A DNA stretch of 45,812 nucleotides from Bacillota bacterium. GTDB taxonomy: Bacteria > Bacillota > Limnochordia > Darwinibacteriales > DTU012. The notes under the pieces are model-generated. The model made no database searches and was not told the DNA's origin. It saw only the letters and a program-made list of their open reading frames with translations. The translations under genes were made by a program, and so were the position numbers. The stretch is taken from positions 1 to 45,812 of the forward strand of contig JAAYNP010000100.1 in the NCBI GenBank assembly GCA_012520795.1, in the 5' to 3' direction. Of this stretch, positions 1 through 45,812 are shown one piece after another (within the stretch, counting starts at the first letter, position 1; each line of letters starts with the position of its first letter).

Positions 1-541
1 CATGGTCCTGTACCCTAGAGTAAAAGTGAAATTGGGGATCGAAGCCAATGTCACCAGCATCCGCGGGGACATCGACATACCGCCGCAGTATGTGGGCAAA
101 CTCGATCTGCTTCTGGTGGGGCTGCATGTGATGGTGAGGCCGGAGCAATGGCTGGACGGTTTGAACCGGACTGCAGTACACTTTTTGCGCGGATTGTCCC
201 CGGGGCTGAGGCGCAAAGCAAGGCTGTTGAACACTGAAGCTATTGTCAATGCAGTATACCGCCATCCTATTGATATCGTCACCCACCCCGGCCACCGTTT
301 TGCCATTGATTCGAGGGAGCTGGCAAAGGCTTGTGCCGAGCGGAACACCGCATTTGAAATTAATACCAGCCATAGGCACATTACGGTAGAGTTGATTGAG
401 CTGGCAGCCGATGCCGGAGTCAAATTTGTGATCTGCAGTGATGCCCATCACCCAAGGCGGGTAGGTGACTTCGACTATGGCATTCAAATGGCCAAAGCGG
501 CAGGATTGTCACGGGCTCTGATCCTTAATGCCAAACAATAG
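1..541 (+). CDS. PHP-domain phosphoesterase, 5' end outside window
   Basis: This is the C-terminal part (about 179 residues) of a PHP-superfamily metal-dependent phosphoesterase, the fold of histidinol phosphatase and YcdX-type hydrolases. The sequence shows the later PHP metal-ligand motifs: GIEAN near residue 12 (Glu ligand), THPGH near residue 94 and CSDAHHP near residue 144 (Asp-His). The N-terminal HxH motif that opens the domain is missing. Family members are about 230-250 residues, so the reading frame almost certainly continues upstream; the ATG at base 2 is probably an internal Met. It ends 58 bases before yvcK. PHP genes are often found near yvcK and whiA in Clostridia, so co-transcription is likely. 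The substrate cannot be read from sequence. Confidence 0.85.
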   Translation, partial: MVLYPRVKVKLGIEANVTSIRGDIDIPPQYVGKLDLLLVGLHVMVRPEQWLDGLNRTAVHFLRGLSPGLRRKARLLNTEAIVNAVYRHPIDIVTHPGHRFAIDSRELAKACAERNTAFEINTSHRHITVELIELAADAGVKFVICSDAHHPRRVGDFDYGIQMAKAAGLSRALILNAKQ

Positions 542-598
542 GGGCTTTCAGGCGGTGGGATGGGAGATGGCAATCTGTTAGTGGGAGGTAATGCTCGC

Positions 599-1876
599 AT
601 GAAGGGCGGATATCGGTGGTTGATTCCCGGTATGGGCGTTAAGCGCTGGATAGCCTTGACTACCTTAGGTATACTGTTGTTTACCTTGGGAATCATTATT
701 TGGGATTTCCAGGCGTCATCGCCGGCGGAAGCCAAGCTTTTGCGGTTCATAACTCAATACATCAGCAATACTACCGCTGCCGCCATCTTATTGGCAGTAA
801 TAGGCATCGGCCTCGGCGGTTTGGGGATCCGGAATTTGATCCGCTCGATTATCGAGGTGGTTTCTCCGGATGAGGTCGATGATTTGGCAGAGGTTGTCTA
901 CCGCAAACGGAGCCTGGAGCGGGGGCCGCGGATTGTGGTAATTGGAGGTGGCACCGGGCTAAGCACGCTGCTGCGGGGGTTAAAAGCCTATTCCAGCAAT
1001 ATTACGGCGATCGTCACTGTTGCCGATGACGGCGGCAGTTCCGGCAGGATCCGGCAGGAACTGGGGATCCTGCCTCCGGGGGATGTCCGCAACACGCTGG
1101 TTGCCCTGGCTGATACGGAACCGTTGATGGAGCAGCTGTTTCAATACAGGTTTTCCTGGGGTGAAGGCTTGAGCGGCCACAGTTTCGGCAACTTGTTCAT
1201 AGCGGCGATGACGGATATTACCGGCGACTTTGAAACGGCGATTAAACAATTCGGCAAAGTTTTGGCGGTGCGGGGCATGGTCCTGCCTTCCACATTGACG
1301 ACTGTGAAACTGAAGGCCAAGTACACTGACGGTTCGGAAGTGATCGGTGAGAGCAAGATTCCTCAGGCGCAAAAAAAAATAGATACAATCAGCCTGGTGC
1401 CGCGCAATGCAGAACCTCTGCCTGAGGCTTTGGAGGCCATAGAGAGCGCAGATCTGATCGTCTTGGGGCCGGGGAGCCTGTATACGAGCGTGATCCCAAA
1501 TCTGCTGGTCAATAAAATCTGCCAGTCACTGGTCGCAAGCACAGCTTTCAAGGTTTATGTCTGCAATGTCATGACCCAGCCGGGCGAAACAGATCAGATG
1601 TCCTCCGCCGACCATGTGGAAGCCATTTTGAACCATGTCAACGGTCAGAGAATCTTTGACTATGTGCTGATCAACAATCAACGCCTGACAGCCGCCCAAT
1701 CCCGCAAGTACAGCAGTGACAATGCTTATCCGGTCAAGGCCGATGCCAATCAAGTCAAAAAGCTTGGCATGACACCGATAATGGCTCCCCTGTTGGATCA
1801 GGGCGATCTGGTCCGCCATGATTCCCAGGCTTTGGCCAAGGCCCTGATCAAGCTAGTAGCTGACTCCAAGTCGTAA
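599..1876 (+). CDS. yvcK: YvcK/CofD-like gluconeogenesis factor with N-terminal membrane anchor
   Basis: YvcK proteins have the CofD-like Rossmann fold, bind UDP-sugars, and in Bacillus are needed for cell-wall homeostasis on gluconeogenic carbon sources. The glycine-rich nucleotide loop IVVIGGGTGLSTLL lies near residues 112-125, followed by VADDGGSSGRIR and LPPGDVRN, all family hallmarks. Two hydrophobic segments (about residues 15-36 and 53-75) precede the catalytic domain, giving 425 residues against about 320 in the soluble Bacillus protein, so this is the membrane-anchored form. I chose the ATG at 599 because GGAGG lies at 584-588 with a 10-base gap. An in-frame ATG at 560 would add 13 residues but has a poor ribosome-binding site. 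The gene lies between the PHP gene and the VanW gene, with whiA behind. Confidence 0.93.
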   Translation: MKGGYRWLIPGMGVKRWIALTTLGILLFTLGIIIWDFQASSPAEAKLLRFITQYISNTTAAAILLAVIGIGLGGLGIRNLIRSIIEVVSPDEVDDLAEVVYRKRSLERGPRIVVIGGGTGLSTLLRGLKAYSSNITAIVTVADDGGSSGRIRQELGILPPGDVRNTLVALADTEPLMEQLFQYRFSWGEGLSGHSFGNLFIAAMTDITGDFETAIKQFGKVLAVRGMVLPSTLTTVKLKAKYTDGSEVIGESKIPQAQKKIDTISLVPRNAEPLPEALEAIESADLIVLGPGSLYTSVIPNLLVNKICQSLVASTAFKVYVCNVMTQPGETDQMSSADHVEAILNHVNGQRIFDYVLINNQRLTAAQSRKYSSDNAYPVKADANQVKKLGMTPIMAPLLDQGDLVRHDSQALAKALIKLVADSKS

Positions 1877-1913
1877 ATCCCTATTGTGCCTCATATGATT
1901 TTTTGAGGGGGCG

Positions 1914-2735
1914 ATGGGGTTGAAACGCTGGATTACTGTCTTTGTGCTGGTTAGTTTGGTGGGAGTGTTGGCACCGTTCCTGCGCCAGGTTGAAAGGCGG
2001 ATTGCCGGTGTCAAACCCGGAGTCTATCTTGGTTACCGGAACATGGAATACTATTTTGAAGACGAAGTGAGAACCATTGTCCGGCAGCTTGCCCGGGAGA
2101 TCAATCAGCAGGAAATAAATGCCTCCATTGACAAAAAAAGCGGTGGAATCGTACCAGAACAAAACGGGATCTATGTTGACATCGAAGCCACCGTTGAACT
2201 GGTGATGAACGCCCCGTCCCGCACCCATCTCGAGCCCGTGATTTTGGAGACTGTTCCTCTGGTCCGCACAGAGCACTTAGAACCCCTGCAGGCGATCATC
2301 GGGGATTTCAGCACCCCTGTGATGGGTTCTCCCGGCAGAGTTTCAAATCTGAGGCTGTCCCTGGCGGTCATCAACAATACTCTGGTACTCCCCGGCGAAG
2401 TGTTTTCCTTTAATGAGGTAGTGGGGGAGCGGACACCGGAGAAAGGATACCGGCCGGCACCGGTGATCTACGGTGAATCGGTGGCCGATGCCGTTGGCGG
2501 TGGTGTGTGCCAGGTTTCGACAACTCTATACAATGCAGTACGAAGGGCAGGCCTGGAAATCGTGGAGCGGCGGATGCATTCGATCGCCCCAAGCTATATC
2601 CGGCACGGCATGGACGCAACAGTTGCCTGGCCCCATACGGACTTTAAATTCCGCAACAACAGCGAAGATCCTATAATAGTCAAAGGCGAGATCCAAGGCT
2701 GGCGTGTGCGAGTATGGCTGATTGGGAGGGGATAG
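1914..2735 (+). CDS. VanW-domain secreted or membrane-anchored protein
   Basis: 273 residues. An N-terminal hydrophobic stretch (about residues 5-24) acts as signal peptide or anchor. A region similar to the peptidoglycan-binding domain that usually precedes VanW follows, then a VanW domain (about 128-260) with the signatures LPGEVFSFNEVVGERT, GGGVCQVSTTLYNA and a late HGMDATVAWP segment. VanW proteins are widespread in spore-forming Firmicutes; the biochemical role is unsettled despite the link by name to vancomycin clusters. GAGGGG lies just before the ATG at 1914, and a TTG at 1920 would give better spacing, so the start is uncertain by two codons. The gene overlaps the WhiA ribosome-binding site and sits between yvcK and whiA, which are neighbours in many genomes. 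Confidence 0.85.
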   Translation: MGLKRWITVFVLVSLVGVLAPFLRQVERRIAGVKPGVYLGYRNMEYYFEDEVRTIVRQLAREINQQEINASIDKKSGGIVPEQNGIYVDIEATVELVMNAPSRTHLEPVILETVPLVRTEHLEPLQAIIGDFSTPVMGSPGRVSNLRLSLAVINNTLVLPGEVFSFNEVVGERTPEKGYRPAPVIYGESVADAVGGGVCQVSTTLYNAVRRAGLEIVERRMHSIAPSYIRHGMDATVAWPHTDFKFRNNSEDPIIVKGEIQGWRVRVWLIGRG

Positions 2736-2736
2736 G

Positions 2737-3645
2737 GTGGCTTTCTCCAAGGATACCAAACGGGAACTGGCCCGCGTAATCCCAGAAGAGTGGTGCTGCC
2801 GCATTGCAGAGCTGAGCGCGTATTATGATTTCGACGGCTATCTTTTTGGAGGAGGGAAATACCTGGACTTTTACCATTTTACGCCCTCTGTTGCCCGGAA
2901 AATCCTCACCTTGATCAAGGCAGCCTTCCCTGAGGTGGAAACGCAGCTTTTGGTGCAAAGGGCCCGGGCCCGGAAAAACCAGGTCTATACAGTGAGAGTG
3001 CCGGTGCCGGCTGATGCCTGGAAAGTTTTTGACGCTATCCGCGGTGTCGAGTATGCGGATCAGGAACGAAAAATCCTAGCGTTAAGCTGCTGCAGGAAGG
3101 CCTATATCCGGGGGGCGTTTTTGAGCCATGGTTCAGTAACCAACCCTAAAAAAACCTATCATTTGGAGATCTTTACTGAGAAATATGAAGTAGCCCGGAA
3201 AGTCTATCACAATATTAGTGCCTACTGGCTGGAGGCAAGGATGACATCCCGGAAAGGAGACTTGCTGGTATACCTGAAAGGTGCGGACGATATTGCCACC
3301 CTGCTCAACCTGACGGGCGCCCACCATGCATTGATGCAGCTGGAAAACGTACGGATTGTCAAAGACATGCGCAACCGGGTCAACCGCTTGGTCAACTGTG
3401 AGACCGCAAATGTGGAAAAGACGATTCAAGCTGCGCTTGAACAGATCGATGCCGTGGAGAAAATCCAAAGGCATATGAATCTGTCCGATCTACCGCCAAA
3501 ACTCGCTGAAATTGCCGCTCTGAGGCTTGAGAACCCCTATGCGACTCTAAAAGAACTTGGTGAGCTGATTGATCCGCCCATCAGCAAATCGGGGGTCAAT
3601 TATCGAATGCAGCAGTTGATTAAGCTGAGCAAAAGCTTAGGTTGA
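2737..3645 (+). CDS. whiA: WhiA DNA-binding protein
   Basis: WhiA combines an N-terminal degenerate LAGLIDADG homing-endonuclease fold with a C-terminal helix-turn-helix. It controls sporulation in Streptomyces and influences division and chromosome segregation in Bacillus. Visible family features are the opening FSKDTKRELAR, the segment RGAFLSHGSVTNPKK (about residues 126-140), and the C-terminal helix-turn-helix containing PYATLKELGELI and SKSGVNYRM. The length of 302 residues is normal. I chose the GTG at 2737: GGGAGGGG lies at 2724-2731 with suitable spacing, and the TTG at 2722 would lie upstream of that site. The upstream VanW frame stops at 2735, so translational coupling is likely. 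Only a hairpin without a T tract follows the gene. Confidence 0.95.
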   Translation: MAFSKDTKRELARVIPEEWCCRIAELSAYYDFDGYLFGGGKYLDFYHFTPSVARKILTLIKAAFPEVETQLLVQRARARKNQVYTVRVPVPADAWKVFDAIRGVEYADQERKILALSCCRKAYIRGAFLSHGSVTNPKKTYHLEIFTEKYEVARKVYHNISAYWLEARMTSRKGDLLVYLKGADDIATLLNLTGAHHALMQLENVRIVKDMRNRVNRLVNCETANVEKTIQAALEQIDAVEKIQRHMNLSDLPPKLAEIAALRLENPYATLKELGELIDPPISKSGVNYRMQQLIKLSKSLG

Positions 3646-3673
3646 GTAAAATTACCAAATCTTAACAACCCGG

Positions 3674-3692
3674 CGGCAGGGAACCCCTGCCG
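3674..3692 (+). other. Short GC-rich hairpin after whiA
   Basis: CGGCAGG (3674-3680) pairs with CCTGCCG (3686-3692) around a GAACC loop, 29 bases after the whiA stop. No T tract follows, so a simple intrinsic terminator is not supported. It may separate the whiA transcript from the cggR transcript or stabilise an mRNA 3' end. The rest of this 150-base gap holds the cggR operator and a TATACT at 3702-3707 that could be a -10 box, although I found no convincing -35 for it. Confidence 0.45.
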
Positions 3693-3742
3693 AGTCCAGA
3701 ATATACTGTATTAGAGTAAGGAACTATTATTTGTGGTTTATG

Positions 3743-3773
3743 CGGGACAAAAATGTTGTTGTCGGGACAAAAA
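3743..3773 (+). promoter_or_regulatory. Probable CggR operator (two direct repeats)
   Basis: The 11-base word CGGGACAAAAA occurs twice in direct orientation, at 3743-3753 and 3763-3773, exactly 20 bases apart. The Bacillus subtilis CggR operator is also built from directly repeated CGGGAC half-sites, with CggR binding as a tetramer whose DNA grip is loosened by fructose-1,6-bisphosphate. The element lies 25 bases before the cggR GTG, as expected for autoregulation of the cggR-gapA-pgk-tpiA-gpmI-eno operon. Assignment rests on sequence similarity and position. Confidence 0.85.
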
Positions 3774-3797
3774 CGATCCCTCGGGGGAGTCTAACCT

Positions 3798-4835
3798 GTG
3801 AATCTAATCCAAGTATTACATCAAATAGCACCGGAAATCCTGGGCATTATCGAGCAGCGTTATGCAGTGCTAAGAGTGGTTTATTACAAAGCTCCCATTG
3901 GGCGGCGGGCTCTGGCTCAGGAACTGCACCTCCCGGAGCGGCTGATCAGAAATGAGCTTGAGTTCCTGGTGGATTCGGGGTTTGTGGTCAAGAGCAGTTC
4001 CGGTGCAGCTTTAAGTGCCGGTGGCGAGCGAATTTTGCTCCAGCTGTCGGAATACATCCGCCAGATGCGGGGCCTGAGTGATTTGGAGCAGGAGTTGGGC
4101 TGCAGGCTCAATCTGAAGGCGGTGATCATTGTCCCCGGCAATGCTGATCACGACCCCATAGTCAAGCAGGATTTGGCCAAGGCAACTGCCCGCTACCTGC
4201 GCCGCTGCATCAAAGACGGTGATATTCTGGCTGTTAGCGGCGGAACCACTTTGGCTGAAGTGGCGAAAAGCTTTGGGCAAAACGGCGTTCAGCGTAATAT
4301 TATGGTCGTTCCCGCCCGGGGGGGATTGGGCGAAGACGTAGAACTGCAGGCCAATACAATTGCTGCAAGGCTTGCCCAGGGGTTGGGAGGTTCATACCGC
4401 CTGCTCCATGCTCCCGACAATGTTGAGCCGCACCTGGTGGATACCATTTTGCAGGAGCCCAGCATTCGGGAAGTTGTTTCGCTGTGCCGGCGGGCTCATG
4501 TGCTTTTGCACGGGATCGGCACTGCAGAAGAAATGGCCAGGCGCCGGGGACTGCATGATGACCATGTAATGCAGTTGATTGTCAACGGTGCGGTGGGAGA
4601 GGCTTTTGGCTATTACTTCAACGACCTAGGCGAGGTCGTGTATTCCACAGCTTCCGTTGGGATACGAATGGAGGATTTGGCTAAAATACCATTGATCGTT
4701 GGCGTTGGCGGCGGCAAGAGCAAAGCATGGGCGCTTTTGTCGGTTATCCGGCTGGGGTATTGTGATGTATGCATCACCGATGAAGGGGCAGCCCGGAAGG
4801 TGATCCAAATACTAAAAAGCAGGGAGGAAATGTAA
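3798..4835 (+). CDS. cggR: Central glycolytic genes regulator CggR
   Basis: A SorC/DeoR-family transcriptional repressor of 345 residues. The N-terminal part (about 1-85) is a winged helix-turn-helix (RRALAQELHLPERLIRNELE). The rest is the sugar-phosphate-binding domain, with SGGTTLAEVA near residue 149 and GVGGGKSKAWALL near 302 as effector-site signatures. In Bacillus it represses the lower-glycolysis operon, and fructose-1,6-bisphosphate relieves repression. The GTG start at 3798 has GGGGGAG at 3783-3789 and an 8-base gap. The stop codon touches the gapA ATG directly. The operator-like repeats just upstream and the gene order make the identification strong. Confidence 0.93.
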   Translation: MNLIQVLHQIAPEILGIIEQRYAVLRVVYYKAPIGRRALAQELHLPERLIRNELEFLVDSGFVVKSSSGAALSAGGERILLQLSEYIRQMRGLSDLEQELGCRLNLKAVIIVPGNADHDPIVKQDLAKATARYLRRCIKDGDILAVSGGTTLAEVAKSFGQNGVQRNIMVVPARGGLGEDVELQANTIAARLAQGLGGSYRLLHAPDNVEPHLVDTILQEPSIREVVSLCRRAHVLLHGIGTAEEMARRRGLHDDHVMQLIVNGAVGEAFGYYFNDLGEVVYSTASVGIRMEDLAKIPLIVGVGGGKSKAWALLSVIRLGYCDVCITDEGAARKVIQILKSREEM

Positions 4836-5840
<1,005 letters not shown>

Positions 5841-5864
5841 CAGTTAACATTTAGTTTATTCGCC

Positions 5865-5893
5865 ATGAGGGGGATTACCCATTTCCCCCTCAT
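5865..5893 (+). other. Intercistronic hairpin between gapA and pgk
   Basis: ATGAGGGGG (5865-5873) is perfectly complementary to CCCCCTCAT (5885-5893) around an 11-base loop. It sits in the only long gap of the glycolytic operon (77 bases) and is followed by TATTGAG rather than a T tract. That argues against a strong terminator and for an mRNA-stability or partial attenuation element separating gapA from the downstream cistrons. In Bacillus the cggR-gapA transcript is processed to give high gapA mRNA; the mechanism here is inference. Confidence 0.6.
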
Positions 5894-5917
5894 TATTGAG
5901 TCGAGGAGGTAGTGGAT

Positions 5918-7102
5918 GTGAACAAGAAAATGATCCAGGATGTGGATGTCAAAGGTAAACGTGTCCTGATGCGGGTGGATTTTAACGTACCCATGAATGA
6001 ACAAGGCGATATTACCGATGATACGCGCATCAAGGCGGCATTGCCCAGCATTCGCTATTTGCTGGAACGGGGTGCTAGAGTGATTCTCATGTCCCATCTT
6101 GGGCGGCCTAAGGGCCAGATTGTGGAGTCACTGCGGATGAATGCGGTTGCCGAAAGGCTTGGCGAGCTTCTGGGCCAGCCGGTTATCAAGGCTGATGATT
6201 GTATCGGGCCTGAGGTTTCCGCTGCTGTGGAACAGATGCGGGATGGCGATGTGATGCTCTTGGAGAATGTCCGTTTTTATCCGGAAGAGGAAGCCAACGA
6301 CCTCGAATTCGCCAAGAAGCTGGCGTCGTTGGGAGATCTGTATGTCAATGATGCCTTTGGAACCGCCCACCGGGCGCATGCATCCACAGAAGGGGTAGCC
6401 CGTTATCTGCCTGCAGTGGCCGGGTTTTTGATGGAGAAGGAACTTAAGTTTCTCGGCAGCGCGGTCAATGACCCAAAACGCCCGTTTGTGGCAATCCTGG
6501 GCGGAGCAAAGGTGAAAGACAAAATTGCTGTGATCGAATCGCTGCTCAACAAAGTAGATACATTGATCATCGGCGGCGGCATGGCGTATACATTCCTGAA
6601 AGCAAAGGGCTATGAAGTTGGCAACTCGCTTCTGGATTCTGAACGGGTTGATTTCTGCCGCAATGTGATGAAGCAGGCTGAAGCCAAGCAAGTTAAGCTG
6701 CTTTTGCCTGTCGATGTGGTGGCTGCCAAGGAGTTCGCCGCCGATGCTGAGTACAAAGTGGTTCCGGCTGACCAGATCCCGGCGGACTGGGAAGGTTTGG
6801 ACATCGGGCCCAAGAGTGTTGAGCTGTTCAGCGAGGCAGTCAAATCAGCGGCGACGGTAGTATGGAATGGCCCAATGGGTGTTTTTGAGTGGGAACCCTT
6901 TGCCAACGGTACCAAGAAGATCGCCCAGGCTTTGGCTGAGAGCGATGCAATCACCATCATTGGCGGGGGAGATTCCGCATCAGCAGTGGAGCAGTTTGGA
7001 TTGGCTGATCGGATGACCCATGTTTCCACCGGCGGCGGTGCATCTCTTGAGTTCCTGGAAGGAAAAGAACTGCCGGGCGTAGCCGCCCTTAACGACAAAT
7101 AG
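5918..7102 (+). CDS. pgk: Phosphoglycerate kinase
   Basis: Transfers the acyl phosphate of 1,3-bisphosphoglycerate to ADP, the first ATP-yielding step of lower glycolysis. The family opening [13 protein letters not shown] is followed by SHLGRPKG (substrate-binding His and Arg), [20 protein letters not shown] and the C-terminal nucleotide motif [13 protein letters not shown]. The length of 394 residues is the family norm. I chose the GTG at 5918: the site GAGGAGG ends at 5909, leaving 8 bases, whereas the in-frame GTG at 5912 would leave only 2. It lies 12 bases before tpiA in the CggR-controlled operon. Confidence 0.98.
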
Positions 7103-7114
7103 GAGGAAGTACGA

Positions 7115-7870
7115 GTGCGTAAACCGATTATTGCCGGTAACTGGAAAATGCATAAAACTGTTTCTGAAGCCGTTGAACTATGCGAAGCGCTGGACCGTTC
7201 GGTACAGGATCTGGATATCGAGGTTGTTGTCTGCCCGCCGTTTACCGCCCTTTCCGCGGTATGCGCTTTAAACATGGGCAAAGTCAAAATCGGCGCTCAA
7301 AATGTCAGTATAGCCGATGCCGGGGCTTACACCGGCGAAATTTCCCCACTGATGCTGGTTGACACTTGTTGTTCCTATGTGATCATTGGCCACAGTGAGC
7401 GGCGGCAGCACTTTGGGGAAACAGACGCCGTGGTCAACGAAAAGATACATCTGGCATTGAGGCACGGCCTGCAGCCGATTGTCTGTATCGGCGAAAGCTT
7501 GGATCAGCGCAGGGCTGGGAAAACCGAGGCTGTGGTTGTCAGCCAGGCTAAGGCGGCTTTTGCCGATGTGGCCAGGGAGCAGGTGCCGGAAATTGTGATC
7601 GCATACGAACCGATTTGGGCCATCGGGACTGGAGAAACGGCCAGTGCCGAGGATGCCAACCAGGTGATCGGCACCATAAGGAAGACTATTGCCAAGATTT
7701 ATGATCAGGAGGCTGCCGATCAGATCCGGATCCAGTATGGAGGCAGTGTGAAGCCGGGCAATATTCAGGAACTGATGGCACAACCCGAGATCGACGGGGC
7801 ATTGGTTGGCGGTGCAAGTTTGGATTTAAAGGGCTTTACGGCCATTGTCCATTACCAGAAGCAGCAGTAG
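7115..7870 (+). CDS. tpiA: Triosephosphate isomerase
   Basis: Interconverts dihydroxyacetone phosphate and glyceraldehyde-3-phosphate. The TIM-barrel signatures are intact: GNWKMHK with the substrate Lys near the N terminus, IGHSERR with the electrophile His93, AYEPIWAIGTG with the catalytic base Glu165, and YGGSVKP and ALVGGASL for phosphate binding. It has 251 residues. The GTG start at 7115 has AGGAGG a few bases upstream, immediately after the pgk stop. Fourth cistron of the operon. Confidence 0.98.
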   Translation: MRKPIIAGNWKMHKTVSEAVELCEALDRSVQDLDIEVVVCPPFTALSAVCALNMGKVKIGAQNVSIADAGAYTGEISPLMLVDTCCSYVIIGHSERRQHFGETDAVVNEKIHLALRHGLQPIVCIGESLDQRRAGKTEAVVVSQAKAAFADVAREQVPEIVIAYEPIWAIGTGETASAEDANQVIGTIRKTIAKIYDQEAADQIRIQYGGSVKPGNIQELMAQPEIDGALVGGASLDLKGFTAIVHYQKQQ

Positions 7871-7887
7871 AGTGAGGAGGCTTGTTC

Positions 7888-10738
<2,851 letters not shown>

Positions 10739-10775
10739 GGCTAGGCTGCCGCCTGTAAGACGGCTTTTGAAAACC

Positions 10776-10807
10776 TAAGACTATCGCTTCTATAGCGATA
10801 GTCTTTT
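10776..10807 (+). terminator. Intrinsic terminator of the glycolytic operon
   Basis: AAGACTATCGCT (10777-10788) pairs perfectly with AGCGATAGTCTT (10794-10805) around a 5-base loop, and the arm runs into TTTT (10804-10807). It ends the cggR-eno operon. The group II intron begins at the very next base, so this hairpin also served as its insertion target. The intron shortens the T tract seen in DNA to four. Confidence 0.85.
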
Positions 10808-11303
10808 GTGTGTCCGGCATGTCTACCGAGCCGATGGGTTGAAAGAAACCCTATCGCCCAACCAGCGGGAAGATAACCAACAGGCAAGGGCGCCACTGGC
10901 AACAGTGGGGTCTGAAGGAAGCCGAGGGGGTGTCTTGGAACATAGCGCAAGCAAACCGAGGTTAGCTTGTAGAGGGGGTAACCCTGCGAAAGATGGGAAA
11001 GCCCGATAGCTGGATAGCTCTGCAGGTTAGGACGGATGGATTCAAGACAAGGCAGGTAGACTTACCCGGGGAAGCTCCTAGTGTCCCTTGGCGCAATTCG
11101 GCCAGTCCTCTGCTGAGTCCAGCTCTGCCCAACAGTTGGTTCAGGGAGATTGGCCTTTTGGACCTAACGAAGTACAGTGTTGGTATTGTGTCGCAGTTCT
11201 ATGAATGGCGGTAGATTCTTCAGGAGCGGTGTACGCGGCCCGTACGCACCGTTCTGTGAGAGGAAAGCCGCTAGGCTGATCACCTAGCGGCTGCCTACTC
11301 GAT
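10808..11303 (+). mobile_element. Group II intron, class C-like, without an encoded reverse transcriptase
   Basis: About 496 bases with no plausible protein. The 5' end GTGTGTCCGGCATG closely matches the start of class C introns such as that of Oceanobacillus iheyensis (from memory). The internal motifs GGTCTGAAGGAAGC and TTACCCGGGGA match domain I/III landmarks. A domain V-like hairpin (11224-11254) pairs GAGCGGTG with CACCGTTC, keeps the AGC catalytic triad and has a CG bulge. A domain VI-like hairpin follows (AGCCGCTAGG with CCTAGCGGCT), and the 3' end is CCTACTCGAT. Class C introns insert directly behind intrinsic terminators, exactly as here. The maturase gene that would sit in domain IV is absent, so mobility would need a protein in trans. 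Ends are assigned by analogy and may shift by a few bases. Confidence 0.85.
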
Positions 11304-11356
11304 TTTCAGATCGAAACGGATTTTTATGAAGGAGATTTGTTAAAAAAGGAGAAAAT

Positions 11357-11380
11357 TGTAATTAACCGTAAACGTTTACG
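11357..11380 (+). promoter_or_regulatory. LacI-family operator with possible -10 box
   Basis: CGTAAACGTTTACG (11367-11380) is a perfect 14-base palindrome with the central CG and flanking AA/TT typical of LacI/GalR operators. TGTAAT (11357-11362) just before it could be a -10 box, which would put the operator over the transcription start, but the best upstream -35 (TTGTTA at 11337) is only 14 bases away. The site lies 53 bases before the LacI-family gene and at the head of the sugar-uptake locus, so autoregulation plus control of the locus is the likely role. Confidence 0.75.
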
Positions 11381-11433
11381 TGTTAAGTTTCCCAGTACAG
11401 TGTAAAAGTGTAAAGGAAAAGGAGAATAAAGCT

Positions 11434-12423
11434 ATGGCACCTGCTACTTTAAAAGATGTGGCCAAACGATGCGGTGTCTCGTTGGCAACGGCTTCCAGAG
11501 CCCTTAATAACCGCAGCGAGGTGAGTCCCGTAACCAGGGCAAAGGTGCTCAAAGCGGCAGAGGAAATGGGGTATGTCCCCAGTTCTCTCGCAAAGGGGCT
11601 TTGGTCGGGCGAAACAAAGGTGATCGGTGTCTTGATAACGACCATAGTGAACCCCTTTTATGCCAATGTAGTTTCGGGGATTGAAAAAGCACTCAAAGAT
11701 TACGGCTATAATATTCTGCTCTGCAGTTCCTACGAAGAAGTTGATCAGGAGTGGGCGTCCCTGACTGTGCTGCTGGAGCAGCGGGTCGACGGGCTGATTC
11801 TTGCTCCCGTGCAGAGCAAGCCGGAAGTGGTGGAACGGCTGCAGAAGAACAATGTGCCTTTTGTCCTGGTAGGCCGCAGTATTCCCGGTATTGATACGAG
11901 CTATGTCGTGTGCGACGATTACAAGGTTGGCTTAATGGCAGGGGAGCATCTTTTGGAGCGGGGCCATAAAAGAGTCTTGTTCATTAACTCGTCCCGCAAC
12001 TACAGCGCTGAGCTGCGTTTAAAGGGGTTTACCGCAACGATGCAGCGGCATGGTATCGAAATCGGTCCCGAATGGGTCAAAATTGTAACCCCCGAAAAGA
12101 CTGCCAAGCACTGTCTGTCCGAGGCATTGGATCAAGGCCTCAACCCCAGTGCTGTGTTCTGTTTCTGCGATTGTATGGTGCTGGATGTGCTGAGCGCTTT
12201 GAAGGAGCGGGGCCTGAAAGTTCCCGGAGACATTGCTGTGATGGGTGTTGACAATCTCAGTGTGACTGAGATTACCGAACCACCCCTGACCACGATTGAC
12301 ATTCAAAACTTTGAAATGGGAATCCGCAGTGCTGAAATCATCCTCAGGAAATTGCAAAAACCTGGGGCGAAGCATGAACATATTGTCTTGCAGCCAACGT
12401 TGGTCAAGAGGGACTCTACATAA
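11434..12423 (+). CDS. LacI/GalR-family transcriptional regulator
   Basis: 329 residues. The N-terminal LacI helix-turn-helix (residues 4-50) reads TLKDVAKRCGVSLATASRAL, followed by the hinge helix (SSLAKGLWSG) and a periplasmic-binding-protein-like effector domain with VIGVLITTIVNPFYANV and the C-terminal VMGVDNLSVTEITEPPLTTI. The inducer cannot be read directly. From the neighbouring GH51 enzyme and ABC transporters it is probably arabinose or an arabino-oligosaccharide. I chose the ATG at 11434, which has AAGGAG upstream; a longer frame opening with GTG at 11380 would begin inside the operator. A small hairpin (12441-12459) lies between it and the next gene. Confidence 0.92.
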   Translation: MAPATLKDVAKRCGVSLATASRALNNRSEVSPVTRAKVLKAAEEMGYVPSSLAKGLWSGETKVIGVLITTIVNPFYANVVSGIEKALKDYGYNILLCSSYEEVDQEWASLTVLLEQRVDGLILAPVQSKPEVVERLQKNNVPFVLVGRSIPGIDTSYVVCDDYKVGLMAGEHLLERGHKRVLFINSSRNYSAELRLKGFTATMQRHGIEIGPEWVKIVTPEKTAKHCLSEALDQGLNPSAVFCFCDCMVLDVLSALKERGLKVPGDIAVMGVDNLSVTEITEPPLTTIDIQNFEMGIRSAEIILRKLQKPGAKHEHIVLQPTLVKRDST

Positions 12424-12498
12424 TGGAGGTGGTGCACCGAAGCAATCCTTTCTATTGCTGAGCTGTCTCAAGACTATAATTTTGGAAAGGAGATTCCG

Positions 12499-13860
12499 AT
12501 GACAAGAAGAGCTGTATGGTATCTGATGCTGGTGCTGGTATTGCTGCTTGCCTGGACCGGCATGGCAAGTGCTCAAGGCGATGTCGTGGAGCTATGGTAC
12601 ATGGGTTGGGCTTGGCCGGGCGATCAACCGCAGGAACCGCGGCTTGAGGCATTTATGGAGAAGTATCCGAATATCATTGTGACATACGAGTACGTTGAAG
12701 CAGGCCAGTTCAACGATAGGATCACCGCTCTGGCGGCCGCCGGAACCCTGCCCGATGTACTGTGGATTATGGATGACAACATGTATGTGTACAATCAATG
12801 GGTGGCCGACATTACCGAGTTTTTGGAGAATGACCCTACATTTGATGAGTCCAAGTTCTGGGGCAACTCTCTCGATCCGATGCAGATCCGCGGGCGCTAT
12901 TACGGGTTGCCGTTCCAGCTGCAAGCCAGCTTCCTGGTTGCCAATTTAGATGTATTGAATTACTTTGGCCTGCGCCTGCCGCAGCCGCCATGGACCTGGG
13001 ATGAACTGTGGGCTTTCTGCCAGCGCATGAACAGGCCGGCCCAGGGTTACTATGGCATGGAAGACCCCTGGATGTTCTGGGCCTTTATGCCTGCCGCCTA
13101 TTATGATGGCGTCACTTGGGACGCGCTGCTCTACGATGGCTCGCGGCTGATGATGGATGACCCGGTGGTGGCTGAGGTATTGAAAACCGCAATCCGGTGG
13201 GAAAAGGAAAACTCCGCTGTCAGCATCGGCCTGGCTGATGGTACCTCAACCAACCCCTGGGAAAACCCTGCGTTTAATGAAGTCTACGGCAACACATCGC
13301 CATGGATGCAGAACAAGGCCGCCTTCCACGTAGGTTGGAGCTGGTCGTTTACCTGGTGGACCCAAAACTACGAATCGCAGTGGGATATCGTCCCATACCC
13401 CAGTGGGCCGGTCCGTCAGGCAACACCTATTATCGTGGACCACATGGGAATTTCGCCAACCACAAAGCATCCTGAAGAAGCATTTACCTTCCTGCGCTGG
13501 ATGAGTTATGATCCGGACGGCTGGATTGCCAGGATGCAGGTAGAAGCCCCATGCCCCTACAGCATGCCTACAGTTAATGTACCGGAAGCATGGGAACTGT
13601 ACTTCAGCAACCCGAATGTACCTCCCGGCATGCGTTTGGTGTATGAGACACTCGAAGGCGGGATTATCGATCCAAACCGCTATACACCTGAACTTGGATA
13701 TGTCTGGGACAACTTTATCACTCCCGCACGGCACCAGGTCCGCCTTGGCGCTGCCGCCTTCGATGATGTTATGCCCGTAGCGATAGAGCAGGCCAACAAG
13801 TACCTGGAGGAAGCTTGGGCACGGGTTGACGAAAAACTCGATGCTGCATTGGGCAAGTAA
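12499..13860 (+). CDS. ABC-transporter extracellular solute-binding protein (family 1)
   Basis: 453 residues. It begins with an uncleaved-looking signal sequence ending in MASAQG, a typical signal peptidase I site. There is no cysteine in the signal region, so this is not a lipoprotein as Firmicute binding proteins usually are. The mature part has the family-1 binding-protein layout: an early VELWYMGWA strand, ITALAAAGTLPDVLW, an inner-lobe YYGLPFQLQ segment, a long aromatic-rich middle (many Trp and Tyr, as expected for sugar stacking), and NKAAFHVGWSW near residue 271. It is predicted to deliver an oligosaccharide to the permeases downstream. AAAGGAG precedes the ATG. A strong hairpin separates it from the next gene, as often seen after highly expressed binding-protein cistrons. 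Confidence 0.92.
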   Translation: MTRRAVWYLMLVLVLLLAWTGMASAQGDVVELWYMGWAWPGDQPQEPRLEAFMEKYPNIIVTYEYVEAGQFNDRITALAAAGTLPDVLWIMDDNMYVYNQWVADITEFLENDPTFDESKFWGNSLDPMQIRGRYYGLPFQLQASFLVANLDVLNYFGLRLPQPPWTWDELWAFCQRMNRPAQGYYGMEDPWMFWAFMPAAYYDGVTWDALLYDGSRLMMDDPVVAEVLKTAIRWEKENSAVSIGLADGTSTNPWENPAFNEVYGNTSPWMQNKAAFHVGWSWSFTWWTQNYESQWDIVPYPSGPVRQATPIIVDHMGISPTTKHPEEAFTFLRWMSYDPDGWIARMQVEAPCPYSMPTVNVPEAWELYFSNPNVPPGMRLVYETLEGGIIDPNRYTPELGYVWDNFITPARHQVRLGAAAFDDVMPVAIEQANKYLEEAWARVDEKLDAALGK

Positions 13861-13869
13861 TGGACTGCT

Positions 13870-13920
13870 GCGTTCGCTCTCCGCAAGGAGAGCGAACGCT
13901 TACCAGCTGCGGTTCTGGTA
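13870..13920 (+). other. Two intercistronic hairpins after the binding-protein gene
   Basis: A 13-bp perfect stem, GCGTTCGCTCTCC (13870-13882) with GGAGAGCGAACGC (13887-13899), is closed by a GCAA tetraloop. A second, weaker stem, TACCAG (13901-13906) with CTGGTA (13915-13920), ends exactly where the AGGAGG ribosome-binding site of the next gene begins. No T tract follows the first, so it is more likely an mRNA 3'-protecting element that raises binding-protein yield relative to downstream cistrons. The second might tune translation of the fusion protein. Confidence 0.7.
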
Positions 13921-13933
13921 AGGAGGATGCATG

Positions 13934-16846
13934 ATGCGAGGATCTCGGCAGATCAGCTGGGTGCTGGCTCTATTGGCTGCACTGCTGTGCTTGTCTGGTT
14001 TTGCGGAGGTAAAAGCCGCCATTTATACAGAACCCAGGTACGGAGAATACCTCCAAGGCTTGCTTGAGCAGGGTATGGAGGCTGCGGCGCCTGGAGCGGA
14101 AGTGTGTAAAGCGGCGGTGGACTTCCGTGCCGTTTCGGAGCAGCACAAGTTTTCCGTAAGGGACGGGCTGTTGTATTGGCACGCAGATGACGGCTGGGTT
14201 GAGTATGAGGTTGAAGTGGCCCAATCCGGATTGTACAACATTGTGATTGAGTACATGCCTTTGGAAACACAGATGTTCAGCATCGAACGGGGCATCATGA
14301 TTGACGGTGAGTACCCGTTCAGGGAAGCCAGAAGGCTGGCACTGGACCGGCAGTGGCGCAACAGTGTTTATCCCTTTGAGCGGGACGATTTTAACAATGA
14401 ACGCCGGGCGTTTCAGGAGCAGATCATTTCCATTCAAAAAATGGCCTTATCCGATATTGACGGCAGGTATGAGCTGCCATACCAATGGTATTTTACTGAA
14501 GGCACTCATACCGTCACTATTACCGGGCTGCGTTCCCAGGTTATTATCAAGAGCCTGGCATTGAGCGCGCCGCAGTCCATTCCTGAATACCGCCGCCCCG
14601 ATCCGAAACTGACTGATCTTGAGCCATGGGTTTTGGAGATTGAGGCGGAAAACCCGGCGGCCAAATCTCATTCTTCAGTGATGGTCAATGCCAGCGGCGA
14701 TCCTGGGGTGATTCCCCGGGAAGATGGAGTTACAATTTACAACACACTCTATTGGCACGCCGGCGGAGAGTGGGCCGAATGGGAGTTTACAGTGCCTGAA
14801 GACGGGTATTATCAAATTGGCCTGAAGTTTTTGCAGAACTTCAAGCACAACATGCCCACCTACCGCAGAGTGGAGATTGATGGGCAGATAATTGGCGATG
14901 AACTTCTTGTTTATCCTTTTCCATATCACCATCAGTGGCAGTCAACCTATTTTGAGGACAAAGATGGAGAGCCGTTCCTGTTCTACCTCAATAAGGGGTC
15001 ACACCGGCTGCGCCTGACAGCGATCAACTCGGTGGTGCAGCCCACCATCAACACGATTCTGGAAATAATCTCAGATCTGAGGGACTTGTCCATCAGTATC
15101 TCCATGGCTACTGGTAAAAACCAGGACCGCTACCGGGATTGGGATCTGGATAAGCAAATACCCGATGCCCTGGACCGCATCACGGAGAATGCCGCCAAGC
15201 TGAGGCTGGAGTATCAGAGGCTGAAGGAACTGACTGGCAAAGCGCCCGATGCCGCAGCCAACCTGCTGGTCAGTGCAGATCAGCTTGATGCCCTGGCCAA
15301 GAAACCGGAGCTGCTCCCGCTGCGTTACACTCAGCTTTCAATCGATGCCGGTTCAATTTCAGAAGTAATAGGCAATGTTATCCTCTCGCTGCAGAATGAA
15401 CCGCTCCAAATCGACAAGATCTTTATTGCGTCACCAGGCTACCCACTGGCTCCCGGCAGGTCTTCTCTGGTTTCCCGGGTTTGGGTGACCATCAAGAATT
15501 TTGTCCAGTCTTTCTTTAAAAACTACAATGCAGTTGGCAAAGGCGATGAAGATACGCTGGAGATCTGGGTCGGACGGGGGCGGGACTTCGTTTCCATCAT
15601 GCAGCAGCTGACTGATCAGCACTTTACACCTCAGACAGGCATTAAAGTGGCTTTCAGCTTGATGCCCAGGGAAGATCAGCTGATTTTGGCCAACTCCAAC
15701 GGCACACCGCCTGATTTGGCTGCCAGTGTGTGGTACACGACACCGTTCAACCTGGCCAGCCGCGGAGCGTTGGTTGATTTTACCCGGTTTCCTGACTTTG
15801 AAGAAGTGGCATCCCGCTTCCATCGGGGGGCATTCCTGTCGTACCACTACCTTGATGGGATCTATGCCATTCCCGAAACACAGAATTTCTGGGTGCTGTT
15901 TTACCGCAAGGATGTTATTGCGGAGCTTGGCATTGAGCTGCCTGATACTTGGGACGATGTTGTGGAGCTCCTGCCGCTTCTGCAGCAGCGGGGAATGAAT
16001 TTTTACATTCCCGTTTCAGCAGGGACCGGGATCAAGGCATTGAATGTAATGGCTCCCTTCTTCTATCAGTCCGGAGCGGAGCTTTACTCACCGGACGGGC
16101 TGAAGACCACTTTGATGACGCCGGAAGCTTTGGCTGGATTCAAACTTCTGACCGATCTGTATACAGTATACGCCCTGGACAACTTCGTGGCCTGGTTTTT
16201 CCAGAACTTCCGTTCCGGCGATATTCCTTTGGGTGTGTCTGACTACAATACCTATGTGCAGCTTAAATCCGCCGCCCCAGAACTGCGGGAGCTGTGGGGG
16301 ATTGCCCCGCTGCCCGGGATTAGGCAGGATGACGGTGGAATTGCCCGTTGGGCTCCTGGCGCCATGCAGTCGATCATTATGTTTGAGTTGAGCGACAAAA
16401 AAGAGGAAGCATGGGAATGGGTGAAATGGTGGTCCTCCGCAGAGATTCAAGCCAGGTTCGGCAATGAGGTGGAAGCTATGTTCAGCGTGGCTTACCGCTG
16501 GAATACGGCAAATTTGGAGGCCATCTCCCAGATTCCATTCACACTGGAAGAACTGAACACGATCAAGGAGCAGTGGCGATGGCTGAAGGATATACCGCAG
16601 GTTCCCGGCGGGTACATTCTGGAACGGGAGCTGTCTTTTGCCTGGAACCGGGTGGTAATCGGTACTGCATCCGGAACCCAGAACCCACGCCTGGCACTGC
16701 AGGAAGCGGATCGCAACACACGGAGGGAACTTCTGCGCAAGCAGCTTGAATTCGGCCTCATTGACGAAGAAGCCAATCGCCTTGTTGAATTTGCCGTACC
16801 TGTTGTCGACCAGCCTTGGGACTGGGAGAAGGGGGTTGAAAACTAG
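13934..16846 (+). CDS. Secreted CBM-like/solute-binding-protein fusion
   Basis: 970 residues with a signal peptide (hydrophobic core about 9-22, likely cut after VKA). Its one cysteine there lacks a lipobox. Two beta-rich modules follow, each with a shared landmark: LYWHADDGWVEYEVEV near residue 79 and LYWHAGGEWAEWEFTV near 272. Both resemble CBM35/CBM6-type carbohydrate-binding jelly rolls. A helical linker (about 385-480) leads to a family-1 extracellular solute-binding domain (about 540-900) with LEIWVGRGRDF, NGTPPDLAA, YAIPETQNFWVLFYRKDV and a late IMFELSDKKEEAWEWVKWW. AGGAGG at 13921 favours the ATG at 13934 over that at 13931. The stop touches the ATG of the next permease. It probably docks on a polysaccharide and feeds an ABC importer. 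Binding proteins are normally about 420-450 residues, so this is an unusual fusion. Confidence 0.82.
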   Translation: MRGSRQISWVLALLAALLCLSGFAEVKAAIYTEPRYGEYLQGLLEQGMEAAAPGAEVCKAAVDFRAVSEQHKFSVRDGLLYWHADDGWVEYEVEVAQSGLYNIVIEYMPLETQMFSIERGIMIDGEYPFREARRLALDRQWRNSVYPFERDDFNNERRAFQEQIISIQKMALSDIDGRYELPYQWYFTEGTHTVTITGLRSQVIIKSLALSAPQSIPEYRRPDPKLTDLEPWVLEIEAENPAAKSHSSVMVNASGDPGVIPREDGVTIYNTLYWHAGGEWAEWEFTVPEDGYYQIGLKFLQNFKHNMPTYRRVEIDGQIIGDELLVYPFPYHHQWQSTYFEDKDGEPFLFYLNKGSHRLRLTAINSVVQPTINTILEIISDLRDLSISISMATGKNQDRYRDWDLDKQIPDALDRITENAAKLRLEYQRLKELTGKAPDAAANLLVSADQLDALAKKPELLPLRYTQLSIDAGSISEVIGNVILSLQNEPLQIDKIFIASPGYPLAPGRSSLVSRVWVTIKNFVQSFFKNYNAVGKGDEDTLEIWVGRGRDFVSIMQQLTDQHFTPQTGIKVAFSLMPREDQLILANSNGTPPDLAASVWYTTPFNLASRGALVDFTRFPDFEEVASRFHRGAFLSYHYLDGIYAIPETQNFWVLFYRKDVIAELGIELPDTWDDVVELLPLLQQRGMNFYIPVSAGTGIKALNVMAPFFYQSGAELYSPDGLKTTLMTPEALAGFKLLTDLYTVYALDNFVAWFFQNFRSGDIPLGVSDYNTYVQLKSAAPELRELWGIAPLPGIRQDDGGIARWAPGAMQSIIMFELSDKKEEAWEWVKWWSSAEIQARFGNEVEAMFSVAYRWNTANLEAISQIPFTLEELNTIKEQWRWLKDIPQVPGGYILERELSFAWNRVVIGTASGTQNPRLALQEADRNTRRELLRKQLEFGLIDEEANRLVEFAVPVVDQPWDWEKGVEN

Positions 16847-17827
16847 ATGAAGATGGAAACTCCAATGCATTGGACGTGGAGGTTGGCTCGCTGGAAACCC
16901 AGTGCACTCCGGGCCAGGCTGCGGCTTCTGGCAAAACGCCTGTGGCAGGATCGAGTGTCATATTTGATGGTAGCACCATATGTGCTTACCTTTGTGATTT
17001 TCATCCTCCTGCCCGTACTGGGGGCGATTGGCCTCTCCTTTACATTCTACAACATGATCGAGGCTCCCCGCTATGTCGGCCTGTTAAACTATATTTACCT
17101 GTTCACCGAGGATGACGTTTTCATGACCTATGTGCTTCCCAACACATTTACTTTTGCTGTGATTGTTGGGCCCGGGGGCTATCTGCTCGCTTTCCTTTTG
17201 GCGTGGTTGATTGCCCAGCTTCCCCGCAGAATGCGCACATTTTTCAGTCTGGCCTTGTACACCCCTTCCATGGCCGCGGCTGTGGCAATGTCCACCATCT
17301 GGCTGGTGCTCTTCAGCGGCGATAGGGTCGGTTATTTGAACAGCTTCCTTCTTGGTCTGGGGGTTATCACCGAACCAATCAACTGGCTCCACAGCAGTGA
17401 GTGGTTGATGCCGGTAATGATAATTGTTACTCTGTGGAGCAGTATGGGAGTAGGGTTTTTGGCGATGCTGGCTGGTATTTTGAACGTGGATCCGCAGCTT
17501 TATGAAGCTGGAAAGATTGATGGGGTGAAAAACCGGCTGCAGGAGATCTACTATATTACAATCCCTTCAGTCAAGCCCCAGATGCTCTTCGGGGCGGTAA
17601 TGGCAATTGTCAACACACTGCAGGCAGGATCGATCGGAGTGACTCTCTCAGGCCAGAATCCCACACCGAATTATGCTGGGCAGCTGATTCTCAACCATAT
17701 TGATGATTTTGCCTTCCAGCGTTTCGAAATGGGTTATGCAGCTGCTGTTTCAGTGGTACTCCTGATTATTGTCTACATCTCCAGCAAATTGGCCTGGGCA
17801 TTGTTTGGGGCAAAGGAGGGTGAATGA
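16847..17827 (+). CDS. Carbohydrate ABC permease, MalF/UgpA-like (pair 1)
   Basis: 326 residues with about six membrane segments. The first ([26 protein letters not shown]) follows a basic N-terminal extension of about 35 residues. The cytoplasmic EAA loop, which contacts the ATPase, is present near residue 220 as [21 protein letters not shown]. The ATG directly follows the stop of the fusion protein, and its ribosome-binding site (GGAGAAGGGGG) lies inside that gene. It overlaps the next permease by four bases (ATGA), typical for a heterodimeric permease pair. The substrate is probably an oligosaccharide delivered by one of the two upstream binding proteins. Confidence 0.94.
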
Positions 17828-18693
17828 TGGGCCGCATGGTGCGCCACCTTTTCCGGATGGATCTGACACAGCTGATTCTGATTGCTTTTTTGAGCTTGCT
17901 GGCAGCCTTTATGCTTCTGCCGATCATATTCATCTTTATGCAGGCCTTTAAGCCTTTGAGTGAACTGTTTTTGTACCCACCCCGGTTTTATGTGATGAAT
18001 CCAACATTGGACAATTTTTCACAGCTTTTGATGTCCGTGGATGCGTCAGTGGTACCGGTCGTCCGCTATCTGTTCAACAGTGTGTTTACTTCTGTAGTGA
18101 CAGTAGCCGTGGTTGTAGTTGTGAGCACAATGGTTGCCTACGCTCTGTCCAAACACTTCTTCGTCGGTAAGAATGCCATTCTCAATATGACAATCATGGC
18201 CTTGATGTTTGCACCGCAGGCGGTGATTATCCCCAGGTACATTATTGTCCAGAAGTTGGGGATTATTGATACCTATCTGGCTCACATTCTGCCGCTGGTT
18301 GCCGCTCCGGTGAGTGTGTTCTTGTTCAAGCAGTTTGTCGATCAAGTCCCGGACGATCTTTTGGCAGCAGCCCGGATTGATGGAGCGTCGGAATGGCATA
18401 TTCTGTTCCGGATAGTGTACCCCATCTGCCGCCCTGCTCTGAGCACGATTGCCCTGCTTACTTTTCAGGCGGCATGGAATACGATGGAGCCGTCGATTTA
18501 CTACATTGAGAACGAGGCAATGCGCACACTGCCGTTTTTCCTCGGCACTTTGACATCTGGCTTGGCCAATAATGTCGCCGGCCAGGGTGCAGCAGCCGCA
18601 GCAGGTCTTTTGATGTTTCTGCCTAACCTGATATTTTTCTTTGTGATGCAGAACCGCGTTATTCAGACCATGGCATATTCAGGCATTAAGTGA
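17824..18693 (+). CDS. Carbohydrate ABC permease, MalG/UgpE-like (pair 1)
   Basis: 289 residues with six predicted membrane helices. The EAA-type loop lies near residue 180 as [20 protein letters not shown]. It starts with an ATG overlapping the upstream permease stop (ATGA), so translation is coupled and the two proteins likely form one channel. No ATP-binding subunit is encoded in this locus, so it must pair with an ATPase encoded elsewhere, as with the shared MsmX-type ATPases of Firmicutes. Confidence 0.94.
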
Positions 18694-18703
18694 GGTGGAT
18701 TTG

Positions 18704-20809
18704 ATGCAGCGATTGCCAAGGCTTACAGCCGGTTTAGTCATTATCTGCGCAGTTCTGATATTCCCGCAAGGGCAGTTGTATAGTGCAATCCCATATACCA
18801 GCTTCAGCTTTGATGCGTGGGGCCAGCCTGTTGTCGGCCCTGCCCCTTATGAACCGATCATGCTGATTGACGGGTTTGACATTCTGCAGGAAGACCGCTG
18901 GTCGATGACGGGTTACTCTGTCATTCCTTTGAGCCAGCCGTATGGTTTGGCTGTAGATGCGAAAAACCATCTTTATATTGCAGACACGGGCAATAACCGG
19001 GTAGTGGAGTACGATGCCCAGTTCAACTATGTGCGCGTCATCGGGGACAGCTCCGGCCCAGGCAGGCTTTCCCGGCCGCAGGGTGTGTTTGTCCATGACG
19101 ATGGGCGCATCTTTGTAGCCGATACCGGAAACAACCGGGTTGCGGTATTCAGCCCGGAAGGCACATATCTCCAAGCATACGGGAAGCCTGAATCCCAGAT
19201 CTTTGGCATTGACTACCGGTTTGCCCCGATCTCGGTTGTGGTGGATCACCGGGGTACTTTGTTTGTGGCAACAGAAGGGGGCTACCGGGGATTGGTGCAG
19301 CTGACTGCATCGGGGGAATTCCTGGGTTTTATCGGCGGCAATCAGGCGGGGTTCGATCTGTTATGGATGCTGAAGCAGATCTTCTTCACCGAGGAACAGC
19401 TCAGCCGCGAAGCCAGGCGCCTGCCTCCTTCGCCAAGTTCCGTAACAATTGACCGCCAGGGCATAATCTACACCACCACAATCTCGACGAATTATGGCCA
19501 GATTAAGCGCTTCAACATCGGCGGTGTCAACACTTTGGCGGGAAGGGACTACGGCGCTCGGTTCTTAAGGACCGGTGTGTCCATGTTTTCTGGCGTGGTT
19601 GTTGATGACAAAGGCTTGATAACCGCTGCGGACGCCAATACGGGCCAGGTATTCCAATATACTCCCAATGGCGATGTGCTCTTTGTTTTCGGCGGCCGCG
19701 GCATTGCCGCCATTGAACGGATGGGAGTGGTTCACCAGGCATCAGGGATCGCTGTCCGTCCTGACGGCCTTTTGATTGTTTCCGATGCCCGCAGCAATAC
19801 TCTGCATGTGTTTCAGCCGACGGAGTTTGCCAAACTGGTGCATCAAGCCGTTTTTCTGTTCGAAGAAGGCAGATACGATGAAAGCGCTGAATACTGGCGG
19901 GAAGTGCTCAGGCGCAATTCAAACTTTGACTTTGCCCACCGCGGTTTGGGAATGACCGCCTACCAGAATGAAAGGTTTCATGAAGCAATGGAGCATTTCT
20001 ATCTTGCTCAGTTCGCTGATGGGTATTCTGATGCGTTTTGGTGGGCAAGAAGAGCCTGGCTGCTGGAACACTTCGATACAGTAATCATTATCACTGCCTG
20101 TTTATGGATTGGCTATCAAATTCTTAACCGTTTGTTTTTCCGCTGGCGGCCGAGGAGGAAAAGAGATTGGGATCAGGTTAACCGGCTGTTAGGGGATTTA
20201 GTGCATGCCAAAACGATTCTAGTTAGCCCTTCGGCTGGGTTTTACGATGTCCGTTGGTCCAACAAGGGGTCGTGGCTGTCGGCGGTGACCATTGTTCTGA
20301 CGGCTTTTGCAGCCAAGCTTTTCTCCCTGTATTTTACCAGTTTGATCTTCATGAGCGTGGATCGGAACCGGATTAACCTTGCCTATGAAGCCCTGACCTT
20401 TATTCTGCCCTGGCTGATTTGGGTCATCGCCAATTACCTGATCAGCGCTCTCAAAGAGGGCGAGGGACGGTTCAAGGACGTTTTCATTGCAAGCTCATAT
20501 TGTCTTGTGCCGTATATTCTGATTATGATTCCGCTGACAATCATTTCCAATGTGATGACCAATTATGAAGCAACTGTCTACCATTTTTTCCATAATGCAG
20601 CCTTGATTTGGTGCGGGCTGTTGTTCTTCATCATGGTATATACCGTGCATAACTACGATATCCTTGAAGCAGTGCCCAACTGTGTCCTGTCCATTATCAT
20701 GATGGTGGTGCTAGGGGCAATCGGCGGCTTGGTGATCGGGATGACCTTCAATGTCACCGATTTTGCTTTTGGGCTGTATAAAGAGGTGATCTTTCGTGTA
20801 TTCCGCTGA
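18704..20809 (+). CDS. NHL-repeat/TPR/Yip1-like membrane protein
   Basis: 701 residues with four parts. A signal or anchor sequence is at residues 5-28. An NHL-type beta-propeller (about 60-380) has repeats such as PYGLAVDAKNHLYIADTGNN and RPQGVFVHDDGRIFVADTGN. A TPR-like helical pair (about 384-450) contains EEGRYDESAEYWREVLRRN and NERFHEAMEHFYLA. A C-terminal polytopic region (one helix near 460, then a Yip1-like domain from about 500 to the end) has five or six further membrane segments. The propeller and TPR should face outside and the Yip1-like part lies in the membrane. GAGGTGG at 18692-18698 supports the ATG at 18704. The biochemical role is unknown. Similar genes occur, to my knowledge, beside DUF5696 and sugar ABC genes in Paenibacillus-type loci, suggesting a part in surface sugar capture or transporter assembly. 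Confidence 0.78.
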   Translation: MQRLPRLTAGLVIICAVLIFPQGQLYSAIPYTSFSFDAWGQPVVGPAPYEPIMLIDGFDILQEDRWSMTGYSVIPLSQPYGLAVDAKNHLYIADTGNNRVVEYDAQFNYVRVIGDSSGPGRLSRPQGVFVHDDGRIFVADTGNNRVAVFSPEGTYLQAYGKPESQIFGIDYRFAPISVVVDHRGTLFVATEGGYRGLVQLTASGEFLGFIGGNQAGFDLLWMLKQIFFTEEQLSREARRLPPSPSSVTIDRQGIIYTTTISTNYGQIKRFNIGGVNTLAGRDYGARFLRTGVSMFSGVVVDDKGLITAADANTGQVFQYTPNGDVLFVFGGRGIAAIERMGVVHQASGIAVRPDGLLIVSDARSNTLHVFQPTEFAKLVHQAVFLFEEGRYDESAEYWREVLRRNSNFDFAHRGLGMTAYQNERFHEAMEHFYLAQFADGYSDAFWWARRAWLLEHFDTVIIITACLWIGYQILNRLFFRWRPRRKRDWDQVNRLLGDLVHAKTILVSPSAGFYDVRWSNKGSWLSAVTIVLTAFAAKLFSLYFTSLIFMSVDRNRINLAYEALTFILPWLIWVIANYLISALKEGEGRFKDVFIASSYCLVPYILIMIPLTIISNVMTNYEATVYHFFHNAALIWCGLLFFIMVYTVHNYDILEAVPNCVLSIIMMVVLGAIGGLVIGMTFNVTDFAFGLYKEVIFRVFR

Positions 20810-22988
20810 GCGTCTTACCATAATTCTGCTGCTGGGGTGCTTGTTTATGCTGTTTACCGGCGAGAGCGCTGCCCGGGGAGTGCCTGATGATTTCCGTCCC
20901 GTTGCCAAAAACGAATGGCTGGAGTTGTACGCCCGGCCCAGCGACGGCCAGTTAATCGTCCGTGAACTGGCCCATGACCTTTATTGGCATTCGAATCCGG
21001 ACATAACCAAAGTCAGCGGCTTTATGATGCTTTCCGATATTTGGCAGGGCAACCTTCAGTCTCCCATTTATGTGGACTATTTCGACAAGAGGCGCAATGT
21101 GCGTGCCCAAAACGCTTACTATGGTAATCCAGAGATAGGGTTTGAACTGCTTTCTGACGGTTTTGCTGCCAGCTACTATTTTGAGTCAACAGGCATCGGT
21201 TTAACTGTGGAGTATACATTGGATGACAATACTCTTTTAGCGCGCATACCCTGGGAATCGGTCTCGATCGGCAATGGTGATCTGCAGCTTTTGTCCATCA
21301 GGGTCCTGCCGTTTCTCGGGGCTGCTCCCACTGCGGCCGACCCTCAGGGCTATATGATTGTGCCTGACGGGCCGGGTGGGCTGGTGTGGTTTAAGGAGCA
21401 GGTAGCCATATCCCAAACAGGGTTCAATCAGTGGATCTATGGTTTGGACCCTGCTTCGGCAGAGTTGGTTTACGATCCGTACCGCGAACCGGTAATCATG
21501 CCGATTTTCGGCATCAAAACAGGCGGCCAAGCCCTCTTGGGGATTCTGGAGGAGGGCCAGGAAGCGGCCAAAGTCTTGGCAACCCCCGCCGGGGTAATCA
21601 CTGACCTTAACTGGATAACTGCAGAATTTTTGTACAGCCAGTCGATTATTATGCGGACATCCCGGCAGGGAAGTGGGATCCGGATTTTTGACGAAAATCC
21701 GATCCCCGGCGATCGCTCTGTGCGGTATTACTTTCTCTCAGATGCACAAGCCAATTATGTAGGCATGGCCAAAACTTACCGCAGTTATTTGATGGAAAGG
21801 CAAGGAGTACCCCGAAAGGATCTGAAATTGGGTTCTGCCCCCATGATGATTGAGCTTTTGGGGGCGGATTACGAGACCAATATTTTCGGCCCGATAATCA
21901 AACCGGTAACCACTTTTGAGCAGGCACAGCAGATAGTCGATGAATTGCTGGCACATGGTGTGGATCAGCTGATCATCAGCTATAGAGGCTGGAACAGGAT
22001 GGGGATCCACGGCAACCTGCCCCGCCGCCTGCCGCCGGAAGCCGCCCTTGGGGGCAGCGAAGGGCTTAAGGGACTTGTTGAACACCTGCATCAGCGGGGA
22101 GTAAGGATCCTGCTTCAAGATGACTACACTGTCGCCCGCGGTACGAACAACGGTTTTCAGCCCTCGACTCAGGCAAGCCGAACTGCTTTCAATGATTTGA
22201 TCCGGGTAACATCTCTAGGTTTCACAATGGGGGCGCCAAATGTGACCGCCTACCTGATTGCCCCAAGGATCAGCATGGATTACGCCAGGCGGGATATACC
22301 GGAAATAGCCGGTTTCGGCGTGGACGGCCTGCTGCATTTGTCCATTGGCGCTAATCTTAACAGTGATCACAACCCGAATTTGGAAAAGCAGACTCACCGC
22401 CGCGATACTAGGCAGATATATGGCGAATTGTTGGAGTTCACCCGGGAACACCTTGAACTCGTCGGCATAACCACAGGTAATGCCTACCTGTTGGGCCTTG
22501 TGGATTTGATCACCGGTGTGCCGATTCAGGCTACAATGGATTCGTTTATCGATCAGCCGGTGCCATTCTACCAGATAGCGGTGCATGGTTTGGCAGCATA
22601 CTACACCGAGCCGCTGAATTTAAGCATTAATCCCACCAGAGATCTCCTGCGGGCAGTGGAATACGGTGCCCTGCCCAGTTTTGTCCTTTCGGCTGAACCG
22701 TCCTGGAACTTGAGGTATACACTGTCCAACAATATGTACAGTACACATTATCCTGACTGGTTCCATGAGATCATCACGCAGTACCGGGAGATCAATTTAA
22801 GGATGCGGCTTGTTATTGATCAGTTTATCGTTGATCACAAGCAGCTGAGGCCCGATGTCTATCTGACTGAATATGAAAACGGCGTTCAGTTCCTGGTTAA
22901 TTATGGGCCCGATATGTTTGTGTATCAAGGAATAACGGTGAAAGGCGCATCATTTGCCGTTTTCGACAAGGAGGGACTAGTCCGATGA
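20796..22988 (+). CDS. Secreted DUF5696-like protein, possible glycosidase fold
   Basis: 730 residues. A signal peptide (about 7-27) is followed by a beta-rich region with the WHSNPD motif near residue 66 that I associate with DUF5696 proteins. A region from about residue 345 to 600 alternates strands and helices like a TIM barrel (VDQLIISYRGWNRMGIHGN, LVEHLHQRGVRILLQDDY, IAGFGVDGLLHLSIGANLN), and a final beta domain closes the protein. That layout recalls glycoside hydrolases, but I cannot name catalytic residues. The GTG at 20796 has GAGGTG 7 bases upstream and overlaps the end of the NHL-Yip1 gene by 14 bases. Its own stop overlaps the next permease ATG. Translation coupling on both sides ties it to the transport system. 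It may process or bind the imported polysaccharide at the cell surface. Confidence 0.72.
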   Translation: MYSAERLTIILLLGCLFMLFTGESAARGVPDDFRPVAKNEWLELYARPSDGQLIVRELAHDLYWHSNPDITKVSGFMMLSDIWQGNLQSPIYVDYFDKRRNVRAQNAYYGNPEIGFELLSDGFAASYYFESTGIGLTVEYTLDDNTLLARIPWESVSIGNGDLQLLSIRVLPFLGAAPTAADPQGYMIVPDGPGGLVWFKEQVAISQTGFNQWIYGLDPASAELVYDPYREPVIMPIFGIKTGGQALLGILEEGQEAAKVLATPAGVITDLNWITAEFLYSQSIIMRTSRQGSGIRIFDENPIPGDRSVRYYFLSDAQANYVGMAKTYRSYLMERQGVPRKDLKLGSAPMMIELLGADYETNIFGPIIKPVTTFEQAQQIVDELLAHGVDQLIISYRGWNRMGIHGNLPRRLPPEAALGGSEGLKGLVEHLHQRGVRILLQDDYTVARGTNNGFQPSTQASRTAFNDLIRVTSLGFTMGAPNVTAYLIAPRISMDYARRDIPEIAGFGVDGLLHLSIGANLNSDHNPNLEKQTHRRDTRQIYGELLEFTREHLELVGITTGNAYLLGLVDLITGVPIQATMDSFIDQPVPFYQIAVHGLAAYYTEPLNLSINPTRDLLRAVEYGALPSFVLSAEPSWNLRYTLSNNMYSTHYPDWFHEIITQYREINLRMRLVIDQFIVDHKQLRPDVYLTEYENGVQFLVNYGPDMFVYQGITVKGASFAVFDKEGLVR

Positions 22989-23848
22989 AACTGAAGCTGT
23001 CACTGGCTGCACGGCGTTCTCTGGAAGGGTTTCTCTTTATTACGCCATGGCTGGTTGGTTTTTGCGTATTCATGGCCTATCCTTTAGCGTTTTCGCTGTA
23101 CATGAGTTTTACGGAGGTCCAGGTAACAGCGACTGCAATCAACTTCACCCATGTCGGCTGGGCTAATTATGTCCATGCGTTTTTGGGAGACAATGTGTTC
23201 CCCGTCCAGCTGGCGAATTTCGTTAAGGAATCGCTGATTAGTGTACCCATTATTGTCATTTTTTCATTGTTGGTTGGGCTGTTAATCAATGAGGATGTCT
23301 GGGGCAGGGGTGTTTTCCGGGCCATATTCTTCCTGCCGGTCATTTTCTCCACCAGCCAGGTGATTACCACCCTCTTTGATCTTGGTGCCGGCGGCGGCAG
23401 CTTTATTCAGCGGTTTAATGTTTTTAACATACTGATCTCTGCCCTGCCGCCGTCGCTAAATGAGCCGGTTTCTGCTGTGCTGTCCCGCTTTACGCTGGTC
23501 TTATGGAGCTCGGGAGTGCAGATCCTTTTAATTCTGGCGGCATTAAAGACTATCGGCAGCACTGTCTATGAAGCGGCGGCGATTGATGGGGCCGGCCGCT
23601 GGGAGTCTTTCTGGAAAATCACGCTGCCAGCGCTTAGGCCGTTTATCGTCCTGACTACTGTCTACACAATTGTTGAGCTCTCGGTATCGCCTTTTAACCA
23701 GATGTTGGGCTTGATCAACAGCCATATGTTCAGTGTGCGGACGGGCATGGGCTATGCGGCTGCCTTGGGTTGGATCTATTTTGCCTTGATTCTAGTGGCG
23801 CTGGTGCTTATTTATACTGTCGGCATGCGGAAAGTGCATCGGTATTAA
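22985..23848 (+). CDS. Carbohydrate ABC permease, MalF/UgpA-like (pair 2)
   Basis: 287 residues with six predicted membrane helices, starting with a short basic N terminus and LEGFLFITPWLVGFCVFMAY. The EAA loop lies near residue 195 as EAAAIDGAGRWESFWKITLP. It shares ATGA with the preceding DUF5696-like gene and is followed after 12 bases by its partner. This is a second complete permease pair in the same locus, which implies either two transport systems or one pair for each of the two binding proteins. Confidence 0.94.
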   Translation: MKLKLSLAARRSLEGFLFITPWLVGFCVFMAYPLAFSLYMSFTEVQVTATAINFTHVGWANYVHAFLGDNVFPVQLANFVKESLISVPIIVIFSLLVGLLINEDVWGRGVFRAIFFLPVIFSTSQVITTLFDLGAGGGSFIQRFNVFNILISALPPSLNEPVSAVLSRFTLVLWSSGVQILLILAALKTIGSTVYEAAAIDGAGRWESFWKITLPALRPFIVLTTVYTIVELSVSPFNQMLGLINSHMFSVRTGMGYAAALGWIYFALILVALVLIYTVGMRKVHRY

Positions 23849-23860
23849 GGAGGGATCGCA

Positions 23861-24835
23861 GTGATTGCCAAGACAAGCCAAGGTTCAAGGGCGGAGACAA
23901 TCAAGCAGCGGCTGAAGCCTAAGTGGCTGCGGCTGCGCAGTCTGCTCATGGGGCGGGGTATGCGTTCTGGCCTTGTTGCCAGAATGATTGTCATGATTTT
24001 GCTGATCGATGTGGCCCTGATTTATGTCTATCCGATCTTATACATGCTCTCCACGATGATGATGAGCACGTTGGATTTGGTTGACCCTACCATTCGCTGG
24101 ATCCCTACAGAGTTATACTGGGACAATCTGGCCAAAGCCTTCGAAGGCCTAAAGTACTGGCATGGGCTGGGCCAAACAGTGTTTATCGCCCTGATTGCCA
24201 CGGCTGCCCAGACTTTGTCCTGCGCAGTTGCGGGGTACGGCTTTGCCCGTTACAAATTCCCGGGTAAGAATCTCCTGTTTATGCTGGTGTTTTTGACCTT
24301 CATAGTGCCGCCGCAGACAATTGTGATCCCATTATACCTATTGTACCGGAACTTTGGTTGGCTGAACACCTACTATCCGCTGATTGTTCCGGAAATGCTG
24401 GGTTTGGGTTTGAAAGGCAGCCTGTTTATCATTATCTACCGGCAGTTTTTCCTGGGCCAGCCCCAGTCGCTGGAGGAAGCTGCCCGGCTTGACGGTGCAA
24501 ATTCGCTTACCATCTTTGCCCGCATCATGCTGCCCTTGGCAAAGCCGGCGGTGCTGGTGGTCAGCCTCTTTTCTTTCGTATGGCACTGGAACGATTACTA
24601 TCTGCCGTCGATGTTCATATCCAATCAGGATATGTGGTCGCTGGTCCGCAGGCTGCAGGGCCTGCAGCAGACTTTGGATGAAATATACGATGTCAATCCA
24701 TATGGGCTGAGTACCATGACTGAACCGGTACGGATGGCCGGGGCGTTTTTGGTAATTGTGCCGATTCTGGTCCTGTATTTTATCGCCCAGAGATGGTTTA
24801 CAGAAAGTATCGAGCGAACAGGATTGGTTGAGTAG
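23861..24835 (+). CDS. Carbohydrate ABC permease, MalG/UgpE-like (pair 2)
   Basis: 324 residues. A basic cytoplasmic N-terminal extension of about 40 residues precedes six predicted membrane helices. The EAA loop is near residue 205 as EEAARLDGANSLTIFARIML. The GTG start at 23861 is served by AAGGAGGG with 7 bases of spacing. It forms a pair with the permease before it. No ATPase gene follows; the next gene is the GH51 enzyme, 56 bases on. Confidence 0.94.
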   Translation: MIAKTSQGSRAETIKQRLKPKWLRLRSLLMGRGMRSGLVARMIVMILLIDVALIYVYPILYMLSTMMMSTLDLVDPTIRWIPTELYWDNLAKAFEGLKYWHGLGQTVFIALIATAAQTLSCAVAGYGFARYKFPGKNLLFMLVFLTFIVPPQTIVIPLYLLYRNFGWLNTYYPLIVPEMLGLGLKGSLFIIIYRQFFLGQPQSLEEAARLDGANSLTIFARIMLPLAKPAVLVVSLFSFVWHWNDYYLPSMFISNQDMWSLVRRLQGLQQTLDEIYDVNPYGLSTMTEPVRMAGAFLVIVPILVLYFIAQRWFTESIERTGLVE

Positions 24836-24891
24836 GGGAAGAATAGAAGATAATAAGAAGAGGCCGGCAGGCCGGAGGGAGGATGCTTGCA

Positions 24892-26367
24892 ATGACAAAA
24901 ATGATTCTCAATGCTGATGTAAAACTGGGTAAAATCAGCAAACACATCTACGGGCATTTTGCCGAACACTTGGGACGATGTATCTATGGCGGTATTTGGG
25001 TTGGAGAGGATTCAGAAATCCCGAATACGGGCGGGATCCGCAATGATGTAATTGATGCGTTAAGACAGATCAAGATACCGGTCCTGCGTTGGCCGGGCGG
25101 CTGTTTTGCCGATGAGTACCATTGGCAGGATGGCATCGGCCCCCGGGAGCAGCGGCCGCGCATGATTAACACCCATTGGGGTGGTGTGGTGGAAAACAAC
25201 CATTTCGGTACCCACGAGTTCATGCTGTTGTGCGAGTTAACCGGTGCTGAACCGTACATCTGCGGCAACGTGGGCAGTGGTACGGTCTATGAAATGCAGC
25301 AGTGGATCGAGTATATCACCTTCGATGGTGATTCACCAATGGCTAGACTGCGCTGGGAAACCGGCCGGGACGAGCCGTGGAAGCTGACTTACTTTGGTGT
25401 CGGCAATGAAAACTGGGGCTGCGGCGGGCATATGCGCCCTGAATACTATGCTGATCTGTTCCGGCGTTATGCCACCTATGTGCGGAATTTCGGCGGTAAT
25501 AGGATTTACAAAATAGCCTGTGGTTCCAACGGCGGCGATTTGCGCTGGACTGAAGTTTTGATGCGCGAAGCGGGCCGAATGATGAACGGGTTGAGCCTGC
25601 ATTATTACACCGTGCCGCATACATGGAGCAAAAAGGGTTCGGCTACAGTATTTGACCACAGCGAGTGGTTTGTTACATTGAAAAAGGCGCTGGCCATAGA
25701 TGACCTCATCGCCCGGCACAGCAAAATTATGGACCACTACGATCCACAAGGAAGAGTCGGGATGATTGTGGATGAGTGGGGTACCTGGTATGATCCGGAG
25801 CCGGGAACCAACCCAGGATTCCTCTATCAGCAGAATACAATCAGGGACGCTCTGGTAGCCGGGATCACGTTCAACATTTTCCACAAGCATTGTAACCGGG
25901 TCCACATGGCAAACATTGCCCAGACAGTGAATGTGCTCCAGGCCATATTGCTTACTGAAGGGGACAAACTGGTCAAGACACCTACGTATCATGTCTTTGA
26001 CATGTACAAAGTCCATCAGGATGCAGAAGCAGTTGAGCTGGTCTGTGAAAGCGGCCGGTACCAGTACGGTGAAGAATCGGTTCCGCAGGTGACTGCTTCC
26101 GCTTCCCGAAATCAAGCCGGACAGATCCATATTTCTTTATGCAATCTTGATCCTGAGCATGAAGCGGAAGTAAACTGCGATTTGCGAGGCATGGAAGCTG
26201 GGCGTGTTACAGGCACGGCCCTTACTGCCAATGCCATGAATGCCCACAATACATTTGATCAGCCTGAGCTGGTCAAACCGCAGCCGTTTGATCAGGCGGT
26301 AATACGCGGGCAGACCTTGACGGTGAAGCTGCCGCCAATGTCAGTTGCCGTCCTGTGCCTGGAGTGA
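24892..26367 (+). CDS. abfA: Alpha-L-arabinofuranosidase, GH51
   Basis: A retaining exo-glycosidase that removes alpha-L-arabinofuranosyl residues from arabinan, arabinoxylan or their oligosaccharides. It has 491 residues, normal for the family, and no signal peptide, so it acts in the cytosol on imported oligosaccharides. The (beta/alpha)8 barrel carries the acid/base Glu173 in [10 protein letters not shown] and the nucleophile Glu295 in [21 protein letters not shown] near residue 65 shapes the -1 subsite. A C-terminal beta domain ends with the typical [12 protein letters not shown] chose the ATG at 24892 because GGAGG at 24878-24882 lies 9 bases upstream; the ATG at 24883 abuts that site. 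It ends the sugar locus and gives the best clue to its substrate. Confidence 0.95.
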
Positions 26368-26377
26368 TTTTAATAGG

Positions 26378-26406
26378 TTGCATCGAAACAGAATCTGTGT
26401 TAGACT
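26378..26406 (+). promoter_or_regulatory. Possible secG promoter
   Basis: TTGCAT (26378-26383) and TAGACT (26401-26406) are spaced by exactly 17 bases, a moderate match to a vegetative sigma-A promoter. The start would fall near 26413, giving a leader of about 34 bases before the secG ATG. I see no terminator in the short gap after the GH51 gene, so secG may also receive read-through. Confidence 0.5.
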
Positions 26407-26446
26407 AGGAGTTGGAATCGTAGGGCAGGGAGGTGTCTGCTTAGAT

Positions 26447-26665
26447 ATGGTAACCTTTTTGATGGTCGTTCAATTCTTGATTTGCATAGGGTTGATCGTT
26501 ACCGTGCTGCTGCAGGAGAGCAAAGGTGAAGGCCTGGGCTCGATTGGCGGCGGGGGCAAGATGTTTTTTGGCAAAGCGTCCCGTAAGGAGATCGTGTTGG
26601 AAAAATCCACCCAGTACTTAGCTGTTGCCTTTATGTTGATGGCGGTGATTTTGAGCCTGATTTAG
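26447..26665 (+). CDS. secG: Preprotein translocase subunit SecG
   Basis: A small inner-membrane subunit of the SecYEG channel, 72 residues. Two membrane helices (about 2-20 and 50-70) flank the conserved cytoplasmic loop with LLQESKGEGLGSIGGGGKMFFG. The frame is open further upstream, but homology begins at the ATG at 26447. The GGGAGGTG site at 26428-26435 is 11 bases away, slightly long. The downstream hairpin with a T tract ends transcription. SecG next to smpB/ssrA is a frequent arrangement in Firmicutes. Confidence 0.93.
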   Translation: MVTFLMVVQFLICIGLIVTVLLQESKGEGLGSIGGGGKMFFGKASRKEIVLEKSTQYLAVAFMLMAVILSLI

Positions 26666-26679
26666 AAGGTTGAATAAAC

Positions 26680-26718
26680 AAACCTGGCAGTTTATGGAAA
26701 CAGCTGCCAGGTTTTTTT
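26680..26718 (+). terminator. Intrinsic terminator after secG, shared with ssrA
   Basis: AAACCTGGCAG (26680-26690) pairs with CTGCCAGGTTT (26704-26714) and is followed by a run of T to 26718. On the other strand the same stem follows the 3' end of the tmRNA gene, with a weaker TTTG/TTTATT tail, so it may work in both directions between the convergent genes. Confidence 0.88.
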
Positions 26719-26734
26719 AATTTCCGGATCTTTA

Positions 26735-27089
26735 TGGTGGAGGTGAGCGGAGTTGCACCGCTGTCCATAAGTGAAACCACACCAGTATCTCCGAGCGCAG
26801 CTGCAGTTTAAGCTTTCGCTATCTGCCCCTCTCTGCAGCCAGGTGAGCAGACGGCTAACCCTGTAAGTTTCCCCAAACAACCCCGGGTTGGGCTGTTCAG
26901 GTAGCCTGCTGTTATGACACCTGCAGTGCTCCCACAGGCAGGGAACAAAGAGGCGTTAGCCTGCTACGCAGCAGCTAAGGAATATTTGTTGTTTGCACTT
27001 ATTTTTATGTCCCAAGGTTTAACGAGGTATTGGGGACCTCGGCTCGCTGCTGATGCCATTTCTACCTATGTCGAACCTAATTCACCCCC
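26735..27089 (-). ncRNA. ssrA: Transfer-messenger RNA (tmRNA)
   Basis: Ribosome-rescue RNA of about 355 bases read from the - strand. The 5' end GGGGGUGA pairs with the 3' CACCUCC to make the tRNA-like acceptor stem, followed by an encoded ACCA. The 3' arm carries the T-loop-like segment GGTGCAACTCC. The open reading frame for the degradation tag starts after the family-typical AATAAGT and encodes ANNKYSLAAA. The gene lies directly behind smpB, whose product is its protein partner, and has its own promoter overlapping the smpB 3' end. Ends are placed from the acceptor stem. Confidence 0.95.
26964..26996 (-). other. tmRNA tag reading frame (ANNKYSLAAA)
   Basis: The resume codon GCA (26996-26994) opens ten codons, GCA AAC AAC AAA TAT TCC TTA, then GCT GCT GCG, ended by TAG (26966-26964). 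The encoded tag is ANNKYSLAAA, plus the alanine supplied by the charged tmRNA. The Ala-rich end fits recognition by ClpXP, which is encoded in this same window. It carries a lysine where the Escherichia coli tag ANDENYALAA has acidic residues. Confidence 0.88.
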
Positions 27090-27103
27090 ATTGATGTACG
27101 CAT

Positions 27104-27132
27104 AGTATACCACAGACTGAATCTGAAATCAA
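27104..27132 (-). promoter_or_regulatory. tmRNA promoter
   Basis: On the - strand TTGATT (27132-27127) and TATACT (27109-27104) are separated by 17 bases, a good sigma-A promoter. Initiation near 27097 would leave about 8 bases to be removed before the mature 5' end at 27089, as expected for RNase P processing. The -35 box overlaps the stop end of smpB. Confidence 0.8.
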
Positions 27133-27593
27133 TGGATATTTGCTTCTCTGATCGCCCGCTGGATGCGGCGTTCCGCATCTTTTCTGGCAATGGTTTCCCT
27201 TTTGTCATGGAGGCGTTTGCCCTTGGCAAGCGCCAGGTTCACTTTGCATTTGCCGTTTTTCCAGTACAGGCTCAAGGGCACCAGAGTATAACCTTTTTCC
27301 TGGATTTTCCCGGCCAATCTTATGATTTCCCGTTTGTGCAGAAGCAGTTTGCGGATGCGCAAGGGATCATGGTTGAAGCGGTTGCCCTGTTCGTATGGGC
27401 TGATATGCATGCCGTGGAGAAACACCTCACCGTCTTTGATTCTGGCGAAGCTGTCCCGGATATTGACCTTACCCAGGCGCAGGGATTTAACTTCAGTACC
27501 TTTTAGGGCGATGCCTGTCTCGATAGTTTCAATTATGTGAAAATCATGCCGTGCTTTGCGGTTGTCGACAATGACCTTTGTCATGTTATCCAC
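27129..27593 (-). CDS. smpB: SsrA-binding protein SmpB
   Basis: A small basic protein that binds the tRNA-like part of tmRNA and brings it to stalled ribosomes. The family hallmarks are [10 protein letters not shown] at the start, [26 protein letters not shown] and the basic tail with [20 protein letters not shown]. It has 154 residues from GTG 27593, where AGGGGG lies 7 bases upstream on the - strand. The ATG at 27584 is the alternative and gives 151 residues. A promoter (TTGCGG-17-TATACT) precedes it and the tmRNA gene lies immediately downstream. Confidence 0.95.
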
Positions 27594-27634
27594 CGGGTTA
27601 CCCCCTAGTTTTTGAACACTTGATCGGTATTTAT

Positions 27635-27663
27635 AGTATAGCAAACTGAAACATAGGCCGCAA
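27635..27663 (-). promoter_or_regulatory. smpB promoter
   Basis: On the - strand TTGCGG (27663-27658) and TATACT (27640-27635) are spaced by 17 bases, followed by an AT-rich start region near 27628. It faces away from the amidase gene that starts at 27759 on the + strand. Confidence 0.72.
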
Positions 27664-27733
27664 GCAAGGCCCAGAGATTGCGTTAACTTTCCCTGCAGGC
27701 AGGATTTCCCAGGAAAAAAAGCGAATTTTCCGG

Positions 27734-27747
27734 TGAAAGCGCTTCTA
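27734..27747 (+). promoter_or_regulatory. Possible catabolite-responsive (cre) site
   Basis: TGAAAGCGCTTCTA differs from the CcpA cre consensus TGAAARCGYTTTCA only near its 3' end. It lies right before and slightly overlaps the AGGAGG site of the amidase gene. Binding there would act as a roadblock. The similarity may be chance and no CcpA gene is in the window. Confidence 0.3.
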
Positions 27748-27758
27748 GGAGGATCAAC

Positions 27759-29561
27759 ATGGGAAAAAGTGGACTCATATTGGTTTTCGTATTGTCTGCC
27801 GTACTGACTGCTTTACTGGTGCCCAGTATGGAGGTTGAAGCAAGTTTCCGTTTTTATGTGGGCAGCCGTGAGGTGGATCTGCAGGAATCTTTGGTGGTGA
27901 ACGGCAATATACTAATCCCGGTTTCTGTATTGGAGCACGATATGGGAGCCGAAGTGGAAAGCAACCTTGATTCCGGTGAGATCACGATTAAATTTCCCAT
28001 GTATACCATCACGGGGAAGACAGGTACTAGTCGAGTATTGGTGAACGGAGAGGAGCAGGCCATGTCCGTGGCACCGCAGCTGAGCCATGGGGAGATCATG
28101 GTGCCGTTGCGCTATATTGTTGACTTGTTGGGCCTGCGCCTGAACTTCGACCCTGCACAGGCCATCCTGTATGTGGTTTTGACCGAGGAAATGGCTGATT
28201 GGATCGCTTCCCGCTACGAATCAGAACCTGTGAGTCTGCAGCTGCCTGACTTTCTTGATCCCGATCTTGAGTTCAGTGATGTTTCTGGTATCCCGCTGTT
28301 AAACGAGGTTGTTTTTTTGGGCGGGTCCCGATCAAGAGTGTTCATCGATATCCAGGGGTTTCCTGCATATAAGAGTTTTCTCTTAACTAACCCTGACCGC
28401 ATGGTTATTGATCTAACCGATGTTGATTGGGAAGAGCCCATTACTGAGCAGGCAATTGACGATCCCATTGTGAAGCGCATTCGCGGTGCCCGGTTTGATG
28501 AACGCACGATCAGGCTTGTTATCGAGTTAAACCGAGCAACAGACTACCAGATTAACCGCTGGCCTGAAGGAGGTTTAGAGGTCGAGTTCAATTATCAAAT
28601 GGGCGATATTGGCTATTATCGGGATGACGGGCAAAACCCGCGGATCTGGTTCTATGCCAATGAACAGCCTGTGTTCAGGGTACAGGTCCTGCCTTCGCCA
28701 ATTCGGTTGGTATTGGACTTTCAAAATACAACCTTGCTTGAGGGAGCCAGGGAGATTCAGGTGGGCGATCCGCCGCTGCGAGCGATTCGGATCAGCCAGA
28801 ACAGCCCTTCAGTGGCCAGGGTTGTGTTGGATTTGGATGGGCCTATGATCCCGGTTGGGGTCGAAGAAATAGACGGCCGCTATGAAATTGTCCTGTTTGA
28901 GGGTACGGAGGAGGAATACCAGGCAAAGCTGGCCTTGGAAACAGCTGAACCGGTGGAACTGTATCCTGTGATCCCGACAGACATTGAAATTGATGATAGC
29001 CTGCCTTTGGCCCATCGGATCATCACCGTCGATCCGGGCCATGGGGGGTCCGACCCGGGGACTATTGGAAATGTGCTGGGTGTTTTTGAGAAGGATGTTG
29101 TACTGCCCATCGGGCTTGAACTTGGGAGACTGTTGGAAGAGAATGGGGCAATTGTGGTTTATACCCGCAATGAAGATCGCTATGTATCACATTTTGACCG
29201 CGCTCCCATAGCCAATATGGTCAATGCTGAGGTGCTGATCTCGATCCACGCCAATTCGTATGAAGGAACTTCAGCCAAAGGTGTGGAGACTTTGTACAAT
29301 CCCTTGTATCTGGAGAACTTCCGCTTTGCCCAGACAGTCCAAACGGAACTTGTGAGCCATCTCGGCGCCAAGGATCGGGGCGTGCGGCCCCGGACCGATC
29401 TGCAGGTGTTGAACCATACGGATATGCCTGCAGTTTTGGTTGAGGTAGGATTTGTCAGCAACCCTGAAGAAGAAGCTCTGTTGAATGACCCGGATTATCA
29501 AGTGAAAATTGCGGAAGGCCTGCTTTACGGTATTTTGACGTTTTTCAGGAATTATCGCTAG
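27759..29561 (+). CDS. N-acetylmuramoyl-L-alanine amidase with AMIN domains
   Basis: 600 residues. A signal peptide (about 4-29) leads to a copper-amine-oxidase-type stalk domain (about 30-140), two AMIN-type beta domains that commonly bind peptidoglycan or target the septum (about 180-285 and 290-385), and a C-terminal amidase_3 catalytic domain (about 420-598). The zinc ligands His428 (DPGHGG), Glu444 (EKDVV) and His497 (SIHANS) and the catalytic Glu562 (VEVGF) are all visible. It cuts the amide bond between N-acetylmuramic acid and L-alanine and should act outside the membrane in cell separation, growth or sporulation. AGGAGG precedes the ATG. It heads a cluster with a GerMN gene, murI and murD. 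Confidence 0.93.
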
Positions 29562-29581
29562 CTGGCAGGTGTTGATCGATC

Positions 29582-30088
29582 ATGACCAGGCACAAACAGT
29601 GGATAGCTGTGACACTGCTGATTGCGAGCGCTGTTTTCGCTCTGCGGCTTAGTCTGGTACAGCCTGCTTTGCCGACAGTTAGTGATCAGTTGTGGGCTGT
29701 ATATTTTGGTTCTGGCACAGACAGCTACCTCGTACCAGAGCTCCGGTTTGGCATGCCCACCATCAACAGCCGCCTGCAGGCGCTGGTCACAGGACCCCGC
29801 CTGAAAGGCCTCAAGCCTGTTTTCCCGCCCGGTACGAGAGTTATCAGTTATCAGATTGAAGGCAACCTCATCTTGGTAAATTTTAACAAGGCTCTTATGG
29901 AAAACCACCCCGGCGGCAGCGCTTCGGAATTGGTCACTGTTTATGGGCTGGTAAATACGTTGACAGAAGACCCGTCCCTTGACTATGTCCAAATTCTGAT
30001 TGAAGGGCGAAGGGTTGACACAATCGCCGGCCATGTGGATGTATCACTGCCGCTGCGAAGAGATGAATCATCAATCGGAGCACGATAA
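29582..30088 (+). CDS. GerMN-domain protein
   Basis: 168 residues with an N-terminal signal or anchor (about 8-25) and a GerMN domain (about 36-150), seen in the YFGSGTDSYLVPELR start and the SASELVTVYGLVNTLTEDPSLDYVQILIEG end. GerM of Bacillus is a lipoprotein needed for sporulation and germination; this protein has no lipobox cysteine, so it is related by domain only. It starts 20 bases after the amidase with a weak ribosome-binding site, suggesting co-transcription. GerMN proteins are often found next to amidases, which supports a shared role in envelope remodelling. Confidence 0.82.
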   Translation: MTRHKQWIAVTLLIASAVFALRLSLVQPALPTVSDQLWAVYFGSGTDSYLVPELRFGMPTINSRLQALVTGPRLKGLKPVFPPGTRVISYQIEGNLILVNFNKALMENHPGGSASELVTVYGLVNTLTEDPSLDYVQILIEGRRVDTIAGHVDVSLPLRRDESSIGAR

Positions 30089-30111
30089 TAATTATAAGTG
30101 GAGGATTAGAT

Positions 30112-30981
30112 ATGGAGCAGTCACATGCACCGATTGGCATTTATGATTCGGGTGTGGGCGGGTTAACCGTTTGGCTTGCCTTGAAAAGGCTGGTTAAACA
30201 GGACTTAATATATTACGCTGATACAGCTCACGTACCTTATGGGGAGAAGGCTCGGGAACAGATTTTGTTCTATTCCCATACGATCATCAGTTTCTTAAAA
30301 CAGCACAAGGTCAGAGCTGTCGTAGCCGCCTGCAACACATCATCCGCCCTGGCATTGCCCACTCTCCGGCTGACGGCAGGCGTTCCGTTGTTTGGTGTGA
30401 TTGAGCCGGCAGTCAGAGAAGGAATTGCGGCCACCAAAAACAAGCGGATTGGACTGATGGCGACAGTAGGCACTGTTGACAGCGGCAGCTATCAGAGGCG
30501 GTTTCACAGGCATGCACCGGATGTGCAGCTGTTTGCCCAGAAGTGCCCCAAACTGGTCCCTTTGGTTGAGGCGGGCAAAACGGCGGGCCCTGAAGTTGAG
30601 GCAGCACTGCAGCAGTATTTGGAGCCGCTTCTGAAAGCAGATATCGACACCCTGATTTTGGGCTGCACTCATTACCCGTTCCTTTTGGAACCGATCCGCA
30701 GGATTGCCGGGAAAGAGATCGCCATCATAGATCCGGCTCATCAAACAGCCCAGGATGTCTTTAAATGGCTTAAGGAAAACGGTTATGCCGATAGCGGCAA
30801 TCCGCAGGACATATTCTGGGCAAGCGGCAATCCACACAAATTTCAGGCTAAAGCCAGTTTTTTTGTTGGCAGGCAGATTGGGCCGGTGCATCACCACAAA
30901 CTGGATGAGGAAAAGCCGGGGGCCATCCAATCCTTTTTATTGGAGCTGGCTCCAGTATGGCGGGGAGAGAATGATCAATGA
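30112..30981 (+). CDS. murI: Glutamate racemase
   Basis: Makes D-glutamate for the second residue of the peptidoglycan stem peptide. It has 289 residues. YDSGVGGLTVW holds the first catalytic Asp region, and the two-base mechanism cysteines are Cys74 (AACNTSSALALP) and Cys185 (LGCTHYPFL). GGAGG lies upstream of the ATG. The 3' end overlaps murD by four bases (ATGA), so D-glutamate production and its ligation are translationally linked. Confidence 0.97.
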   Translation: MEQSHAPIGIYDSGVGGLTVWLALKRLVKQDLIYYADTAHVPYGEKAREQILFYSHTIISFLKQHKVRAVVAACNTSSALALPTLRLTAGVPLFGVIEPAVREGIAATKNKRIGLMATVGTVDSGSYQRRFHRHAPDVQLFAQKCPKLVPLVEAGKTAGPEVEAALQQYLEPLLKADIDTLILGCTHYPFLLEPIRRIAGKEIAIIDPAHQTAQDVFKWLKENGYADSGNPQDIFWASGNPHKFQAKASFFVGRQIGPVHHHKLDEEKPGAIQSFLLELAPVWRGENDQ

Positions 30982-32393
30982 GCAATTGGGCTGGGAAGCA
31001 TGTGGCAGTGGTGGGTTTGGGAATCAGCAACATGCCCCTCATCGATTATCTGGTCAAACAAGGTGCATCCATATCGGTACGGGATCGGAAAAGCGAGGTT
31101 GAACTGGGCGATCGGGCGAAGCTGCTGCACGGGTTAGGTGTTGACTGCCGCATGGGCCCGGATTATTTAAGTGGATTGGAGCAGTATGATGCTGTGTTCT
31201 TAACTCCTGGAATCCCCAAGCATCTTCCGGAGATCCAAGCGTTGGTCGGCCAAGTCCCGGTGTTAAGTGAAATTGCCCTGGTTTTTGCCTTGGCCAAAGC
31301 ACCTATTTACGGCATTACCGGCAGCAGCGGCAAAACCACTGTCACCACTTTGGTTGGGGAAATGCTTAAGGCCAGTGGGGTCAAATGCCATGTGGGGGGC
31401 AATATCGGCGTCCCTTTGATTGGAGAAATAGAACAGATACCTGAAGATGAACCGATCGTCCTTGAACTTTCCAGTTTTCAGCTGGAGCTTCTAAATCAGA
31501 GCCCTCACGGGGCGTTGGTGACCAACATCAGTGAGAATCATCTTGATGTGCATTTGTCTATGGAAAGTTATATCCAGGCCAAAAAGCAGATCTACCTCCA
31601 TCAGACGCCTGAGGACGTGGCCTTATTCAACTATGACGATCCCGTAACACGCTGCATGGCCCAGGAAGCAAAAGGGCAAGTGTTTTTCTTCAGCCGCAAG
31701 GCTAGGGTCAACCCCGGCATTTTCCTTGACGGGCAGCGGCTTGTTTTTCAGGATCGGGCAGGAATAGTGCCCTTAATAGCGAAGCAGGACATTGGCCTTA
31801 TTGGGGAGCATAATATGGAAAATGTGATGGCTGCTGCGCTGCTGGCTTACTGTGCCGGTGGAAGTTGGCAGGGGATTTGTCAGGCAGCGTCAGGGTTTAA
31901 AGGGGTTGCTCACCGTTTGGAGCATATTGCAGCTGTCAACCAGGTAGACTATTACAATGATTCGATTGCCACCAGCCCTGCCAGGGCTGTTGCCGGCATC
32001 AACAGTTTTGGCGGAAGGCCCCTGATTTTGATTGCCGGCGGGTATGACAAGAAGTTAGGTTTTGCGGAATTTGCCAAAGTGGTGTCCCAAAAGGTGAAGG
32101 CGTTGATTCTGCTGGGACAAACAGCAGGCCAGATTGAAGCAGCGGTAAGAGAGGCATCACCGCATTATCACCACATTTACCGGGCAGGCGATCTGGAACA
32201 GGCAGTTGCTGTCGCTGCTCAGATGGCGGTGGCTGGAGATGTGGTGTTGTTGTCGCCAGCGTGTGCCAGTTTCGATATGTATCCCGGTTTTGAAGCCCGC
32301 GGTGAACACTTCCGCCGGCTCGTTCAAGGCTTGGCATCATCCGTGAACAGTTCAAATCAGATAAATGGAGGTATGATCAGTGGAAAGGACTGA
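30978..32393 (+). CDS. murD: UDP-N-acetylmuramoylalanine-D-glutamate ligase
   Basis: An ATP-dependent cytosolic ligase that adds D-glutamate to UDP-MurNAc-L-Ala. It has 471 residues. The N-terminal Rossmann motif [13 protein letters not shown], the ATP loop [11 protein letters not shown] (about 115-125), the central ENHLDVH segment and the C-terminal domain motifs [20 protein letters not shown] and [20 protein letters not shown] match MurD. It is coupled to murI upstream and overlaps rph by 14 bases downstream. Confidence 0.97.
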
Positions 32394-33135
32394 TGGCCGC
32401 AAACCGGATCAATTGCGCCCGGTGAAAATTGAGCGCAACTATATCAAGTATGCGGAAGGGTCGGTGTTGATCACTGTTGGTGACACAAAAGTAGTCTGCA
32501 CAGCTACGATAGAGGATAAGGTACCTCAGTTTCTCCGGGGTTTGGGCGAAGGTTGGATTACCGCTGAATATGGCATGCTGCCCAGGGCGACAGAGGAACG
32601 GAACTTAAGGGAGGCATCCCGGGGAAGGCAGAGCGGGCGCACCCTTGAGATTCAGCGGCTGATCGGTAGGGCATTGCGGGCTGTGGTTGATTTGAAGGCC
32701 ATTGGTGAACGGACTATCTGGATCGATTGTGATGTGATCCAAGCGGACGGCGGTACTCGTACCAGTTCCATAACCGGGTCCTACATCGCGATGGTGGATG
32801 CTTTGACAAAGCTCAAAGAGCAGGAAAACTGGGAATTCCTGCCAGTCAATGACTATTTGGCCGCAGTCAGTGTGGGCATTGTGGACGGAGTGGCTTTGTT
32901 GGACTTGTGCTACCTGGAGGACTCTCAAGCTGAGGTTGATTTTAACGTAGTCATGACAGGTTCCGGAAAACTGGTTGAACTGCAGGGGACAGCTGAACAG
33001 CAGCCGTTCTCCCGGGAACAGCTGCTGGCCATGCTCGATTTGGCGGAAAAGGGGATCGATGAGCTCGTCAGACTCGAAAGGCAGGAATTGACTGCAAACC
33101 TGACAAGCCTGTGGGGTGGAGCGCCTAATGCCTAA
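32380..33135 (+). CDS. rph: Ribonuclease PH
   Basis: A phosphate-dependent 3'-5' exoribonuclease that trims tRNA 3' ends. Its 251 residues match the family. It contains the opening [25 protein letters not shown], the phosphate-site [18 protein letters not shown], and the [18 protein letters not shown] active-site segment. The GTG at 32380 is served by GGAGGT at 32368-32373 within the end of murD. It overlaps the next gene by 8 bases. The rph-rdgB order is common in Firmicutes. All tRNA genes in this window already encode CCA. Confidence 0.97.
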
Positions 33136-33727
33136 ACCAGTTCTGGTAGTCGCTTCTCAAAATCTGCACAAGGTCGGGGAGATTAAAGTTATCCTGTCGG
33201 ATTTGCCTTTGGTGGTCAAAGGGGCCGATGAAGCCGGCCTGCCCCAAGTCATTGAGGATGGCGCTACATTTGAGGATAATGCAGTAAAGAAGGCTTTGAC
33301 AGCAGCAAAAGCACTAGGCTGTATGGCCCTTGCCGACGATTCGGGATTGATGGTGGATTGGCTTAATGGAGAGCCGGGGGTGCATTCGGCACGCTATGCA
33401 GGAAGTCCCACCAATGATCAGCTTAACAATGAAAAACTGCTGTCAAAACTGGGCGGTGTCCCTTGGGAGAAGCGGGATGCCCGCTTTGTTTGTGTCATCG
33501 CTTTGGCCACTCCCGAAGGTGAAGTAATCACCTATACCGGAACCTGTCCGGGCAAGATAGCGTTTGAACCACGGGGAAACAACGGTTTCGGCTATGATCC
33601 GCTGTTTGTTGTTCCGGAATTGTCTCAAACCTTTGCTGAACTGGATCCGGAAGTCAAGAACAGGATCAGCCATCGGGCCAAGGCTTTGGCTCAACTGCGG
33701 CAGGGTTTGAGGGAGAAATTTGCCTGA
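33128..33727 (+). CDS. rdgB: XTP/dITP diphosphatase (RdgB/HAM1 family)
   Basis: Cleans the nucleotide pool by hydrolysing dITP and XTP to monophosphates. It has 199 residues with the family opening [14 protein letters not shown], the metal site [31 protein letters not shown] and the C-terminal [12 protein letters not shown] chose the ATG at 33128, where GGTGGA lies about 7 bases upstream and homologues begin; a GTG at 33116 is an alternative. It overlaps the rph stop by 8 bases. The promoter of the tRNA cluster starts 18 bases after its stop. Confidence 0.96.
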
Positions 33728-33744
33728 ACTGCTCTGGCTGCATA

Positions 33745-33773
33745 TTGACACAGCACTGCCTGTGTGGTATTAT
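33745..33773 (+). promoter_or_regulatory. Strong promoter of the four-tRNA cluster
   Basis: TTGACA (33745-33750), a 17-base spacer and TATTAT (33768-33773) give a near-consensus sigma-A promoter. Transcription would start around 33780, about 26 bases before tRNA-Pro. Confidence 0.88.
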
Positions 33774-33805
33774 AACATTTGTCAGTCCAATGGCATGCAA
33801 GTCTG

Positions 33806-33883
<78 letters not shown>

Positions 33884-33897
33884 TAGATATCAAAAAA

Positions 33898-33971
33898 GCG
33901 GGTGTAGCTCAATGGTAGAGCACTGGCCTTCCAAGCCAGCAGTGAGGGTTCGATTCCCTTCACCCGCTCCA
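33898..33971 (+). tRNA. tRNA-Gly (anticodon TCC)
   Basis: Acceptor GCGGGTG pairs with CACCCGC. The anticodon arm CTGGC/GCCAG has the loop CTTCCAA with anticodon TCC, the T loop is TTCGATT, and CCA is encoded. It lies 14 bases after tRNA-Pro. Confidence 0.97.
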
Positions 33972-33984
33972 GTCATGAAAAAGT

Positions 33985-34060
33985 GCGCCTGTAGCTCAGG
34001 GGATAGAGCATCGGACTTCTAATCCGAGTGCCGCAGGTTCGAATCCTGCCAGGCGCGCCA
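33985..34060 (+). tRNA. tRNA-Arg (anticodon TCT)
   Basis: Acceptor GCGCCTG pairs with CAGGCGC. The anticodon loop CTTCTAA carries anticodon TCT, the T loop is TTCGAAT, and CCA is encoded. Confidence 0.97.
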
Positions 34061-34095
34061 TGTGAACAAATCTAATATCAAGTTAATCATAATGC

Positions 34096-34173
34096 GGTGG
34101 GTATAGCTCAGTTGGTTAGAGCGCCAGGTTGTGGCCCTGGAGGTCGCCGGTTCGAATCCGGTTACTCACCCCA
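34096..34173 (+). tRNA. tRNA-His (anticodon GTG)
   Basis: Acceptor GTGGGTA pairs with TACTCAC, and an extra 5' G (position -1) faces the discriminator C, as is diagnostic for tRNA-His. The anticodon loop TTGTGGC carries GTG. CCA is encoded and is followed by a run of eight T, which may end transcription although no separate hairpin is present. Confidence 0.96.
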
Positions 34174-34184
34174 TTTTTTTTGCC

Positions 34185-35066
34185 TTACTTAGAACTGCTG
34201 ACGATCACTGATACTGCCTTTGGATGGATCTCTGCCTGATATGGAGTCACACCTTCGAGATCGCCGTCAAAGGACTTGGACAGCGGCACATCTGTTTCAA
34301 CGCAGACTTTTTTCCCCTGCAGGATCTCCACCCTGGGGTGGTTCACATGTTTGCCGAAATATACTGAAGGCAGTGCCCGCATCAGCCCCCATCGGCCAAT
34401 GGATTTTACAATCACCACAGAAATCATGCCATCGTCGTATCTGGCCGCAGGCGCAAATTTAAGGCCCCCGCCTCCCCAGGGCATGTTCATTAGGACTACG
34501 CCGACAACGTCAGTCTCGATTTTGGCATCGTCGATGCTGATTTGTGCCCGGTAGCACTGCAGATGCCTGATGGTGTGGAATACGCCCGCCAGAAAAACCG
34601 GTGATCCTTTGATCCAGGAGTCGCAGCGGTCATTGACATACTCCAGGACCGTGGAAGGAAATCCGATGGTTGACACCACACAGAAGATCCGATCCTTTTC
34701 CCGGACCACATCCATCTTTGCAGTCTTTCCTGTCAGGATTACATCCAGGGCGGCGCCCGGTTCCCTGGGAAGGCCCAGCCCCCGGGCATAGTCGTTGCCT
34801 GTACCGCCGGGGATGATGCCGAGCTTCGCCTCGGTTTCCCAGATTCCGGCAGCTACTTCGTTGATTGTGCCATCGCCGCCGAGGGCGGCAACTATTTCGT
34901 GGCTTCGGCTGGCCTTGGCTGCCGACTCAACAGCGTGGCCCGGGCCGGTGGTGGTGATCAGCTCACAATCAAGCCGGCGTTCACGGATGACGCCGGCGAT
35001 TTTATTAATGACAAGTTGGCCCCGCCCACGCCCTGCGGATGGATTGGCAATGATCGCTACACTCAT
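34185..35066 (-). CDS. Diacylglycerol kinase-like lipid kinase (YegS/DgkB family)
   Basis: 293 residues. The N-terminal catalytic domain has IANPSAGRGRG, the nucleotide motif GGDGTINEVAAG (from residue 63) and IIPGGTGNDYARGLGLP, all typical of the DAGK_cat fold. The C-terminal domain has the beta-rich lipid-binding pattern with DDGMISVVIV and PLSKSFDGDLEGV. It probably phosphorylates diacylglycerol or a related lipid at the inner face of the membrane during phospholipid turnover. The start is uncertain: the ATG at 35066 fits the family, while a GTG at 35078 has slightly better ribosome-binding sequence. It converges with the tRNA cluster and follows a small anchored protein on the same strand. 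Confidence 0.93.
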   Translation of the reverse strand: MSVAIIANPSAGRGRGQLVINKIAGVIRERRLDCELITTTGPGHAVESAAKASRSHEIVAALGGDGTINEVAAGIWETEAKLGIIPGGTGNDYARGLGLPREPGAALDVILTGKTAKMDVVREKDRIFCVVSTIGFPSTVLEYVNDRCDSWIKGSPVFLAGVFHTIRHLQCYRAQISIDDAKIETDVVGVVLMNMPWGGGGLKFAPAARYDDGMISVVIVKSIGRWGLMRALPSVYFGKHVNHPRVEILQGKKVCVETDVPLSKSFDGDLEGVTPYQAEIHPKAVSVIVSSSK

Positions 35067-35164
35067 AAACAGCAACACTCGCTTCCATGTAATTGCTATC
35101 TACAAGGTTCTGCACAACCGCTGATGTTCCTGCAAGGATTGGGTTTTTAACAAAACATGCAGGG

Positions 35165-35551
35165 TCAATCGTAAGCCAGTTCTGAGAATAACCTGGTCAG
35201 GTGGGCCGCGGCGTTTAGGGCAGCTGCTTGATCCTGCTTGAGCACGAGGGCATGGAGTTTGGCGAGGACCTGATCGACTTCCAGGATCGAGTCCAGTCTG
35301 TGCGGCGAGCTTGGTTTGGTGCGATCCCAGGCCATCTGCAGCTGATCGCTGTAATAACGGCACAAACCCCAATCATTATTCAAGACCGCTTGAGCGACCT
35401 TGTCCGTCAAGCCTTGAAAATTGGGGCCGGCATTGCGGATGTCGGGCCCCAGCTGGGGCTCCCCGCCCCGGTTTTGGACAAACCCTTGATATGTATTAAA
35501 GATAATCACGGCAACAATAAGCATACAGATCAGGAATAACGGTTTACCCAT
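35165..35551 (-). CDS. Small membrane-anchored protein, function unknown
   Basis: 128 residues with a single N-terminal hydrophobic segment (about 4-19) and a mainly helical extracellular part. The pattern NNDWGLCRYYSDQLQMAWDR followed by a charged helix is reminiscent of DUF4363-type proteins found in Clostridia, but I would not assign the family from sequence alone. AGGAGG lies 7 bases before the ATG, so translation is well supported. It lies about 100 bases upstream of the lipid kinase on the same strand and is divergent from the glycosyltransferase. I see no clear promoter in the 79-base gap to that gene. Confidence 0.75.
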   Translation of the reverse strand: MGKPLFLICMLIVAVIIFNTYQGFVQNRGGEPQLGPDIRNAGPNFQGLTDKVAQAVLNNDWGLCRYYSDQLQMAWDRTKPSSPHRLDSILEVDQVLAKLHALVLKQDQAAALNAAAHLTRLFSELAYD

Positions 35552-35630
35552 TGAATGACCTCCTCAAGAATAGGTTGCCCAGAAACGGGTAATAAATAAG
35601 CTTGTCTACAGCGAAGGAAGGGATAAACCA

Positions 35631-36743
35631 TTGAAGGTGGCATGGGTTATACGTCCTGCTGCAGGTGGCATCAAGCAACACCTGGATCATTTGTTGACGG
35701 GGCTGGGCAGCCAATATGAAATCTGCATTTGCGGCCCTGAGGAACTAAGAGAATGGGCAGGCGGCAACCCGTTTTATCCGATTTCGATCGTTGACGGCTT
35801 GGATCTAACCCAAGACTTAAAAGCAATTTGGCAGTTAAGCAAAACCTTGCGGAGCATTAAACCCAGGTTGGTGCACATTCACGGCCTTAAATCAGTACAA
35901 ATCACAGTGCCGGCAGCCGCACTGAGCAGGGCGCGCAAATTGCTGTTCACAGCCCACAACTGCCTGCCCAAACCCAAGTCCCGATTGAACAGGGTTGCCC
36001 ACGAAGTGGCAATGCGCCGGCTCTTGCGTGCGGTTACCCGAATAATAGCTGTCTCGGATGCCGTAGGGTATGAGTTTTTGCAGTATGTTCCCGTTGATCG
36101 AATCGTGACTATCCGCAACGGTGTTGATCACCGGCGCTTCAGCGGCAGCTCCAGAACTGAAGCCCGCAGGGAAATGGGGCTTGATCCCGATCAGTTTGCC
36201 ATTGGCGCAGTTGCCCGGCTGATCCCGGAGAAAGGGATTACCGATTTGCTGCAGGCTGCTGCGCTGTTAAAGAACATCTTCCCGCAAGCCAGGTTTTTAA
36301 TAGCCGGTGATGGGCCGATGCGGGACTCTTTGAAACACTACAGCAGAGCTCTGGGGCTTGGTTCCTATGTCCAGTTTCTCGGCTACCGCCATGATGTTCC
36401 GGCGTTAATGGTCGGCTGGGATCTTTTTGTTTTGCCAAGTTGGAGTGAAGGCTTAAGTGTAAGTGTTCTGGAGGCAATGGCTGCGAAGCTGCCCCTTGTG
36501 GTAAGCGATCTGCCGAGCATGAGGGAGGTTGTTGTCCCAGGTAAGAGCGGTTTTTTCTTTCCACCCCGGGATATTCCCGCCCTTGCCGCAGCAATAATCC
36601 AGATTGCCAAGGATCCGGGGAAAGCCAAGCTAATGGGTGATTATAATCATCAGCGGGTGCTTAGGTCATTTGGGATCGAGCAGATGATCGAGGCAACAAG
36701 AATGCAGTACCGGTTGTTGATCGAGGAAGGGGCCGGATTGTGA
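35631..36743 (+). CDS. Glycosyltransferase family 4
   Basis: 370 residues with the GT-B fold of retaining glycosyltransferases. The N-terminal domain starts at MKVAWVIRPAAGGIKQHLDH; the C-terminal domain has IGAVARLIPEKGITDLLQAA, FLIAGDGPMR and the nucleotide-sugar E-x7-E motif at Glu273 and Glu281 (EGLSVSVLE). There is no signal peptide, so it acts at the cytoplasmic face, probably in surface polysaccharide or glycolipid assembly. The TTG start at 35631 has AAGGAAGGG 7 bases upstream. Its stop overlaps the GTG of the next gene, so the two products are likely made together. Donor and acceptor cannot be told. Confidence 0.93.
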   Translation: MKVAWVIRPAAGGIKQHLDHLLTGLGSQYEICICGPEELREWAGGNPFYPISIVDGLDLTQDLKAIWQLSKTLRSIKPRLVHIHGLKSVQITVPAAALSRARKLLFTAHNCLPKPKSRLNRVAHEVAMRRLLRAVTRIIAVSDAVGYEFLQYVPVDRIVTIRNGVDHRRFSGSSRTEARREMGLDPDQFAIGAVARLIPEKGITDLLQAAALLKNIFPQARFLIAGDGPMRDSLKHYSRALGLGSYVQFLGYRHDVPALMVGWDLFVLPSWSEGLSVSVLEAMAAKLPLVVSDLPSMREVVVPGKSGFFFPPRDIPALAAAIIQIAKDPGKAKLMGDYNHQRVLRSFGIEQMIEATRMQYRLLIEEGAGL

Positions 36744-38875
36744 AGTTGTGTAAATGGTGCTGTTGCTTAATGCTCGTTGTTTGGAGTATGGCTGTTGTAT
36801 CTTCTTCCGCAGCAGCTCAGCCAAGGTTGCTGCTGGTTTTGTGGCATGGTCTGGCCTGGGAAGATGTGGAGGCCAGCCCTCTGTATGAAGAAGGGATCAT
36901 GGCAGTAGGGACGATGAATGTCCGTGCGGGAAGCGGCAGCCTAGTTTCAGGCGCCTACTTGACTATTGCCAGCGGCTCCAGGGCCTTTGGTGTGGAAAAC
37001 GCTGCATTAATGCTCCACGGTGATGAGTTTATCCATGGGTTTCCAGCCCACAGGATCTACTCCACCCGCACAGGCCGGGAAGCATCGGCAGAAGAGATTG
37101 TCAATCCGCAGATAGCCATGATTATCAATGCAGCATCACAAGCAAGTTATCCACTGCAGGTTGGGGCGCTGGCTGAATGCCTTGGACAATCCGGCGTACA
37201 GCTGGGGGTGTTTGGCAGCAGTGATCTCAGCGACCAGCGGGTGCGCTGGGCTGCGTTGGTGGGGATGGATGCCGAAGGCAAGGCTGCCCGCGGGCTGGTT
37301 TCCACACGCCTCTTGATTGATGATGCGGATTACCCCCATGGAAAACGCACTGATTATCAGCTGTTGGCCGAAACTGTGCTCAATGCAGGAGTCGACGCAG
37401 CCATAGTCGATCTGGGCGACCCGTTCCGCTTGGATTCTTTGACCGGGCACTTGCTGCCTGAACAGCATCAAGTGCTGAGAAGGCGGGCGGCAAGCGAAGC
37501 CTGGGGCTTGATTGCCCAACTGCACCTAACCCTTCCAGACGCGGTGATTGTGATTGCGGCACCATTCCCTGATTATCACCGGGCCGACATCGGGCAGTGG
37601 CTGGCGCCGCTTGTGATCATTGGAAAGGGGGCAGGGATGCTGACTTCAGGGACAACACGCTGGCCGGGCCTGGTGAGCAATATTGATGTGGCACCCACTG
37701 CAGTGGAAGTTTTTGGCCTGGATAAAGGGCCGATGTTGGGCCGGACCGTTAGTGTGGAGCCGATGCAGACCGGCAAGGCGCTAGGCCTGATTAAACAGTT
37801 GGAAGCGAGGGTGTTCCAGGTTCACCGTTACCGGAACCAAGTACTGCGGTGGTTGACTGGGATTCAAATCATGTTGTACATCCTCACATTGGCACTGCTG
37901 ATCATCCCCAGAGCTGTCGACCGCCGGTTCGTCCGCCTGGTCCAGCTCGCGCTTTTGGTATGCATGTCACTGCCGTTGATGCTTCTGGTCTTGCCTCAAG
38001 GCTGGTTCTGGCCGCTGGCGGCAGCCGCTGCCCTATTTGTTTTGAATGGCTGGGCCAGGGGCCCACTGGTCATGGTCATGATCATATCCCTTGCCACCGC
38101 TGCTTTGGTAACTGCGGACATCTTAAGAGGTTCGCAGTGGATTAGGTACTCAGTTCTGGGTTATGATCCGGTGGGAGGCGCTCGTTACTACGGTTTGGGC
38201 AATGAATATATGGGCATCTTGATTGGCTCGCTGATCATGGGTTGGGCTGCTTTCAAAGACATGATTAGAGACAAAAAGACATGGGCTGCCGGGGACTTGC
38301 TGTTGTTTGCCGGTGTCAGTGCGGTGATTGCCGCCCCTCAATGGGGTACCAATGTAGGGGGGACTGTAGCAGCCATCTGTGGGTTTGGCGTTGCCTGGCA
38401 GTTGGCCCACAGGCGGATGTCCTGGTTTGGGGTTTTTTTAATTGCGGTGCTGGTCGTCTTGGCACTGGCCGGCCTCATGCTGTTCGATTCCAGCCGCCCC
38501 GAGGCTCTGCAGTCCCACATCGGCCAGACCAAAGCGCTGATCAGCCGGGAGGGTGCGGCAGCCGTATGGGATATCGTCGTACGCAAACTGAGCACCAACT
38601 TAAGGCTGCTGCGTTACAGCATTTGGAGCAGGGTTCTAATTATGGGGATCGCCGCCATGGGAGCAAGCCTTTTTTGGCCCAGCCGCTTTTTGCAGTGGCT
38701 GATGCAGTATCACCCGAGCATAGTTGTTGGTATAGCGGGGACGCTTTCTGGAACAGTCAGCGCCTTGGTTTTCAACGACTCGGGAGTGGTGGCGGCGGCC
38801 ACCTGCAGCCTCTATGCAGCAACGACCATGTTAACGCTGGCTTTATCGCTAAAACATAATCTTTTGCCTGCGTAA
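36740..38875 (+). CDS. Alkaline-phosphatase-fold domain fused to polytopic membrane domain
   Basis: 711 residues, no family that I can name. A signal peptide (about 6-26) is followed by an extracytoplasmic domain (about 28-345) built like the alkaline phosphatase superfamily: LLLVLWHGLAW at the start, a central DAAIVDLGDPF strand and a late SNIDVAPTAVEVFGL segment typical of that fold. The classic metal-ligand pattern is not fully visible, so activity is doubtful. The second half (about 370-711) has eight to ten hydrophobic helices with a conserved-looking RYYGLGNEYMG loop at 482-492. The GTG start overlaps the glycosyltransferase stop. The 3' end overlaps the convergent rodA gene by 27 bases. 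A role in export or modification of a surface glycan made by the GT4 enzyme is inference from linkage. Confidence 0.75.
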   Translation: MKLCKWCCCLMLVVWSMAVVSSSAAAQPRLLLVLWHGLAWEDVEASPLYEEGIMAVGTMNVRAGSGSLVSGAYLTIASGSRAFGVENAALMLHGDEFIHGFPAHRIYSTRTGREASAEEIVNPQIAMIINAASQASYPLQVGALAECLGQSGVQLGVFGSSDLSDQRVRWAALVGMDAEGKAARGLVSTRLLIDDADYPHGKRTDYQLLAETVLNAGVDAAIVDLGDPFRLDSLTGHLLPEQHQVLRRRAASEAWGLIAQLHLTLPDAVIVIAAPFPDYHRADIGQWLAPLVIIGKGAGMLTSGTTRWPGLVSNIDVAPTAVEVFGLDKGPMLGRTVSVEPMQTGKALGLIKQLEARVFQVHRYRNQVLRWLTGIQIMLYILTLALLIIPRAVDRRFVRLVQLALLVCMSLPLMLLVLPQGWFWPLAAAAALFVLNGWARGPLVMVMIISLATAALVTADILRGSQWIRYSVLGYDPVGGARYYGLGNEYMGILIGSLIMGWAAFKDMIRDKKTWAAGDLLLFAGVSAVIAAPQWGTNVGGTVAAICGFGVAWQLAHRRMSWFGVFLIAVLVVLALAGLMLFDSSRPEALQSHIGQTKALISREGAAAVWDIVVRKLSTNLRLLRYSIWSRVLIMGIAAMGASLFWPSRFLQWLMQYHPSIVVGIAGTLSGTVSALVFNDSGVVAAATCSLYAATTMLTLALSLKHNLLPA

Positions 38876-39985
38876 GCCTACATTGAGCAGGATCCCGACG
38901 GCCATAAGGCTGGTTAACAGCGTGCTGCCGCCGTAAGTCAAAAAGGGCAGCGGCAGGCCTGTAACCGGCATGATCCCGACGGTCATGCCAACATTGATGA
39001 TCAGGTGGAAGACAAAATAGCTGACACACCCCACAGCCAGCAGTGTGCCAAAACGGTCTTTTGCCAGCAGGGCGATTTTGATGCCACGCCAAATTAGAAA
39101 AGCATAGGTGCACAATATGAGGCTTGCGCCTACAAAACCAAATTCTTCAGCCGCCACGGAAAAGATAAAGTCGGTATGGTTGGCAGGCAAAAAGTACAGC
39201 TGGCTTTGGGTGCCGTTTAAATAACCCTTGCCGAGAAATCCGCCGGAGCCGATGGCGACCATGGATTGAATCACATTCCAACCTGAGTCGGTGGGATCAC
39301 TATATGGGTCGATAAAGGCCAGCAGGCGCCTAAGCTGATACGGCTGGATGATTTTGACCACCTTATAGTATGAAAGCAGAATAGCCGCAGTGGCCGCAAC
39401 AATCCCAATCAAGGCAATCAGCCCCAGGTGGCGGATGTTGCCTCCGGCAACATAGGTCATGGCGAAAACAATACCAACAAAGACTATGGAAGTACCCAGA
39501 TCTGGCTGCAGAATGATTAGCGCCATGGGAACAGTGATGAGCAAAAAGGGATAGAGGATTTTCTTTCCTTGGAAACTGCCGGGCTTCTCCAAATAGTGAG
39601 CGAGAACAACTATAATGACTATTTTGGCGATTTCCGACGGCTGCAGGTTAAAGCTGCCCAACCGGAACCAGCGCTGTGAACCTTGGGCAATTCTGCCCAT
39701 GACCAGTGTCGCCCCCAGCAGCAAAATGCTAAGAAAATACCCAATTTTGGCCCAGCGGCGCCAGACCCGGTAATCGATTGATAGGATGGCAATCAGCCCT
39801 GTGAGGCCTACAACAGCCGCGATGACTTGCCTTTTCACATAGTAGAACGGATCGCTGTTGAGATTGATCAGGCGCGAAGCCGATGCGGAATAGATTACAA
39901 ACAGGCCAAGCAGGAATAAGCCCAAAACAGCGAGAATAAGTGGTATGTCCAAATTGCGCCAGTACCGGCGGGGAATCTCTTTCAT
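38849..39985 (-). CDS. rodA: SEDS peptidoglycan polymerase RodA
   Basis: 378 residues with about ten membrane helices. RodA polymerises lipid II into glycan strands during elongation, working with a class B penicillin-binding protein. Family features are VIYSASAS near residue 30, RGSQRW-like GSQRWFRLGSFNLQPSEIAK near 106-125, the PDLGTSIVFVGI segment with the functional Asp, and the C-terminal PVTGLPLPFLTYGGSTLL. The start of the protein (short polar N terminus, no long cytoplasmic extension) fits RodA better than FtsW. AAAGGAG lies 8 bases before the ATG. It converges on the phosphatase-like gene with a 27-base overlap. Confidence 0.92.
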   Translation of the reverse strand: MKEIPRRYWRNLDIPLILAVLGLFLLGLFVIYSASASRLINLNSDPFYYVKRQVIAAVVGLTGLIAILSIDYRVWRRWAKIGYFLSILLLGATLVMGRIAQGSQRWFRLGSFNLQPSEIAKIVIIVVLAHYLEKPGSFQGKKILYPFLLITVPMALIILQPDLGTSIVFVGIVFAMTYVAGGNIRHLGLIALIGIVAATAAILLSYYKVVKIIQPYQLRRLLAFIDPYSDPTDSGWNVIQSMVAIGSGGFLGKGYLNGTQSQLYFLPANHTDFIFSVAAEEFGFVGASLILCTYAFLIWRGIKIALLAKDRFGTLLAVGCVSYFVFHLIINVGMTVGIMPVTGLPLPFLTYGGSTLLTSLMAVGILLNVGLRRQKIMF

Positions 39986-40009
39986 GCTTACCGCTCCTTT
40001 GGTATGCTG

Positions 40010-40020
40010 ATTATATTATA
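40010..40020 (-). promoter_or_regulatory. Likely -10 region of the rodA promoter
   Basis: Two overlapping TATAAT boxes are read on the - strand at 40020-40015 and 40015-40010, 25-35 bases before the rodA start. I could not find a convincing -35 at the proper distance, so the promoter is only partly supported. Confidence 0.45.
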
Positions 40021-40055
40021 CACGAGATCTGCGGGAAGGAAAACCTGTTTTGCCC

Positions 40056-40084
40056 TTGACCAACCATAGGCGCTCTGCTATAAT
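40056..40084 (+). promoter_or_regulatory. Strong promoter of the tRNA-Lys/tRNA-Leu pair
   Basis: TTGACC (40056-40061), 17 bases, then a perfect TATAAT (40079-40084). Initiation near 40091 leaves an 18-base leader made largely of the tandem repeat AGTACGATG before tRNA-Lys. Confidence 0.9.
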
Positions 40085-40108
40085 GGCTTAGTACGATGGG
40101 AGTACGAT

Positions 40109-40184
40109 GAGCCATTAGCTCAGCAGGTAGAGCACCGGACTTTTAATCCGGGTGTCCCGCGTTCGAATCGCGGATGGCTCACCA
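40109..40184 (+). tRNA. tRNA-Lys (anticodon TTT)
   Basis: Acceptor GAGCCAT pairs with ATGGCTC. The anticodon arm CCGGA/TCCGG carries loop CTTTTAA with anticodon TTT, the T loop is TTCGAAT, and CCA is encoded. Confidence 0.97.
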
Positions 40185-40197
40185 TTTTCCTTTTTAT

Positions 40198-40283
40198 GCA
40201 GGCGTGGCGGAACTGGCAGACGCGCTAGACTTAGGATCTAGTGGGCACCCCCCGTGAGAGTTCGACTCTCTCCGCCTGCACCA
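40198..40283 (+). tRNA. tRNA-Leu (anticodon TAG)
   Basis: A class II tRNA of 86 bases with a long variable arm (TGGGCACCCCCCGT region). Acceptor GCAGGCG pairs with CGCCTGC, the anticodon arm CTAGA/TCTAG has loop CTTAGGA with anticodon TAG, and CCA is encoded. Confidence 0.97.
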
Positions 40284-40303
40284 TAAATGATGGTCTGTTG
40301 AGG

Positions 40304-40337
40304 GCGGTAAGGAAAAAAGTTGCCGCTCCGTTTTTTT
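40304..40337 (+). terminator. Terminator of the tRNA-Lys/Leu operon
   Basis: GCGGTAA (40304-40310) pairs with TTGCCGC (40320-40326, one G-T pair) around a purine-rich loop and is followed by a seven-T run at 40331-40337. The T run lies only three bases before a TATAAT (40341-40346) that may be the -10 box of the tig promoter. Confidence 0.72.
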
Positions 40338-40340
40338 GTT

Positions 40341-40346
40341 TATAAT
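40341..40346 (+). promoter_or_regulatory. Possible -10 box of the tig promoter
   Basis: A perfect TATAAT lies 88 bases before the tig ATG. The best -35 candidate, TTGCCG at 40320-40325, is only 15 bases away and belongs to the terminator stem, so the assignment is tentative. The leader from about 40353 to 40433 holds no other clear element. Confidence 0.4.
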
Positions 40347-40433
40347 TACATAGGTGGACGGCATTCGGTTATTAAAAAGAAAATCGGTCAATACTACCAA
40401 TTAATGCCGGTAGTATCGTGGGGAGGAGCAAAA

Positions 40434-41801
40434 ATGAACGTCAATCTGGAGCACCTGGAAAACAGCAGAGTAAAGGTAACAGTCGAAGTGGATGCAGCCA
40501 AATTGGAGGAAGGGTTGGCCCATGCGTACCGCCGTGTGGCCAAAAGAGTGCAAATACGTGGATTCCGGAAAGGGAAAGCGCCGCGGAAGATCATTGAAAG
40601 GTATTACGGGGCCAGTATCTTTTATGAAGATGCACTGGACTATCTGGTTCCGCAGCTGTACGAGGCTGCGGTAGAACAAACCAAGATCAACCCTGTAGAT
40701 CAGCCCAGCTGCGATATTCACAAAATTGAACCCGGTGAGGGGTTGAGCATCGAGTTTGAAGTAGATATCTATCCCGAAGTGGAACTGGGTCAATATACCG
40801 GTTTGCCGGTGGAAAAAAGGATCCGGGAAGTCACTGCTGCCGATATTGATGCTGAACTTGAGCAGCTGCACCTGCAGCACGGCGAATTGGTCTCGGTTGA
40901 GGACCGGAATCAAGTGCAGGAAGGCGATTATGTCGACCTTGATTTCAAAGGGTTCCTGGAAGGAAAGCCTTTTCCCGGCGGGGCGGCCAGCGGGTACACC
41001 TTGCGGATTGGATCCGGACAGTTCATACCCGGTTTTGAGGAACAGCTGATTGGCCTGTCCATAGATGAAGAAAAGGAAGTTGACGTCACATTTCCCGAAG
41101 ACTACCATGCCCAGGAATTGGCCGGGAAAGATGTAACTTTTGTTGTTAAAATAAACGGAATCAAGAAACGGGTGTTACCTGAACTGAACGATGATTTTGC
41201 CAAAGATTTGGGCGACTATGAGTCCTTGGCGGAATTAAAAGAAGATATTAGAAAAAGGTTAGAAGAGCGTATCACCCACGGAACCAAACATGAAATGGAG
41301 AATAGATTAATAGAGCAAATTATCGGCTCCAGCACTATCGTGCTTCCCAAATCCATGATCGATCAGCAGCTGGACTACATGATGAACCAGTTTGAAACCA
41401 ACCTCTTATATTCAGGGATGACTTTGGAGCGGTATTTGGAGCATACGCAGAAGACCCAAGAAGAATTAAGAGGCGAAATGGAGCCCGAGGCTGTCAATCA
41501 ATTGAAGCGGGGCCTGATCCTTGATGCTATTGCAGAAAAGGAAGGAATTTCCGCTTCTGATGAAGAAATTGACCGTAAAATTGATGAACTTGCCCAAGAC
41601 AGCCCCGATCCTGAGCAGGCCCGTGCCAATATGGAATCGAGCAGAAACCGGTTGGCAAACATGATCAGAATTGACAAGACTTGGGATTTCCTGATTGCCA
41701 ACGCTCAAGTGACTGAGGTGGCCGATGAAATAGCGGATTCGGCCGATACAGGCACAAAAGGGGCGGAACCTGTTGATGACAATGGGCCTGAAACTGAATG
41801 A
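40434..41801 (+). CDS. tig: Trigger factor
   Basis: A ribosome-associated chaperone and peptidyl-prolyl isomerase. It has 455 residues. The N-terminal ribosome-binding signature GFRKGKAP is at residues 43-50. A FKBP-type isomerase domain (about 160-245) includes GDYVDLDFKGFLEGKPF and IPGFEEQLIGL. The helical C-terminal chaperone domain follows, ending in a long acidic tail. The frame extends upstream, but the ATG at 40434 is preceded by GGGAGGAG and matches the family start. It leads the tig-clpP-clpX-lonB run, a common Firmicute order linking folding and degradation. Confidence 0.97.
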   Translation: MNVNLEHLENSRVKVTVEVDAAKLEEGLAHAYRRVAKRVQIRGFRKGKAPRKIIERYYGASIFYEDALDYLVPQLYEAAVEQTKINPVDQPSCDIHKIEPGEGLSIEFEVDIYPEVELGQYTGLPVEKRIREVTAADIDAELEQLHLQHGELVSVEDRNQVQEGDYVDLDFKGFLEGKPFPGGAASGYTLRIGSGQFIPGFEEQLIGLSIDEEKEVDVTFPEDYHAQELAGKDVTFVVKINGIKKRVLPELNDDFAKDLGDYESLAELKEDIRKRLEERITHGTKHEMENRLIEQIIGSSTIVLPKSMIDQQLDYMMNQFETNLLYSGMTLERYLEHTQKTQEELRGEMEPEAVNQLKRGLILDAIAEKEGISASDEEIDRKIDELAQDSPDPEQARANMESSRNRLANMIRIDKTWDFLIANAQVTEVADEIADSADTGTKGAEPVDDNGPETE

Positions 41802-41853
41802 ACAGCAAAGGTGTAGGATGAATTTCAGGCTAAAGAAGGGGGAGTAACAGTTA

Positions 41854-42456
41854 ATGAGCACATTGATTCCAATGGTGGTTGAACAGACCAACCGGGGAGA
41901 AAGGGCCTTTGATATCTATTCCCGTCTGTTGAGAGAACGGATCGTTTTTTTGGGAGGGCCGATCAACGATCACATAGCCAACCTGGTTGTGGCGCAAATG
42001 CTCTACCTTGAATCTGAGGACCCAAACAAGGACATTCATCTGTATATTAATAGCCCCGGAGGAGAAGTATATTCCGGACTGGCTATTTACGATACAATCC
42101 AGTATATCAAACCGGATGTATCCACCATTTGTGTGGGTTTGGCGGCCAGCATGGCGGCACTGCTGCTGGCTGCTGGCGCCAAAGGCAAGCGCTTTGCCTT
42201 GCCTCATTCTAGGGTGATGATTCACCAGCCTATGGGTGGGGCTCAAGGGCAGGCGACCCAGATCGAGATTGTAGCAAGGGAGATCTTGCGTTTGAAACAC
42301 ATGGGCAATGAGATTCTCCACCGTCATACAGGACAACCCATGGGGCGGATCGAGCAAGACACGGATCGGGATTACTACATGTCAGCAGAAGAGGCGAAAC
42401 AATACGGCCTCATAGACGGGATCATGTATACCAGAGCCGAAATGAACAAGGCATAA
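41854..42456 (+). CDS. clpP: ATP-dependent Clp protease proteolytic subunit
   Basis: A serine protease subunit that forms the two-ring barrel used by ClpX. It has 200 residues. The catalytic triad is Ser99 (GLAASMAA), His124 (RVMIHQP) and Asp173 (DTDRD). The N-terminal [17 protein letters not shown] loop that contacts the ATPase is conserved. AGGGGGAG lies about 10 bases before the ATG. The gene is 22 bases upstream of clpX, so the protease and unfoldase are made together. Together with the tmRNA in this window it completes the ribosome-rescue degradation route. Confidence 0.98.
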
Positions 42457-42478
42457 GAAGCTTGAGAGAGGTGATCAG

Positions 42479-43732
42479 ATGTTAAAATTTGGCGATGAAA
42501 AAGGGCAACTGAAGTGTTCTTTCTGTGGCAAACAGCAGGAACAGGTCAAAAAGCTCATCGCCGGGCCCGGTGTATACATCTGCGATGAATGTATCGAGCT
42601 GTGCAACGAGATTATAGAAGAAGAGTTTACTGAAGAGAACGACGCTGATCTGCATACTGTCCCCAAACCGGTGGAAATCCGGAAAACGCTGGACGATTAC
42701 GTAATCGGGCAGGAGCAGGCCAAGAAGGCCTTGGCTGTTGCTGTTTACAATCACTATAAACGGATCACCAACGCCAGCAGAGCCGAAGAGGTGGAACTGC
42801 AAAAAAGCAACATTCTACTGCTGGGGCCCACCGGAAGCGGCAAGACCTTGCTGGCGCAAACCCTGGCGCGTATCTTGAATGTGCCTTTTGCCATCGCAGA
42901 TGCCACAAGCCTCACTGAAGCTGGTTATGTCGGTGAAGATGTAGAAAACATTCTGTTAAGGCTGATCCAGGCTGCCGACTATGATGTGGAAAGAGCCGAA
43001 CGGGGCATTATCTATATTGACGAAATCGATAAGATTGCCCGCAAATCGGAAAACCCATCCATTACGAGGGATGTGTCAGGCGAGGGTGTTCAACAAGCGC
43101 TCTTAAAAATCCTGGAAGGGACCATTGCCAGTGTACCACCTCAGGGCGGACGAAAGCACCCGCATCAAGAGTTCATTCAGATCGATACCACAAATATCCT
43201 GTTCATCTGTGGCGGTGCATTTGACGGATTGGAGAAGATTATCGAACGGCGTGTCGGTCAAAAAACGATGGGCTTCGGCGCGGAGATCAAAACCAAGGAA
43301 GAGAAGAAGATCGGCGATATCCTGCGTCAAATCATGCCTGAAGATCTCTTGAAATATGGGCTGATTCCGGAATTCATTGGGCGGGTGCCTGTGGTTGTGT
43401 CCCTGGATGCCCTGGATAAACAAGCGCTGATTGATATTTTGGTTAAACCAAAGAATGCGTTGGTTAAACAGTTCCGGCGGCTGATGGATATGGATGGCGT
43501 TGAGCTGGAGTTTCAGGATGAAGCCCTTGAAGCTATTGCTGAACTGGCTTTAGAGCAAAAAACGGGAGCCAGGGGCTTGCGCTCCATCTTGGAAAGCATC
43601 CTTCAGGATACGATGTACCTGATTCCATCGGAGAACGATGTGAAGAAGTGCGTGATTACAAGAGAGGTTGTGCTCAAACTTGAACCGCCGCGTTTGATCA
43701 GATTGGACAAATCCAAGAATGAGACTGCATAG
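42479..43732 (+). CDS. clpX: ATP-dependent Clp protease ATP-binding subunit ClpX
   Basis: An AAA+ unfoldase that recognises substrates, including tmRNA-tagged proteins, and feeds them to ClpP. It has 417 residues. The N-terminal zinc-binding domain has Cys13, Cys16, Cys35 and Cys38. Walker A GPTGSGKT is at 116-123, Walker [12 protein letters not shown] follows, and the ClpP-docking IGF-type loop appears as MGFGAEI. The pore GYVG motif is in [21 protein letters not shown] lies before the ATG. A terminator follows, separating it from lonB. Confidence 0.98.
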
Positions 43733-43776
43733 ACGTATTGTGGACGAATAACTGTCTTGGATAAAGCAGGCATTGA

Positions 43777-43808
43777 GGGCAGGCATTGACGCCTGCCTTA
43801 TTTTTTTG
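43777..43808 (+). terminator. Intrinsic terminator after clpX
   Basis: GGCAGGC (43778-43784) pairs with GCCTGCC (43791-43797) around ATTGAC and is followed by TTATTTTTTT. The 11-base word GCAGGCATTGA appears twice in tandem here (43766 and 43780), a small duplication that also forms one arm of the stem. Confidence 0.88.
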
Positions 43809-43858
43809 CCCCCTGCCGGGAATACTATATCTGTTAAGGCTACCAGGGAGGTAAGGAA

Positions 43859-45553
43859 ATGGATTTGATGGGAATCTTCGGACTGATCAATTTCTTCTTC
43901 GCAATTGTGATCGGGCTGTACTTTTTTAACTTGCTTAAACAGCAGCAGGGGACCAAGTCAGCTGTTGACCGGGAGTCGAAAAAGGAGCTGGAAAAACTGC
44001 GCAAATTAAAGGCCATCTCCCTGACTGAGCCGTTGGCGGAGTTGACCAGGCCTGCCACCTTTTCCGAGATCATCGGGCAGGATGACGGGCTCAAAGCTTT
44101 AAAAGCCGCTTTGTGCGGCCCAAACCCGCAGCATGTGATTATTTATGGCCCGCCCGGAGTCGGCAAAACAGCTGCAGCCCGTGTTGTCCTTGAGGAAGCA
44201 AAGCTGAACTCACTGTCACCTTTTCAGCGTGATGCCAGATTTGTGGAAATAGATGCCACAACCGCCCGCTTTGACGATCGGGGAATCGCAGATCCCCTCA
44301 TGGGTTCAGTGCATGACCCGATTTACCAGGGCGCCGGGCCTTTAGGGATTGCCGGAATCCCACAGCCCAAACCGGGTGCGGTGACAAAAGCTCATGGCGG
44401 GGTGCTGTTCATTGATGAGATTGGTGAACTGCACCCGATTCAGATGAATAAGCTCCTGAAAGTACTGGAAGATCGTAAAGTGTTTTTGGAAAGTGCCTAC
44501 TATTCTTCTGAGGATTCCAACATCCCTTTGCATATTCACGAGATTTTTCAGCGTGGCCTGCCTGCCGATTTCCGCTTGGTAGGTGCCACTACCCGGATGC
44601 CTCACGAGCTGCCTCCAGCCCTTCGATCCCGCTGCCTGGAAATCTATTTCCGTGCCCTGACACCGAAGGAGATCGGCCAGATTGCCAAAAACGCCGCAGA
44701 AAAAGGGAGTTTCCAAATCTCTGAAGATGCTGTGTCTGAGCTGACCAAATATGCCAATAATGGGCGGGACGCTGTGAATATCGTTCAAATAGCCGGCGGG
44801 GTGGTGCTCTCTGAACGAAGGAAGACAATTGAGAAGAAAGACATCGAATGGGTGGTCAACAACGGACAGTACAGCCCGCGCCTTGACTGCAAAATTCCTG
44901 CCTGCCCCCAAATTGGTGTGGTCAACGGGCTTGCAGTGTATGGGCCCAACCTCGGGACTTTGATCGAGGTGGAAGCTGTTGCCATACCCATTGACGAACA
45001 GCGGCGCGGGCAGGTCCAGATTACCGGGATTGTAGATGAGGAAGAAACGGGTGCACTCGGCCGGACCATGCGCCGCAAGTCTTTGGCCCGTTCATCAATC
45101 GACAATGTTTTGACTGTTCTCAGGGCGAACTTGGGATTGCGCCCCCACGACTATGATATTCATATCAACTTTCCGGGAGGTGTCCCCATTGACGGCCCTT
45201 CAGCCGGTGTTTCCATCATCACCGCGATTTATTCGGCAATTACCAAGCAGACGGTTAGCCACGAGGTGGCTATGACCGGTGAAGTGTCCATCCATGGCGA
45301 AGTCCGGCCCGTTGGCGGTGTGGTGGCAAAAATCGAAGCCGCCGTACTCGCCGGAGTCAAAAAGGTCTTAATCCCGAAGGATAACTGGCAGGATCTGTTT
45401 GCCGAGTTCAAATGTATTGAAATCCAACCTGTCTCCACCATTGAAGAAGTGATCAGAGCTGCATTGACTCCGGAAAACGGTTTGGGTAGGAATCTTCCGC
45501 CTCCTGAGGCAGAATTGCTGTCGGCAGCCTCCGCTCTCGATGTCAATGCTTAG
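43859..45553 (+). CDS. lonB: ATP-dependent protease LonB
   Basis: A membrane-anchored Lon-type protease of sporulating Firmicutes. It has 564 residues. One N-terminal hydrophobic helix (about 7-24) is followed by a coiled-coil stretch rich in Lys and Glu. The AAA+ domain has Walker A GPPGVGKT at 97-104 and Walker B GGVLFIDEIGELHP. The protease domain has the catalytic Ser448 (DGPSAGVSI) and Lys491 (VVAKIEAA), forming the Ser-Lys dyad. In Bacillus lonB is expressed in the forespore; no clear forespore promoter could be recognised here. GGGAGGTAAGGA precedes the ATG. A terminator begins at the stop codon. Confidence 0.96.
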   Translation: MDLMGIFGLINFFFAIVIGLYFFNLLKQQQGTKSAVDRESKKELEKLRKLKAISLTEPLAELTRPATFSEIIGQDDGLKALKAALCGPNPQHVIIYGPPGVGKTAAARVVLEEAKLNSLSPFQRDARFVEIDATTARFDDRGIADPLMGSVHDPIYQGAGPLGIAGIPQPKPGAVTKAHGGVLFIDEIGELHPIQMNKLLKVLEDRKVFLESAYYSSEDSNIPLHIHEIFQRGLPADFRLVGATTRMPHELPPALRSRCLEIYFRALTPKEIGQIAKNAAEKGSFQISEDAVSELTKYANNGRDAVNIVQIAGGVVLSERRKTIEKKDIEWVVNNGQYSPRLDCKIPACPQIGVVNGLAVYGPNLGTLIEVEAVAIPIDEQRRGQVQITGIVDEEETGALGRTMRRKSLARSSIDNVLTVLRANLGLRPHDYDIHINFPGGVPIDGPSAGVSIITAIYSAITKQTVSHEVAMTGEVSIHGEVRPVGGVVAKIEAAVLAGVKKVLIPKDNWQDLFAEFKCIEIQPVSTIEEVIRAALTPENGLGRNLPPPEAELLSAASALDVNA

Positions 45554-45577
45554 GCCCTCCGGGGCCTGATTGTTTTT
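45552..45577 (+). terminator. Intrinsic terminator after lonB
   Basis: AGGCCC (45552-45557) pairs with GGGCCT (45562-45567), and GATTGTTTTT follows. The stem begins within the lonB stop codon. Confidence 0.75.
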
Positions 45578-45635
45578 GAGCAAGGCGTAGTATAAAATTA
45601 CTGTCGGACAGGGAATGATGCCTGGAAAATAGAAA

Positions 45636-45692
45636 AAGATCTCACCGTCCCTGCACGTGGACGAGTACAAAGTACTCAAGAGGTGAGATCTT
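45636..45692 (+). repeat. Inverted repeat that can hide the ribosome-binding site of the last ORF
   Basis: AAGATCTCACC (45636-45646) is perfectly complementary to GGTGAGATCTT (45682-45692). An inner hairpin GAGTAC-AAA-GTACTC lies at 45663-45677. The 3' arm covers GAGGTG, the ribosome-binding site of the ORF at 45695. Such protecting stems are known from several insertion sequences, where they block translation of read-through transcripts; that reading is inference here. A TATAAA at 45591-45596 lies upstream, without a clear -35. Confidence 0.6.
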
Positions 45693-45694
45693 CT

Positions 45695-45812
45695 ATGGAT
45701 TTAGTATTCGATGAGAGTCTAGTGTTATCCTTCAAGGAGGTTGTTGAGGAATCAGTACGGCAGATATTCGAAGGCAAGGGTATTTCAGCGTTTCAGCAGG
45801 CCCTGCGAAATG
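45695..45812 (+). CDS. Unrecognised ORF, 3' end outside window (possible transposase)
   Basis: 39 codons are visible from the ATG at 45695, beginning MDLVFDESLVLSFKEVVEES and continuing with a charged helical stretch to the window edge. GAGGTG sits about 8 bases upstream, inside an inverted repeat. I do not recognise the protein. The hairpin-rich leader, the position behind a housekeeping terminator and the amphipathic N terminus would fit an insertion-sequence transposase, but terminal inverted repeats and target duplication cannot be seen because the other end lies outside. Confidence 0.5.
   Translation, partial: MDLVFDESLVLSFKEVVEESVRQIFEGKGISAFQQALRN

Follow-up and report, generated by a model that had tools for sequence, protein, structure and literature searches.

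The window analysed here, 45,812 nucleotides of a Bacillota genome (contig JAAYNP010000100.1), carries at 10808-11303 an ordinary class C (IIC) group II intron of a well-known kind. We regard it as very probable that this element is a lineage-specific insertion at the eno terminator whose ORF was lost, probably in place, and which is beginning to decay, with splicing by means of a maturase in trans still possible. By combining covariance-model searches, comparative folding and empty orthologous sites with a survey of sister copies, we trace how the intron came to lie within the T-tract of this terminator and what has since become of its reverse transcriptase (RT) gene.

Results

Identity and boundaries of the intron

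Using cmscan, two Rfam models match the element above their gathering thresholds: RF02001 (group-II-D1D4-3) at 10893-11061 with 59.8 bits (GA 32, E 1.3e-9) and RF00029 (Intron_gpII) at 11222-11303 with 41.9 bits (GA 40, E 5.3e-5). A related intron with an intact RT, L089 from a Negativicutes MAG, reaches 76.2 bits with RF02001 and stays below the gathering score of RF00029; against this reference, the copy in the window lies in the score range of its relatives. BLAST against 100 genomes gave matches to the segment in 45, the host counted. Many of the matches outside the host have base 1 of the element as their start or base 496 as their end; the boundaries drawn in an earlier, sequence-only reading are therefore exact. 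Alignments of both ends show the conserved intron termini, GTGYG at the 5' end and AY at the 3' end. Domain V with its catalytic triad together with domain VI (RF00029, covarying pairs) marks a group II intron, and insertion directly 3' of intrinsic terminators, seen in empty sites and in the hairpins of relatives' flanks, marks class C. The sequence-only reading had proposed a class C intron behind eno and a covariance-model search for its domains; both Rfam matches and the terminator target uphold the assignment, with D1-D4 and D5-D6 both recovered.

Table 1. Features of the eno intron and its insertion site.
Feature	Positions	Strand	Basis
eno intrinsic terminator stem-loop	10777-10805	+	terminator scan, 12-pair stem; intact in three congeners
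Putative IBS1, TCTTTT, 5' exon sequence for EBS1	10802-10807	+	6/6 pairs with EBS1, covariation across relatives
Whole class C (IIC) group II intron, deletion derivative	10808-11303	+	Rfam, relatives' match ends, empty sites
D1-D4 core seen by RF02001	10893-11061	+	59.8 bits; comparative fold with compensatory pairs
Putative EBS1 loop, GAAAGA	10988-10993	+	ranked first among 567 window/offset combinations for covarying with IBS1 (z 4.7)
In-frame RT/maturase C-terminus remnant, 41 codons + stop	11089-11214	+	aligns to L089 RT end
Domain V, AGC triad 11225-11227	11223-11255	+	RF00029; every pair present, relatives showing compensatory changes
Domain VI, bulged A 11297, 7 nt before 3' end	11257-11301	+	comparative fold, compensatory pairs

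Insertion into the eno terminator

The intron splits the eno T-tract after its fourth T (10804-10807), the terminator stem ending two bases before the insertion. In three congeners (G001, G003 and G004) the orthologous site is empty and the T-tract continuous; the window flanks, once rejoined, align across the junction with all three sites, and the order eno, terminator, lacI-family gene is the same throughout. It follows that the 496 bases were inserted in the host lineage alone among those sampled. Relatives and sister copies likewise adjoin hairpins: 28 of 36 distinct 5' flanks carry one that exceeds shuffles at p<=0.01, with a median energy of -20.7 against -9.6 kcal/mol in shuffles that preserve base composition only. 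Thus the terminator scan and the empty sites confirm an intron start at the base after TTTT, and the flanks bear out that similar sequences sit next to other terminators, both as the sequence-only reading had it. Intrinsic terminators are the target of class C introns (PMC4424553; PMC8919778). A promoter scan around lacI found none and was uninformative. Upstream of the lacI-family gene, a LacI-type palindrome (GTAAACGTTTAC, 11360-11390) is kept in the three congeners and likely serves autoregulation of that gene from a site downstream of the intron.

A variable six-base loop in domain I pairs at 6/6 positions with the TCTTTT upstream of the intron. When the loop of each of 15 intron sites is set against the bases upstream of that site, 68 of 90 positions pair, as opposed to 51.8 in shuffles, and 0 of 20,000 shuffles reached the observed pairing. 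The register was picked after inspection of the data, with the scan of 567 combinations (Table 1) as control; we take the loop to be EBS1.

State of the ribozyme

The whole intron, folded as a single sequence, yielded a modest signal (z -2.1), and the comparative fold was preferred. This fold comprises 51 pairs in the 5' part, 24 with compensatory changes, and 29 predicted pairs in D5 and D6, 12 of them with compensatory changes. The window copy forms 50 of the 51 D1-D3 pairs, one D1 pair being broken, and every pair of D5 and D6. The AGC triad and the domain VI-like hairpin noticed at first from the letters are thus both real features, the latter with covarying pairs and a bulged A at the usual group II branch-point position, 7 nt before the 3' end. 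Three G-to-A changes, at 10880, 10953 and 10964, fall in D1-D3 columns that are invariant in 17 relatives, and one of them breaks the D1 pair. The change at 10880 recurs in sister copy C126, and copy C73 retains G at 10953 and 10964; the relatives depart from conserved columns equally often or more than the window copy. The ribozyme is thus close to intact, and the G-to-A changes are possible first signs of decay; they may have inactivated it already.

A deleted RT gene

All RT sequence upstream of the 41-codon remnant is deleted. A search for full-length relatives encoding a maturase, as proposed from the sequence alone, led to L089, an intron of about 2 kb with an intact 424-aa RT. Since the C-terminal end of this RT can be aligned in frame with 11089-11214, the seemingly ORF-less intron is a deletion derivative, and the possibility of a natively ORF-less intron was ruled out by the same RT C-terminus. 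The earlier label "ORF-less" hence holds insofar as the element has no functional RT, and fails insofar as a remnant of the deleted ORF remains. The L089 RT has the GsI-IIC RT as its nearest solved structure and is recognised by TIGR04416; its Pfam matches are RVT_1 and GIIM, and an endonuclease domain is lacking. An RT without endonuclease, as in class C, is judged here on L089, the window holding the last 41 codons only; family scans of the remnant gave no matches. With up to 3 mismatches allowed, a search of 36 genomes of the order found the deletion junction, AGTGTCCC joined to TTGGCGC, once, in the host copy, and in none of the 35 other genomes, the host assembly being fragmented.

Sister copies and fragmented assemblies

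In the host genome (2.37 Mb in 154 contigs, 99% complete) there are about twelve related intron copies. Those assembled through are all deleted or truncated, with deletions of their own, and most have lost parts of D1. RT residues 88-242 (L089 numbering) were not found among the host intron copies, no RVT_1 was found in the host assembly, an absence weakened by collapsed repeats, and the assemblies of the four congeners likewise contain no intact RT. About seven host copies are cut off at a contig end. The k201-named contigs of G032 include five that break off 198-200 nt into the intron, or about k-1, and no RVT_1 was found in that assembly either; in G001 and G002, many contigs stop about 120-126 nt into the intron. 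We do not accept a genome truly without RT, since contigs of the host MAG and its relatives break inside the intron: intact copies, where identical, are collapsed in assemblies of this kind, leaving only the deleted copies to be assembled from end to end. Intact RT-bearing copies could therefore be invisible in the host assembly.

Two host copies at different terminators, in C74 (L009, G000:C74:21352-21376) and C98 (L064, G000:C98:696-720), have one identical D1 deletion junction, CTTGGAA joined to ATAGCTGGATAG, that removes the EBS1 loop. An RT-core deletion junction is common to C98 and C73. For the C98/C74 junction, gene conversion between copies, recurrent deletion at short repeats, trans-mobilisation and chimeric assembly all remain as explanations. 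The two shared junctions, the first at two terminators, are the ground for a further reading that we consider improbable, namely that RT-dead copies, some with damaged D1, still spread in trans to new terminators. The host copies also fall into two subfamilies (L006, L008, L009 and L016; L001, L007, L010 and L015), one with ACTGAGCC and G before the 5' splice site, the other having C or T in that place and ACCGAGCC (or ACCGAGTC); this split suggests two masters that differ in EBS1.

Distribution beyond the host

The nearest non-host BLAST matches, 92-95% identical, are in G013 and G032 of another family of the order, as compared with 83% for a congener copy. Higher identity in another family than in a congener suggests horizontal movement of the intron; MAG binning errors could instead account for the near-identity. 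No relative was confirmed in the viral contigs searched, and plasmids yielded no more than 93 bases of D1, present in four plasmids of marine Gammaproteobacteria. Two further loci were observed. L092 (2973-4776; G045, JAAZLZ010000176.1) contains a twintron-like nest, in which the RT gene of a class C intron is interrupted by another group II intron that is of D1D4-2 type and encodes a 437-aa RT itself. At L090 (JAKOVF010000247.1), in a MAG labelled Chloroflexota, an RT end 84% identical to the RT family of this intron lies at a contig end, through either horizontal transfer or mis-binning.

Discussion

The empty sites of the congeners record the insertion itself, and its mechanism we infer from the class of the intron: a retro-intron would have recognised the hairpin and T-tract of the eno terminator through EBS1-IBS1 pairing and integrated behind the fourth T. 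Most of the RT gene was deleted, leaving its last 41 codons. The deletion is attested by the remnant and by the unique junction, and it probably took place at eno, after insertion rather than before. What remains is a near-complete ribozyme, with EBS1 matched to the exon, domain V and a bulged A in domain VI, whose excision from read-through transcripts would restore a seven-U tract. We suggest that such splicing may, most likely, occur only with a maturase from an intact sister copy. As a mobile element the intron is probably dead, its decay beginning.

The splicing step is the sole difference between this account and its strongest rival, to which we give somewhat less than an even chance: that the intron is a dead relic, neither splicing nor mobile, and inert in the transcript leader or intergenic space. 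The three changes at invariant columns, with their broken D1 pair, are what such a relic would carry, and most sister copies have lost parts of D1 in a host with no assembled maturase; yet all comparative pairs but one are still formed, and the relatives deviate at conserved columns as often or more.

The lineage-specific insertion with its probably later ORF loss has close counterparts among known introns. Like the bacterial class C introns B.h.I1 and GsI-IIC, the eno intron has a terminator target, a short EBS1-IBS1 pairing and a D1-D6 ribozyme, and its RT family is closest to the GsI-IIC RT, with no endonuclease domain in the intact relative; it differs in having lost most of its RT and in measuring 496 nt against the about 2 kb of L089. 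With TeI3 of Thermosynechococcus elongatus it has in common an ORF deleted from D4, a C-terminal remnant, a retained ribozyme and sister copies. To our knowledge, TeI3 introns are not terminator-targeting IIC introns. In T. elongatus, all 17 ORF-less introns have one junction and multiplied with driver RTs present (PMC2882425), in contrast to the unique junction and unassembled RT found here.

This comparison bears on a second rival, in which the short form is an active, TeI3-like non-autonomous intron that was already deleted on arrival at eno and is driven by a sister RT. Its ribozyme is almost intact with EBS1 matching the exon at 6/6 positions, the C98 and C74 copies hint that defective copies may have spread, and repeat collapse may hide intact ones. 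However, a spreading short form should show one ORF-deletion junction at more than one site, as in T. elongatus (PMC2882425), and the 36 genomes of the order contain a single occurrence, with 0/35 outside the host, whose own assembly is fragmented; no RT is assembled in the host, and three invariant positions have changed. Movement of the short form in trans, entertained in the sequence-only reading, is thus not borne out, and we judge this rival to be very unlikely. Least credible of all is that the short copy arose in assembly, by fusion of intron repeats into a chimera: contigs break at intron copies in the host MAG and its relatives, so mis-joins are conceivable, but synteny of eno and lacI across the intron agrees with three congeners and the ORF junction occurs in no other copy.

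A third parallel for the lineage-specific insertion that lost its ORF is C.te.I1 of Clostridium tetani, a group II intron that lacks an intron-encoded protein (IEP), its genome likewise showing no RT. Bacterial ORF-less introns are rare and nearly always occur alongside related IEP-bearing introns; C.te.I1, which self-splices robustly in vitro, is the sole known case without a related IEP in its sequenced genome (PMC4424553). The host studied here differs in its abundant sister-copy RT fragments and fragmented assembly. Our findings thus carry a warning that introns without a maturase in a genome can be an assembly artefact, since intact copies that are identical become collapsed and go missing from MAGs, and only deleted copies are read through. 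By joining exact insertion and empty sites with EBS1/IBS1 covariation and ORF loss, the eno intron illustrates cleanly what becomes of an intron that targets terminators.
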